Origin: a virus
Reading direction: 5' to 3' (one strand)
DNA: 45,826 nt
IMG/VR virus record: IMGVR_UViG_3300022562_001035
Span: 1 to 45,826 of that record
The notes beneath the pieces were generated by a model that saw only the letters and a list, made by a program, of their open reading frames with translations, searched no databases and was not told where the DNA came from. A program made the position numbers and the translations under genes. This document shows positions 1 through 45,826 of the stretch, piece by piece (position 1 is the first letter of the stretch; each line of letters begins with the position of its first letter).

Positions 1-137
1 CTAGCCTGCCTGCGCCTGGCTAGCTCTTGAGCCGCGGCCTTCAACGTCTCGCGCGTCGGCCTCGGCGCGATGATGGTCGGGCCACGGTCACCGTGATTGA
101 AGGCGCGCGAGACCGCGTCGACAAAATCGTCCTTGGC
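1..137. repeat. Terminal direct repeat, copy 1 (circular closure)
   Basis: Bases 1-137 are identical to 45690-45826. The repeat lies inside the 3' end of the terminase large subunit gene, whose frame continues correctly across the join. This shows the contig closes into a circle of 45,689 bp. It may be an assembly overlap, or less likely a true short terminal repeat; sequence alone cannot separate these. Confidence 0.95.
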
Positions 138-1613
138 CCGGTCGAACGGATCCGGGAAGGGGTTCAGATGCGAGCGGATCAACTCGCCGACCGTCCCCGG
201 CGCTATCCCGCCGTCGCGGTACGGCTCGTCCATCCAGTTGCCCACGAGGATGTAGCAGCGTCCCTCGCGGAGCGCCTTCGAGAGCGGCGTCGCGTTGCCG
301 ATCTTCTGGCCTTTCTTCGTCCCCGCCGGCACCAGATCGACCGGCCCGCACCTCGACGACCTGCGAAAGTTCGCCTCCATGGTCGCCGCCGCCATCTTTC
401 CCGCAGCAGGATCGATGTAGCCCGCCTGGGCGACGGCGCGGCCGTCGGTGGTCGCCACCCTGCACTGATGCGCGAGGACTCCGTCGGGATCCTCCCGGCA
501 GAAGCTCGCCCCACACAGGTAGACGTTGCCGAGGGTGTCCCAGCGCAGCAGGGCGCTCGCGGTGAAGTCTGGGTTGTTGGCCTGGGTCGCCTTGGTGTAG
601 GCGACGTCCCAGCCACGGGTCGACCTGACCAGTGGTGCGAGCGGTTCGGCGATCAGCTTCCATCGAGACCACGAGACCATGCCGGTCAGGTCGGGCGTCG
701 CATTCCAGTCGGCGTCGAGGTTCTTGGCGCGCTCGTCCGGGCGCATCTGCGCGAACTTCGACCGATAGCGAGGATCGAGCGCCTCGAGGATCGCGTTGTC
801 CTCGAGCTTGCTGGTGATGACGGAGTAGGACATGGCCATCTCTGGCTCACCCTCGGCGAGCTCGGCGACCTCCTCGGGTGTCGCCCCGAACACGCGGCGG
901 CCCGTGCTCGTGTGGGCCATCGTGTAGCGGACGACGCCCGACTTGCGGGGGTCGAGCGGGGCTGAGCCATTGGGGAGCGGGCTCCCGTCGTCGAGGGTCA
1001 GGACGTACCAATCGACCCACTGGCGCAGGGGATGGAAGGGGTTGGGATTGGTGGAGACCGACAACGTCGGCTGGATCCCCGACACCGACCGCATGCGCTG
1101 GAGGAGCCAGAGGATCGTCTCCATCTCGCATTCGTCGGCCTCCTCGACGGCGACCCAGGTGAAGCCTGGCCCCTTCTTGCGGGTGACGCTGCCTTCCTTG
1201 AGGTGGCGAAAGCTGAGCTTGGCCCCGGTCGCCGGCCAGGTCGCGTCCATCGAGGCGCCCTCTCGCATGACCACCCCCGACCCCGGCAAGCCGTAGCCGA
1301 ACACGGTCTTGGCCGTGTCCCACAGGCCACCGCCGATCGTGATGTCTGCCGAGTTGCGCCGGCAGATCAGGCCGTTCGCTCCCTCGACTCCAGCGCCCCG
1401 GATCAGCCAGTCGAGCAGCTGCGCGTAGGTCTTGCCCGTCCCCATGGCCCCGGCAAAGATCCTGAACTCGGCGGGGTTCGTGACAAAGTCGGTCTGCGGC
1501 CCGGGTTGGGGCTCGCGGTGGATCCGAGCACAGGCCGAGCACTCGCCGCTGATCAGCTCGACCTGGCCACCGCAGTCGTAGCAGGGGTAAACGCTGACGA
1601 GCGGCTCGCTCAT
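1..1613 (-). CDS. terL: Terminase large subunit (runs across the circular join)
   Basis: ATPase-nuclease that drives DNA into the prohead and cuts it. From ATG at 1613 the frame is open to base 1 and continues at the other end of the window (stop at 45680-45682), giving about 540 residues, a usual length. Residues 11-28 carry two CxxC pairs (C11, C14, C25, C28), a zinc ribbon ahead of the motor. Walker A is GAMGTGKT near 55-62, Walker B is VAVEEADE near 154-161, and STNPN near 187-191 fits the coupling motif. The nuclease domain shows an acidic GWDVA strand and a C-terminal DDFVDA motif, as in RNase H-fold terminases. The start overlaps the upstream stop (ATGA). No stop lies inside the window, so automatic callers on the linear contig may miss this gene. 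Confidence 0.93.
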   Translation of the reverse strand, partial: MSEPLVSVYPCYDCGGQVELISGECSACARIHREPQPGPQTDFVTNPAEFRIFAGAMGTGKTYAQLLDWLIRGAGVEGANGLICRRNSADITIGGGLWDTAKTVFGYGLPGSGVVMREGASMDATWPATGAKLSFRHLKEGSVTRKKGPGFTWVAVEEADECEMETILWLLQRMRSVSGIQPTLSVSTNPNPFHPLRQWVDWYVLTLDDGSPLPNGSAPLDPRKSGVVRYTMAHTSTGRRVFGATPEEVAELAEGEPEMAMSYSVITSKLEDNAILEALDPRYRSKFAQMRPDERAKNLDADWNATPDLTGMVSWSRWKLIAEPLAPLVRSTRGWDVAYTKATQANNPDFTASALLRWDTLGNVYLCGASFCREDPDGVLAHQCRVATTDGRAVAQAGYIDPAAGKMAAATMEANFRRSSRCGPVDLVPAGTKKGQKIGNATPLSKALREGRCYILVGNWMDEPYRDGGIAPGTVGELIRSHLNPFPDPFDRAKDDFVDAVSRAFNHGDRGPTIIAPRPTRETLKAAAQELARRRQA

Positions 1614-2272
1614 GGTAGACTCTCATCATGGCTGCATCCGCACTCTCGGTTGTTCACGACGCCCGACGCGTCTGGCTCCTCTACGATGGCGACGAGTTCA
1701 TCGAGCTTCAATGGAGGGTCGAGCGCGCCCTGGAGAGGGCCGAAGCCCTCGGAGCGAAACACATCACCACTGGCCTCTATGACGGGAACTTGGCGGGGCA
1801 GATCGAACATGAGCGCCCGGTCGACAGGAACTGAGTCGCTCACACCGCGACCTCGGCGGCCGGTCTCCGCCGCGCTCACGGCTCGCCCCCCGAGGTCGTT
1901 CCGAAGGCCCGGACTTACCTCGCCCCAAGCGCTTATCTGCTCGACCATGTCCCGCAGCGGACCGGCCAGCGCAGCCCCAATCGCGCGCTGCTGACCGCGG
2001 ACTCGGTTGCGGAGCCGGATGACCTGCCGAGCGTGCGCGGCCGCGAAGAGAGGGTCCGGCGTTTCGCGGGCGTCGAGGCACTCACGGGCCAGATCGAGCG
2101 CATCAGCTGAGCTGCTGTCGAGCGGGGAGCCAGAGCGCACGCCGAACCAGGCATTGACCCAGGCCCCGCGGGTCCCATCGTCGCCGACCCTCAGCAACTC
2201 TAGATACCGAGGTCGTGGCCAGGCGCGCTCCCCCGGCTCGGGCCGGTAGCCTCGGGTGTGTAGGGTGCTCAC
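1610..2272 (-). CDS. Hypothetical protein with N-terminal LHTRGYRP motif, upstream of terL
   Basis: A 220-residue protein from a GTG start, ending in an ATGA overlap with terL. The first residues, S-T-L-H-T-R-G-Y-R-P, recur at the start of two unrelated proteins in this genome (17346 plus and 42476 minus). The middle (about residues 60-120) is rich in Ala, Arg and Leu and probably helical. The last 69 codons are antisense to a well-formed plus-strand ORF (1628-1834), and their third-position G/C is lower by hand count (about 65%) than in that ORF (about 76%). I do not recognise a family. Position next to terL would suit a packaging accessory protein, but that is inference. Confidence 0.7.
   Translation of the reverse strand: MSTLHTRGYRPEPGERAWPRPRYLELLRVGDDGTRGAWVNAWFGVRSGSPLDSSSADALDLARECLDARETPDPLFAAAHARQVIRLRNRVRGQQRAIGAALAGPLRDMVEQISAWGEVSPGLRNDLGGRAVSAAETGRRGRGVSDSVPVDRALMFDLPRQVPVIEASGDVFRSEGFGPLQGALDPPLKLDELVAIVEEPDASGVVNNRECGCSHDESLP
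1616..1627 (+). promoter_or_regulatory. Extended -10 box six bases before a plus-strand ATG
   Basis: TGGTAGACT (1613-1621) is followed by six bases and an ATG at 1628. A start point about 7 bases after the -10 would make the transcript leaderless. The same layout recurs at 29593-29608, 6715-6730, and on the minus strand at 6670 and 4299. A weak -35 (CTGACG, 1594-1599) is present. The promoter sits over the terL start, facing against the late operon. Confidence 0.4.
1628..1834 (+). CDS. Small protein antisense to the pre-terL gene
   Basis: A 68-residue ORF starting ATG, with no Shine-Dalgarno but an extended -10 box (TGGTAGACT) ending six bases before it, suggesting a leaderless mRNA. The product looks natural, with a beta-rich start (RRVWLLYDGDEFIEL) and then a helix (WRVERALERAEALG). 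It lies entirely opposite the last third of the 1610-2272 gene, with second codon positions facing each other. That arrangement commonly yields shadow ORFs in GC-rich DNA. Third-position G/C (about 76% by hand count) is higher than that of the opposing frame. Function unknown; real coding is possible, not proven. Confidence 0.42.
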   Translation: MAASALSVVHDARRVWLLYDGDEFIELQWRVERALERAEALGAKHITTGLYDGNLAGQIEHERPVDRN

Positions 2273-2303
2273 GGGTTGACCTCCCCGATGATGACAACGC
2301 GGG

Positions 2304-2726
2304 TCACGACGTTGTTCCCCTTCCCCCGCAGCCCGAACATGGCGACCAGACGCCGCCCATCTCCACAACGAACAGGCCGTTGGACGCACGCACGCAACCC
2401 CAACGGCATCGGTCCGGGTCGGCGAAGAGCTCGGCCGGCTGCACGTTCAGCCCGTTGCACAGGGCCGCCAGCCGGGTCCAGGTCATCTCGCCGCCTCGGA
2501 GCTGGCGCCGGATCCATTTCAACGAGCCGCGGCGGTCGAGGTCGGGCCGGCAAGCCTCGGCGACCTCCGCGAGAGCTCGGATGCGCTCGTCGGGGGCGCC
2601 TCGGGGAGGGGAGTCGACGAGCGCGTCGAGGACTGGCCGAGGCAGGTCGGCAAGATCGGCGACCAGCCGGCGCAGGTTCTCGGCCAGGCGTTGGTCGAGC
2701 TCGAGGGGGGTGAGAGGCGCGCTCAC
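2304..2726 (-). CDS. Small HTH-like protein with C-terminal Cys cluster
   Basis: A 140-residue protein starting at a GTG that overlaps the upstream stop. Residues about 85-118 (RRQLRGGEMTWTRLAALCNG and following AELFADP) read like helices 2-5 of a Cro/CI-type HTH. The C-terminus has C-x2-C plus nearby Cys, which may bind metal. The N-terminal half is helical. It belongs to the minus-strand run leading to terL, so a regulator of packaging or late genes is possible; this is inference from position. Confidence 0.75.
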   Translation of the reverse strand: MSAPLTPLELDQRLAENLRRLVADLADLPRPVLDALVDSPPRGAPDERIRALAEVAEACRPDLDRRGSLKWIRRQLRGGEMTWTRLAALCNGLNVQPAELFADPDRCRWGCVRASNGLFVVEMGGVWSPCSGCGGRGTTS

Positions 2727-3109
2727 GCCGCGCCTCGAGCGCTGTCGATCACGGCGACGCGGTGGGCGACGCGGGCCCCGCGAGGGGTGAGCCCGGGCGC
2801 CCCGTAGGCGTCGCGCTCGACGAGGCCAGCGAGGACCAGGGACCGCACGGCCGAGCGCCTGGGGAGGCGGTCGCTGGCGAGGCGGGTCAGCGCCGCGCGC
2901 TCGGGCTCAAGCAAGTCGGCGATGATGTAGGCGTCCAGCTTGTCGAGTTCGGCCGAACGAGCGGCGTCCTCCACAATCTCGTTCATGGCGTGAAACGCGT
3001 GCTTCATGTCCTGCGTTGGCAGCGATACATCGTGCCCGGCGGCCGCGGCTTCGCGGCGAGCGGCGGTGAATTTGGCGATGGCATGGATGGGGTCGTGTGC
3101 GGTGGTCAT
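2723..3109 (-). CDS. Hypothetical protein with winged-helix-like C-terminus
   Basis: A 128-residue protein, ATG start, with a 4-base overlap with the next gene. Residues about 80-120 (SAVRSLVLAGLVERDAYGAP then LTPRGARVAHRV) show the helix, turn and 'wing' pattern of winged-helix DNA-binding domains such as MarR/ArsR types. The N-terminal half is alpha-helical with a His-rich patch. There is no enzymatic motif. It could be a transcription regulator acting on the terminase operon; the family is not identified. Confidence 0.75.
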   Translation of the reverse strand: MTTAHDPIHAIAKFTAARREAAAAGHDVSLPTQDMKHAFHAMNEIVEDAARSAELDKLDAYIIADLLEPERAALTRLASDRLPRRSAVRSLVLAGLVERDAYGAPGLTPRGARVAHRVAVIDSARGAA

Positions 3110-3124
3110 GGTCGTGTCTCCGGG

Positions 3125-3406
3125 TTAGGCGATGAAGCCCCGAGCGATCATCCTGGCGACAGAGTGAGCGGCGCCCAGTCGGCTGGCCCATCCCTCGGCG
3201 ATGCACTTCCCGTTGTCTTCACGGTAGACATTCCAGTTTGGGTAGACCGGGGCAAAGGTGCGGATGCTCCCAGGGTTCTTGCATGGGACGTTGACGAAGC
3301 GGACGCGAACACCTCCGATGGTCCCAAGGTACTCGCCGTTGGAGGCCTTTTTGCGGTCGTTGACCAGGTCGGTGTAGGCGGCGTTGTGTGCGGGGAGCGT
3401 CGTCAT
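3125..3406 (-). CDS. Hypothetical protein, first gene after a sigma70-like promoter
   Basis: A 93-residue protein. I chose the ATG at 3406 rather than the in-frame GTG at 3427 because a good promoter (TTGACC, 17 bases, CATTAT) ends 9 bases upstream, so the GTG would lie upstream of the probable start point. The middle is beta-rich with aromatic residues (APVYPNWNVYREDNGKCIAE), resembling compact single-domain phage proteins that carry a YxVYRED-like strand. The C-terminal helix is GAAHSVARMIARGFIA. No family assigned. There is no overlap with the downstream gene (15-base gap), unlike most genes here. Confidence 0.72.
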   Translation of the reverse strand: MTTLPAHNAAYTDLVNDRKKASNGEYLGTIGGVRVRFVNVPCKNPGSIRTFAPVYPNWNVYREDNGKCIAEGWASRLGAAHSVARMIARGFIA

Positions 3407-3415
3407 GGCAAAGTC

Positions 3416-3444
3416 ATAATGCGCCACGCCTTGGCACAGGTCAA
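3416..3444 (-). promoter_or_regulatory. Sigma70-type promoter for the 3406 gene
   Basis: On the minus strand TTGACC (3444-3439), a 17-base spacer, then CATTAT (3421-3416). The ATG at 3406 lies 9 bases after the -10, so the mRNA would have almost no leader. Confidence 0.5.
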
Positions 3445-3460
3445 GGAAAAAGCGCCACCG

Positions 3461-3754
3461 CTATGCACTTTCTCCGGCGACCACTAGGCGCGCGCTATCC
3501 GCGGAAATCGTCAGCCGCGCAGCGCCGACCACCACATCTATGGGCAGCCCGACGCGCTCGGTCACCTCGGCGCCTTCATGCACTACCCAGGCGAGCAGCG
3601 GGCCAGCTGCGTGGCCGAGCCGCCCCATGTCGGGTGACAGATAGCGCAGCAGCGCGAGCTCCCCGCGAGCAGAGCGGTTGACCCTCAAAACCTCGACGCC
3701 TGCCACGACGACCGCATGATCGCCTGGCCCCTCGCCGAGCTCTAGCCGGGTCAC
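3461..3754 (-). CDS. Hypothetical beta-rich protein downstream of terS candidate
   Basis: A 97-residue protein whose ATG overlaps the stop of the terminase small subunit candidate (ATGA). It is rich in Val, Ala and Gly with alternating hydrophobic strands (VVVAGVEVLRVNRSARGELA and LPIDVVVGAARLTISADSAR), suggesting a small beta-sandwich. No Cys, signal peptide or membrane segment. Co-transcription with terS suggests a packaging or head role, but no family is recognised. Confidence 0.7.
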   Translation of the reverse strand: MTRLELGEGPGDHAVVVAGVEVLRVNRSARGELALLRYLSPDMGRLGHAAGPLLAWVVHEGAEVTERVGLPIDVVVGAARLTISADSARLVVAGESA

Positions 3755-4299
3755 GACATCACCTCGGCGTCGATCGCACCATCGGGCCCGGCTGCCATCG
3801 GGACCCGCACGACGATCGGCCGCGCGTCCCCGGCGACGCTCTCCCGCTCGAGGCGCTTGGCCTCGGCCCTGATCTGGATCAGCTCCTGGGCGAAGGCGAG
3901 CTCGGCGAGGATATGGAGCGCTTTCGCGCAGCCCCGGGACTCGGGGTCGTTCGCGTGCATCTCGAGCGTGTCGAGCAGCCGCTCACGGTCGACCTGGCGG
4001 ACGAACGCCAACCCTTGCTCTGGTGACCCCTGAACGACGTCAACCCTTGCAGGGGTGCCCGCGACCCTCGCAGGGGTGCCCGGCAGCACCCGCGGTGCGT
4101 GATGCGCGATCGTCTCGTAGCGGCGTCGGGCCGCGTCCACCTCGAGCTTGAGGTCCGGGTGTGTGCGCAGGTAGGCGCCGATCGACTGTCGGGATATCCC
4201 CATGTGCTGCGCAGCGGCCTGCACGCCCCCGTAGGTTTCCACGGCTGTGACAAGCTTTACACGCTGCGCAGGACTGTCTAGGAGGGCCATAACGGCCAT
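3751..4299 (-). CDS. terS: Terminase small subunit (candidate)
   Basis: DNA-recognition subunit of the packaging motor. The 182-residue protein has an N-terminal HTH (about residues 16-52: AVETYGGVQAAAQHMGISRQ then SIGAYLRTHPDLKLEVDAAR). This is the usual terS layout, in which the HTH is followed by a basic-acidic helix reading like 'D-x-x-L-x-x-A'. A helical segment at 115-150 may form the oligomerisation region, and the C-terminus is beta and acidic. Length fits terS. A near-perfect 9-base tandem duplication (GTTATGGCC twice) gives two in-frame ATGs (4299 and 4290). I keep 4299 because an extended -10 box lies exactly six bases before it. The role is inferred from the HTH and the position upstream of terL. 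Confidence 0.6.
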   Translation of the reverse strand: MAVMALLDSPAQRVKLVTAVETYGGVQAAAQHMGISRQSIGAYLRTHPDLKLEVDAARRRYETIAHHAPRVLPGTPARVAGTPARVDVVQGSPEQGLAFVRQVDRERLLDTLEMHANDPESRGCAKALHILAELAFAQELIQIRAEAKRLERESVAGDARPIVVRVPMAAGPDGAIDAEVMS

Positions 4300-4313
4300 A
4301 ACGGTAGTTTACC
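4300..4313 (-). promoter_or_regulatory. Extended -10 promoter, leaderless start of the terS operon
   Basis: On the minus strand TGGTAAACT (4314-4306), then six bases (ACCGTT), then ATG at 4299. The spacing matches the boxes before 6670, 6730, 1628 and 29608. No convincing -35 hexamer is present, as expected for an extended -10 promoter. Confidence 0.5.
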
Positions 4314-4361
4314 ACGGCGAGGTTTACATCGCGCGCGAGGATGTGGAAACCCGTGGAAACC
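4307..4361. repeat. Short direct repeats upstream of terS (possible operators)
   Basis: GTTTAC occurs at 4307-4312 and 4322-4327 (15-base period) and GTGGAAACC at 4343-4351 and 4353-4361 (10-base period, one helical turn). They sit in the 168-base gap before terS, just upstream of and over its -10 box. Such phasing is typical of protein binding sites; the binder is unknown. The rest of this gap shows no gene. Confidence 0.45.
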
Positions 4362-4467
4362 TAACGAGCAGCTTCGTGTCGACGTCCATGCCCCACAGTA
4401 CCGACTAGAGGTCTCGGGCGTCACTGGGCCGCGGCATGGGGCTCGGGCACACCCTCGGGGCGGACGC

Positions 4468-4767
4468 TCACGAATTCGCCGGGCAGTACTCGGGCCCACA
4501 TTCATACCAGCACGCCTCGCCGTTGCACGTGAGTTCGTCGGCGCAGCATGTGGCGAACGTGTCGTTAGGGCACGACCCGTCTTTGTTCGGCTCAACGCAG
4601 CCGCCCGGGTTCTTGCAGCAGAAGATCTGCGCGGCGGGGTCGGCGGCGTATCCGAGATGGGCTCCCGGTGAACGCATCTCTGCCTGGTCGACGGAGCGCA
4701 GTGTGTCGTCTTCATCGCACGAAGCGAGAAGAACGATGATGGTGATTGATGTGAGAAGTGTTCGCAT
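4468..4767 (-). CDS. Cys-rich lipoprotein
   Basis: A 99-residue secreted lipoprotein. It starts MRTLLTSITIIVLLASC, a signal peptide ending in a clear lipobox (L-A-S-C, Cys at about residue 17), then DEDD. Asp at +2 would favour inner-membrane retention by the E. coli rule, if that applies in this host. The mature part has many Cys including two CC pairs and a C-terminal CxxxCxxxxC cluster, so it is probably disulfide-bonded. A non-operonic gap lies on each side. Phage lipoproteins often block superinfection or protect the cell envelope; that role is inference. Residue style resembles Cys-rich lipoproteins of Myxococcota. Confidence 0.75.
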   Translation of the reverse strand: MRTLLTSITIIVLLASCDEDDTLRSVDQAEMRSPGAHLGYAADPAAQIFCCKNPGGCVEPNKDGSCPNDTFATCCADELTCNGEACWYECGPEYCPANS

Positions 4768-4844
4768 ACCCTGCAAGCCCGCCCGCTCATCCAGTGGACG
4801 CGGTTACGGGCGGTATTTCGGGCTGATCGACTACGTCAAACGGC

Positions 4845-5453
4845 TCACCCTAGTTTGCCAAATAGGTCGTAGAACCGTAGTTTGTCTTCGATGAATTGCG
4901 CGGTGTACTGTGCCGCCCGTGCCCTCTCACGCGCCGAAGCGACCCCTCCCTCGGGGCCGGTGCGTGTGCGCTCTGTGTTGTCGACATTTGTTTGATTCCT
5001 GGCATGGATCCGACGCTGATCGGCCGCGAATGTCTCCATATGCTGGGCAAACCTGAGCGCGTCGGCGAGCGGTTTGCACCCGCTCGCCGCCACGGCGTAG
5101 CTCACTCCGGCGCTCTTGAATAGGGCCTGGAGTGGAGTCAGTTGCGACGGCGGCGGGTATGCTCCGTCGGGCACCGCTCCGTCGGGCACCGCTCGGTCTG
5201 CCTCGGCTCGGTCTGCATAGACCACGAGCACGCGCCCATCGGCGAGAACGATCTCGGGGGTCGAGTGCGCGCAGGATGCGACGGTAAATGGATCTTCGCC
5301 GTGGGCCGGGTGATTTAGCCTGCGCACGATCTCGGCCACGGGCGCATCAATGGGAGAGTCGCGCCGGAAGGCTTCGCCGGTGTGTGAGAGGTGGGCAGGG
5401 ATTACGACTGAGACTTGTTCTGTGTCCATGGTGTTACCGTGTCTGCTGGTCAT
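4845..5453 (-). CDS. Hypothetical protein
   Basis: A 202-residue protein with an ATG start overlapping the upstream stop (ATGA); an alternative ATG lies at 5429. The N-terminal half is mixed alpha/beta. Residues about 80-100 contain an imperfect duplication (ADRAEADRAVPDGAVPDGAY), also visible in the DNA at 5165-5215 as repeated CCGTCGGGCACCGCTC units. The C-terminal half is helical and charged (ARERARAAQYTAQFIEDKLR). No known motif was recognised. Confidence 0.72.
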   Translation of the reverse strand: MTSRHGNTMDTEQVSVVIPAHLSHTGEAFRRDSPIDAPVAEIVRRLNHPAHGEDPFTVASCAHSTPEIVLADGRVLVVYADRAEADRAVPDGAVPDGAYPPPSQLTPLQALFKSAGVSYAVAASGCKPLADALRFAQHMETFAADQRRIHARNQTNVDNTERTRTGPEGGVASARERARAAQYTAQFIEDKLRFYDLFGKLG

Positions 5454-6670
5454 GCGACGATCACCTCGCCGGTCGCGTTGATGGCGTGAGCGCCGTCACC
5501 CTCGCGGTAGAGCAGCGCGCGACCACCGTTGCACTCCCCACACTCGACAGTCTCGCGCGTCCACGCGGCGTCGAGGTGGGCGTAGATGTCCGGGAGGTGG
5601 CGACCGATGGCGGTGCCCTTGTGCGGGGAGACGTTGCCGGGGTTGCACCTCGGGCAAGACCGGGCGACCCCGACAACAAGACTTGGCTCGAGCCACCCGC
5701 CGGAACACGTCACGGCAACACCGTTGTACTCGCCTGGGCCCGGGCACTCGCCAGCCAGCCACGCGAGCAGCCACCGAGCGACAGCGGGGCACTCGGCGAG
5801 CGAGCGCGGGACATCTTTGCATGCGAGCATTTCGGCAACTCCCATGTCGTCGCTTGGATCGTGGCTTGTATACCCGCGGGTGTCGGCAAGCCACGCAGAC
5901 ACGCTGGTGTCGTCAACTCCAACCGCGGACATCTCGCTGGCCCAATCCCGATGAATCGCAACGCAGTGCTCGGTGAAACCACCGTCAGACTCCCACCTGT
6001 CTGCCAACACGGGTAGGTGTTCGCGCCACCCCTCGGCGAGCGCTCGCAGGGTTTCGCGGGCGCCCTCGTGGCCGGGCTCTGTCCAGGTGCACTCCCACTC
6101 GAACCGCCCGTCCCCTGGTGACTGTGTCTCGCGCACGCGCCTGCCCTCGGCCTCCCAGCGCGCGCGGTCTCGCTCGAATTGTTCCATGTGCCAGGTCTCA
6201 GACCCGTTGCCGGCCGTGCGGCGTTCAACCGGCGCCGCCAGGAGCACGGCCTCGGGCGCCGAGACGATGCGGCGGCCCGTGGGCTTGCCGTCGACGACGC
6301 AGGCGGGGCAGGGGCGACATGCCCAAGGCTCCTCCTCAAAGTCGCCAGCCGGGTCGCCGTCGAGTGGCTCCCAGTCTGAGGCGGCGCCCCACTTCACCTG
6401 ATTCCGATGCCCCTCGCACTCCGGGCACGGCCCCACGTCCACCGGCCCGGCGTGGCGCACCAGGGTGGCGATGGCCAGGGTGGGGAGGTCGGCGGCGCCA
6501 AGGGCAACTGGCGCCTGCCCGACCCTGGCTCGCTCTACGAGATAGCGGCCTTCGCGGCCTCCTGTGACCACGATGGTCTCGCCGCGAGGAAACGGGTCCG
6601 CGCCAATTTTTCGATAGTCCCACCCCAGGAGGTCACACCACTGCCGGGCCCGTCGCACGTCGTCGCTCAC
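5450..6670 (-). CDS. Large hypothetical protein with several zinc-finger-like CxxC pairs
   Basis: A 406-residue protein, first gene of the leftward operon, starting at GTG 6670 six bases after an extended -10 box. It has at least four CxxC pairs: CPEC near 83, CRPC and CPAC near 117-123, CPRC near 335 and CGEC near 378. The spacing recalls DnaJ-type or rubredoxin-like zinc knuckles, so metal or nucleic-acid binding is likely. The region between (about 150-300) is acidic and Trp-rich (DRWESDGGFTEH, HDPSDDMGVAEML). No enzymatic signature. Being promoter-proximal and divergent from the early block, it may be expressed early; this is inference. Confidence 0.75.
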   Translation of the reverse strand: MSDDVRRARQWCDLLGWDYRKIGADPFPRGETIVVTGGREGRYLVERARVGQAPVALGAADLPTLAIATLVRHAGPVDVGPCPECEGHRNQVKWGAASDWEPLDGDPAGDFEEEPWACRPCPACVVDGKPTGRRIVSAPEAVLLAAPVERRTAGNGSETWHMEQFERDRARWEAEGRRVRETQSPGDGRFEWECTWTEPGHEGARETLRALAEGWREHLPVLADRWESDGGFTEHCVAIHRDWASEMSAVGVDDTSVSAWLADTRGYTSHDPSDDMGVAEMLACKDVPRSLAECPAVARWLLAWLAGECPGPGEYNGVAVTCSGGWLEPSLVVGVARSCPRCNPGNVSPHKGTAIGRHLPDIYAHLDAAWTRETVECGECNGGRALLYREGDGAHAINATGEVIVA

Positions 6671-6684
6671 CTCGGCAGCCTACC
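6671..6684 (-). promoter_or_regulatory. Leftward leaderless promoter (TGGTAGGCT) of the divergent pair
   Basis: On the minus strand TGGTAGGCT (6685-6677), six bases, then GTG 6670. It mirrors the rightward box at 6715-6723, so a 59-base region drives both operons. Confidence 0.5.
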
Positions 6685-6694
6685 AGCTTCGGAG

Positions 6695-6729
6695 TTGGCG
6701 TGCCACGTTTTTCGTGGTACCGTCCCGGC
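6695..6729 (+). promoter_or_regulatory. Rightward early promoter with palindrome between -35 and -10
   Basis: TTGGCG (6695-6700), a 17-base spacer, TACCGT (6718-6723) preceded by TGG, then six bases to ATG 6730. The spacer holds a perfect inverted repeat, CCACG-TTTTT-CGTGG (6703-6717). A repressor bound there would block polymerase, as in classic phage operators. The transcript would be leaderless. Confidence 0.5.
6703..6717. promoter_or_regulatory. Inverted repeat, putative operator
   Basis: CCACG (6703-6707), five T, CGTGG (6713-6717), between the two divergent -10 boxes. Candidate binders encoded here are the small HTH proteins at 9142, 13773 or 2304. A hairpin in RNA is less likely because the site lies upstream of both expected start points. 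Confidence 0.4.
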
Positions 6730-7107
6730 ATGACTGACCCCACCCCGACTCTACTCCAGCGGTTGCGCGTCAAGCTCGACAACTCCGCGGACTTGGCTTC
6801 CTGTCTCGGGCACGAGGAGGCCGAAGGAGCCCCTCGCGCCGAGGTCGTCTCCATCGCCGAGAACTCGCTAGCGCACATGGCAAGTATCGCGCGCGCGGCC
6901 CTTTGCGAGGCCGAGATCCTGCGCCAGGAGCTCGACGTCATCACGGGCGCGCCGATCGGCGAATTCCAGTCCAAGGCCGAGGAGGACCTGTGGGCCCGCA
7001 TCGTTGGCGACCTCGCCGGTGAGAATGGGGCCGACTGCGCGGCGATGATTGCCGACCGGGCCGTTGTCCTCTACCGGGCCAGGCGTTCGAAGGTGGAGGG
7101 GTTTTGA
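6730..7107 (+). CDS. Hypothetical protein, first gene of the early operon
   Basis: A 125-residue, largely helical acidic protein. I start it at ATG 6730 (MTDPTPTLLQRLRVKLDN) because the -10 box ends six bases before; the in-frame GTG at 6700 would lie within the promoter. Repeated Ala/Glu-rich helices with heptad-like spacing suggest a helical bundle. No Cys pair, signal peptide or known motif, and no family recognised. Confidence 0.75.
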   Translation: MTDPTPTLLQRLRVKLDNSADLASCLGHEEAEGAPRAEVVSIAENSLAHMASIARAALCEAEILRQELDVITGAPIGEFQSKAEEDLWARIVGDLAGENGADCAAMIADRAVVLYRARRSKVEGF

Positions 7108-7126
7108 TGGCTGCGGGGTGGCCGTC

Positions 7127-7390
7127 ATGAGCGCCACGATCCGACGAGCCCCGGCACGGTGGCGGCGCATCGATGAGCGCGTGGGCTATCGGCGTCAGTG
7201 GCACTGGGAACTTTGGCGAGGGCCCCGGCTCCTCGCATCTGTCCGTCAGTGCGCCGGCGGCTTCTATTGGACTGCGCACGTTGGTCCTGTGCGCAACAGC
7301 CTGCACGATGGCGGTGAGCCGATCGGGGATCTCGCCGACGCGAAGGCCGCTGCGAAGGCCTACGCGATGGAGCACGAGGTGTCGCCGTGA
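7127..7390 (+). CDS. Hypothetical small basic protein
   Basis: An 87-residue protein from ATG 7127, 19 bases after the previous stop. The N-terminus is very basic (RRAPARWRRIDERVGYRRQW), followed by Trp/Tyr-rich beta strands (WHWELWRGPRLLASVRQCAG, GFYWTAHVG) and a C-terminal helix (ADAKAAAKAYAMEHE). The composition suggests nucleic-acid binding. No family assigned. The stop overlaps the next GTG. Confidence 0.7.
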   Translation: MSATIRRAPARWRRIDERVGYRRQWHWELWRGPRLLASVRQCAGGFYWTAHVGPVRNSLHDGGEPIGDLADAKAAAKAYAMEHEVSP

Positions 7391-7620
7391 CCGCGCCGCT
7401 GACGACCGAGGACGCGTGCGAACTCGCGCAATTCCGGGCGTCTGGCGGGGCGCTTCGTCGCGATGTTGAAGCTCGGCTGTTCGCGTGGGTGCGCGCCGAG
7501 CTGACGAATGCACCAGTCGACCGCGCCATCGGCCGCCGAGTGCAATATCTGTCACAGCGGCTTGGCCTGAAATACAGCGAGGCGGATGCTCTGCGCAAGG
7601 CGGCGGGGTGGCCGTCATGA
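7387..7620 (+). CDS. Hypothetical small helical protein
   Basis: A 77-residue protein starting at a GTG that overlaps the previous stop (GTGA) and ending in an ATGA overlap. It is all helical by appearance, ending KYSEADALRKAAGWPS, which reads like an HTH-related helix pair (SQRLGLKYSEADALRKAAG). It may be a small DNA- or protein-binding factor; no family recognised. Confidence 0.7.
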   Translation: MTAPLTTEDACELAQFRASGGALRRDVEARLFAWVRAELTNAPVDRAIGRRVQYLSQRLGLKYSEADALRKAAGWPS

Positions 7621-8960
7621 CCGCGCCCACGCTGACCCTGGAGACGGCCGCAAGCCTTCCGAAGTCGTCTGCGCTCGCGGTGGCCATTTGGTGCGCCGTG
7701 AATGAATACGCCCGCACGTGCGGCGGCGACCCCGACAAGGGTGGGTATGGCGCGACAGCGCGACAGCGCGCGGTTACAGCGGTGGTCCAGGCTATCGACG
7801 CGTTTGCGCTCGACTCGGCCCGGGCCTACCGGGTCGAGGACGCCAGCGAGGGCGTCAGCGGCGTGCAGGGCAGCGAGGCAATGAATCGGCTTGTTGGCGA
7901 CAAGCCGGCGGCGGGCGGGGCCCCGACTGGGCCGGGGTGGACGCTTCACAAGCTCTACAGCGTGGCCAGGACGCGCGCGAAGAGCCAGGACGAGCGCTAC
8001 GGACAAGCCCTATTCAACACACTGGTGCAGATCAGGCCGGACATTGCTGAGCGGCTGCGCGGCTCGCCAGATGACCCGTTCTACGCGAACGGTGGGGACG
8101 AGCGAGCAGAGCGCGCCATCGCCGTCATCGAGGCGATGTGGGGCTGCCCCTGCCTACAGGGGAGCGCGCCCCCGCGGTGCATCGATGGAAGCGAGGTCGC
8201 CGAGGGCCTGTACCGATGGACCGGCGAGGGATGGACGTGGGACCTACAGGGGAGCGGCCAGGAGTGCGAGGTGTGCGGGACGTTCCTGACACCAGGCCAG
8301 GTGCTCGATGGATGGACCGTGCACCCGAGCTGTGAGGGCAGCCCCCCGGCCGAGGAACCCGCGGCCGAGTACCATGCACAGGGACACATGCATACCCGCT
8401 ACGTGTGCACACGGTGGCCCAAGGGTGGCGAGCGGTGCGGGTGGTCGGGCTGGGTCGTTCGTAGCGAATCGCCGAAAACAGAGCGCGCCGACGAAAAGCG
8501 AGCGGACACCGGAAAAGCGAGCGGGGCCCCTACTGGGCCGGGGTGGCGGGAGGCGGCCGAGGTCATCGGCCGTCGACTGGAGCGGCTCATGGACGACGCC
8601 GTTGGAGGGCGAGACGAGTTCACGCGGGAACGCGTCGCGGACATCGTGGAGATTGTCCTGACAGCCACACAGGGGGGCTGCCCCTGCCTACAGGGGAGCG
8701 CGTCCGCTAGCGACTGCAAGTCATGCGAGGATGGCGACCGCGATATCGGACTGCTCGAAGCCGTGGCGCGCGAAGAGTACGGGTTTGATGAGCTGACTCT
8801 CGCGGCCATCACAGAGATGTCAGAGGCCCAGGGCAAACTCGACGCGCTCACCCGGGCGGTCGAGCACGCGCTCGGCCAGCTTCATGCGGCGAAGCCCGCT
8901 CCCGGGTTGACCCTCGCTCGGCTCCGCGCTGCTCTCAACGATGCCAAGGGGGACGTATGA
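7617..8960 (+). CDS. Mosaic hypothetical protein with two repeated boundary motifs
   Basis: A 447-residue protein built from repeated boundaries. GAPTGPGW occurs twice (about residues 101-108 and 303-310) and GCPCLQGSA twice (about 176-184 and 354-362), in the order A-B-A'-B'. The segments between them differ in sequence. At DNA level the repeats are near-identical over 26 and 29 bases, while the flanked segments are unrelated, which looks like module insertion or exchange. The central part has Cys pairs (CEVCGTF and CTRWPKGGERCGW) that could bind zinc. The C-terminal 100 residues are helical. No enzymatic motif. Function unknown. Confidence 0.75.
   Translation: MTAPTLTLETAASLPKSSALAVAIWCAVNEYARTCGGDPDKGGYGATARQRAVTAVVQAIDAFALDSARAYRVEDASEGVSGVQGSEAMNRLVGDKPAAGGAPTGPGWTLHKLYSVARTRAKSQDERYGQALFNTLVQIRPDIAERLRGSPDDPFYANGGDERAERAIAVIEAMWGCPCLQGSAPPRCIDGSEVAEGLYRWTGEGWTWDLQGSGQECEVCGTFLTPGQVLDGWTVHPSCEGSPPAEEPAAEYHAQGHMHTRYVCTRWPKGGERCGWSGWVVRSESPKTERADEKRADTGKASGAPTGPGWREAAEVIGRRLERLMDDAVGGRDEFTRERVADIVEIVLTATQGGCPCLQGSASASDCKSCEDGDRDIGLLEAVAREEYGFDELTLAAITEMSEAQGKLDALTRAVEHALGQLHAAKPAPGLTLARLRAALNDAKGDV
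7915..7940 (+). repeat. 26-base repeat A, copy 1
   Basis: Matches 8521-8546 with one mismatch. It encodes GAPTGPGW inside the 7617-8960 gene. Confidence 0.85.
8140..8168 (+). repeat. 29-base repeat B, copy 1, with internal hairpin
   Basis: Identical to 8674-8702. The core is a perfect hairpin CCCCTG-CCTA-CAGGGG (8147-8162). It encodes GCPCLQGSA. A 14-base partial copy lies at 8243-8256. Confidence 0.9.
8521..8546 (+). repeat. 26-base repeat A, copy 2
   Basis: Second copy of the 7915-7940 element with a single mismatch, again encoding GAPTGPGW. Confidence 0.85.
8674..8702 (+). repeat. 29-base repeat B, copy 2, with internal hairpin
   Basis: Identical to 8140-8168; the hairpin stems are 8681-8686 and 8691-8696. 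Confidence 0.9.
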
Positions 8961-9145
8961 GCGACGGAGCACGGCGCCTGGTCGCCGACCTCGCGGGGGG
9001 CGCTCGCACCGAGCGGGCAGCGGCCGTGAGCGTCCCTTGGTGGCGGCCGCTGCGGCGGTGGTGGCTGCGCCGGCGAGCTCGTAGCTCCGCACGGGCGCTC
9101 GCGGCCCTCGGGGTTGGTCCCGAGCGCGAGGAGACGCGACGATGA
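8957..9145 (+). CDS. Small Arg/Trp-rich hypothetical protein
   Basis: A 62-residue, strongly basic protein; ATGA overlaps join it to both neighbours. The centre is Arg/Trp dense (VPWWRPLRRWWLRRRARSSA), like amphipathic cationic peptides that bind membranes or nucleic acid. Small early phage proteins of this type sometimes act on host targets; here that is only a possibility. No family recognised. Confidence 0.65.
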   Translation: MSDGARRLVADLAGGARTERAAAVSVPWWRPLRRWWLRRRARSSARALAALGVGPEREETRR

Positions 9146-9363
9146 CTCTCCGCGACCGCGTCCGCGAGCTCGCCCACGCCCAAGGCCTGACTCTCCGCGA
9201 CCTGGCGGCGATTGCCTTCGACGACGCGCCGACGGAGCGAGCGGCCGAGCGCCGCCTCGACCGCCTGCTCGCGTCGGGTCGAGGGGCGCGCCTCTCTCAC
9301 CTCGAGATCATCGCCGACAGCCTCGAGGTCGCCGTCGCCGAGCTGCTCGAGGGGGTCGACTAA
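9142..9363 (+). CDS. Small XRE-like HTH protein
   Basis: A 73-residue protein with ATGA overlap at its start. The whole length fits a Cro/CI-type HTH: helix 1 LRDRVRELAHAQG, helix 2 TLRDLAAIAF, then HLEIIADSLEVAVAELLEGV for helices 4-5. The recognition region is unusual because it carries an insertion (DDAPTERAAERRLDRLLASG). It is a good candidate for a regulator of the early operon or binder of the 6703-6717 palindrome, by inference. It is the last gene before a hairpin and a new promoter. Confidence 0.7.
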   Translation: MTLRDRVRELAHAQGLTLRDLAAIAFDDAPTERAAERRLDRLLASGRGARLSHLEIIADSLEVAVAELLEGVD

Positions 9364-9367
9364 CGAC

Positions 9368-9392
9368 GGAGCCCGACCAGTGGCCGGGCTCC
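9368..9392 (+). terminator. Hairpin after the first early sub-operon
   Basis: Perfect 8-bp stem GGAGCCCG (9368-9375) / CGGGCTCC (9385-9392) with a 9-base loop, just after the 9363 stop. No T-tract follows, so it could be a weak or factor-assisted terminator or a transcript-stabilising hairpin. Confidence 0.45.
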
Positions 9393-9490
9393 GAAGGCCG
9401 CTGTTCGAGGGCGGCGAGGCTGTCGAGATGACCCCGTGAGCCTACGCGTACAGCGCTCCGCGGTCAACCTCGATAAATCGTCCATGGCGC

Positions 9491-9519
9491 TTGACCCCAT
9501 GGGTCTGCCCGTGTACCAT
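9491..9519 (+). promoter_or_regulatory. Sigma70-type promoter for the 9559 gene
   Basis: TTGACC (9491-9496), exactly 17 bases, TACCAT (9514-9519). A leader of about 30 bases with a GAGGAG Shine-Dalgarno (about 9546-9551) leads to ATG 9559. This and the preceding hairpin fill the 195-base gap. Confidence 0.55.
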
Positions 9520-9558
9520 GTGTTGGCGGGCATGTTCGAGCCCGCGAGGAGAACCGAG

Positions 9559-9843
9559 ATGACTGCCGAGATGACCCTTGACCCCGAGATCGTCGCCATG
9601 TGCGAGGAGATCCCGATGATTCAGACCACGGCCCTGCTCATGGGCCAGCACTTCGCCGATGCGCTGGCCGCCTTCGTGGCGGCCCTGCGCGGCCGACGGG
9701 TGCACACGGGCTACATGCCCCGGCCCCAGCGTGACTCCGTCGCTCACGGTCTCTATGACCTGGGCATCCGCAAGCCCCCGGCCCGCGAGACCGCGGCTGA
9801 CCGTGCGCGGGTCGAGGCGCAGAAGTGGGGGCTGGCATCATGA
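9559..9843 (+). CDS. Hypothetical protein, first gene of second early sub-operon
   Basis: A 94-residue protein. I chose ATG 9559 because of the Shine-Dalgarno GAGGAG and the promoter upstream; an in-frame GTG at 9436 would extend it through that promoter. It is helical in the first half (MIQTTALLMGQHFADALAAF, then VAALRGRRV) with a basic, Pro-rich second half. No known motif; function unknown. ATGA overlap with the next gene. Confidence 0.72.
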   Translation: MTAEMTLDPEIVAMCEEIPMIQTTALLMGQHFADALAAFVAALRGRRVHTGYMPRPQRDSVAHGLYDLGIRKPPARETAADRARVEAQKWGLAS

Positions 9844-10130
9844 GCAGCGCGAACGACCGGCTTCGCGCTGTTCAGGAGATGAGCCGCGTCCCTGGCTGGC
9901 GGAACAAGACCGCGGGCCAGGGCGGATTTTCGTCTAAGCTCGTGCGGGAGTTCCCCGACGAGGACTGCACGAAGGACATCACCGTGTCGACCGACAAGCG
10001 CGCCGGGGCCTACTTTGTGCTTCACCAGCGCAACGGAGACGACCACGGCATGATCGGCGTCGACGTCGAGGCGGTCATCGAGGCGCTGCGACTTGCCGGT
10101 CAACTGCCGGTTGATGGGGGTGCGCGATGA
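9840..10130 (+). CDS. Hypothetical protein
   Basis: A 96-residue alpha/beta protein in a tight ATGA-linked run. The centre has alternating strands (KDITVSTDKRAGAYFVLHQR, then GMIGVDVEAVIEALRLAG). The charged, soluble character suggests a cytoplasmic accessory protein. No recognised family. Confidence 0.7.
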   Translation: MSSANDRLRAVQEMSRVPGWRNKTAGQGGFSSKLVREFPDEDCTKDITVSTDKRAGAYFVLHQRNGDDHGMIGVDVEAVIEALRLAGQLPVDGGAR

Positions 10131-10531
10131 CCATGAAGGCCACAGCATCAGACGTCGCCGCCGCTCTCGTGGACCAGGCTATCGAGGCCGCCCGGGAAGC
10201 GAACGAGTGCTACCTCCGAGACCCCGCCGCCGCGCTGCGCTTCGCTATCGGGTTCACGAGCCGCGAGCGAGGTTGGTCCGGCGAGGGCTGGCCCAAGGTC
10301 ATCGCCGCCGCGCGCGAGGGTGACCCCGTCAAGCTGACGCGCGCATGCGAGCGCTGGAATAAAGACCACGCGCCTGGCGACACCGTTCGTTTCTGGCGAG
10401 GGGTGCGCGAGGGGATTGGGGACATCGGCACTACATCAAGCGCCGCGGTGGTCCTAGGCGGACACACCGCCGGGGTCTACGTCGCGGGCGAGGGGTTCAT
10501 CGCCCTGAGCCATGTGGAGGCCGTGTCGTGA
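10127..10531 (+). CDS. Hypothetical protein with SH3-like C-terminus
   Basis: A 134-residue protein. The first 80 residues are helical. The last 50 (PGDTVRFWRGVREGIGDIGT, then AAVVLGGHTAGVYVAGEGFI) have the strand-turn pattern of a small SH3-like barrel, as in many phage DNA- or protein-binding modules. ATGA overlap at the start, GTGA overlap at the end. No family recognised. Confidence 0.7.
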   Translation: MTMKATASDVAAALVDQAIEAAREANECYLRDPAAALRFAIGFTSRERGWSGEGWPKVIAAAREGDPVKLTRACERWNKDHAPGDTVRFWRGVREGIGDIGTTSSAAVVLGGHTAGVYVAGEGFIALSHVEAVS

Positions 10532-10839
10532 TCATCGGCCTCCACCCCACCCGCACGCTCACCCTGCGCGACGCCCCCGCCCGGGGGCTGACCCTCGATG
10601 AGCAGCTCGCCCACATCCTGCGCGACCTCGACGACGAGGTCACCGTCGCACACCAAGAGGTCGCGCGCGCCGTCCTGGCGTCTCTCGAGCGCACTGACGC
10701 GGTCTGCCGCGATCTCGAGGCCCGCGACGACGAGGTCGACCTCCCGATCGAGTTCTCGGCCTTCGTGCTGATCCTGGCCTCGAGCATGTTCCGGTCGATG
10801 CTGGACATGTTCTCGCCCGAAGGGGAGGTGATGCGATGA
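10528..10839 (+). CDS. Hypothetical helical protein
   Basis: A 103-residue protein from a GTG overlapping the previous stop. It is mostly helical and acidic, with a hydrophobic C-terminal stretch (EFSAFVLILASSMFRSMLDM) that could be a membrane-associated or buried helix. No motif or family recognised. Confidence 0.7.
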   Translation: MIIGLHPTRTLTLRDAPARGLTLDEQLAHILRDLDDEVTVAHQEVARAVLASLERTDAVCRDLEARDDEVDLPIEFSAFVLILASSMFRSMLDMFSPEGEVMR

Positions 10840-11615
10840 GCGGGAAGATGGATCACTGGGAGATCGAGGCGACCGACTTGCGCCTGCGCCTCGACGACGC
10901 TCTCGCGTCGCTCGCCAGCATGACGGAGGTTGCCAACGCGGCCCAGGCCGCAGAGTTGCGCCTGACCGCGTTCGCGGAAGCTCAAGTCAAGCGGGCCAAC
11001 GACGCGGAGGCCGAGACACTGCGGCTGCGTTCGGAGCTGCGCGGTGCCGCGCTTGCCTCCATGATGGGGGCCGGCGCTCTCGTGCAAAATCTCGCGCCCG
11101 ACCTCGCCGAGGCTTGGCGCAGGAGCGACGTCGAGTCCGAGCCGCTTCGAACCATCGTGTCGATGCTGCTCGAAGCCGACGGGCGACAGGAATTGCGCGA
11201 GGGTGAGTCTTTGACTGCTCTCGCTGCCCATGTGCTCCGACGGCGGGGCGAGGCTGAGGCCGAGGCTGAGGCCGAGGCCAAGCGCTGGCGCGCGCGGTGC
11301 CCCGTCACCGCCGAGGACGTGCGCGAGGCGGGCATCACATGGGAGAAATTCGACGCATGGGTCGAGCCTCGTGGGTTCGCACCCGCCCGCCGGCCGAACC
11401 CATGGGACACGCCGAAGCTCGCGATCGTCGGGCGCTCGGACATCGGCTGGGTTCGTGGTGACACGTTCTACGGTGAGCCGGCGGCCTGGCCAGAGAACCG
11501 ACGCGCCTACGGCCTGCCGGGCGAAGTCGCGGCCTTCATCATGTTTGTGTCCAAGACAGACGGTCGCCCGGCCCACGACATCCTCGCCGAGATGGCCGCG
11601 GAGGTGTCGCCATGA
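10836..11615 (+). CDS. Hypothetical coiled-coil protein
   Basis: A 259-residue protein. Residues about 5-65 form a probable coiled coil (repeated Ala/Leu/Glu heptads). Near residue 140 a run of Glu-Ala dipeptides is encoded by a tandem GAGGC(T/C) repeat (about 11250-11280), a site prone to slippage. The C-terminal 90 residues are compact and Trp/Pro-rich (WVEPRGFAPARRPNPWDTP). It may be a scaffold or structural partner for replication proteins. No family recognised. Confidence 0.72.
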   Translation: MSGKMDHWEIEATDLRLRLDDALASLASMTEVANAAQAAELRLTAFAEAQVKRANDAEAETLRLRSELRGAALASMMGAGALVQNLAPDLAEAWRRSDVESEPLRTIVSMLLEADGRQELREGESLTALAAHVLRRRGEAEAEAEAEAKRWRARCPVTAEDVREAGITWEKFDAWVEPRGFAPARRPNPWDTPKLAIVGRSDIGWVRGDTFYGEPAAWPENRRAYGLPGEVAAFIMFVSKTDGRPAHDILAEMAAEVSP

Positions 11616-12316
11616 AGCGCCACAAACCCCTCAAGCGCGGTCGCCGAGTCAAGCCCGCCAACGGTGCCCGCAAGGCCAATGCCTTCGCCCGCAACTACGG
11701 GCCCGAGGCGGACGCCCTGCGCTCGCTGCCCTGCGTCGTGGCCAGCTACGGGAATGGCCGGCACCGGTGCTCTCCGGGGCCCATCGAGGTAGCGCACGTC
11801 GTCGCTCGCGGGATGGGCGGGGCCAAGGGTGGCCGCTTCGACATCGTCCCGCTGTGCTCGAAAGCTCATGCCAACGCAAGCGAGGAGGGGACCACGAGGC
11901 GGCAGGTGTTCGAGTTGGCGTTTGACGTCGACCTGCGCGCCGAGGCCGACCGGCTCGCCCTCGAGCATGAGCGGCCCCTGGGCCTGCGCGGGGTCGGGGA
12001 CCGGTGGGCTATCGTCGTCGGCAATCTGCGCGGCGAGGCCATCATCTCTCCCTACGAGCTCGACGCGCTCGGGAGTTGGGTCGGCCGGGAGTTGGCGAGG
12101 GAGGTCGAGCGGCGGCGAGTGTGCAGCGACGAGCTTGATGCGGTCCTCGGATGGACCAGCGAACAGGCATCGGCTGAGTTCATTTTCGACCGCGAGGCCC
12201 TCGCCCATCACATCGCTCACCTGCTCGGGGGCGCCTTCGAGACCGGAACACAGGGTGAGCACGTCATGGCCTGGAGTCTGTGCGAGTGGGCGACAGAGGG
12301 GCGGTGGGTGTCGTGA
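11612..12316 (+). CDS. HNH-type endonuclease (DUF968/Ref-like)
   Basis: Likely metal-dependent DNA nuclease used in recombination or DNA processing. The basic N-terminus (KRGRRVKPANGARKANAFAR) leads to an HNH-like core: C41 and C53 zinc ligands, the IEVAHVVARGMGG segment (H62, the usual catalytic His position), D77 and then PLCSKAH (C82, H86). This order matches phage HNH proteins related to DUF968 and Ref. The C-terminal 130 residues are helical with no clear match. It lies upstream of the annealing protein, a common pairing in phage recombination modules. Fine specificity is unknown. Confidence 0.65.
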   Translation: MKRHKPLKRGRRVKPANGARKANAFARNYGPEADALRSLPCVVASYGNGRHRCSPGPIEVAHVVARGMGGAKGGRFDIVPLCSKAHANASEEGTTRRQVFELAFDVDLRAEADRLALEHERPLGLRGVGDRWAIVVGNLRGEAIISPYELDALGSWVGRELAREVERRRVCSDELDAVLGWTSEQASAEFIFDREALAHHIAHLLGGAFETGTQGEHVMAWSLCEWATEGRWVS

Positions 12317-12519
12317 GCGGCGTCTACCCCAACGAGGACTTCAGCGTCGGTCACCTGGGGGAGACTCCGACCGAGGCGGTTGCGCGACTTGGCTGGCCCG
12401 TCCAGCGAACACGGGGCCCCAGCGACGAGGTTGTCGCCCGGGGGCGGGCTGGCTGGTACCGCGTCAGGCCAACTCCGACGGGACCCCGCGCCACGCCGCT
12501 GGTCGGGGGTACACCATGA
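12313..12519 (+). CDS. Small hypothetical protein
   Basis: A 68-residue protein from a GTG (12313) that overlaps the nuclease stop, ending in an ATGA overlap. It is Pro/Gly-rich with few hydrophobics (SVGHLGETPTEAVARLGWPV). No motif recognised. The start was placed by the overlap rule; upstream ATG 12280 would overlap the nuclease by 37 bases. Confidence 0.6.
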   Translation: MSGVYPNEDFSVGHLGETPTEAVARLGWPVQRTRGPSDEVVARGRAGWYRVRPTPTGPRATPLVGGTP

Positions 12520-12917
12520 GCGCCTCCAATCGCGACGATGGGCTGCTCGAGGCGGGGCTCGCGGAGGTCGACGAACTGCCCCGGCCCTCGCGACGGAGTC
12601 TCACGCTTGACGCGATCGTGGCGTGCTGCCGCCTTGCGGTAGTCCGGGCTCGTACCGATAATGTGATCGAGCGACGCGCTCAGACCTTTCGCGACATCGT
12701 GCGCGGCATGGAGCCCGCGACCGCGGTCACCATGAGCATCGACGGCTGGGCCCGGCTTGGCGCCGTTCAGGGGGCGATCGATCGATGGACGCAGGCGACG
12801 ATCCCAGCGAGGCCGAGCGACGCGCCGAGCGCTGATCACATGGCTGCGTTCACCGCCGCCTACGGCCTGAGTTGGCAGATTACACACCACGCTATCGAGG
12901 GGGTTCGTTGTGGGTGA
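12516..12917 (+). CDS. Hypothetical helical protein upstream of the annealing protein
   Basis: A 133-residue, all-helical soluble protein, ATG 12516 overlapping the previous stop. Contains RRSLTLDAIVACCRLAVVRA and a Trp-rich C-terminal half. Its position directly before the single-strand-annealing candidate (8-base overlap) suggests a shared role in recombination; no family recognised. Confidence 0.7.
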   Translation: MSASNRDDGLLEAGLAEVDELPRPSRRSLTLDAIVACCRLAVVRARTDNVIERRAQTFRDIVRGMEPATAVTMSIDGWARLGAVQGAIDRWTQATIPARPSDAPSADHMAAFTAAYGLSWQITHHAIEGVRCG

Positions 12918-13776
12918 GATTGCAAAGCCAGTTTTGCACGAGGACATCGTCTACTCGCTGGTCATCGACGGCGACCTGTCGAAGCTCAGCGAAGATCAAA
13001 TCGTCGGCTACTACTACCATCGGTGCGAGCTGCTCGGAGTGGACCCCGGCGAGAAGCCATTCGACCTCATTCGGCTCAGCGGTAAGCTCGTTTTGTACCT
13101 GACCAAGTCGGGCGCCGCTGCGCTGACGCGGGTGAACCAGCTCAGCGTGGAGATCATCGACAAGGGCTGGGACGGCGAGATGTACATCGTCCAGGCCCGG
13201 GCCACGACCTCGAGCGGACGGTACGCCGATGACCTGGGCGTCGTGGACCTGGGCGACGAGCGCTCCCTTACGCGGCCCAATGCGATGATGAAAGCGGCCA
13301 CGAAGGCCAAGCGCCGGGCCATCATCGCCGTGTGCGGGATCGGCTTGCTCGATGAGTCGGAGGTCGACGGCCTGCGCGGAGCCGAGCGCGTCTCGATCAC
13401 GCAGCTCGAACAGCCTGAGAAGGACCCTCTGATGTCGAGGATCCCAGCGAGGGCGGCGAGGACGATGGCGCGCTGCGCCTCGATCGCCGCGGCCAAGTCT
13501 ACGGACGACAAGCTCGTCACACCTCGATCTGTCTGGGAGGCGGCGTGCGCAAAGTGCAAGCTGCCTCCGCTGCCCGACGGCTCAATGCCCAAGATCGAGC
13601 AACTGCGCAAGTCGATCGCCTGGCCCATCTGCGACTTGATCAAGGTCTGGGCGGAGCGGACTGTGGGGAGCGACGAGCCGCGCGAGCGCGAGCCCGGCGA
13701 GGATCGGGACGTCGATGACGAGCCGCTCGACGTCGAATATGAAGAGGTCGACCCGACCGCGGAGAACGCACCATGA
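12910..13776 (+). CDS. Single-strand annealing / recombination protein (Rad52/ERF-like, candidate)
   Basis: A 288-residue protein from a GTG overlapping the upstream gene. Residues about 60-165 carry features I know from a widespread phage family. These are a strand-rich core with KLVLYLTKSGAAALTRVNQL, then QARATTSSGRYADDLGVVDL, then the very characteristic NAMMKAATKAKRRAIIAVCG ending GLLDESEV. These proteins sit in recombination modules and are treated as Rad52/ERF-type annealing proteins. The C-terminal 50 residues are strongly acidic (EREPGEDRDVDDEPLDVEYE), a tail typical of ssDNA-binding partners that recruit other proteins. An HNH nuclease gene lies upstream. Family recognition is good; annealing activity is inferred. 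Confidence 0.6.
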   Translation: MGEIAKPVLHEDIVYSLVIDGDLSKLSEDQIVGYYYHRCELLGVDPGEKPFDLIRLSGKLVLYLTKSGAAALTRVNQLSVEIIDKGWDGEMYIVQARATTSSGRYADDLGVVDLGDERSLTRPNAMMKAATKAKRRAIIAVCGIGLLDESEVDGLRGAERVSITQLEQPEKDPLMSRIPARAARTMARCASIAAAKSTDDKLVTPRSVWEAACAKCKLPPLPDGSMPKIEQLRKSIAWPICDLIKVWAERTVGSDEPREREPGEDRDVDDEPLDVEYEEVDPTAENAP

Positions 13777-14084
13777 GCAAGACCAAGCCGGGACCGAACT
13801 TCGACCCCCGCCGCCCGCGGGCAACCTGGCAGCAACACCGCTTCATCGCGGCCTGCAAGGCGAAGGGCATCCACAGCCACAAAGACCTGCGCGATGCGAT
13901 GTCGGTCTACCGCGGTCGTCGAGGCGAGTCGCCGCCGCTGCTGGGCACTGCCCAGAAATGGTGGTCCGGCGAGCAGCGCCCGACCATGGGAGCAGTGGGG
14001 AAAGAGCCGTCGCTGTTCGAGCTCGCGGACATGCTCGAGGTCTCGCTCGATTACCTGTGCTACCCGAACGGAGCAGAGCAGTGA
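13773..14084 (+). CDS. XRE-like HTH regulator
   Basis: A 103-residue DNA-binding protein. HTH helices are KDLRDAMSVYRGRRG (helix 2 region), then a variable loop and TAQKWWSGEQRPTMGAVGK, then helices 4-5 SLFELADMLEVSLDYLCYPN, an ending almost diagnostic of Cro/CI-type domains (ADxLxVSxDYL). The N-terminus is basic (MSKTKPGPNFDPRRPRATWQ). Candidate early repressor or activator; its operator might be the 6703-6717 palindrome. GTGA overlap with the next gene. Confidence 0.75.
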   Translation: MSKTKPGPNFDPRRPRATWQQHRFIAACKAKGIHSHKDLRDAMSVYRGRRGESPPLLGTAQKWWSGEQRPTMGAVGKEPSLFELADMLEVSLDYLCYPNGAEQ

Positions 14085-14818
14085 CTCAGCTCGCACTCGA
14101 CATGCCGGTCACCCTTGCGCAGGCAACGGCCGAGAGCGGTGACGTTGTGTGGGTCGGGTCGCCATCGAGGCTCACGACGATGGTAAACGCGGTCGTCTCC
14201 CACATCCCGCTCGTAGCGAATCGACAGGGGACGTCGCGTGAGCACTGGCGTAGGCCAGCGGCCTATGTCTATGCCCGCCCGTTCAACTTGACGCCAGATG
14301 ACAGGGCGCTCGTATTGCGCATGAGCGCCGGGCTCATGCGACGGCGAGCGAGGTTGTCCTGCGCAAACGGTGACTGGCTCAGGCTCAATGGCGAGAAGAT
14401 CGGGTCCTCGTGGGACTCGTTCCGCGATCAGGTCCGGGCCTGCCCGCTGGCTGGATCAGACGACTGGACGTGGTGGCTGGACGTCGCGCGCCGGGCCACG
14501 AGCGAACAGCGGGCGGCTTTCAAGCGCACGCGGGCGAGCCTGAAGGCGGCTGGGGTAGCCCGCGGGACGCTCGAATACCTGGTCCTCCTGACCCAATGGC
14601 AGCCAGCGATCGGCGTCGCGCTCGCTTGGGTTCGGGCGGGCTTCGATCCGGGCAGTGATGAGTGGATCGTGCGCATGGACAAGGCCATGGCCGATGGCTC
14701 CGAGAGCGAGGTGCTTGGGGTGGACGAGGATTTCGCGCGGCTCACCAGGCGCCTGCGCGACGCCCCGCAGTCCCCGCTTGCGGTCGCCCTGCGAGATCAC
14801 GTGAGGGTCTGTTCATGA
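14081..14818 (+). CDS. Hypothetical Trp-rich helical protein
   Basis: A 245-residue protein from a GTG overlapping the previous stop. The N-terminal 80 residues are mixed; residues 80-245 are helical with many Trp and Arg (SDDWTWWLDVARRATSEQRA). It could be a DNA-interacting accessory protein of the replication block. No known signature. Ends in an ATGA overlap. Confidence 0.7.
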   Translation: MTQLALDMPVTLAQATAESGDVVWVGSPSRLTTMVNAVVSHIPLVANRQGTSREHWRRPAAYVYARPFNLTPDDRALVLRMSAGLMRRRARLSCANGDWLRLNGEKIGSSWDSFRDQVRACPLAGSDDWTWWLDVARRATSEQRAAFKRTRASLKAAGVARGTLEYLVLLTQWQPAIGVALAWVRAGFDPGSDEWIVRMDKAMADGSESEVLGVDEDFARLTRRLRDAPQSPLAVALRDHVRVCS

Positions 14819-15054
14819 GTGTGCTGCTCTGCTGGGCGCCCGATGGTCGCGGCAACATCTGCGGCGGCCGGCTTCGATGGCGCGCGACGGCGACGGGCTA
14901 CACGTCCGTCTGCTCGAAATGCTCGAGGGAGTCGCAGGCCGCTACCGGTGAGGTCCGCGAGCTCGACGCGCTCGGTGCTGAAGTCCTCGACCGACTGCGC
15001 CGAGCCAAGGGCGAACCCCACTACGCGGCCTCACAACCTGGAGACGACTGGTGA
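14815..15054 (+). CDS. Small zinc-ribbon-like protein
   Basis: A 79-residue protein. Cys pattern C6, C17 (NICGGRLRW) and C33-x2-C36 (CSKC) suggests a single zinc ribbon of the type that binds nucleic acid or polymerase. The C-terminal half is a charged helix. GTGA overlap with the next gene. No specific family assigned. Confidence 0.65.
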   Translation: MSVLLCWAPDGRGNICGGRLRWRATATGYTSVCSKCSRESQAATGEVRELDALGAEVLDRLRRAKGEPHYAASQPGDDW

Positions 15055-15419
15055 CCATGAGCACGACGACACCCGAGACGTTCGCGTGGTCCAGCGACGG
15101 CGAGCGCTATCACGATGAGTTCGGCTCGCGCGCCGAGGCCCTGGCTTTCGGCCGGGCGGAGACGGGGGGCGGCGAGACCATCTGGACTGGTCGCCGCGTC
15201 CCCGTCGTGCTGAGCCATCCCTTCGACGCCGGCGATCTCCAGGAGCGTATCCGGGACATGCTATACGACCAGATCGGCGAGGCCAGCGACGACTACGAGA
15301 CCACCGCCGAGGCGGACACGGCCTGGACCGAACTTGTCGGTGCCTGGGTCGAGGCTCACGGCCTGGCCTCGGTGCAGGGGTTCTTCGGGGTCGTCGAGAT
15401 TGAGGAGCACGAGCCATGA
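15051..15419 (+). CDS. Acidic hypothetical protein
   Basis: A 122-residue protein starting GTG 15051 (overlap) or ATG 15057. It is very acidic (about one residue in five is Asp/Glu), with helices around YDQIGEASDDYETTAEADTA and a C-terminal EVE-type tail. Acidic phage proteins of this size can be DNA mimics, but fold and role are unknown here. Confidence 0.7.
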   Translation: MTMSTTTPETFAWSSDGERYHDEFGSRAEALAFGRAETGGGETIWTGRRVPVVLSHPFDAGDLQERIRDMLYDQIGEASDDYETTAEADTAWTELVGAWVEAHGLASVQGFFGVVEIEEHEP

Positions 15420-15739
15420 ACTCACGCCTGTCCATCGGGGCCCGGGCTTTGATCTGGGAGATCATGAACGGCCACCATAGCGGTGCCTATCGGGCGAGGG
15501 GCACGGCCGCCGAGACTGAGGCCATCGCCGCTGGCGCGGTGGTTGCGTGCGAGGTCGACGGCCGTCTCTGTCTTTGGGCAACCCAGGAATTCGCAGACCT
15601 CGCGTGGGGACCGCGGCCGGACCGCTGCACTGCTCGACCTCCGCGATCTTGCTCGCGACCAGACGGCCAGCCGCTGCGCCACTGGGCGCCGGGGGGCTGG
15701 TGGACCAACACGGGGACGAGTTGTGAGGTGCGGATATGA
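15416..15739 (+). CDS. Hypothetical protein
   Basis: A 107-residue protein, ATG overlapping the previous stop. The first 65 residues look folded (SIGARALIWEIMNGHHSGAY, then VVACEVDGRLCLWATQEFAD); the last 40 are Pro/Arg/Trp-rich and probably flexible. A Shine-Dalgarno for the next gene (GAGGTG) lies in its 3' end. No family recognised. Confidence 0.65.
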   Translation: MNSRLSIGARALIWEIMNGHHSGAYRARGTAAETEAIAAGAVVACEVDGRLCLWATQEFADLAWGPRPDRCTARPPRSCSRPDGQPLRHWAPGGWWTNTGTSCEVRI

Positions 15740-17349
15740 CCGACGCCGCCCCGCCATCGTGGGTCAAGCGCGCCCCGGGCCTCAGCGCCGCCCACAAGTT
15801 CATGCTGGGCGTGCTGTGGGGTTACGGCCCCTACGCCGGTCGCGACGAGCTGTGGATGGACGTCGATGGCGACCGCCAGCCCCGACAGCCGGTCCTGTGC
15901 TGGGAGAGCTGCGCCGAGCTCGCCAAGCTGACCGACCAGCCAGAGGCGACGGTGCGCAACCAGCTGCGCAAGCTCGCCGCCGACGGCTGGATCCTCCGCG
16001 GTCCGGGCTCGATGCGCACCCTGGCCTGGCGCGAGCCTCGCAGGTTCGCGTATGGCGCACTGGCCAACGATGGCAGGTCGTCTGTCACCGATGGCCAGGT
16101 TCCGACCACGGGTGACCCTGGCCACGAGAGGCCACCAGACCGTCATTCGTGGACAGGGGGGGACCATGAATGCACACCCAGGGTGGCCACTGGTGGTCCC
16201 CAAACACTCCAAGAACACTCCAATTCAACTTCCAGGAACACTCCACCCGGGCCGCGCGCGCGCGACCCCGAGGACGCCCATGAGCGAAGCACGCACCCCA
16301 CCGAACGTGGACCCCAAGCACCTCGACGCCGACGGCCCGCCGCACCCGGACAGGGCGACCGAGATCAAGATCCTGCGCTGGGCGCTGGGCTATGGCCCGA
16401 CCGAGCGCGATCCCTGGACCAAGACGTCGCCGACCCCCTGGGCCCCAGCGGCCCCGACGAGTGCAGCGAGCGGCGACGTCCAGGCCAACTGCAGCACGGC
16501 AAACATCAGAATTCGGACCGTGACGGCGGATTTGAGGCCGAGGGGATAGGCGACGGGCGGCCAACTGCAGATACCCCAAGCGGCCTCGATAGCGGGGCGA
16601 GGAGCGAGAGCCATGAGCGAGACACCGACCATCGACACGATACGAGCGAAGACCAGCAAGGCCCTCGTGGCCGAGGCGAGGCGGGATCCGACGGCCACGG
16701 GGTACAGGTTTCGCATGCTGGACCGGCTGGACAGCAAGCTGTTTGCGGCGAAGATGGACCTGCTCGAAACTTACCCCCACCCCCCGAAGCCGTGGGAGCC
16801 CAGCCGCTGGAAAATGTCGCCCCTGCTCGCGAGCAGCGCGAAGCCCAGGCCACGGTAGCTCACCGACGGCGAGGCCGACGCGATGACCCGGGTGATGGGC
16901 GGGGGGCTGTAGCCGACGCACCCGCCCCGCTCCGCCTGATCCCCGCCGAGGCCGACGGCGACGCGGTGACCGAGCTGTGGGCCCTGCACGAGCGGCTGCG
17001 CATGGACGCCCTGGCCCACCACGGCAAGCCCAGGACCAAGCTCGCCAAGCCCGGCTCGAAGGCCGCCCGGGCCCTCGAGCACAGGATCCGCGAGCGCTTT
17101 GACGAGTACGGGCTCGAACGGTGTCGCGCCGTGCTGCACGCCAGGGCCGAGGAGTGGCGGCGGCAGCTCTCGCAGCTGGGCCGGGCGCCCGTGCAGACTT
17201 GGTCAGACCGCGGCTTCGAGTACGTGCTTGCCCGCCTCGACGCGGCGCCGGTCAGGTCGCGGCCGTCGGCCGGGCTCACGGCTGCGCCAGCCACCCTGCC
17301 GCTGGTACCCCGGGAGCTCAGCTCCGAGGAGATGGGGGGTGTGCTGTGA
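15736..17349 (+). CDS. Replication-initiator-like winged-helix protein (middle third doubtful)
   Basis: One open frame of 537 codons. Residues about 15-90 form a winged helix (LSAAHKFMLGVLWGYG, SCAELAKLTDQPEATVRNQL, then KLAADGWI), the usual N-terminus of phage replication initiators/organisers that load the DnaC-type protein encoded just downstream. The last 140 residues (LRLIPAEADGDAVTELWALH onward) are also well formed. Residues about 180-390 are low-complexity Arg/Pro/Gly/Asp with poor codon usage, while another frame there holds two good ORFs with Shine-Dalgarno sites. The ORF may be one protein with a disordered linker, or two genes joined by a shadow frame (a GTG at 16966 could start the second). 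GTGA overlap with 17346. Confidence 0.6.
   Translation: MTDAAPPSWVKRAPGLSAAHKFMLGVLWGYGPYAGRDELWMDVDGDRQPRQPVLCWESCAELAKLTDQPEATVRNQLRKLAADGWILRGPGSMRTLAWREPRRFAYGALANDGRSSVTDGQVPTTGDPGHERPPDRHSWTGGDHECTPRVATGGPQTLQEHSNSTSRNTPPGPRARDPEDAHERSTHPTERGPQAPRRRRPAAPGQGDRDQDPALGAGLWPDRARSLDQDVADPLGPSGPDECSERRRPGQLQHGKHQNSDRDGGFEAEGIGDGRPTADTPSGLDSGARSESHERDTDHRHDTSEDQQGPRGRGEAGSDGHGVQVSHAGPAGQQAVCGEDGPARNLPPPPEAVGAQPLENVAPAREQREAQATVAHRRRGRRDDPGDGRGAVADAPAPLRLIPAEADGDAVTELWALHERLRMDALAHHGKPRTKLAKPGSKAARALEHRIRERFDEYGLERCRAVLHARAEEWRRQLSQLGRAPVQTWSDRGFEYVLARLDAAPVRSRPSAGLTAAPATLPLVPRELSSEEMGGVL
16280..16549 (+). CDS. Nested small ORF with good codon usage
   Basis: An 89-residue ORF in the +1 frame relative to the 15736 gene. 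GAGGA lies 6-7 bases before its ATG, and third codon positions are mostly G or C, unlike the enclosing frame over the same bases. The product (MSEARTPPNVDPKHLDADGP then ATEIKILRWALGYGPTERDP) begins with the MSE/MSx pattern common here. Function unknown. Either a true gene or the remains of one interrupted by a frameshift. Confidence 0.5.
   Translation: MSEARTPPNVDPKHLDADGPPHPDRATEIKILRWALGYGPTERDPWTKTSPTPWAPAAPTSAASGDVQANCSTANIRIRTVTADLRPRG
16613..16858 (+). CDS. Second nested small ORF with Shine-Dalgarno
   Basis: An 81-residue ORF, also in the +1 frame relative to the 15736 gene. AGGAG (16599-16603) sits 9 bases before ATG. The product has a helical core (TIDTIRAKTSKALVAEARRD, MLDRLDSKLFAAKMDLLETY) and a Pro-rich tail. 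After its TAG the same frame continues with 17 G/C-ending codons to another stop at 16912, hinting at an eroded or read-through tail. Function unknown. Confidence 0.52.
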   Translation: MSETPTIDTIRAKTSKALVAEARRDPTATGYRFRMLDRLDSKLFAAKMDLLETYPHPPKPWEPSRWKMSPLLASSAKPRPR

Positions 17350-17549
17350 GTACCCTGCACACCCGCGGCTATCGGCCTGCCCAGGCGCATGAGCGGTCAT
17401 GGGGGCGCGACACTCGTGCTCTCTGGTACCGACGCTGGCGTCACATGCGAGAGGACGTCGGCCCAGGGGGGCCCCTGCGCGAGGCCGACACGTCCACATT
17501 CAAGTGGCCGTTCTCGCTCATTGCCGAGATGATTCGGGGGCGACGATGA
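17346..17549 (+). CDS. Small protein with N-terminal LHTRGYRP motif
   Basis: A 67-residue protein from GTG 17346, overlapping the stop of the initiator-like gene and ending in an ATGA overlap with the helicase loader. It starts S-T-L-H-T-R-G-Y-R-P followed by an E-R-x3-R segment, almost identical to the starts of the 2272 (minus) and 42476 (minus) proteins. The rest is basic and Trp-rich (TRALWYRRWRHMRED), ending in a short helix (WPFSLIAEMIRGRR). Function unknown. Confidence 0.68.
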   Translation: MSTLHTRGYRPAQAHERSWGRDTRALWYRRWRHMREDVGPGGPLREADTSTFKWPFSLIAEMIRGRR

Positions 17550-18874
17550 CCCCCGAGATCACCCCCCGTCTGGTCGCCGAGGCGATCGCCGCGCTCGCGG
17601 ACGAGCAGGTCCGCGAGAGCTGGGCTTACCTCGACACCTGGGATCGTCTCGCTCGCGCCGGTGTCCCCGTCGCCGACGTCCGCCGAGGGCTGGACACCGA
17701 GCCCGTGCAGACCGAGGCGATGGGGTACGTCGCTCGCTGGGCCGGCGAGGGTGGCAGGGGCCTGCTCGTCATCTGCGGCGAGGCCAAGGGTACCGGCAAG
17801 ACCTACGCGGCTACGCGCTTCGTGGCGCGGGAGGTTCGCGGGGGCCGGCGAGTCGCGTGGGTGCCAGCGGCCCGGCTGTCGACGATGTCGCTGCGCGAGC
17901 GGGACGAGTACCTCAACCGGGCCACCGCCGCGCAAACCATGGTGGTCGACGACGTCGGCGCAGGCGTCACCGGCTACCGACCGATCTCCGATGACGACCG
18001 CGGCAAAGGTGAGCACCTGCGGGGGATCTTCGAGGGCGTGATCATGGACCGACTCGGTCGGGGTGGGACGACGCTCGTGGTCTCGAACGCGAGCTTGCTC
18101 GAGATGAGTCACTGGCTCGGCGACCGCCTGCTCGATCGTCTCAAACAGGCTGGCGACGTCGTCGAGGTGCGAGACAGGACGAGCAGGCGCATGCGCGATC
18201 CCGACGACGTGGACCGGGCGACGGGCCAAGGGGCGGCGTACAGGAAGCACCGCAAGATCGTCTCGGTCATCGGCTACGACGCTGGCGATCGGCGGGTCGG
18301 GGATGCCCTCATCGCCAGGACGCAGCGCGCGGGCTACGAGGTCGACGCGGAGGACTACGACTCGAAGGACTATGACGAGGAACTCGCCCGGACGCGCAAG
18401 GGCTTCGAAGTGTGCAAGGCGGCGCGACTGTTGCTCGGTCTCGACCAAGGGTCGGTGCAAGCGAAGGCGCGCGAGCTCGCCGAGGCCGAGGCTCGGACGG
18501 TCGCGGCGGTCGCGGAAGAGTTCGACCTCGATCTTGGGGCCGAGGGCCTGACACTCGAGGTCGGCCTCGCGCTGGTGGCCCGCCGCATGGCTAGCCGCTG
18601 GCGCGAGCGGCTGCGCGAACAGGAAGAGAAGGCCGCAGCCAAGCCGGACTACCGACCGCTCATCTGCCGGGCCGTCTCCGAGGGACACGCCTGGGTCGAG
18701 GGCGCCCTCGTCCTGACCCGCCCACTGGGCGAAGAAGGGGAACCCGTCGTCCCGTCCCGCCTGACCGCCGAGGAGGTCGAGGCCGCGCGCGAGCTCGCCG
18801 AGGCTCGCGGGTGCCGCGTCCGGGAGACAAGCCAAGGGTGGGACTTTCTCATCCCACGACAGGGGGCAGCATGA
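17546..18874 (+). CDS. DnaC-type AAA+ helicase loader
   Basis: ATPase predicted to load the host replicative helicase (DnaB) onto phage DNA. In this 442-residue protein Walker A is GEAKGTGKT at about 78-86, Walker B TMVVDDVG at 131-138 and sensor 1 TTLVVSNAS at 175-183, the classic DnaC/IstB-like spacing. Residues 230-442 are an unusually long C-terminal extension. It contains an acidic segment (DAEDYDSKDYDEELARTRKG), a long charged coiled coil and a final compact domain ending QGWDFLIPRQ. Typical loaders are about 250 residues, so this is a fusion or extended form. The upstream initiator-like gene fits the job. No phage polymerase or helicase is encoded. Confidence 0.78.
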   Translation: MTPEITPRLVAEAIAALADEQVRESWAYLDTWDRLARAGVPVADVRRGLDTEPVQTEAMGYVARWAGEGGRGLLVICGEAKGTGKTYAATRFVAREVRGGRRVAWVPAARLSTMSLRERDEYLNRATAAQTMVVDDVGAGVTGYRPISDDDRGKGEHLRGIFEGVIMDRLGRGGTTLVVSNASLLEMSHWLGDRLLDRLKQAGDVVEVRDRTSRRMRDPDDVDRATGQGAAYRKHRKIVSVIGYDAGDRRVGDALIARTQRAGYEVDAEDYDSKDYDEELARTRKGFEVCKAARLLLGLDQGSVQAKARELAEAEARTVAAVAEEFDLDLGAEGLTLEVGLALVARRMASRWRERLREQEEKAAAKPDYRPLICRAVSEGHAWVEGALVLTRPLGEEGEPVVPSRLTAEEVEAARELAEARGCRVRETSQGWDFLIPRQGAA

Positions 18875-19191
18875 TCGCGATCACCGTGAAGCTGGAGTCG
18901 GCCGAGGACGCCCGCAAACTCGAGAGCACCCTGGCCGCGTTGGGGTACGAATATACGCTGTCGGGCCTCGACGCCGCTGCGCAGGCAGACAGGACCGCGC
19001 GCATCCATGCGCTCGCCGGCTTCGAGCGCGAGGTCTTCGACCACTTCGCCAAGGGCCGAGACTTCGCCGGGACCGCCGCGGCTATGGCCGTGAGCCGGAC
19101 GACTGTCGCCAGGTTCGCGGGCAACCTCGTGATTCGCTTGGGCCTGGGATCGGTGGATGAGGTCATAGCCGTTGCTCGGGGGGTCGCATGA
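18871..19191 (+). CDS. LuxR/GerE-type HTH protein
   Basis: A 106-residue protein. Residues about 50-106 match the LuxR-type HTH (FEREVFDHFAKGRDFAGTAA, AMAVSRTTVARFAGNLVIRL, then GLGSVDEVIAVARG), including the E-R-E-V start and the final R-L-G-x3-V/A-V-A pattern. The first 45 residues are a small alpha/beta unit (MIAITVKLESAEDARKLEST) like an ACT/RRM-type strand-helix. It probably binds DNA and may switch early to late expression. ATGA overlaps on both sides. Confidence 0.7.
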   Translation: MIAITVKLESAEDARKLESTLAALGYEYTLSGLDAAAQADRTARIHALAGFEREVFDHFAKGRDFAGTAAAMAVSRTTVARFAGNLVIRLGLGSVDEVIAVARGVA

Positions 19192-19496
19192 GCGCGACCC
19201 CCTACGCCGATGAGTGGCGCCGCTACACTCGGGAGCGCCTGGACCGACTGGGCTTGCAGGTGACTGCGCTTCTGGTCCGAACAGGGCTGGAGTGGAAGGC
19301 GATCGATCGCGCCCTGCGGATGTTTGGCAGCCCGCTCGACTTCGAGGTCGCGAGCATCATCGATGAAGAGCTGCGCAAGGCCGACGCGCGCGCATCGGCG
19401 AGGCTTCTGCGCCGGACCGAGGTGGTCCCGGTCGCGGTCGACCTCGACCCGCTTACCAACTGTGATGTGCGCTTCACCAACGGGGTGAAGCCGTGA
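19188..19496 (+). CDS. Hypothetical protein
   Basis: A 102-residue helical protein (RLDRLGLQVTALLVRTGLEW, then EVASIIDEELRKADARASAR) with a short beta tail. ATG overlaps the previous stop. Last gene before a hairpin, so it probably ends a transcription unit. No family recognised. Confidence 0.7.
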   Translation: MSATPYADEWRRYTRERLDRLGLQVTALLVRTGLEWKAIDRALRMFGSPLDFEVASIIDEELRKADARASARLLRRTEVVPVAVDLDPLTNCDVRFTNGVKP

Positions 19497-19510
19497 TAGA
19501 ACGAAAGCGG

Positions 19511-19530
19511 CCCCGCGCGAACGGGGCCAA
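19511..19530 (+). terminator. Hairpin in the 60-base gap before the DUF3850 gene
   Basis: GGCCCCG - six-base loop - CGGGGCC, a perfect 7-bp stem, without a T-tract. It may be a weak terminator or processing/stability hairpin. A strong Shine-Dalgarno (GAGGAGG) follows for ATG 19557. A weak promoter-like TTCACC/ATAGAA pair lies just upstream. Confidence 0.4.
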
Positions 19531-19556
19531 CACCAGCGCCCGCGAGGAGGGCACCG

Positions 19557-19949
19557 ATGAGTGAGAACGATAGCAACGAAGAGACGGCGGCCGCAACCCC
19601 GATGGATATCCGGACGCACGAGCTGAAGACGCACCCCGGCCCGTTCGAGGAGGTCTGGCACGGATGGAAGACCGCGGAGCTGCGGCACGATGACCGCGAG
19701 TTCAGGCTCGGCGACTACCTGATGCTCTCCGAGTGGGACCCCGAGACTGAGGCTTACACTGGGCGAACTGTCCGGTGCCGGGTGACGTGTGTGACGCGCG
19801 GTTGGGGTCTTCCCAGTGACATGTGCATGCTCTCCCTTGGCCCGCGGACGGGCTACGAATCGGGCAATGTTGCCTTCGAGGAGAAGCGCGGGGGATGGCT
19901 GCCGTATGAGTGGCCCGACTTGCGAGAGCCTCGGGGGGCGTCATCATGA
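19557..19949 (+). CDS. DUF3850 (ASCH/PUA-like) protein
   Basis: A 130-residue RNA- or ligand-binding fold protein. After a 17-residue flexible start it matches DUF3850: HELKTHPGPFEEVWHGWKTA, then ELRHDDREFRLGDYLMLSEW, DPETEAYTGRTVRCRVTCVT. The core signature is K-T-x-E-[LI]-R-x-[DN]-D-R-x-[FY] followed by GD and EWDPET. Such proteins are common in phages and are related to ASCH domains. Substrate unknown. A strong Shine-Dalgarno precedes the start. Confidence 0.85.
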   Translation: MSENDSNEETAAATPMDIRTHELKTHPGPFEEVWHGWKTAELRHDDREFRLGDYLMLSEWDPETEAYTGRTVRCRVTCVTRGWGLPSDMCMLSLGPRTGYESGNVAFEEKRGGWLPYEWPDLREPRGASS

Positions 19950-20614
19950 GCGACGAGACCCCGACCATCGAGCAGGACCTCGACACGCTCGCCGCGTTCT
20001 TCGGCGAGCCCGAAGGTCCCCCATGGCAACTCGGCAATGGCGACCCCTTCGACGCATACGCCCTCATGGCCCGGCTCCGCGCCGAGGTCGAGCGGCTCAC
20101 CCGGGAGCGGGACGACGAGCGCCACATGAAGGGCGTCTACGACTCGGACCGTCGCGTCCAGTTTGAGCGCGCCGAGACAGCCGAGCGCGAGCGGGACGCG
20201 GCCAGGCGAGCGCTTATCCGGTCGTGCTTCGGCTCGGCCGAGTACGCGGACATTCGCAAGCCGGGGGACGCGGACGGCATCAGGGCGAGGAGTCATGAAG
20301 AGGCGGCCGAGTACTGGGGTTGGGACTACCTCTACCCCGACGACTGCCCTGAGTGCCCGGGCGAGGGTGGTCGGCACGCGATGTCGTGCTCTCGTGGCGG
20401 CAACAAGGGGCAGATCGTCGTGTCGGTCACAGATGCGCGAGGGGATGACGGGTGCCTGCACTGTGACGCGCCGGTGGTCGCGCCATCCGAGCAAGCCTGC
20501 GAGCACCCAAAGTGCAAGGACGGCTTTATCGAGACGTGGGCAGGGGAGGGGCCGCCAATTCGGACACGGTGCCCGAGGTGCGCGAGGGCTCGGGCGGGAG
20601 CCATCAGGTCATGA
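19946..20614 (+). CDS. Hypothetical coiled-coil and zinc-knuckle protein
   Basis: A 222-residue protein. Residues about 40-90 form a charged coiled coil (RLRAEVERLTRERDDERHMK). The C-terminal half contains several Cys pairs (DCPECPGEGG, GCLHCDA, ACEHPKCKDG, TRCPRCARAR) of the DnaJ zinc-finger/'treble' style, often found in phage proteins that stabilise protein or nucleic-acid complexes. ATGA overlap at the start and end. Function unknown. Confidence 0.72.
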   Translation: MSDETPTIEQDLDTLAAFFGEPEGPPWQLGNGDPFDAYALMARLRAEVERLTRERDDERHMKGVYDSDRRVQFERAETAERERDAARRALIRSCFGSAEYADIRKPGDADGIRARSHEEAAEYWGWDYLYPDDCPECPGEGGRHAMSCSRGGNKGQIVVSVTDARGDDGCLHCDAPVVAPSEQACEHPKCKDGFIETWAGEGPPIRTRCPRCARARAGAIRS

Positions 20615-21528
20615 CCGGCTTCGCTCTCACCCACCCCAGCACCGAGGCCAGCGCTCGGGCCCTCGAGGGTGACCACGCGGACCGCGAAGACGACCCGACC
20701 CCGCGCGGGGTAGTGCGGGCTGCCCTGGAGGCGGCCGCCGGTCGGATAGCCAACATCACGCACCCGACCGCACGCGATGGCTTCGGCCCCGTCCGGGTCC
20801 TCGACGTCTGCGCCGGTTACGGCTGCTGGGCGTCCGAGCTGCGCCGGCTCGCGGGACTCCAGGGGTGGCCGGTCCACATTACCGGGGTCGAGCTGTTCGC
20901 GCCACGGTATGCAGACCTCACTAAGTGGTGCGACCGCTCAATTATAGCAGATTGGCGCGTACCACTGACCAGCGACGAATTCGGGCCCTTCGACATTGCG
21001 ATCGGCAACCCCCACTTTACCGCGCTCACCCACGAGGACCCAGAACAGTCCATGCCCGCGGTCCTGCTGCGCCATGCGCCCGCGGTCCTGCTACTGCACA
21101 CGCAGCAGGCCTTCGCCCGCGGCGAGGCCGGGCGCGGGGTCTGGCGCGCTTACCCGCCCGCGGCCTCGTGGATCGTTCCGGGATCGGTGAAGTTTCGCAC
21201 CGGGACCAACCCAAAGTGCCCGAAGTGCGCGCACGTGAACCCACTGGCGTTGGCCGTGGGCTCACTCCAGCAGCCAGTGACGCACTGCCTGGGCCGGGCA
21301 GGGCCGACGACCTACGACGGATATGAGCCCATATGCGGGGCCAAGCTCAAGACATGGGGCAGCGACAGCCGCTGCTACCAGGTCTCCCTCTGGCTGCGCG
21401 GCCACTCGGGACCCACGGCCCTGCACATGCTCCCGGAGCTCAGCGCGGACGAGCGGAGGTGGATCGTCGAGCCTGGGTCTGAGGAGCCCAGCGAGGACTA
21501 CCCGCCCGCACCAGGATGGTCGCCATGA
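20611..21528 (+). CDS. DNA methyltransferase-like protein (SAM-dependent)
   Basis: A 305-residue protein with a Rossmann methyltransferase core. Motif I is VRVLDVCAGYGCWA at about 61-74, an acidic motif II is TGVELF near 91-96, and motif IV is IGNPHF at 131-136. The N-P-x-F form of motif IV fits N6-adenine or related methylases, though NPP[YF] is usual and His replaces the second Pro. Two Cys pairs (CPKCAHVN and later PICG) suggest a zinc unit at about 205-250. No restriction partner is near. Likely role is self-protection or regulation; it could also be an RNA methylase or an inactive relative. Confidence 0.65.
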   Translation: MTGFALTHPSTEASARALEGDHADREDDPTPRGVVRAALEAAAGRIANITHPTARDGFGPVRVLDVCAGYGCWASELRRLAGLQGWPVHITGVELFAPRYADLTKWCDRSIIADWRVPLTSDEFGPFDIAIGNPHFTALTHEDPEQSMPAVLLRHAPAVLLLHTQQAFARGEAGRGVWRAYPPAASWIVPGSVKFRTGTNPKCPKCAHVNPLALAVGSLQQPVTHCLGRAGPTTYDGYEPICGAKLKTWGSDSRCYQVSLWLRGHSGPTALHMLPELSADERRWIVEPGSEEPSEDYPPAPGWSP

Positions 21529-21851
21529 ACATCGTCGCACTGATCAAGCGCGCTCTCGGGCCCACCCGCTCGAAGCTCCCACCGCCCGACCCGAGCTTCG
21601 CGCCCGGGCTCTACATCATCGGAAGCGCGGCCGTGATCCGGCAGCACGCCGAGATCCGCGCTGACCGGGGCGAGGCCAACTTTGCCGATGCCCTACTTTG
21701 CCAGGTCGCCGAGGCGCTCGAGCTTCGCCTCGACGGGGCGCGTCGGGACGACGGCGAAGTCGAGCTCCGCGCGGCCCTGCTCGAGGTAGCTCACGTCGTC
21801 AAGGCGTGGGTCGAGGCGATCGACCAACGGGAGCGGGAGGCGGGCCGATGA
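21525..21851 (+). CDS. Hypothetical helical protein
   Basis: A 108-residue protein from ATG 21525 overlapping the methyltransferase stop. A short strand (GLYIIGSAAVIRQHAEIRAD) is followed by long acidic helices. ATGA overlap with the next small gene. No family recognised. Confidence 0.7.
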   Translation: MNIVALIKRALGPTRSKLPPPDPSFAPGLYIIGSAAVIRQHAEIRADRGEANFADALLCQVAEALELRLDGARRDDGEVELRAALLEVAHVVKAWVEAIDQREREAGR

Positions 21852-22003
21852 GCGCGACCCCGAAGCGAGCACCGGTCAGGCCCCGGCGGCTTCTCGCCGA
21901 ACAGAGCACGGCCTCGCGGATTATCGCGGCGGAGCGCGGCGAGCTCGCGGACGGGCCCGAGCTCTTTCTCGACCTGCCAGAGCGCGAGGAGGTACGTCGA
22001 TGA
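21848..22003 (+). CDS. 51-residue hypothetical protein
   Basis: Small protein between two ATGA overlaps. Basic N-terminus (KRAPVRPRRLLAEQSTASRI) and acidic C-terminus (ELFLDLPEREEV). Third positions are mostly G/C. Probably real by operon fit; role unknown. Confidence 0.6.
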   Translation: MSATPKRAPVRPRRLLAEQSTASRIIAAERGELADGPELFLDLPEREEVRR

Positions 22004-22266
22004 GCCGCCTTGGTTGGACGGACGAGCGCGACGCCCGACTGCGCAAGCTGTTCGGGCTGCGCATGAGGGATGAAGAGATCGCGGCGGACCTTGGCGTGAC
22101 CACCCGGGCCGTAGCGAACAGGCGCTACCGCCGGGGTCTCGTCCGGCGCCGCCTTGCCACACAACTGCGGCAGCTCACCGATGAGAAGCTGATCGAGGAA
22201 CTCGAACGCCGCGGGCTCGTGGTGACGGTCGAGCGGCTGCCCTCGGGAAACGTGCACCTGTGGTGA
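22000..22266 (+). CDS. GcrA/Myb-like HTH protein
   Basis: An 88-residue DNA-binding protein. Residues 5-46 (GWTDERDARLRKLFGLRMRD, EEIAADLGVTTRAVANRRYR) match the W-[ST]-D-E-R-[DV]-x-x-L-[RK]-x-L pattern of GcrA and SANT/Myb-like domains, where the helix after VTTRAV reads the DNA. The C-terminal half is a short coiled coil and a strand. Near the end of the early operon it may control late genes by recruiting sigma70 polymerase as GcrA does; that is inference. Confidence 0.72.
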   Translation: MSRLGWTDERDARLRKLFGLRMRDEEIAADLGVTTRAVANRRYRRGLVRRRLATQLRQLTDEKLIEELERRGLVVTVERLPSGNVHLW

Positions 22267-22436
22267 TGTCCGAGCACGAGCCCGGTTCCTGGGCCGACCG
22301 CCATCCCGAGAGCTCGATCTCGAGGGCGCTCGCGTCGATCCCCGCGCGCCTGCGCTTCACGGTCGCACCCCAGCGGCCGAGGCCCAGCGCGGCGCCCGAG
22401 CAGCTCGCCCTACCATCGGCGCGCCCGAACCGCTAG
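22266..22436 (+). CDS. 56-residue hypothetical protein
   Basis: Small ORF starting at an ATG that shares one base with the previous stop (TGATG). Third codon positions are almost all G or C. Product rich in Pro, Ala, Ser and Arg (MSEHEPGSWADRHPESSISR), probably unstructured. Its stop codon TAG is the first half of the TAGACT -10 box of the following gene. Modest confidence because of size. Confidence 0.5.
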   Translation: MSEHEPGSWADRHPESSISRALASIPARLRFTVAPQRPRPSAAPEQLALPSARPNR

Positions 22437-22445
22437 ACTCGGGCA
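22434..22445 (+). promoter_or_regulatory. TAGACT box six bases before the tail-fibre ATG
   Basis: TAGACT (22434-22439), six bases, ATG 22446: the same -10/start spacing as the leaderless promoters, but without the TGG extension. It could uncouple this virion gene from the early operon. Confidence 0.4.
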
Positions 22446-23477
22446 ATGCCCACGAAGCCCGACCCCGTCAACGACCTCCCTCCGCTCTGGGGAGGGGCGG
22501 GCAACTATTCGGCCGGGGTCTACCCGCCCACGCTTCCCTGGGGAGCTGCACACCCGCTGGCTGGCCAGCCATTACCCTGGGGCGGTCAGCCGAGGCTCAA
22601 CTCGACCGACCTTGCGAACTTTGCTGACACCGGCCTGACCCCGCAGGTCCCGACCGTCGCGAGCCAGTTCAACGAATGGATGCGGCGCGTCGGGATCTGG
22701 GCGACCGACTGGGTCGCACTCGGGACCAACGCCCCCGACGCTGACGCCCACATCATGGAGACGACCGCGGCCGGTCTCTCGCGCGCGGTAGCCTACGAGG
22801 CGACTACCGGCTACCAAAACTCCGGCCCTGCCGCAGCTGTCCTGCTCATGGGGTTCAGCGTGCCCGCCGGCGAGACCTCGAGCTTTGGTGACAACACAAC
22901 GGTTACTCTTGGCGCGAATGCCCTGATCGACGCTCCGACGACGTCCAACGTGAGGATCGGTACACTGCGACTCAAGGTCGGCGCGCCTGCCCCGACTGTC
23001 GATGGTGAGCTCGCTGCATCGACGGGCGGGACGCCTATTTTTCGGGCGAGCGGTCTCGGTCGCTATATATTCGGTGGGATCAATGGTCCGTGGCTTGGGA
23101 TCGATGCCGACCAGGTTCCGGAGACAGCTCTTGCGGCGACAACGCTGCTCACGACGTCGACCAAAACCGACGTCAACGGGCTTGTTAGGGTGCGCGTGTC
23201 CGGCGAAATGCAGAGGTCTGCTGCCGGGTCATGCATCCTCTCTCTGCAAGAAGATCAGGGAACAGCGACCTGGACCGACATCGACAACGGAGGCGTGACC
23301 ACCAAGACAATCACGACAGTTGGCACGGTCGACCCCAACGCGTGGACTGGGTTTCACATGGAGCGCACCTTTGGTGCGGGTGCGACTGATCGCTTTTTTC
23401 GGATGCGCATCACCGCGGGCGCGTCGACCGCAAAGATCCGCGATACTCACTTGACCGTCCGGCGGCTCGGGGCCTAG
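22446..23477 (+). CDS. Probable tail fibre / receptor-binding protein
   Basis: A 343-residue protein, beta-rich, with Gly/Thr/Ser/Asn-rich strands typical of phage fibres (GETSSFGDNTTVTLGANALI, TATWTDIDNGGVTTKTITTV). The Pro/Gly/Trp-rich N-terminus (PPLWGGAGNYSAGVYPPTLP) could attach to the baseplate, and the C-terminal about 120 residues read like a sandwich domain (LVRVRVSGEMQRSAAGSCIL). It is the only virion-like gene on the plus strand, after the early block, and convergent with the lipoprotein gene. Parts are less GC-rich than neighbours, in line with horizontal exchange of receptor-binding genes. Identification is by composition and place. Confidence 0.55.
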   Translation: MPTKPDPVNDLPPLWGGAGNYSAGVYPPTLPWGAAHPLAGQPLPWGGQPRLNSTDLANFADTGLTPQVPTVASQFNEWMRRVGIWATDWVALGTNAPDADAHIMETTAAGLSRAVAYEATTGYQNSGPAAAVLLMGFSVPAGETSSFGDNTTVTLGANALIDAPTTSNVRIGTLRLKVGAPAPTVDGELAASTGGTPIFRASGLGRYIFGGINGPWLGIDADQVPETALAATTLLTTSTKTDVNGLVRVRVSGEMQRSAAGSCILSLQEDQGTATWTDIDNGGVTTKTITTVGTVDPNAWTGFHMERTFGAGATDRFFRMRITAGASTAKIRDTHLTVRRLGA

Positions 23478-23884
23478 ACCGCCCAGGCGCACACGCCTAG
23501 ATCTGTGCAGACCGTGTCGCCGGGACAGGGCTCCGGGTCACAGGGGGGCAGATCGGCGGGGTAGCAGATCGACCAGTGTGTTCCGTCGGCGTCCACCCCT
23601 TCGCTGCATGAGCCCACCACGCAAGCCCCCAGCGGTCCGCACGGGCAGCCGGGATCGCCAGGCGGACACGGCCAGCACTCCTCGGCGAGAACGCACGTGA
23701 GCCCGTCTTCGCAGGTTCCCTGAGAACAGGGGCAACCCTCGCCCTCACACGGCTCAAGCACGTCCAGCTCGACGTCTTCGGTCGAGGCTTGCCCATCCAT
23801 CGATTCGCCGTCGTCGGGAGCGCTAACCAGTGCAGGTCCACATCCCGCCATGACGGCCAGCGTGAGCACAAGCCACCGTATCAC
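23474..23884 (-). CDS. Cys-rich lipoprotein (host-like)
   Basis: A 136-residue lipoprotein. I start it at GTG 23884, which overlaps the previous stop (GTGA) and gives VIRWLVLTLAVMAGC with a lipobox at Cys 15; ATG 23899 is an alternative. The mature part has about 20 Cys in repeated short loops (CEGEGCPCSQGTCEDGLTC, CPPGDPGCPCGPLGACVVG, CPGDTVCTDLGVC). Such repeats are frequent in secreted lipoproteins of Myxococcota. Its stop shares the palindrome CTAG (23474-23477) with the convergent fibre gene. Possible roles: outer-membrane decoration, superinfection exclusion, or part of lysis. Confidence 0.7.
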   Translation of the reverse strand: MIRWLVLTLAVMAGCGPALVSAPDDGESMDGQASTEDVELDVLEPCEGEGCPCSQGTCEDGLTCVLAEECWPCPPGDPGCPCGPLGACVVGSCSEGVDADGTHWSICYPADLPPCDPEPCPGDTVCTDLGVCAWAV

Positions 23885-24078
23885 TTCGGCTCCCTGCATT
23901 GCGCGAGCTCGGACTCGAGGTTCTTGATCTTCTCGATCTCGGCCTCGCACGCCTGGCCGCCTGTCTCGCCGTCTGCGGGACCTGGGTCGCTGGAGTCGTC
24001 GGGAGCGCGGGGGCTGCCGCATGTCCCAGCGGACAGGAAAAGCACGAGCCCCAGGAGTGGAAATGTGGTCTTGGTCAT
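23881..24078 (-). CDS. Small lipoprotein, possible outer-membrane spanin
   Basis: A 65-residue protein with a signal sequence and lipobox (LGLVLFLSAGTC, Cys about 20), a Pro/Asp-rich linker and a short terminal helix (CEAEIEKIKNLESELAQC) bounded by Cys. This matches the small lipoprotein partner of two-component spanins (o-spanin), which links to an inner-membrane coiled-coil partner. ATGA overlap with the upstream membrane protein and GTGA overlap with the next lipoprotein. Role is inference from architecture. Confidence 0.6.
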   Translation of the reverse strand: MTKTTFPLLGLVLFLSAGTCGSPRAPDDSSDPGPADGETGGQACEAEIEKIKNLESELAQCREPK

Positions 24079-24239
24079 TGAGCTTGCTCCGTCCCGTCGA
24101 GAAACGGGTGGGTGAGGGCGACTTGGGCCGCGATGGAAAGCAGAAGCACGACAGCACCGAGCACCAGCGCGATGAAGCCGAGGCGCTCGGCTTTGTGCCC
24201 TTCGAGGCGGGCGATCATGGTTTGGCTTGCAGTCGTCAC
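24075..24239 (-). CDS. 54-residue single-span membrane protein
   Basis: From GTG 24239 (overlapping the previous stop, GTGA): a charged N-terminal helix (MIARLEGHKAERLG) then one strong membrane span (FIALVLGAVVLLLSIAAQVA). This fits a small holin-like or accessory lysis protein. Four-base overlaps at both ends tie it to the cassette 24478-23474. Confidence 0.6.
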   Translation of the reverse strand: MTTASQTMIARLEGHKAERLGFIALVLGAVVLLLSIAAQVALTHPFLDGTEQAQ

Positions 24240-24478
24240 TTTGTTTTTCGGCCCTTCTGCATCGTCTCGAGGATCAGGACCCGATCCGAGATCTGCGAGA
24301 TCGCCGCGGCGTTGGCCTTGCGCTCGGCCTTGCACTCGTCGTCGTGCCGATCGATCTTGTCCTTGTTCACATCGTCCGCAGCCTTGTGCGCCCGAACAAG
24401 CGTCGCGGCTCCCCAGACCATCGCCACGATCCCCGCGATCCCGGTGAGCGGGATGACTATCTCGGTGATCGGGGTCAT
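24236..24478 (-). CDS. Membrane protein with coiled coil (i-spanin or holin candidate)
   Basis: An 80-residue protein with an N-terminal membrane span (IVIPLTGIAGIVAMVWGAAT) followed by a charged coiled coil (DDVNKDKIDRHDDECKAERK, SQISDRVLILETMQKG). A single N-terminal span plus periplasmic coiled coil is the layout of inner-membrane spanins; short holins with charged tails look similar. Directly followed by a second membrane protein and two lipoproteins, so this is the likely lysis cassette. Confidence 0.6.
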   Translation of the reverse strand: MTPITEIVIPLTGIAGIVAMVWGAATLVRAHKAADDVNKDKIDRHDDECKAERKANAAAISQISDRVLILETMQKGRKTK

Positions 24479-24548
24479 GGGCGGGGCGGTTCACTGAGTG
24501 TAAACCGTCATGTACCTGACGAGCAAAGTCAAGCGCCTAACCCGCGAG

Positions 24549-25286
24549 CTAACCGATAGAGATCGAGTAGCCCCACGGCGCGACCACAGACGCGTCCACC
24601 GCACCGTAGGCCGAGGACCAGCTCGAGGCCCACGCCTGGGGCGTCGTCCAGTCCCATCCGGGGAGCTCCGGCGGAGACAGCAGGATGCAGGCCCCGATCC
24701 CCGCCCCGGCGACCGAAACCTCCAGGAGCGACACGAGGAGGTCGAGCAGGTCCATCGAGATCGCGATGTTGACGATCCAGCAAAAGGCCCGGGGATAGTT
24801 CGGCGCGTAGGACACCGACCCCTCCCCCAGCAAGATTTTCGCGGGCCGCATGACCGCGTCGATCCCAGCGTCGCCGATCAGGGATGCACCTCGAGCGCGG
24901 ATCGACTGCCGGTAGATCCCGTCTCCGAGACCGTTGCGCATGAGGCCAACAAGCGCGCCGATCTCATCGATCGTGACGCCAGTCGCCGTCGATAGCCAGC
25001 GGAGTTGATCGATCTGATACTGCTCCTCCGTCACCTGGTTGAGAATCGCCCCGATGATCTCGGCGAGGCCCGGCGTCTCGCCGTCGTCCTGCGAGAGCCA
25101 GCTCGGATCTTGTTGCCATTGCCAGTAGATCCGCTTGCGAACCGTCCCCGTGCCATCGAGGTCACCAACCGGGATCGGTCGCGGCTCGAGGTTTGGATCC
25201 CAACACAGCAAGACCTGCGCGTTGGCGGGCTGGAGGATCTGGGGAGTGGCGAACAGGCCGCCAGCGGGTTCGAGGTCGACAGTCAT
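24549..25286 (-). CDS. Baseplate/tail protein, DUF2612 type (gpI-like)
   Basis: A 245-residue protein directly after baseplate J (ATGA overlap), where contractile-tail phages carry the gpI/DUF2612 protein that bridges J and fibres. Typical content: YWQWQQDPSWLSQDDGETPG, LRWLSTATGVTIDEIGALVG (the T-G-x-x-L-D-x-x-G-x-L-V-G pattern) and IRARGASLIGDAG. The C-terminus is Ala/Ser/Trp-rich. A 70-base gap without genes follows before the lysis cassette. Confidence 0.72.
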   Translation of the reverse strand: MTVDLEPAGGLFATPQILQPANAQVLLCWDPNLEPRPIPVGDLDGTGTVRKRIYWQWQQDPSWLSQDDGETPGLAEIIGAILNQVTEEQYQIDQLRWLSTATGVTIDEIGALVGLMRNGLGDGIYRQSIRARGASLIGDAGIDAVMRPAKILLGEGSVSYAPNYPRAFCWIVNIAISMDLLDLLVSLLEVSVAGAGIGACILLSPPELPGWDWTTPQAWASSWSSAYGAVDASVVAPWGYSISIG

Positions 25287-26824
25287 ACAAACTGGATCGT
25301 CACCGCGATCCGCGACGCGTCGACGCGAATGATCTGGCGGTCATCTGCAAACTGGTCGACGTTGGTGAGGGTTGGAGGATCGCCGGGGTTGGCGGTCACG
25401 TCGCTGGTGATCGAGACCAGGGCCGCGGCGTTGTTGGTCGCAAGGTTGATCGGCGTCAGGGTCGTGGTGCGAAGCCAGTCCTTGCCGATCTTTAGGACCG
25501 CGCTCACGTCCGTGTAGGTGGTAGAACTAGATTGAATGACCCCAGCGTTGAAATAGGTGGAGATCGCCGTCTTGACGGCGGTCTCGATGTCGCCCGTTGG
25601 GAAGTTCTCCCCGGCCGTGATCGTGACACCGAGGTGAAGATAGAGCTCCTCGACGTCGGTAGCGAACACCTCGATGACTTCGCCGTCGATGGTCGTGCCC
25701 AGCCCGAAGCTGCGCAGGCCGTAGGGCTCGACGCCGGCCGGGATCTGGCGAGCGATCGCGTTGGCGATCGAGGTGTCGCTCGCCGGGTTCTGCTGGGTCT
25801 TCAGGATGATATTTTCGACAGAGCCGATCGGCCTTCCGAAGCTGTCGACAGGGCTAACCGTCCTGTTGCTGCGAACGAGGTTCTCCTCGATCCCGTTGAT
25901 CTTGGCCACGCTGTCCTGCATGCCTCCGTCGGTGCGCGCGGAGTTGGCAAACAGCATCTGGAGGTGGCGGGCCTTGAGCGCGTCGTCGGATTCTCGAGAT
26001 TGACCGATCTGCGCGTCCTGGTCATTGATCACGCCCTGCACGCCTGCAATCGGGTTGGCGAGCGTCCGCAAGGTTCCCGCGACCGCTGGCAATGGCCCGA
26101 TCTCTAGCGCGGTGACGCTCACCCGTGTGGCCTCCGTCGTGTCGATCACGGTCCCGACCGCGCCGACATCGAAAACCGTGTGATTGCCAGGGCCCCCGAC
26201 GATCTGGACGATGATCAGGGCGTTGCCATCGACATCCACGCCACCGAGCGACGCGGTCGCAAACCCGTCGAGGTTGATCTCGGCCGCGAGGCCCGAAGCG
26301 ATGTCCTCGACGTCGTCGGAGACCAACGCCGTGTAGTCCGACGGGACCTCGGCGTTGACCTGCGCGAGGTACTGCACACCGTCCTGGGCTTCGAGGATTC
26401 GGACGATCCAGTAGTCCGAATTGTCATCGGCGCCGATCGCCCCCGCCGCGTCGGTGGCGAAGCGGTTGGCCGACTGGTCGGCGGTGATGACGACGGTGGA
26501 GGCCGGGATAGGCGTTGCCGGTGTCCCATAAAAAACGGTCGTCGCGGTCGAGAACGTCGCCGGGTCTCGCTGTTTGGCAAACAGGTCGAGGATCCGGTCG
26601 AGGCTCACACCGGTGGCGGAGCGAAAAAAGCTGTTGGCCCAGAGTTGCGTGTCGACGTCGAAAGCCAGCATCAGCGACATCGCGATCAAGCTGATCTCCA
26701 GTCCGTCTGGCGTGTTTGGATCAGTGTCCGCGTTGTCGCCGTAGGCCTGTTTCCACAGTTGCACGATCCCGGCGCGGATCTCGGCGAAGGTGATCGGGTC
26801 CCAGCCCGTCGAGCTCAGGGGCAT
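25283..26824 (-). CDS. Baseplate J-like protein
   Basis: Baseplate wedge component of the contractile tail. The 513-residue protein shows family features: N-terminal EIRAGIVQLWKQAYGDNADT (initial trimming segment), DGLEISLIAMSLMLAFDVDT, then NSFFRSATGVSLDRILDLFA (the A-T-G-x-x-L-D-R-x-x region), DEALKARH-like SDDALKARHLQMLFANSART and NRTVSPVDSFGRPIGSVENI. Length is usual. It lies between the gp25-like and DUF2612 genes, the standard order. Confidence 0.88.
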   Translation of the reverse strand: MPLSSTGWDPITFAEIRAGIVQLWKQAYGDNADTDPNTPDGLEISLIAMSLMLAFDVDTQLWANSFFRSATGVSLDRILDLFAKQRDPATFSTATTVFYGTPATPIPASTVVITADQSANRFATDAAGAIGADDNSDYWIVRILEAQDGVQYLAQVNAEVPSDYTALVSDDVEDIASGLAAEINLDGFATASLGGVDVDGNALIIVQIVGGPGNHTVFDVGAVGTVIDTTEATRVSVTALEIGPLPAVAGTLRTLANPIAGVQGVINDQDAQIGQSRESDDALKARHLQMLFANSARTDGGMQDSVAKINGIEENLVRSNRTVSPVDSFGRPIGSVENIILKTQQNPASDTSIANAIARQIPAGVEPYGLRSFGLGTTIDGEVIEVFATDVEELYLHLGVTITAGENFPTGDIETAVKTAISTYFNAGVIQSSSTTYTDVSAVLKIGKDWLRTTTLTPINLATNNAAALVSITSDVTANPGDPPTLTNVDQFADDRQIIRVDASRIAVTIQFV

Positions 26825-26834
26825 GTCAGACTCC

Positions 26835-27209
26835 TCATGCTGTGATCTCCGTTCGGCCCTCGATCCGCTGCGCCTCGCGCAGGGCGGACAGGCTTGCCGT
26901 TCCCGCCCAAGTCACCTCGAGCAGGTCGCCGTCGAGCAGTGTCGCGTCGATTTCGTCGACGGTTTGCATCCCCGGCTGCGAGAGGATGCGGCGCGCGAGC
27001 TCGCCGAGGATCAGCGACTCGGGCGTGCCCTTGCGCAGGATCAGCTCGAGCCACCGGGTCCCGTCGGCGAGGTTCCATGGGTCTTCGCCGGCGAGCTTCT
27101 TGAGGCGCACGTCGACGCCTTGGGCGATCTCCTGCGCCCCCTCGACGCGAAGGAAGCTCGACCCGCGGACCAGGCGGTTGGTCGTCGGGTCGATTCGCTT
27201 GACGCTCAT
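26835..27209 (-). CDS. Baseplate wedge protein, gp25/DUF2634-like
   Basis: A 124-residue protein from ATG 27209 (overlap with the spike stop). Pattern EGAQEIAQGVDVRLKKLAGE, DPWNLADGTRWLELILRKGT, then LARRILSQPGMQTVDEIDAT and DLLEVTWAG fits DUF2634/gp25 sheath initiators: the 'Q-x-x-x-x-x-L-x-x-x-G-E-x-x-x-x-x-x-G' core, then the P-G-V/M-x-x-V-x-x-I strand. It nucleates the sheath on the baseplate. Confidence 0.82.
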   Translation of the reverse strand: MSVKRIDPTTNRLVRGSSFLRVEGAQEIAQGVDVRLKKLAGEDPWNLADGTRWLELILRKGTPESLILGELARRILSQPGMQTVDEIDATLLDGDLLEVTWAGTASLSALREAQRIEGRTEITA

Positions 27210-27901
27210 GTGCTTGTGACCTCCGTCGAGGTCGCCTTGACGTCGCCGACCGGGGTCACGCCGAGCACCCACGGGTTGGGGACCGCACCGCCGGTGAAGG
27301 TGGCGATCGCGTTGCCCCAGGCGACGAGAGCGGCGGCGGCGACCACGTCGTCGGTGTCTCGGGCCACGGGGAGAGTCGGGCTTAGGCTGGAGCCGAGGCG
27401 CACGTCGCTCGACTGGATCCGGACCTGGCCGGTGTCCATCAAAACGATCGTCGAGCTCCCGTCGTTCATCCCGACGCGGACGGCCTCGCCGGCGCCCAGC
27501 GGGTCGGGCCGCCGACCGTCGCTCACCTGAGCGGGCTTGGCGACGGCGTAGCCAGCCTGGCGGCCGCCGATCGAGACGTCATCGACGATCCCGCCGGCGA
27601 GCAGCCAGGGGCGCCAGTTGCGATCCATGCACTCCACGAGGACCTCGTCGCCCGGGACGAGCTTGCCGACGATCGAGACGCCCCCCCACGATGGCCACTT
27701 GACCGGGATCTCGACGATCTCAGGTGTGGTCTGCTGGCCGTTGCTCGCGCGGATCCTGATCGCGGGCTGGACTTCCGCGCGAAAGGTCTGCGCGTTGTAC
27801 TTCACGACGATCGCCGGAAATGACCGCTGAACGCGGTCGAGCACGGCGAGGATCTGCTGGTCGGTCACCTCGTAGCGACCTGGGTTCTCGCGGTCAGCCA
27901 T
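27206..27901 (-). CDS. Baseplate spike, Gp138 N-terminal-domain type
   Basis: Membrane-puncturing spike protein of 231 residues. The N-terminal OB-like domain has AIVVKYNAQTFRAEVQPAIR and EIPVKWPSWGGVSIVGKLVP, then GDEVLVECMDRNWRPWLLAG, matching the Gp138 N-terminal domain (P-V-x-x-P-x-x-G-G-x-S / G-D-E-x-L-V). The C-terminal part is likely the beta-helix spike and tip. ATG 27901 is 3 bases after the hub stop. No lysozyme domain is attached. Confidence 0.82.
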   Translation of the reverse strand: MADRENPGRYEVTDQQILAVLDRVQRSFPAIVVKYNAQTFRAEVQPAIRIRASNGQQTTPEIVEIPVKWPSWGGVSIVGKLVPGDEVLVECMDRNWRPWLLAGGIVDDVSIGGRQAGYAVAKPAQVSDGRRPDPLGAGEAVRVGMNDGSSTIVLMDTGQVRIQSSDVRLGSSLSPTLPVARDTDDVVAAAALVAWGNAIATFTGGAVPNPWVLGVTPVGDVKATSTEVTST

Positions 27902-27903
27902 GG

Positions 27904-28911
27904 TCAGAGAAAGCCTACCACGCCCAGGGGCGTGCACGTTGCGATGGTCCTGCACACGGCCGTCGACCCCCGGTTCTGGCCGACGTGCTCGACGGAGGTC
28001 ACGAAGTAGTCGCCGCCCAGTTCGCCGGACCGGATCCGCAGCAGGCGGTTGGGGCGGACGTCGGGCGAGAGCAGCATGGGGCAGACAACCTGGTTGTCCT
28101 CGGTCCGCTCGGGCTTGTCGATCAGCAAGCGCGCGTTGGGCTCGAGGCTGGCGCTGACCTCGATCGCTGGCTCGGCGAGCGGCTGGCCCCTGGAGGTCAG
28201 GTAGACCGCGCCGTCGTCCCACCACCACTGGGTCCGGGTCAAGCCGGTGAGGGCGTCGAGGATGTCGGTCGCGTAGATGTTCGTCGCGTCATAGCCGCCG
28301 CGGAACGTGTAGCGAGCAAGCTCGGGCGGGATCGCCGTCGCCAGCTCGGCGACCATGACCCGCCGGATCAAGTAGTCCAGCACCTCGGTCGCCGCGACGT
28401 CGCTGGCCCAGAACTTGTTGGCGATCGCAGACGTGGCCTGGATCACCCCGTCGCTGCCCTGGCCGACGGTGACCCAGGTGTGCCCGCTGACTCGCCGGGA
28501 GCGGGCGAAAGCGAGCGTCCCGTCGAACAGCTTGGCCGTCGTCGAACTGCCCGAGTAGCGCGCGCTGATCCGCAGGGTCCCGAACCCCGTCCCCGCACTG
28601 ACGCTGGTCTGTCCGCCGAGGTCGGCCCCGGTCACCAGGCGACCGTCGAGAAAGTCGAACTCGTCGGCAAAATCGATGATCCGCCGCGTCTCGCCCGCGA
28701 TCGTCGTCCGGCTCGACTTGGCGAGGTTGTACATGACCACGGTCGCCTCGGCTGGCTGGCTGCCCCCGATCCCCTTGCGGACGCGCCAGTCGATCCGGCC
28801 CTGGACGACGCCGGGGGTCACGTCGGGGTTGACGGTGATCCCGTCCGTGAAGGGCGGGACGATCTCGACCTGCGCGACCACGCCGAATTGCTGCGAGCGG
28901 GTGGACGTCAC
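27904..28911 (-). CDS. Baseplate hub protein (gpD / Mu gp44-like)
   Basis: A 335-residue baseplate hub that caps the tube and holds the spike. Typical features: RIDWRVRKGIGGSQPAEATV with VVMYNLAKSSRTTI (the 'N-x-A-x-[IV]-x-[IV]-Y-N-L' signature), a GDSG-like middle, and a late-control-type domain ending RNRLLRIRSGELGGDYFVTS then VEHVGQNRG. GTG start with AGGAG about 10 bases upstream on the minus strand. Confidence 0.8.
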   Translation of the reverse strand: MTSTRSQQFGVVAQVEIVPPFTDGITVNPDVTPGVVQGRIDWRVRKGIGGSQPAEATVVMYNLAKSSRTTIAGETRRIIDFADEFDFLDGRLVTGADLGGQTSVSAGTGFGTLRISARYSGSSTTAKLFDGTLAFARSRRVSGHTWVTVGQGSDGVIQATSAIANKFWASDVAATEVLDYLIRRVMVAELATAIPPELARYTFRGGYDATNIYATDILDALTGLTRTQWWWDDGAVYLTSRGQPLAEPAIEVSASLEPNARLLIDKPERTEDNQVVCPMLLSPDVRPNRLLRIRSGELGGDYFVTSVEHVGQNRGSTAVCRTIATCTPLGVVGFL

Positions 28912-29156
28912 GGCGGGGGGCTCCTATGCTGGGAGGCATGCACCCGCTGATGATTCCGCCGCGGATTGCGTCGCGCCCAATCTCCTCCCGCGACGAGTAT
29001 GAGATGTGGCGGGCGCGGATGGTCGGCCAGGGCATCACACTGATTCATGGTGTCCCATATGCCGTTGACCGTGTAACCGTCGGCTACCACTCGGATGGGA
29101 GCATCCACGGTGAGGCTCGCTTCACCGAGCTCCGGCTCATACATCCCCTCGTTCAC
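28908..29156 (-). CDS. Small ORF between plug and hub (alternative to 28938-29210 plus)
   Basis: An 82-codon frame that overlaps both neighbours by 4 bases (GTGA at each end), so it fits the operon. Its first half looks natural (EPELGEASLTVDAPIRVVAD), but the second half is His/Arg/Pro-rich with poor codon usage (third-position G/C about 70% versus 78% on the opposite strand). Either this or the plus-strand ORF could be the true gene. Confidence 0.35.
   Translation of the reverse strand: MNEGMYEPELGEASLTVDAPIRVVADGYTVNGIWDTMNQCDALADHPRPPHLILVAGGDWARRNPRRNHQRVHASQHRSPPP
28925..28937 (+). promoter_or_regulatory. TATGCT box seven bases before the plus-strand ATG 28938
   Basis: TGGACG (28902-28907), 17 bases, TATGCT (28925-28930), seven bases, ATG. 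Similar geometry to the other leaderless starts, without the TGG extension. Confidence 0.35.
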
Positions 29157-29210
29157 AGCAACGCCCTCTCAGACCCGTCCAGCAACGCCACGAGCGACGC
29201 CGGCCGGTAG
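28938..29210 (+). CDS. Plus-strand small protein inside the baseplate operon
   Basis: A 90-residue ORF opposite to the late genes, between hub and plug, overlapping the end of plug by 58 bases. The product looks natural (RDEYEMWRARMVGQGITLIH, then VPYAVDRVTVGYHSDGSIHG); third positions are about 78% G/C. A promoter-like TGGACG/TATGCT pair ends seven bases before ATG. If real it is an independently expressed accessory ('moron'-like) gene. Competes with the minus ORF 28908-29156. Confidence 0.45.
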   Translation: MHPLMIPPRIASRPISSRDEYEMWRARMVGQGITLIHGVPYAVDRVTVGYHSDGSIHGEARFTELRLIHPLVHSNALSDPSSNATSDAGR

Positions 29211-29593
29211 TACAGTGTCGCCCTCCCGCGCCAGTCGTCGCGCCCAGGCTTGCCCGTCGAGCCGTCGTCGAAGCCGTACCAGAGTTGCCCGGCGGGGCAG
29301 GTGGGCAGGCTGCGCAGAACCGGGAGCAGGTCGACGCCCGACGACGTGAGCGGGATCCCGTTGGTGACGATCTCACCCTGGCGGGTGAACAGCCGGCGGA
29401 TCGTCCACAGCTGCGAGAGTTGCATCCAGACGCAGGAGAACGAGAACCCGGCACCGTCGAGCGCCTCGGGCCCGAACCTGAACAGCGGCCGCTCGGTGTT
29501 CGCCAGCGCGCGGAAGGGGAGGTCTCGGAGCGGGTTTCCGTCGGTGTCGACGAACGCCTCGCCGACGGTCACGGGTGTCGTCTGGAGGGTCAT
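29153..29593 (-). CDS. Baseplate plug-like protein
   Basis: A 146-residue protein starting at ATG 29593 with AGGAG upstream. Its core (SFSCVWMQLSQLWTIRRLFT then GEIVTNGIPLTSSGVDLLPV) has the 'W-x-x-x-x-x-x-G-x-x-x-x-x-G-I-P-L-x-x-G-x-D-L-L' pattern of baseplate plug proteins, found between the Dit-like protein and the hub. It probably closes the tube at the hub. Confidence 0.7.
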   Translation of the reverse strand: MTLQTTPVTVGEAFVDTDGNPLRDLPFRALANTERPLFRFGPEALDGAGFSFSCVWMQLSQLWTIRRLFTRQGEIVTNGIPLTSSGVDLLPVLRSLPTCPAGQLWYGFDDGSTGKPGRDDWRGRATLYYRPASLVALLDGSERALL

Positions 29594-29973
29594 GGTAGGC
29601 TCCTCGCATGGCAGCACCAGACACACTCGACACGCATGAGCGCTTCGTTCGCCTTGAGCGAGGGAGCGACTGGGGGGCGCCGACGCTCCTTTACAGGGGC
29701 CGGGAGGTCGTGCTTGCCCAGGGACCGGTTCGGTTCCTTGGCAACGACGGGCGCGAGCATGAGGGTGTTCGCGTGACTCGGATAGAGACCGTGAGCGCGG
29801 GCGACCATGGACACACCTCGACCGGTAGTGTTCGTGTCGAGTGGATCGAAGTCGATCACTTTGGCGCACGCGCCATCATCGATCCGGCGACCGTCACCAT
29901 CTCGGCCGATTGCATCTGGGAAAACAGCCCGCTGGCGAGGGCACACCACGAGCATTTCGACAGTCGTGCTCAT
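29590..29973 (-). CDS. ORF between Dit-like and plug genes (alternative to 29608-29991 plus)
   Basis: A 127-codon frame with ATGA overlaps on both sides, consistent with the operon. The N-terminus reads like a protein (MSTTVEMLVVCPRQRAVFPD), but the rest is rich in Pro, Arg, Cys and His (KERRRPPVAPSLKANEALMR, ending CVWCCHARSLP). Related phages, as far as I recall, have Dit-like and plug adjacent. Third-position G/C equals that of the opposing frame (about 70%), so strand choice is open. Confidence 0.38.
   Translation of the reverse strand: MSTTVEMLVVCPRQRAVFPDAIGRDGDGRRIDDGACAKVIDFDPLDTNTTGRGVSMVARAHGLYPSHANTLMLAPVVAKEPNRSLGKHDLPAPVKERRRPPVAPSLKANEALMRVECVWCCHARSLP
29593..29607 (+). promoter_or_regulatory. 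Extended -10 box before plus-strand ATG 29608
   Basis: TGGTAGGCT (29593-29601), six bases, ATG 29608. The 30 bases around it resemble 1611-1640 (CATGGTAG-CTC...CATGGC-GCA), suggesting a common origin of the two plus-strand units. Confidence 0.42.
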
Positions 29974-29991
29974 GCCGCCTCAAATCCCTGA
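29608..29991 (+). CDS. Plus-strand protein inside the baseplate operon
   Basis: A 127-residue ORF antisense to the gap between Dit-like and plug genes. Product beta-rich and natural-looking (ERFVRLERGSDWGAPTLLYR, GREVVLAQGPVRFLGNDGRE, VRVEWIEVDHFGARAIIDPA). No Shine-Dalgarno; an extended -10 box ends six bases before ATG. Start context resembles that of the 1628 ORF (ATGGC-GCA). Competes with the minus ORF 29590-29973. Possibly an accessory gene expressed against the late operon. Confidence 0.45.
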   Translation: MAAPDTLDTHERFVRLERGSDWGAPTLLYRGREVVLAQGPVRFLGNDGREHEGVRVTRIETVSAGDHGHTSTGSVRVEWIEVDHFGARAIIDPATVTISADCIWENSPLARAHHEHFDSRAHAASNP

Positions 29992-30476
29992 GTCCCGATG
30001 TTCTCCTCGGCGAGGCCCCCGTCCTGGGCGGAGACGGCGAGGTTCTGCGCGACCGCGGTCCGCGTGATCAAGATCGGCTTGGCGACGATCGTCGCGATCA
30101 TCTGGTCGCCCACGCTCGACCCCTCGGGCTGGGAGATCGAGACGATCCCATAGTTGTCGTACTGGACCCGGCCGGTGGCGATCGTGACCAGCTGCGCCGG
30201 CTCAGCCCCGGCGAGCGCGACGAGTCGGTCCCATGCCTTGAGGTGCGCGGCCCGGTCGGGCGGAAGCGCCTCGGCGGAGCTCACCGTGACTGTGAGCGTC
30301 AGGGGCGTGGGTCGCGTCCAGCGGTGGTCCGAGATCGTCGAGCCGTCCTCGATCGGCTCCTCGGTCCACTCGTAGGTATGGGTATGGACAGCGCTGATCG
30401 TGGCGTCGAAGGTGAACGGCGCACCGACGCCCTGGATGCTCGGGCGGCGATCAAAGAAGAGTCCCGTGAGGGCCAT
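29970..30476 (-). CDS. Baseplate protein, Dit-like N-terminal domain
   Basis: A 168-residue protein directly downstream of the tape measure, with AGGAGG before ATG 30476. DATISAVHTHTYEWTEEPIE, DGSTISDHRWTRPTPLTLTV (the 'V-T-E-x-P-V-E-D-G-x-x-I-x-D-H' signature) and LKAWDRLVALAGAEPAQLVT are typical of the Dit-like/LysM-containing baseplate proteins following TMP in this tail type. It links the tube end to the hub. Confidence 0.8.
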   Translation of the reverse strand: MALTGLFFDRRPSIQGVGAPFTFDATISAVHTHTYEWTEEPIEDGSTISDHRWTRPTPLTLTVTVSSAEALPPDRAAHLKAWDRLVALAGAEPAQLVTIATGRVQYDNYGIVSISQPEGSSVGDQMIATIVAKPILITRTAVAQNLAVSAQDGGLAEENIGTQGFEAA

Positions 30477-30477
30477 G

Positions 30478-32253
30478 CTAGCCGCCTCCTACGTTGCGAC
30501 GCGCGCGGACTCGGTCGAAGTCGATCCGGTTCTGCTCGGCGATCACAGCCTGGACCTCGGACCGGATGAAGCCGCCGAGTTGCTCGGCCGAGCCCGAGCT
30601 GGCAATCGAGGGCGGAAGCTCAACCGTGAAGCTGACCGGCCCGTTTGTGATCGTGATCGAGTTGTCGACCGTGATCAGGTTGGTCCCGGCGAGCGCACCG
30701 CCCCCGCCGGCGCGCGCAGGTCCACCGCCGCCCAGGCCGACCGCGCCGGCAATGAGCTCTTCCACCGTCGGGGCGGCTTTGCCCCCGCCCTTAGACCCTC
30801 GACCTCGGCCGCCGCCGCCCCGGGCCTCCTCGGCGGCGGCACGGGCCTCTTCAGCTTTTTTTCGACGTTCCGCGCGCGCAGCAGCATCGCGAGCTTTGCC
30901 TCGTCGGTCAAACTCTGCCTGAACCAACGTGGCTTTTTCCTGCACCTCACGCGCCTGCGCGGCGGGCAACGACGCGGCGGCAAGTGACTTTGAGCTGGCG
31001 TCATAGTTGCCGTCGATGATGCGCTGCAGGTCCTCGGTCGAGTTGTCGGGCGTGACCTGTGTGGGCTTTGCTATTTGGATCGCGTTCTCAACCGTCCCGC
31101 CGCCCTGAAGCTGGGTGTTCGCCCCCCTGGCAACACGCGGCTCGTCGTCGAGGCCCAGCCCGGCCCGGATGCTGGCGACCTTGCTCTCGAGGCCTTCGAG
31201 CTTGGAAACCGCGTTGAGAATGAACTCGACGATCTCGCGGATCTTGCCTCCGACGTCGTCGGCCACCTGGCCAACCAGGCCGAGGGCGTCGCGCATGAAC
31301 CCCGTCGCCTCCGGGAAGTCCATCTTGAATCGCTCGATCGCGTTGTCGATCTCCCGGATGAACTCGCGCCACGACTCGATCGTGTCGAAGACGAACTGCG
31401 TGATCTCGATCAGGCCCTCGCCGACCTCGGCTAAAAAGGTCGGCAGGTCCTGGGTGATCAGTTCCTCGTTTTCGTCGATGAAGTCCGAGACGCGCCCTGC
31501 GATGATCTCCAGCGAGGGCGCAAGGCCAGCGGCGATCTGGCGCTCGAGCGCCTCGACCTCCTCCTCGACACGCAGATTGGCGTCCGCAAGGGCCTCGAAC
31601 TGGTCGAGATCCTCGTCGCGGATCACGTTGCGGACGTCGTCGCCCAGCGCCTTGATCCCCTCGGACCCCTGCGACAGGAGCGGGCGAAGCTGCGCGCCCG
31701 AGCCGCCGAAGATCGTGAGCAGGGCGGCGTTCTTCTCGGCGGAGTCTCCCGTCTCGTTGAATGCGTCACCGATCAGGCCAAGCGCGTCCTCGATGTCGCC
31801 AGCCTCGAGCAGATCGCTGACCTCATCTACCTCGAGGCCGAGGGTGCCGAAGGCGTCGGCGACCGGGCCGGTACCCTTGAGGGCGGCGTCGCCCAGCCCC
31901 TTGGTCAGGGTCTTGACGCCCGCGTCGAGTTGGCTGACGTCGGTCCCGGTTCGCTTCGCTGCGCCGCTGAGCCGCTGGAGTTGCTCGGCGGAGACGGCGA
32001 GCTGGTCCGCGTTCTTGGCGATCGCGTCGGCGGCCTCGATCGAGCCAGCGACGATGTCGTTGATCAGGGCCGCGCCGTACTTCGCAGCCGCGACGGCCGC
32101 GTCGACCAGCCGGCCGGCCATGTCCGCGATGATGTTGCCCAGGGCGACAGACTTCGTGGAGGTCTGCTCCTGGGCTTTGTTCATCTCATCGAAGCCCTTG
32201 GTGTCCGCGTCAACGGACACCTTGATGGTGAGCTCGCGGATCGGGTTCGCCAT
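30478..32253 (-). CDS. Tape measure protein
   Basis: Sets tail length and is ejected with the DNA. The 591-residue protein has an N-terminal beta strand and coiled coil (RELTIKVSVDADTKGFDEMN), long Ala-rich helices with TMP-type 'AEQLQRLSGAAKRTGTDVSQL' layout (residues about 85-105), helical middle with hydrophobic stretches, an Ala/Arg/Glu coiled coil near 440-480, a Gly-rich hinge and a beta C-terminus (NLITVDNSITITNGPVSFTV). At about 1.5 angstrom per residue it predicts a tail near 90 nm. No peptidase or muralytic motif is visible. Confidence 0.88.
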   Translation of the reverse strand: MANPIRELTIKVSVDADTKGFDEMNKAQEQTSTKSVALGNIIADMAGRLVDAAVAAAKYGAALINDIVAGSIEAADAIAKNADQLAVSAEQLQRLSGAAKRTGTDVSQLDAGVKTLTKGLGDAALKGTGPVADAFGTLGLEVDEVSDLLEAGDIEDALGLIGDAFNETGDSAEKNAALLTIFGGSGAQLRPLLSQGSEGIKALGDDVRNVIRDEDLDQFEALADANLRVEEEVEALERQIAAGLAPSLEIIAGRVSDFIDENEELITQDLPTFLAEVGEGLIEITQFVFDTIESWREFIREIDNAIERFKMDFPEATGFMRDALGLVGQVADDVGGKIREIVEFILNAVSKLEGLESKVASIRAGLGLDDEPRVARGANTQLQGGGTVENAIQIAKPTQVTPDNSTEDLQRIIDGNYDASSKSLAAASLPAAQAREVQEKATLVQAEFDRRGKARDAAARAERRKKAEEARAAAEEARGGGGRGRGSKGGGKAAPTVEELIAGAVGLGGGGPARAGGGGALAGTNLITVDNSITITNGPVSFTVELPPSIASSGSAEQLGGFIRSEVQAVIAEQNRIDFDRVRARRNVGGG

Positions 32254-32254
32254 C

Positions 32255-32550
32255 TCAGTCGGGCCTCGGCTTGTTGATCAGATAGAGGCGCGCGTGCGCC
32301 TGGCTGTCAAGCATCATGTCCATGCGCTCAACGGCTTCGCGGATCTCCTCGATCGGCATCGCGTCAGCCTCGATGAGGCTGGCCCAGCCGGCTTCTACGA
32401 GCCGCCAGAAATGCCCAAGGGTTTCGTCTCCGCCCTCGGGGTACCAGGCTTCGGCTTCGTCGGTACGCCACGCTGGGGCTTCGCCGGCGTCGAGGTCGTA
32501 GCCACCGATGGCGTATCGGCGTTCGTACCACCAGCGGCTAAAGTAGGGCG
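32255..32550 (-). CDS. Tail chaperone frameshift extension (GT-like)
   Basis: This minus-strand frame has no start codon of its own near its good part (YFSRWWYERRYAIGGYDLDA through EIREAVERMDMMLDSQ). It is in the -1 frame relative to the 32988 ORF, whose own residues after about 148 become Thr/Pro/Lys-rich filler. So the extension is probably made by -1 frameshifting around 32540-32560, as in lambda G/GT and many long-tailed phages. The total product would be about 244 residues. No canonical X-XXY-YYZ slippery heptamer was found at the junction. Confidence 0.6.
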
Positions 32551-32988
32551 GTAGCAGAGCTTGATCATCTCCCAGCGCAGAGCCTGCCAGGTGGTGTGGT
32601 CCACACTGTCGTAGGGATCGAGGGCCGTTGAGCTCCTGATCGGGACCCAGCCCCGACCAGGTTCCTCGGGGTCGGGCGGGCTCTCGCGGTAGCTGACGCC
32701 TTGACCGCCGCCGGTCGGGGTGTACGCCAGGAGCTCGACCAATGCCTGCTCGAATTCGTCGTAGCCCGTCTCGGTCCTCGACTCGACGGCGATCAGCGCG
32801 GTGAGCTGCGTGGTCTCGTCGGCCTCCCAGAACTTTGGACTGCTGAGCATGAGGTAGCCCTCGCGCCCAAGGCTGATCTGGAGTGCACGGACGGCCCGAA
32901 ACCCGCGACGGCCGCGGAGCTTCTGGATCCTGAAGAAAAGGCCGTCGAACTCGACGACGACCTCGCGTTGGGTGTCGGATGGTGCCAT
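32395..32988 (-). CDS. Tail assembly chaperone (G-like)
   Basis: A 197-residue protein between tail tube and tape measure, the usual place for the chaperone that coats TMP before tube assembly. Residues 1-145 are well formed (REVVVEFDGLFFRIQKLRGR, SSPKFWEADETTQLTALIAV); the tail beyond is low-complexity and likely matters only in unshifted product. A rho-independent terminator lies just upstream, between this gene and the tube gene. See the frameshift extension entry. Confidence 0.72.
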   Translation of the reverse strand: MAPSDTQREVVVEFDGLFFRIQKLRGRRGFRAVRALQISLGREGYLMLSSPKFWEADETTQLTALIAVESRTETGYDEFEQALVELLAYTPTGGGQGVSYRESPPDPEEPGRGWVPIRSSTALDPYDSVDHTTWQALRWEMIKLCYRPTLAAGGTNADTPSVATTSTPAKPQRGVPTKPKPGTPRAETKPLGISGGS

Positions 32989-32993
32989 GCCCT

Positions 32994-33040
32994 AAAAATG
33001 CACGAGGGCGAGCCGCCTGACAAGCAGCCCGCCCTCGTGC
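32994..33040 (-). terminator. Rho-independent terminator/attenuator between tube and chaperone
   Basis: On the minus strand an 11-bp perfect stem (33040-33030 with 33010-33000), a 19-base loop and ATTTTT (32999-32994). It follows the tail-tube stop (33069) and precedes ATG 32988. It would lower transcription of chaperone, tape measure and baseplate genes relative to sheath and tube, which are needed in many more copies. Confidence 0.72.
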
Positions 33041-33068
33041 TGGCAGCATCCGCACCATGCGGACAACT

Positions 33069-33500
33069 TCACCCAAACACGTCGACCAGGCCGCCAACCG
33101 GACCGGAGAGGTTGGGGCAGTGGATGTCGATCGAGGTTGGCGTGTGCGAGTTGGTCCACGTCATGCCGGGCTTTTGCCGGGGGAACGAGCGCGCCTCGGC
33201 GAGATCGGTCAATCCGTTGCGGTCCTTCAGGGCGAGCGGTCGCGGGATCCTCGAATCTACCCACGCGTTGATGTAGGCGATCACGTTGGCCGACATCATG
33301 TTGTTGATCGTGATGATCGCATAAGTTGAGTTCACCATGACAAGCACGTTGTTGTCGTCGGCCCCCTGGGCGACAGTAGAGATGTCGCCCTGCCACGCGA
33401 GCACGCATCCGCCGGCGTCGTAGGCATCGACTCGAAACCCCGCGCCGAGGATGAGATCGAATTTCTTGAGGTCGACAGTGAGTCCGCTTGTGGATGCCAT
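33069..33500 (-). CDS. Tail tube protein (DUF3277-like)
   Basis: A 143-residue protein after the sheath gene, GAGG Shine-Dalgarno before ATG. Features of the DUF3277 tube family: NNVLVMVNSTYAIITINNMM (the repeated 'DG-x-x-x-x-S-x-x-x-x-T-x-x-L-x-Q-x-S'-like segment) and a C-terminal part with WTNSHTPTSIDIHCPNLSG. Forms the inner tube of the contractile tail. Confidence 0.75.
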   Translation of the reverse strand: MASTSGLTVDLKKFDLILGAGFRVDAYDAGGCVLAWQGDISTVAQGADDNNVLVMVNSTYAIITINNMMSANVIAYINAWVDSRIPRPLALKDRNGLTDLAEARSFPRQKPGMTWTNSHTPTSIDIHCPNLSGPVGGLVDVFG

Positions 33501-33509
33501 GGATCTGCC

Positions 33510-34913
33510 TCAGACGATGAAGAGGGTCCCGCGGATCGTCACCGCTTCGATTGCTCCGGCGAGCGTCATGCTCCAGACAAAGCCCCGCCAGATCCGCGCC
33601 GCAACGTCGGCCGGGAGTTGGTCCGCTCGCGCCGTGGTCGTCACCGAGATCGTGCCGTCGACGCCGATGCCTCGGCGCACAGCCTCCTGCAAGGTGCCCC
33701 GGATCACGCCGCTGATCTGCGCGGCGCCCGGGTCGGTGTAGGGGATCTTTTCCTCGGCCACGAGCGCGGCGAGGACGTCGATCACGATCTGCTGGTTGGT
33801 CCAGTCGCGCCCACGGATCAGGTCGATTGGCGTCGTGTCGCCCATGCGCGCGTGCCGACTGATCCCGGTCGAGAGCGACTCGATCGCCTCAAAGTAGATA
33901 TAGTTCCCAGGGTCGGTCCCCGCTCCGCGCAGGGCCGGGGTCTCCGTCGAGTTCCACTCGTCGCCGGGGTAGACCGCGATCGGCTGTTGCGACCACGTCG
34001 TCGAGCCTGGGTTCGTCGGCAACTGCCGCGCGACCAGTTCGGCGAGAGGTCGCGCCGTCGATGACTTGCGATGAGCGATTCCCGTCCTCGAGAAGGTCGT
34101 GATCCGCGCCGCGCCGCGCGTCGAGCTCGTGCCGGTCGTTGCGTCTGGATCGGTCGCCGTCGAGCTCGACCCGATCGCGATGATGTCACGGGGGAAGGCC
34201 TCGACAACCGGGCCGAGCGAGGCGATCACGTCGATGTCCCCCGTGAGCTCGTGGACGGAGTACCAATCGGTTCGCTCCGAGTTCCACGCGGTCAGGTCGG
34301 TCGACAGGCCAACGTTGGCGACGGGCGCAGCGTTACCGGTCAGGTCCCCCGACGGCGAAGCGAAGGCGAACGAGAACCCGATCCCCGCCTCGTCGGCGGT
34401 GATCGTCCCGTCCTCGGTCGCCACGGGCGCGGCGGTCACGGGCTGGGCGCCGGCGTTGACCAGGCCCACGAGCGCGTCGCGGATCTGGGCGCCGGTCTCC
34501 CCGCTCGCAGGGTGGGTGAAGTCCTCGCTGACGTTTGGATTTCCCTGGCTGGAGATCGTGATCGTGTAGTTGCCATCGGGCAATGCGCCTGCGGTCAGGC
34601 TGAAGTCGAGGACCTGCGCGACCTTGGCGGCTTCCTTTCCGATCAGGATCTTCGGCGGCACGCGGTCCTGCGAGAACGCGGACTGGAGCCACTCCCAGAG
34701 CGGGTCACCGTCGGCGAACCCGATCGATGCAAGGACGCTTTGCCAGGTGTCCTGGGCAACCTCGACGATCAGCGCGGCGCCATAGATTCCGACCCAAAGG
34801 GCGTCCTGTGGGCCCGTGAGCGTGACGCCGACGACCGGGGTACCGAAGCCACTAGGGCTCGGCGAAGCGGCCTCGATGACCGTGATGCTGTTGACGATGT
34901 CGGAAGCTGGCAT
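33510..34913 (-). CDS. Tail sheath protein (DUF3383-like)
   Basis: A 467-residue contractile sheath protein. N-terminal NSITVIEAASPSPSGFGTPV, then FADGDPLWEWLQSAFSQDRV with PPKILIGKE, the strand-helix pattern (x-F-F-x-Q-x-P-x-P-x-x-[IV]-x-V-G) of DUF3383 sheaths. The domain IV-like C-terminus (GIGVDGTISVTTTARADQLP, then AARIWRGFVWSMTLAGAIEA) is the conserved handshake region. The tube gene follows. Confidence 0.85.
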   Translation of the reverse strand: MPASDIVNSITVIEAASPSPSGFGTPVVGVTLTGPQDALWVGIYGAALIVEVAQDTWQSVLASIGFADGDPLWEWLQSAFSQDRVPPKILIGKEAAKVAQVLDFSLTAGALPDGNYTITISSQGNPNVSEDFTHPASGETGAQIRDALVGLVNAGAQPVTAAPVATEDGTITADEAGIGFSFAFASPSGDLTGNAAPVANVGLSTDLTAWNSERTDWYSVHELTGDIDVIASLGPVVEAFPRDIIAIGSSSTATDPDATTGTSSTRGAARITTFSRTGIAHRKSSTARPLAELVARQLPTNPGSTTWSQQPIAVYPGDEWNSTETPALRGAGTDPGNYIYFEAIESLSTGISRHARMGDTTPIDLIRGRDWTNQQIVIDVLAALVAEEKIPYTDPGAAQISGVIRGTLQEAVRRGIGVDGTISVTTTARADQLPADVAARIWRGFVWSMTLAGAIEAVTIRGTLFIV

Positions 34914-34916
34914 GGT

Positions 34917-35483
34917 CTATCCCACGAGGAGGAGGCGAACGGGGGTTGGCGGGGACGTCGTTCCGGTGACGCCCGCTTGCGCGATCACGCCGGGCGTCTC
35001 TGTGACGATCAGGGCGTTGCCGAGGGTCAGGTCGATCACGGCCCGGCTCTCCCACTGCGACATCCCTTGCAGGCGGCCGAGGTCGGGCACGACATTGATG
35101 TCGCGGACGGCGAGGTTTGCGGCGGTCAGGAGCTCGCCGACAAAGGACCGAGCTCGGGCGCGCAGCTCGCGGGCGTAGCTCGATGCGACCTGCGCGCGGG
35201 TCGGAGCCGCGTCGTCGGCCTTGGTCACGATCGTGATCGAGACCGTCGTGTCGCTCAGTTCTTTAGTCTCGAGATCGTCGTTGTCGTTGACGCGCTGCGC
35301 GGGCAAAGCCCCGAGCTCGTCGGTGCCCGTGTAGGCGATCAGCGCGTAGGGGTAGACCCGCTCCGCGAAGTCCTGGTTGGACCAGACGATCCGGTCCAGC
35401 GGGATCGCGGCCAGCTCGGGGCAGTCGAGGATCGCGGCCTCGACCCACGCGCGCACGGCGTTCTCTTGCGCCGTGGTCAGCAT
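34917..35483 (-). CDS. Neck / tail terminator protein
   Basis: A 188-residue protein immediately before the sheath. Features: TAQENAVRAWVEAAILDCPE, VWSNQDFAERVYPYALIAYT and a C-terminal beta region with WESRAVIDLTLGNAL, matching phage neck terminator (LIC_12616/gp12-type) proteins that close the tail and receive the head. Start at ATG 35483, sharing a base with the upstream stop (TGATG). Confidence 0.68.
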   Translation of the reverse strand: MLTTAQENAVRAWVEAAILDCPELAAIPLDRIVWSNQDFAERVYPYALIAYTGTDELGALPAQRVNDNDDLETKELSDTTVSITIVTKADDAAPTRAQVASSYARELRARARSFVGELLTAANLAVRDINVVPDLGRLQGMSQWESRAVIDLTLGNALIVTETPGVIAQAGVTGTTSPPTPVRLLLVG

Positions 35484-35872
35484 CAGCGCAGGACCTCCTG
35501 AGCCCAGGCTTGCTGGTAGCCGCCGGACCCGTCGGGGTCGCCGATCCACTCGCCAAGGGCTCGGACCTCGAACAGCCGGCCGAACCACACGATCACGGTC
35601 CCGCGCTCCTGCGATCCCTTGCGCACAGCTCGAAGGCGATCGCGCTCGGGTACGTGGACCTCGTAGGTCGACCCGCCGCTTTGCAACTCGAGGCGCTGTA
35701 CGTCGTCGCCGGCGGCTGGGAACATGTGTGCGACGATCGGCGTGTCCACAAAGCTCGGCGCGGCGATCATCCCGTCTGCCGTGGTCACGTCGGCCGCGTA
35801 GACGCGCTCCACGAGCCCGACCTGCGAGAATCGCTCGACGGTCCCAGCCATGTTGGGGCTGCCAAGGATCAC
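35483..35872 (-). CDS. Head-tail connector / neck hypothetical
   Basis: A 129-residue beta-rich protein (ATVIVWFGRLFEVR-like strands, GTVIVWFGRLFEVRALGEWI) between the gp10-like protein and the terminator. GTG 35872 overlaps the previous stop; ATG 35851 is an alternative. Position and fold character suggest a head-tail adaptor/stopper. Family not firmly identified. Confidence 0.62.
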   Translation of the reverse strand: MILGSPNMAGTVERFSQVGLVERVYAADVTTADGMIAAPSFVDTPIVAHMFPAAGDDVQRLELQSGGSTYEVHVPERDRLRAVRKGSQERGTVIVWFGRLFEVRALGEWIGDPDGSGGYQQAWAQEVLR

Positions 35873-36339
35873 GGGTCCACCGCCTTCGACTTGATCTGGC
35901 TGCGCAGGTGGCCCGAGCGCTCGAGATCGCTCACGGTCCCCGCGGTCTCGCCGGTGTAGCCGGGGTGCGAGACGCCGCGGATCCCCTTGGACATGAAGTC
36001 GAGCACGCCCTCGACCGCGGCGTCTCCGATCTTCTCGCCAAGGGTCTCGGGGTCTGCGCCATCGACGATCTTGCCGAGCTGAGCTTGGGCCGCGTCGGCG
36101 ATCGTCTTCTTGCCGCCCGAGTCCGCGAAGCCGCGCAGAAAGCTGCGCCGGGGGATCGCTGGTGTTCCGAATTCTTGCGATGCGGCGACGGTGACCACGT
36201 CGGTGCCGTCGGCGTAGGGCTGAGCATCGGCGTGCACCCCGACGGTCACGGCCTGGCCCAGGTCGCCGAGGCGCCTGAACAGCGCGTCGGCTCCCGTGTC
36301 CCGGGCCTCGAGCTTGACGCCCACTAGCAGGCCCTCCAT
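35869..36339 (-). CDS. HK97 gp10-like neck / tail completion protein
   Basis: A 156-residue protein. ADALFRRLGDLGQAVTVGVH, ADGTDVVTVAASQEFGTPAI then PRRSFLRGFADS is the classic 'V-x-x-G-x ... A-x-x-x-E-F-G-T-x-x-I-P-x-R-[SP]-F-[ML]-R' signature of HK97-gp10/virion morphogenesis proteins. ATG 36339 overlaps the DUF4054 gene by 16 bases. Confidence 0.82.
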   Translation of the reverse strand: MEGLLVGVKLEARDTGADALFRRLGDLGQAVTVGVHADAQPYADGTDVVTVAASQEFGTPAIPRRSFLRGFADSGGKKTIADAAQAQLGKIVDGADPETLGEKIGDAAVEGVLDFMSKGIRGVSHPGYTGETAGTVSDLERSGHLRSQIKSKAVDP

Positions 36340-36743
36340 AGGGTCCGGCCGGTCCGAGCAAGCGTGGCCGAGCCGCGACCGTGCCGCTTGCGCCGGTACT
36401 CCAGAAACTTCCGCCCCCAGGCCGTGAGCGACCACGGCCCATCTCCGGCGTCCTGCGCGGGGACGACGAATGACCGAGAGGCTGGGCCGTTGGCCTCGCT
36501 CGCAATCACGCCGGCCGCCTGCGGCCCTACCCCGATGCCATCGGCGTAGGGCGAACTAGCGACGCAATGCGCGGCGGCGTAGGCGTGAGCCTCGCTTGCG
36601 CACGCGCCCCAGGCCGCAGGGTCGATGAAGCACGCCGTGTCGTCGAGGTACAACTGCACGATCGCGTCAATGATCGGTGGATCAGTGAACGCGGGACCGA
36701 GGCGAAGGCGAACCTCGGCGATCGTTGCATCGCGCTGGGCCAC
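36324..36743 (-). CDS. Head-tail adaptor (DUF4054-like)
   Basis: A 139-residue protein (VRLRLGPAFTDPPIIDAIVQ, LYLDDTACFIDPAAWGACAS, EAHAYAAAHCVA) with the DUF4054 pattern: F-x-x-x-x-x-x-x-[IV]-x-x-x-[LI]-x-x-A, then W-G-x-x-x-x-x-A-x-x-[LY]-x-A-A-H. It docks on the portal. GTG start sharing a base with the preceding stop. Confidence 0.82.
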   Translation of the reverse strand: MAQRDATIAEVRLRLGPAFTDPPIIDAIVQLYLDDTACFIDPAAWGACASEAHAYAAAHCVASSPYADGIGVGPQAAGVIASEANGPASRSFVVPAQDAGDGPWSLTAWGRKFLEYRRKRHGRGSATLARTGRTLWRAC

Positions 36744-37258
36744 TAGGCGACCCGCTTGCTCCCGGTCGACATGGCCCAGAAGTGGCGCAGCCTCCGGATT
36801 GCCGGGGTCGCCGATGGCTTGTGCCAGGCCTCAAAGGCACGGCGAGCGGCCTCACCGTGGGTCGGGTCGTTGCGCAGCTCGGCGACGACCTCGATGTTCG
36901 CCGAGGCCGCAAGCCACTCGCCGACCTTGGCCGTCGAGGTCTTGGCCAGGTTGCGGACCACCTCGAATTCCTGGTCGACCATGGCCGACAAGATCCCGCC
37001 ACCGCGATCACGCTGGCGCTTCGCGTCGGCCTCGACGCGGTCCCAGAAGGACCTGGAGACCTTGTTCAGCCCTGGGTAGATCCGCACGGGCTCGGAATAG
37101 GTGAGCCGCTGTCCGCCAGCCATGCCGGGCTCCCCAGCGACGGCGATGGTCGGATAGCGCAGGCCCTCGGCCTTGCTCACGATGTAGACGCTCTCGCCGC
37201 CCTCGTCGTAGGGCGTGAGGTTGTCGTAGAGGGGGAGGATTTTCGCTGGGTCGCTCAT
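36743..37258 (-). CDS. Hypothetical virion-block protein
   Basis: A 171-residue protein between the major capsid and DUF4054 genes. Contains RLTYSEPVRIYPGLNKVSRS, DRVEADAKRQRDRGGGILSA and a C-terminal WHKPSATPAIRRLRHFWA. The helical middle and position suggest a head accessory or connector component. No family recognised. Confidence 0.7.
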   Translation of the reverse strand: MSDPAKILPLYDNLTPYDEGGESVYIVSKAEGLRYPTIAVAGEPGMAGGQRLTYSEPVRIYPGLNKVSRSFWDRVEADAKRQRDRGGGILSAMVDQEFEVVRNLAKTSTAKVGEWLAASANIEVVAELRNDPTHGEAARRAFEAWHKPSATPAIRRLRHFWAMSTGSKRVA

Positions 37259-37283
37259 GCTGCCTCTGAGTCGATGTGGTGGA

Positions 37284-38474
37284 TCAGGCCGGGTTGCCGA
37301 AGACGCCGTCCATGCGCACGAGCGTGACCGGCTCGGGGCAGCGGATGCCGCCCCACTTGGCCTCGCCGGGGACGAGGGTCTGAAGTCCGCGCTTTTGTGG
37401 CGGCAGGAAGCGGCCGTTGGTCAGCGGAGTCACGTCCTTGGCGACGATGTCGGGGTCATTGTGAATGTACCCGAAGATCGAGTCTGTGCGGTTTCCGCTC
37501 ACCACGGGGAGCTGCGGGACGCCGTTGACCTCGCTCCGCTCGTTGCGGCCGTCCATGTATCGGACCCAACGGAACTGCACGGGATTGTCCGGCGCAGGCA
37601 GGTCAGGCCCGTTGGGGACCGAGCCGCCGGTCACGAACACTTTCGTGAGGTACTCCCAGTAGGTGATGCCCGTGCCCGTGGTCGTGTCCACGATCCGGCG
37701 ACGCCGAAGGAAGTTCATCGTGCGGCGCGACATCAGAATCATGGTGATCTGTCGCGTGACGTTGGTCGCGTCCTCGCAGGCGTCGATGAGGGCGCCGATG
37801 TCGGTGACGATCTGATCGATCGTTTTGTCGAACCAGTCGGTGGAACCGCCGCCGTTGTCGGCCGCGGTCAGGATCGTCATGCCGGGAAAGTTGAACAGCC
37901 CGCGGAGCCCCAAGGACTCCTCGCCCCAGGCAAGCGTGGAGTCGTGCAGCTGCATTTTTGCGCGTAGGCTACCCTGCTGAAGCATGGTCGGCAGTGACCC
38001 ACGGCTGGCGAAGGACCAGTTGCGCAGGTCTTCCTCGGTGTACCCGAACGCTCCGCCCGCGCCCTGAAGTCGGCCCGTGATCTCGGCCCCGCTGACCGAA
38101 GCGGTGGTCAGGTCGTCTCCAGCTCCGAGGGCGATGTAGGTCCAGTCTCCCTGCATGTCCTGCAAGAAGTACCTGTAGGTCGTCGCGCCGGCGTCGAGCA
38201 TGTTGCTCGGCAGGAGATCGTCCGAGCTCGCCAGGGGCAGGGCGGCCCGGGGGATCTCGAGAACGCGCGCGATCTGTTGCTCGAGCGAGCGCGAGAATAG
38301 GGCCGCCTGGTCGTCATCCTCACGCAGGCAGGAGTCGGGGTGCATCACGATGTGGTGCAGCAGCCACTTGGCCCTGTCGTTGAGAACGAAGCCGGCCGCG
38401 TCGGCCTTCTCGATGACGCGCGCGGCGTCGGCGTGGGAGTGCGTGGCGTCGGAGTGCATGGCGATGGCGGTCAT
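37284..38474 (-). CDS. Major capsid protein (DUF2184-like)
   Basis: Main shell protein, 396 residues. Conserved features of DUF2184 capsids: EIPRAALPLASSDDLLPSNM, YRYFLQDMQGDWTYIALGAG (start of the E-loop region), GYTEEDLRNWSF, GLRGLFNFPGM and the C-terminal TPLTNGRFLPPQKRGLQTLV, CPEPVTLVRMDGV. It follows the DUF2213 protease and the decoration protein, as in related phages. Confidence 0.88.
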   Translation of the reverse strand: MTAIAMHSDATHSHADAARVIEKADAAGFVLNDRAKWLLHHIVMHPDSCLREDDDQAALFSRSLEQQIARVLEIPRAALPLASSDDLLPSNMLDAGATTYRYFLQDMQGDWTYIALGAGDDLTTASVSGAEITGRLQGAGGAFGYTEEDLRNWSFASRGSLPTMLQQGSLRAKMQLHDSTLAWGEESLGLRGLFNFPGMTILTAADNGGGSTDWFDKTIDQIVTDIGALIDACEDATNVTRQITMILMSRRTMNFLRRRRIVDTTTGTGITYWEYLTKVFVTGGSVPNGPDLPAPDNPVQFRWVRYMDGRNERSEVNGVPQLPVVSGNRTDSIFGYIHNDPDIVAKDVTPLTNGRFLPPQKRGLQTLVPGEAKWGGIRCPEPVTLVRMDGVFGNPA

Positions 38475-38477
38475 GGG

Positions 38478-39332
38478 TTACAGGCCCCTCTGGATGCTGA
38501 TTCGGCCGCGGGCGCCGGGCTGGACGACATCGACCCAGTAGCCGGGCGCGGGCTCGGAGTTGGCCCCGTCGTCGTCGGCTCGGGTCTCGCCGAGGTTGTT
38601 GCCGCCGGCGACGTTGACGACGGCGAACGCCTGGGCATCCTTGACGCTGGCGACGGTCCCGACGTTGCGGACGTAGATCGAACCGCTGTAGCCCACCGGG
38701 GTGTTCTCGCCGGCGCGGAAAGCCTCGTCGGCCTGGTTCGGGTTGGTCGCCAACTCGCTATTGACGAGCTGGCCGTGAGGGCGCTTGGTCACGCCCACGA
38801 AGTTGGCGCCCGGGCCCGGCAAGGCCGCCGCGGGGATATTGGGGTCTTGGGTGTTGGGCACCGAGACAACCCAGCGGCCAGCGGGCAGTGGGGTGCCGCC
38901 GGCGACCTGGGTCTCGGGGGTGTCGGGGGTGAGCGTGCCCGCGCCCGGGGCGGTGAAGCCCACGAAGGGGTAGACCAGTCCCGCATGCAGGTAGGTGACC
39001 GTGATGACCGCGCCGGTGTTCTCGGCCGTGGCCACGTTGGCCCAGGCGTCCGAGCCGTTGATCGCGGCGACGATGGTATCGGCGTGGGTCGTGTCCGTGA
39101 CGCCGCCATCCGTCCCGGTTGCGGTGAGCGTCGTCCCGTCTGGCAGAAGGATCGTCGCCGAGACGACGCCCGCCGCGTTCGAGCCCGCCCAGGTCCACGT
39201 GCTGATCTGGTTCAGCAAGGGATTGGCGTAGCTCCGACACTTGAGGTCTGTCCCGGCCGTGCCCTCGAGGGCGTTGGCCTGGTCGCGGTAGGCGCCGGGC
39301 CGAAATCCATAGTTGTTGAGAACCTGGCTCAT
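38478..39332 (-). CDS. Capsid decoration / structural cement protein
   Basis: A 284-residue beta-rich, Gly/Ala/Thr-rich protein located between protease/scaffold and major capsid. N-terminus FRPGAYRDQANALEGTAGTD; an Ig-like middle (NAAGVVSATILLPDGTTLTA, AGLVYPFVGFTAPGAGTL); C-terminus SIYVRNVGTVASVKDAQAFA. These match head decoration proteins in position and style. Direct family match not certain. Confidence 0.7.
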   Translation of the reverse strand: MSQVLNNYGFRPGAYRDQANALEGTAGTDLKCRSYANPLLNQISTWTWAGSNAAGVVSATILLPDGTTLTATGTDGGVTDTTHADTIVAAINGSDAWANVATAENTGAVITVTYLHAGLVYPFVGFTAPGAGTLTPDTPETQVAGGTPLPAGRWVVSVPNTQDPNIPAAALPGPGANFVGVTKRPHGQLVNSELATNPNQADEAFRAGENTPVGYSGSIYVRNVGTVASVKDAQAFAVVNVAGGNNLGETRADDDGANSEPAPGYWVDVVQPGARGRISIQRGL

Positions 39333-40786
39333 TGCTGTTTCTCCCTCGCCGGCATCACCGGGGATTGCCAGGCGGGCTTGTCGTTGGCGTCACCCTTCGT
39401 GACGATCTTGGTGGCCGAGCTGCTGGGCTGCTGGCGACGCTCCGCGAGCATCTGTCGGAGCATGCCCGCGGACTCGGGATCATTTTGGGCGTCGACGGCG
39501 AGCTTGCGCGCGCGCGCCTCGAGGTCCGGCGCGACCTTGGCGATCGCGTCGACGCAGATCTGCGGCCAGGGCACCGTGAAGTCGTAGGCCGGCGGGAGGA
39601 TCGTCGCGGCATCGGCATGGACCTGCGCGTCGCGGGCGTCAGTCTTCTTGCGCTTGGCCCGGTCTTGCTCGAGGGCGTCGGCAACTGCCTTCTTGATCTT
39701 CGCATCGAGCTGAGCGTCGGCGGAGGCCATCTCCTCGGCGGGCATCTCGGCCGGCATTTCCTCGACGGCGGGAGCGGCGGGGGCTACCCCGATCCCCTCG
39801 AGCAGCATGTCGATCATGGAGACCGGGAGCACGAGCTCGCTCGGCTCCTGCCCCTCGATCTCGATGGTGACCCGGCCGGTCTCGACCTGGTCACCGTGCG
39901 GGATCTTGCCCAGATGCCCGAGCGCGTCGAGGCCCACCTTGCGGGAGCGCCCCTTGAATTTGATGGTCGCTTGTTTCATTTCGTTGGGACGTCCTGTTTC
40001 ACAGTGTAACGTTGCGGTCGCGGCGCTGTCCAGTCGAGATCCCCCGACCTGGACTCGGCACCCTTCTGGCGCGCGGATCTTGCTGTCGAGCTTGAGGGCC
40101 ATCTCGGGACCGCCGCGGGCCTCGTTGGGGCCCAGAAGGGCGATCCCGCTGTACCGTCGGTCGCGCTGGGTCGCGTCGGCCCTGCCATACTTGGCGGCCT
40201 CGGCGGCATCCTGGCCGGGGACCACGTCGACCTCGTAGACCGGGCTGAGCTCGACCGGCTCGCCCTTGGCGATCGCGGCGTCGACAAAATCGAGCGCCTC
40301 TCGAGACCCCAGACGGAGGCGGACACCGAGCTTGTCGCCCGCGTCCCAGGCCTTGACCCAGGCACCGTGGGCCTCCTCGCGGTATCGATCGGGGGTCACG
40401 AGCCCGGGCCCGTGGCGGATCGTCAGGACAGATCCGGCCGCACTCTCGAGGCTGGCGGGCTCGAACAGCGTCGAGGCGGGGACGTGCTCGACAAAGGGGC
40501 GGCCCGCGTCGTCGTGGTAGGTGTAGGGGCCGACATGCGCGCCGAATCCGTCGACGAACCGGGACCCGTCCGCCTGGGGGGTCATGGTGGTTTTGTCGAA
40601 GCGCACCTCGAGCCGGTCAAAGTGCACGACCCGCCGATGGACGCTGTCTTTGTTCGCCTCGAGCGCGCGGAGCTGCGCCAGGGCCTCGGCTTCGGTGTCG
40701 TGCTCGCCAAGAACGACCGTCCCGGCCTCGTTGGTCACGAGCCACTTCTCTCCGCGCTTGACGATCTTGTCGGTCCGCGCGCTCAC
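39329..40786 (-). CDS. Prohead protease / scaffold fusion (DUF2213-like)
   Basis: A 485-residue protein from a GTG overlapping the previous stop. N-terminus DKIVKRGEKWLVTNEAGTVV with EHDTEAEALAQLRALEANK is a widely shared phage lead segment. Residues about 60-240 match DUF2213: FDKTTMTPQADGSRFVDGFG, SVLTIRHGPGLVTPDRYREE, GEPVELSPVYEVDVVPGQDA. The C-terminal 200 residues (acidic, Ala/Glu/Met-rich, then a charged helix) resemble an internal scaffold. It matures and shapes the prohead. DUF2213 protease role is inferred from family context. Confidence 0.82.
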   Translation of the reverse strand: MSARTDKIVKRGEKWLVTNEAGTVVLGEHDTEAEALAQLRALEANKDSVHRRVVHFDRLEVRFDKTTMTPQADGSRFVDGFGAHVGPYTYHDDAGRPFVEHVPASTLFEPASLESAAGSVLTIRHGPGLVTPDRYREEAHGAWVKAWDAGDKLGVRLRLGSREALDFVDAAIAKGEPVELSPVYEVDVVPGQDAAEAAKYGRADATQRDRRYSGIALLGPNEARGGPEMALKLDSKIRAPEGCRVQVGGSRLDSAATATLHCETGRPNEMKQATIKFKGRSRKVGLDALGHLGKIPHGDQVETGRVTIEIEGQEPSELVLPVSMIDMLLEGIGVAPAAPAVEEMPAEMPAEEMASADAQLDAKIKKAVADALEQDRAKRKKTDARDAQVHADAATILPPAYDFTVPWPQICVDAIAKVAPDLEARARKLAVDAQNDPESAGMLRQMLAERRQQPSSSATKIVTKGDANDKPAWQSPVMPAREKQQ

Positions 40787-41160
40787 AGCCGCGTCACCGT
40801 CCCGGTCACGGTTACGCTGATGCTGGCCGTCGCTGTGATCTGGAGCACAAGATCGTTGCCCGAAACGACGAATTTCGAGCTCAAGCCGGGGATGTCCACG
40901 GCGAGCTCCGTGTCAGTCGCGCTCGAGAGGCCGCCGGCGGCTTCGCCCGGCCGGCGTCGGCACGAACCTCGGCAGCTGGTCTGGCCGACCTTGAGGGTCG
41001 CGCCCATTCCTGTGACAACCTCGAGCTGGGCGACCGCCGCCGCGACCTCATCCTCGCCGAGCGTCACTGTCCAGACATCTGACCAGGCAAGGCCAACGAT
41101 CTCGACGTCTACGTCGATCGCCTCGACGCCGTGGTTTCCGTTTTCGCCGATCGGGTTCAT
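40783..41160 (-). CDS. Hypothetical beta-rich virion-block protein
   Basis: A 125-residue protein from ATG 41160 (ATGA overlap). Alternating strands (AIDVDVEIVGLAWSDVWTVT, NDLVLQITATASISVTVTGT) suggest a small beta-sandwich. GTGA overlap with the protease gene. Possibly a minor virion protein; no family recognised. Confidence 0.68.
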   Translation of the reverse strand: MNPIGENGNHGVEAIDVDVEIVGLAWSDVWTVTLGEDEVAAAVAQLEVVTGMGATLKVGQTSCRGSCRRRPGEAAGGLSSATDTELAVDIPGLSSKFVVSGNDLVLQITATASISVTVTGTVTRL

Positions 41161-41591
41161 TCGCGCCACACCCTCACCGCGAGGCGGTTGCTCGCTGGTA
41201 CGGCGTTGCCACCGGTCACCACCACAGTCCCGATCGTCGGGCTTGGGATCGGTTGCTCGACCTCGAGCAGTCCCGGCGCCTGGCCCATGGCGATCGGCCC
41301 GCGGCTCCACTGGTATTTCGTTACGGGGTCGCCGTTGCTCGTTTTGACTTCTACTTCGGTTCGAATTGCAAAGGCGATGTCGATCCCGAAGTTCGCCGGA
41401 TTGACGTGATCGCCGGCGGCATTGACGACATGGGCGTCCGCAAAAGCTCGCCCGCCCTTGAGGCTAGTCAGAGGGAGATCGTTGCCCTGGCCGTCCTTCG
41501 CAAACTCGCCCGTGAGGACTTTGATCGGATCTGGATCCCAATTCGTCCCAGCGCCGGCGAGGGGGATGTAGTGCTGAACGACCCAGGGCAC
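41157..41591 (-). CDS. Hypothetical virion-block protein
   Basis: A 144-residue beta-rich protein (VVQHYIPLAGAGTNWDPDPI, NFGIDIAFAIRTEVEVKTSN, TIGTVVVTGGNAVPASNRLA). Start GTG 41591 is the earliest in frame and has no clear Shine-Dalgarno, so the true start is uncertain. A 115-base gap upstream holds a CACGTG palindrome and no evident gene. No family recognised. Confidence 0.65.
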   Translation of the reverse strand: MPWVVQHYIPLAGAGTNWDPDPIKVLTGEFAKDGQGNDLPLTSLKGGRAFADAHVVNAAGDHVNPANFGIDIAFAIRTEVEVKTSNGDPVTKYQWSRGPIAMGQAPGLLEVEQPIPSPTIGTVVVTGGNAVPASNRLAVRVWRE

Positions 41592-41706
41592 GGCGCCATC
41601 GTGCCATCGTGTTTCACGTGTTGCAACAAGCGCTGAATCGCTCAGCCTCGCCTCACGCGTCGACCGGGCCCGGGATCTTCGGGGATCTCGGCTGGGGGCC
41701 GACCGG

Positions 41707-42144
41707 TCAGAACGGGGTCGGGCTCCAGTTCCACGTGATCGGCCGAACGATCAACTCCGTCCCGTCCGTGTCCTTCTCCTCCACGAACTCCACGCACGCC
41801 GTGATGATGCTCGTCGCGTCGTTCCCGCTGTCCTCGAACAGGTAGCACCCGGCCACCGTAGCATTGACGAAGCCCCCGACGAGGCCGAAGCTCAGGGCTT
41901 GGCTGAGCTGAGTCACCGATCCATCGGCGTTGGTGACGGGCGCGTCGAAGGACACGGCCTGCCGCGCGTAGCCCGTCGCGACGATCTCGTCGGCGACGAT
42001 GTCGGCGACCGTGTCGGTGTCCTGCTGGAAGATGTGGCCGCCCGCCATGAGGATCATCGTGGTCGGCCCGGCTGGGGTGTACCCGTCAGTCAAGATCTGA
42101 AGACTGGCCAACCGGCCCCTAGAGGTAACGACAGCGGTGGGCAT
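41707..42144 (-). CDS. Virion structural protein (conserved phage type)
   Basis: A 145-residue protein. DTDTVADIVADEIVATGYAR then QAVSFDAPV, later LSFGLVGGFVNATVAGCYLF with EDSGNDATSIITACVEFVEE follow the pattern known from many phage virion proteins (G-Y-x-R-Q-x-[LV] ... Y-x-D-x-G-x-D-x-T-S-x-[LI]-I-A). Probably a capsid-associated or minor structural protein. Its ATG shares the A of the preceding TGA. Confidence 0.68.
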   Translation of the reverse strand: MPTAVVTSRGRLASLQILTDGYTPAGPTTMILMAGGHIFQQDTDTVADIVADEIVATGYARQAVSFDAPVTNADGSVTQLSQALSFGLVGGFVNATVAGCYLFEDSGNDATSIITACVEFVEEKDTDGTELIVRPITWNWSPTPF

Positions 42145-42476
42145 CAGGCCTGGATCCTCGTGCGCAAACTCATCTCAGAAAAATCAATCGAACCGGTTCG
42201 ACCCGCGACTACAGAGGGGCGAGCGCGGGCGAGCGCGGAGATGTCGACCTCGGCGAGCGCGATGCGAAGCTCGCCGAGGTCGACGGTCGTCTGCCCGTGC
42301 CGCTCCGCCGCGACGAAGAGTCGGGCGACGTTGGCGAGCGCGCGTGTCCTGCTCTTACTCACGGGCGCGAGAGTAACCGAGCGGCGACCGAGCCGCCACA
42401 TGCTCCACAACCGGCTCCGATATGCCGCGCGCTCGCTGAGACTCGGACGGTAGCCCAGCGTGTGCAGCCCGCTCAC
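42144..42476 (-). CDS. Protein with N-terminal LHTLGYRP motif
   Basis: A 110-residue protein from a GTG overlapping the previous stop. It begins S-G-L-H-T-L-G-Y-R-P then S-E-R, near-identical to the starts of the 2272 (minus) and 17346 (plus) proteins. The body is basic and helical (SKSRTRALANVARLFVAAER, then ELRIALAEVDISALARARPS). Function unknown. Confidence 0.7.
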   Translation of the reverse strand: MSGLHTLGYRPSLSERAAYRSRLWSMWRLGRRSVTLAPVSKSRTRALANVARLFVAAERHGQTTVDLGELRIALAEVDISALARARPSVVAGRTGSIDFSEMSLRTRIQA

Positions 42477-42637
42477 TTCGCCTCCAGTCGGGCGACGCGC
42501 TCGCGCAGATCGGCGACCTGGTCGCGCAGGCCGTGCGACTCGTAGACCGCCGCCATCGCGGCGACCAGCGAACCGATGCTGGTGATGATGGATGCGACCG
42601 GGTTCTCGGCCGCGAGCTCGCAGAGCCAGGCGATCAT
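42473..42637 (-). CDS. 54-residue membrane/coiled-coil protein
   Basis: Small ORF with 4-base overlaps on both sides. A membrane span (VASIITSIGSLVAAMAAVYE) is followed by a coiled coil (LRDQVADLRERVARLEAK). This is the layout of small holin-like or spanin-like proteins. It may be a second lysis-related gene or a virion membrane component, set far from the 24 kb cassette. Confidence 0.6.
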   Translation of the reverse strand: MIAWLCELAAENPVASIITSIGSLVAAMAAVYESHGLRDQVADLRERVARLEAK

Positions 42638-43008
42638 CGCGGCCACCTCAGCGCCCAGCGGACGCGCTCGCGCCGACGGTCCCTCGGCATGGCCCGGTAG
42701 ATCGCGACCATGAGGCGGAGCCCCCGTTGCGCGGCGAGGCCCTCGAGCGCCGCGCGAGCGTTCATCGCCTCGGCCTGCCAGCTCAACTCAGGCGCGTCGA
42801 GGACCACGCGGGCGAAGATCGACCCCGGGGCCATGTGGTCGGGCCCGCCGGTCTCCACGGTCTGGACGTGGAGCACGCCGGGAATCAGGTGGGCGCCCAG
42901 CTCGGCGAGGCGGCCAGCTCGAGCTACCCGGCGGCGAGCGACGGCGAGGTTGGCCGGGCTCGGGTCGAGGTTGCGGGCGGCGAGGTAGCGGGCGGCGTGG
43001 CTGGTCAT
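42634..43008 (-). CDS. Hypothetical helical protein
   Basis: A 124-residue protein from ATG 43008 (ATGA). Basic, Ala/Arg-rich helices (RNLDPSPANLAVARRRVARA, NARAALEGLAAQRGLRLMVA) with a short central beta part. Between two micro membrane proteins. No catalytic motif; a Glu/Asp pair typical of lysozymes is not evident. Function unknown. Confidence 0.68.
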   Translation of the reverse strand: MTSHAARYLAARNLDPSPANLAVARRRVARAGRLAELGAHLIPGVLHVQTVETGGPDHMAPGSIFARVVLDAPELSWQAEAMNARAALEGLAAQRGLRLMVAIYRAMPRDRRRERVRWALRWPR

Positions 43009-43109
43009 GGCGGGTCGTCCTTCCACGCGCTCGCTTGTTCGATCACCCGGTTCGCCGCGAGCGCGCCGAGAACGGCGACCAGAATCACGTACAGGTCAAA
43101 GCCGCTCAT
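43005..43109 (-). CDS. 34-residue membrane protein
   Basis: Micro-ORF with 4-base overlaps at both ends: one hydrophobic span (DLYVILVAVLGALAANRVIE) and a charged tail. G/C-ending codons dominate. Could be a holin-like pinholin or structural micro-protein; not certain. Confidence 0.5.
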   Translation of the reverse strand: MSGFDLYVILVAVLGALAANRVIEQASAWKDDPP

Positions 43110-43534
43110 GGCGCGGCCTCCAGGGCAGCGACGAGTGCCTCAGCTTCGTTGTGGCCGTAGACCCTCGGGCTTGTCAGGTCGCCGTCGGAGTCGACGAGGG
43201 CCCATGATCCGGCGTGATCGCCGAAGCTCTGCCATTGCAGGTGAGCGCGCCGAAGCCCCCAGGCCTCACGCACGAGCGCGAGCAGGCAGCCGACGGTCGC
43301 GGGGTCGTCGAGGTCGGGGAGCGTGAACGCGGCGACGGAACGGACCGTCGTCTGCTCAGGAAACGCGCCGATGGTTTCGTGCGCGGAGAGAACCTGTGTC
43401 CCGTCCGCGAGGACGGCGAGGATGCGGCGGGGGCCGAATTCGCTGCTCAGGTCGCGAGCGCCCGGCATCCATCGCCAGTGCTTGCATTCGTAGGCGCGCC
43501 GCGCCAACTCGAGTTTCGTGTTATCTTCGCTCAT
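43106..43534 (-). CDS. Conserved phage hypothetical protein
   Basis: A 142-residue protein. I chose ATG 43534 (MSEDNTKLELARRAYECKHW) with a GGGGG Shine-Dalgarno, about 60 bases after an extended -10 box. The segment CKHWRWMPGARDL and the later PDLDDPATVGCLLALVREAW are features I recognise from many phage proteins of unknown function. First gene after a hairpin and promoter, so it begins a new transcript behind the portal. Confidence 0.72.
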   Translation of the reverse strand: MSEDNTKLELARRAYECKHWRWMPGARDLSSEFGPRRILAVLADGTQVLSAHETIGAFPEQTTVRSVAAFTLPDLDDPATVGCLLALVREAWGLRRAHLQWQSFGDHAGSWALVDSDGDLTSPRVYGHNEAEALVAALEAAP

Positions 43535-43593
43535 GTGCAGCCCCCTCCCGTGGGGCATCGGGCGCCGGCTGGTAGGGGTTGGCGCCCGTGTGC

Positions 43594-43602
43594 ACTTTAC
43601 CA
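43594..43602 (-). promoter_or_regulatory. Extended -10 promoter after the portal gene
   Basis: On the minus strand TGGTAAAGT (43602-43594). Unlike the other boxes of this class it lies about 60 bases before its ATG (43534), with a Shine-Dalgarno in between. Confidence 0.42.
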
Positions 43603-43611
43603 CAATTGAAC

Positions 43612-43635
43612 CGGGCCGGCGCATTGGCCGGCCCG
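43612..43635 (-). terminator. Hairpin downstream of the portal gene
   Basis: Perfect 9-bp stem CGGGCCGGC (43612-43620) / GCCGGCCCG (43627-43635), six-base loop, in the 208-base gap 43535-43742. No T-run on the minus side, so termination would be partial. No gene is seen in this gap. Confidence 0.45.
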
Positions 43636-43742
43636 AATGGGCCTTTCATCCCTATGTCCCGTTCCCTGGCTCGGGGCTACTACGTGTCCAGGCGCCACGC
43701 TGACTCACGGTCCTTTAGCCGGACTTGGCTGACTCCATTGTA

Positions 43743-45365
43743 TCACACAACCTGGCTCTCTCGCATGGCCGCCTGAATGTGAGACTTGTACACGCGATAG
43801 CTCGCCCCCGGCCTGAACAGCGGGACGCCTGACCGCTTCACGAACCCGAGCACCCCCGCATTGCTCTTGGCCCCGATGAGCTCGCGGGCCTCGGCGAGCG
43901 TGAGCGGGGCTTCGCCCGCGGGCATCAGACCGTCGTCGGCGAGCTCGATGTCCTCGACGCGGGCCGTCTCTTCTTCGACGACGCTCGCCACGGGTTCTGG
44001 TGCGAGCTCGTACTCCTCGGCAAGAGTCGCGTCGGTGCGCAACTCGGCGATGCTCACGCTCGCCTGGCCGCCGCCGTCGATCGCCCGCGCCTCCGCGTTC
44101 ATCTTGCGCACGGTCGCCCGCTCCGCGGGAGTGAGCGACCATAGGCTGGGCTGCTGGACCTCGAGTGCGACGATCGGGATTCCATGGGTCGGGCCGTTCA
44201 GGGCACGCGAGGCGATCGCGAAGAACATCGCCAGCGGCTCGGCATAGGTCCCCTCCCACCTCGAGCTTACCTCATCGTACCAACCCCGGATCCCCGCGTC
44301 AGCATCGTTGTTCAGGCCGGACAGCGAAGGCTGCGCGCCGAGGAGCACGGCCTCGCCCATCCCACTGGCCGCAACCAGGGCATCGCGGGTGCGGTCGATC
44401 GACTCGGGCAGGCCGGTGATCGGGCGACCCACGACGCCGTAGGCCTCGCCCTGATCGAGTACGTAGTCGCCAAACTGTCCGCCCCCAAGTCGCATGCGCT
44501 CGTAATGGTCCGCGACCTTGCTCGTGTCGCCGGCGTCGATCGCTCGGGCAAGATCCTGGTTGGTCCACACGCCCTGACTCAGCAGGCCGATCGCGGCAAG
44601 CATGCGCTGGAGACTGACGCCGTAGCCCTTGAGGCCGAGCCAGACCAGGTCGAAGATCGAGGAGCCGCCGCAGTCGCAGAGATCCACGCGCGTCTCTTCA
44701 TCCAGGTCGACGCCGATCCACTGATGCACGCGGGTCCAGTGGTACTCGGCCTGCATGCCCGAGCGAGGAAAGCTGACCCAGTAGTGCGTCGGCTGCTCGA
44801 AGCGGGGCAGGAGCGGGTCGCGGCCCCAGCGGCTCACGCTCACGCGGCCCGACTGGCCACCGGTGATGACCTTGACCCACAGCAGCCGGGTCACGCGGCC
44901 AAGGTCGAGCGACTCGGTGGTCGGCAGCCCGTCCTCGACGCCGAACACCCACATGGCCGAGCCGTGGGCGTAGGCCTGGGAGCGGGCTTGTTTGACCAGG
45001 CCAAAGAGGCCAAAGCGCTTGGTCCAGCGCGCGATCTCGTCGGGCTCCTCGATCTTCTCATCGGGCTTGCCGCCGATCCGCACGTGGAGCGGCGCACCGT
45101 TGAGCTCGCCCTTGACGATGATCCCCTCACGCAGGCTGTCCTCGGCCTCGCGGGTCGCGATGCGCCTGGCCAGGGCATTGTTGCGCATGAGGTCCCGGAT
45201 CTCGTTGTGCGTGAGCGGGCAGCCGCCCCAGAAGCTCGTCCCGGTTTCCCCGTCGAGCTCGCTCCCGAGCCCGGTCGTGTCGTTGACGAACCCGGCTCCG
45301 ACACCATCGGCGCGCGTGCCCCCAGCGAGAGGGCGAGAGTCTGAGCGGGGTTGACGCCTGGCCAC
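43743..45365 (-). CDS. Portal protein (DUF1073-like) with HTH-like tail
   Basis: A 540-residue portal: the ring at the head vertex through which DNA passes. Signature parts: LTHNEIRDLMRNNALARRIA, TREAEDSLREGI, TKRFGLFGLVKQARSQAYAH, GVSLQRMLAAIGLLSQGVW, PITGLPESIDRTRDALVAAS, GMGEAVLLGAQPSLSGLNN and TPAERATVRKMNAEA fit the DUF1073/Acb1-N family. The last about 55 residues (LTLAEARELIGAKSNAGVLG, FVKRSGVPLFRPGASYRVYK, SHIQAAM) look like an excisionase/MerR-type winged helix, an uncommon addition. GTG start at 45365; no strong Shine-Dalgarno. Confidence 0.85.
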   Translation of the reverse strand: MARRQPRSDSRPLAGGTRADGVGAGFVNDTTGLGSELDGETGTSFWGGCPLTHNEIRDLMRNNALARRIATREAEDSLREGIIVKGELNGAPLHVRIGGKPDEKIEEPDEIARWTKRFGLFGLVKQARSQAYAHGSAMWVFGVEDGLPTTESLDLGRVTRLLWVKVITGGQSGRVSVSRWGRDPLLPRFEQPTHYWVSFPRSGMQAEYHWTRVHQWIGVDLDEETRVDLCDCGGSSIFDLVWLGLKGYGVSLQRMLAAIGLLSQGVWTNQDLARAIDAGDTSKVADHYERMRLGGGQFGDYVLDQGEAYGVVGRPITGLPESIDRTRDALVAASGMGEAVLLGAQPSLSGLNNDADAGIRGWYDEVSSRWEGTYAEPLAMFFAIASRALNGPTHGIPIVALEVQQPSLWSLTPAERATVRKMNAEARAIDGGGQASVSIAELRTDATLAEEYELAPEPVASVVEEETARVEDIELADDGLMPAGEAPLTLAEARELIGAKSNAGVLGFVKRSGVPLFRPGASYRVYKSHIQAAMRESQVV

Positions 45366-45408
45366 GGGGCGAGGTTACCGCGGCCAGGCGCGGCGAGCAA
45401 AGGGCCGC

Positions 45409-45624
45409 TTACATCGGGTCCACTGGCAAAGGTGATCCACCGTGACGAACGGAGCGCTCGACTTTCGTCAGCCAGAGTTGCGCCTCCTCGAGCTTCGTGA
45501 CGACCAGGCTGGACTCGCGGGATCGCCCAAGCTCTCGGGCCTTCGCAACAAGCTTGTCGAGTTCGCGCGCGACGTGGTCGGGGTCGATGGTGGAGCTGAG
45601 TGGAGGGTGTTCGTGATGTCCCAT
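45409..45624 (-). CDS. Acb2/Tad1 hairpin-like small protein (candidate)
   Basis: A 71-residue protein between terminase and portal. Its C-terminal helix (SRESSLVVTKLEEAQLWLTK) closely resembles the helix that marks the Acb2/Tad1 hairpin domain (DUF7681-type), known from memory as 'S-R-x-x-S-L-x-x-T-x-L-E-x-A-x-x-W-x-x-x-A'. Acb2 proteins form hexamers that soak up CBASS and Thoeris cyclic signal molecules. Ligand residues cannot be checked here. The N-terminus HHEHPPLSSTIDPDHVAREL and the following helix fit a hairpin. It may instead be an unrelated two-helix protein. Confidence 0.5.
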   Translation of the reverse strand: MGHHEHPPLSSTIDPDHVARELDKLVAKARELGRSRESSLVVTKLEEAQLWLTKVERSVRHGGSPLPVDPM

Positions 45625-45679
45625 GATCTATCCGTCGCGCCGCTGGACGAATCGATCCCCGGCCCTCGCGTGTGCTGGC

Positions 45680-45826
45680 TCATCGTCGCCTAGCCTGCCT
45701 GCGCCTGGCTAGCTCTTGAGCCGCGGCCTTCAACGTCTCGCGCGTCGGCCTCGGCGCGATGATGGTCGGGCCACGGTCACCGTGATTGAAGGCGCGCGAG
45801 ACCGCGTCGACAAAATCGTCCTTGGC
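45680..45826 (-). CDS. terL: Terminase large subunit, C-terminal end (other side of the join)
   Basis: The terL frame that leaves the window at base 1 re-enters here: 45690-45826 repeats 1-137, and three extra Arg codons lead to TGA at 45682-45680. Same gene as at 1-1613, not a second copy. Confidence 0.9.
   Translation of the reverse strand, partial: AKDDFVDAVSRAFNHGDRGPTIIAPRPTRETLKAAAQELARRRQARRR
45690..45826. repeat. Terminal direct repeat, copy 2
   Basis: Identical to 1-137; marks closure of the circle at 45,689 bp. Confidence 0.95.

Follow-up and report, generated by a model that had tools for sequence, protein, structure and literature searches.

Leaderless genes were found, in a survey of 953 bacterial genomes, to be marked by TANNNT about 12 bp before the start (Zheng et al. 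2011, PMC3160421), and in Deinococcus the role of TANNNT in leaderless genes has been shown by mutation (PMC12340547). In Mycobacterium tuberculosis the same role was shown by mapping start sites, and TGN strengthens the promoter there (PMC3898074); in mycobacteria a 5'-end ATG or GTG is sufficient for leaderless translation (PMC4633059). The leaderless mode is on record for Actinobacteria, Deinococcus-Thermus and further bacteria (PMC3160421, PMC3898074, PMC12340547), and E. coli has leaderless genes for which lambda and P2 are named as sources (PMC4633059).

Here we describe a phage genome, a virus contig of 45,826 bases from IMG/VR that was analysed in full (the window), in which seven gene starts each follow a -10-like box at a distance of exactly six bases. 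A box at this distance, from which leaderless messages are predicted, is well known in many bacteria, and its frequency here is unusual for a phage. Among phages, the lambda cI message from PRM is leaderless; it likewise starts at its AUG, whereas single genes are concerned there and about 9% of genes, at unit starts, are predicted to be concerned here. The Thermus phages P23-45 and phiYS40 have extended -10 promoters and leaderless middle and late messages and, as predicted for this phage, have a leaderless class beside genes with Shine-Dalgarno (SD) sites. Bacterial TA-led genes (PMC3160421, PMC12340547) match the phage in the hexamer, in the distance and in having SD-led and TA-led genes as the two main signals, but those are chromosomal sets, and the TGG/CGN extension is stronger in the phage set. 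Mycobacterial leaderless promoters, with [G/C][A/G]N or TGN before TANNNT (PMC3898074, PMC4633059), lack a -35 and have ATG or GTG at +1; they resemble those of the phage in the extended -10 and in the ATG or GTG at the (here predicted) +1, although TGN precedes only 7% of mycobacterial TANNNT promoters and five of the seven phage sites.

The phage and its relatives

The contig has about 68% G+C and a 137-nt direct terminal repeat (1-137 identical to 45690-45826), which probably makes it a complete genome of about 45.7 kb. Its products include a terminase large subunit (TerL), a portal, a major capsid protein and baseplate J, as well as a Dit-like tail protein and tape-measure-like matches, and by these protein matches it is a myovirus-like tailed phage. 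No tRNA genes were found in the 45,826-base window. Identity to known phage proteins is at most about 30% over long stretches, and the nearest viral relative that we found is a 23.8-kb contig (L012) with 34% TerL identity. Single-protein patterns searched against phages, IMG/VR and GTDB gave no near relatives, and a TerL profile search returned distant kin only. Judged from these comparisons, the phage is an unclassified lineage without sequenced close kin, and the boxes described below give such a lineage a readable promoter grammar.

A box six bases before gene starts

Counting both strands of the whole window, TGGTANNNT has 8 matches compared to 2.38 +/- 1.42 in dinucleotide shuffles, a control without codon structure, and none of 100 shuffles reached 8 copies. 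Exactly six bases separate the motif from an ATG or GTG in five of the eight copies; the probability of at least five of eight at one spacing is 6.6e-7 (binomial), or 7e-6 corrected for 11 spacings. The five starts that the first-pass annotation had assigned to the motif (6670-, 6730+, 4299-, 1628+ and 29608+) all have it where it had been placed. The relaxed form that it had read as TAGACT-N6-ATG 22446 is also correct, and its list lacked the box before the portal gene and a copy at gap 10 (Table 1).

Table 1. Boxes in the window and the starts that they precede. Boxes are on the strand of their gene; the gap is counted in bases between box and start codon.
Box	Box position	Gap	Start	Gene or ORF	Length (aa)	Coding potential per codon	Description
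TGGTAGACT, extended -10	1613..1621 (+)	6	ATG 1628	1628..1834 (+)	68	0.219	Small gene opposite terminase operon; predicted leaderless message
TGGTAAACT, extended -10	4306..4314 (-)	6	ATG 4299	3751..4299 (-)	182	0.164	Predicted leaderless message
TGGTAGGCT, extended -10	6677..6685 (-)	6	GTG 6670	5450..6670 (-)	406	0.110	No SD; divergent from 6730+; predicted leaderless message
TGGTACCGT, extended -10	6715..6723 (+)	6	ATG 6730	6730..7107 (+)	125	0.236	Heads rightward operon; predicted leaderless message
CGCTAGACT, relaxed-form -10	22431..22439 (+)	6	ATG 22446	22446..23477 (+)	343	0.131	Predicted leaderless message
TGGTAGGCT, extended -10	29593..29601 (+)	6	ATG 29608	29608..29991 (+)	127	0.037	Possible gene in gap of leftward tail operon; predicted leaderless message
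CGGTAACCT, -10	45372..45380 (-)	6	GTG 45365	43743..45365 (-)			Portal gene (Pfam PF06381, E 2.6e-30); predicted leaderless message
TGGTAGGCT	27912..27920 (-)	10	ATG 27901				Box within end of upstream gene
TGGTAAAGT	43594..43602 (-)	about 50-60	ATG 43534				Start has its own SD

Using a codon model with an SD bonus, and without the motif as a term, we called 74 genes mechanically and scanned 29,120 gapped triplet patterns by position upstream of them. The top patterns of this unbiased scan are parts of the SD sequence, which the gene caller favours, and the best non-SD pattern in the 29,120 tests places TANNNT so that its first T falls at -12 (5 observed versus 0.11 expected, p 1.3e-7). The genome thus has two clear start signals, SD and TANNNT at -12. 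Upstream of these starts, TANNNT occurs five times at gap 6 and four times at the other 30 gaps combined, with none at gaps 2-5 or 7-9.

The consensus of the seven aligned sites is YGNTANNNT; position -14 is always G, and position -15 is T at five sites. The dinucleotide that stands one base ahead of the -10 hexamer is TG in five sites, which have the TGN of an extended -10, and CG in 22446+ and 45365-, which do not. No shared hexamer is seen 16-18 nt upstream across the seven sites (by inspection only), and TTGGCG lies 17 nt upstream of TACCGT at the 6730+ site. Five of the start codons are ATG and two are GTG, none at gap 6 is TTG, and in six of the seven the start is the farthest-upstream one of its ORF. 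An SD match of at least 4 nt is found at none of the seven box-bearing starts versus 46 of 70 other starts. None of the seven genes is inside an operon (same-strand gene within 60 bases upstream), whereas 47 of the remaining 68 are (Fisher p 6e-4, on a gene list hand-edited at two places, with two weak antisense ORFs dropped and three plus-strand ORFs added). With TANNNT at -12, no SD and an ATG or GTG start, the set has the sequence features of TA-led genes. It is a sample of seven sites, two of them in disputed genes, and a solidly coding gene coincides with a full TGG at four only (6670-, 6730+, 4299- and 1628+).

Similar boxes are present in other genomes. In the related contig L012, the 18 called genes include one with TGATACGGT-N6-GTG and one with TGGTACAGT-N7-GTG (0.008 expected at these gaps), and the leaderless mode may be common to the phage lineage, L012 included. 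Mycobacteriophage D29 has one box, at gap 7, among 76 starts. In Thermus phage P23-45, 3 of 83 called genes (50 kb scanned) are preceded by a TTATTATT-type box at gap 6, and no sequence kinship between this phage and the window was found. In two bacterial chromosomes of one phylum, counts of the pattern at gap 6 versus gap 12 are 28 versus 9 and 44 versus 15, and reversed-pattern controls give 3 and 15 (versus 28 and 44); the phylum was reached via a weak TerL match, and the counts show the bacterial mode and point to no host. Given that gap 6 is favoured in both chromosomes, the layout is genuinely bacterial.

Proposed leaderless messages and competing explanations

We propose that the boxes very probably belong to extended -10 promoters of the sigma-70 type, from which leaderless mRNAs are made. 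They would serve as -10 elements for RNA polymerase with the host housekeeping (sigma-70-type) factor, and the promoters would count as extended -10 promoters, with YGNTANNNT as consensus, TGGTANNNT in most cases and no shared -35 seen by inspection. Because the box is exactly six bases before the first codon, transcripts are predicted from the start codon: with the last T of the box at -7, transcription would begin on the A or G of that codon. The message would have no 5' leader, and the ribosome would start on a 5'-terminal AUG or GUG and make no use of an SD site. From the sequence we infer all three parts of this reading, namely that RNA polymerase starts at the boxes, the exact base of that start and the use of the 5' end by the ribosome. 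The leaderless mode would be used at transcription-unit entry points and for lone genes, with SD sites used inside operons.

The first-pass annotation had described a class of leaderless extended -10 promoters. This is the best reading of the anatomy, given the exact spacing, the absence of SD at all seven sites, their position first in a unit or isolated, and the unbiased test, but the mode is a known bacterial one; the phage is a clear example of that mode and not a new class. The further idea that promoter class goes with one of two translation modes is sustained only in part. A TGGTANNNT box also precedes an SD-leadered gene (43594-43602) and a gap-10 gene (27912-27920), and thus it is distance, not promoter class, that sets the mode. 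These two boxes run counter to the main reading in that the box alone has no power to define a class (43594 is leadered and 27912 near-leaderless), and they indicate that the box is a general promoter of this phage.

A closely related explanation accepts the boxes as -10 elements and has transcription start 1-5 nt before the codon, leaving a tiny leader. At any -10 box the start site can vary over a few bases, gap 10 occurs at 27912 and gap 7 is seen in L012. Nevertheless, all seven main sites keep a gap of exactly 6 and TANNNT is missing from the neighbouring gaps of the called genes, as if selected for +1 on the codon, and we consider such short leaders quite unlikely. It is more improbable still that these promoters are a class peculiar to the phage, recognised with the help of a phage factor and not by plain host holoenzyme. 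The candidate for such a factor is the GcrA-like protein at 22000-22266, whose N-terminal domain is of the GcrA type (PF07750, 29.8 bits, cut-off 26.9; PDB GcrA match, E 0.007), and GACTC, a form of GANTC, is found in two of the seven boxes. The GcrA match is, however, confined to the DNA-binding part, five of the seven boxes have no GANTC, GANTC in the genome is near Markov expectation (0.83), and a Pfam scan of the phage found no sigma factor or RNA polymerase. Finally, TANNNT is short and degenerate and had been chosen by eye in the first-pass annotation, and single sites could be chance meetings with start codons; for the set as a whole, chance is hardly credible, being statistically refuted after look-elsewhere correction. 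Under the preferred leaderless reading, one elaboration to which we give little credence is that leaderless starts are placed deliberately at the entry of the transcription program, so that translation of first genes would be independent of SD-dependent 30S initiation and could run under host shutdown of SD initiation, with the GcrA-like protein, encoded last in the rightward operon, tuning the same boxes.

The two disputed genes require a separate weighing. The boxes at 1613+ and 29593+ each share one base with a minus-strand start codon, and rival ORFs lie antisense to the plus-strand genes 1628+ and 29608+. The boxes might accordingly be by-products of the adjoining minus-strand starts (the reverse of AGCCTACCATG and AGTCTACCATG), with the plus-strand ORFs not genes. 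The first T of each motif is indeed shared with a minus start codon, at 29593 the SD of the minus gene (GAGGAG) lies beneath the motif, and 29608+ is weakly coding (0.037 per codon versus 0.021 for the antisense ORF), with no homologue found. Against this, coding potential at 1628+ is good (0.219 versus 0.042 per codon), both ORFs fill gaps of the leftward operon, and five gap-6 sites remain without them versus an expectation near 0.1. On balance we regard a by-product origin as rather unlikely; 1628+ is well supported as a gene, and 29608+ is weakly supported.

The boxes also correct gene starts, namely those of the portal gene (GTG 45365) and of small opposite-strand genes, and they point to a host clade rich in leaderless genes. 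Should the leaderless reading be confirmed, the phage would offer a compact system in which leaderless and SD initiation can be compared within one infection.

Other box copies and minor features

The gap-10 box at 27912..27920 is a near-leaderless candidate, with a predicted leader of about 4 nt. The copy that had been noted near 43600 is present, but about 60 nt before an SD-led start and not in a leaderless position: ATG 43534 carries its own GGGAGGGGG, with SD GGGAGG, and the box appears to drive an SD-leadered gene. Likewise, TATGCT-N7-ATG 28938 exists as described, but an SD-like GGGAGG intervenes between box and ATG, and an SD gene is the better reading. At 23883(-), TGATACGGT is inside the reading frame of a lipoprotein, for which an SD-led GTG just upstream is the better start, and this candidate was rejected. 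The structural genes that come next after the portal gene have a good candidate for a leadered promoter in TGATACAAT, at 43737-43745 (-) directly past that gene.

Small, moron-like plus-strand ORFs occupy gaps of the leftward terminase/structural operon (1628-1834, 28938-29210, 29608-29991 and 45442-45693), and two of these four bear the leaderless box. The GcrA-type protein at 22000-22266 (+) has 88 aa, closes the rightward operon and is a candidate late regulator. Cysteine-rich proteins with lipoprotein-type signal peptides are encoded at 4468-4767 (-) and 23474-23885 (-); no family match was found for either, and by eye they are myxobacterium-like. A myxobacterial host was considered from these lipoproteins and is not claimed, since in the Myxococcus phage Mx8 none of the 83 annotated starts tested has TANNNT at gap 6.

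Across the window, CTAG and AGATCT are depleted, at 0.43 and 0.36 of Markov expectation. GANTC is 2.3-fold depleted versus dinucleotide shuffles, yet at 0.83 under the Markov control, and CcrM avoidance was set aside. The divergent promoter region 6690-6717 contains CCACGTTTTTCGTGG and TTGGCGTGCCA; as an operator, the palindrome CCACGTTTTTCGTGG at 6703 was rejected, with no second exact copy in the window and one-mismatch matches at chance level. The gene 3751-4299 (-) has a weak HTH match and looks like a small terminase subunit. Just upstream of it, 4320-4366 holds two copies of GTGGAAACC at 10-nt spacing and related AGGTTTACA copies, a possible operator or packaging site.
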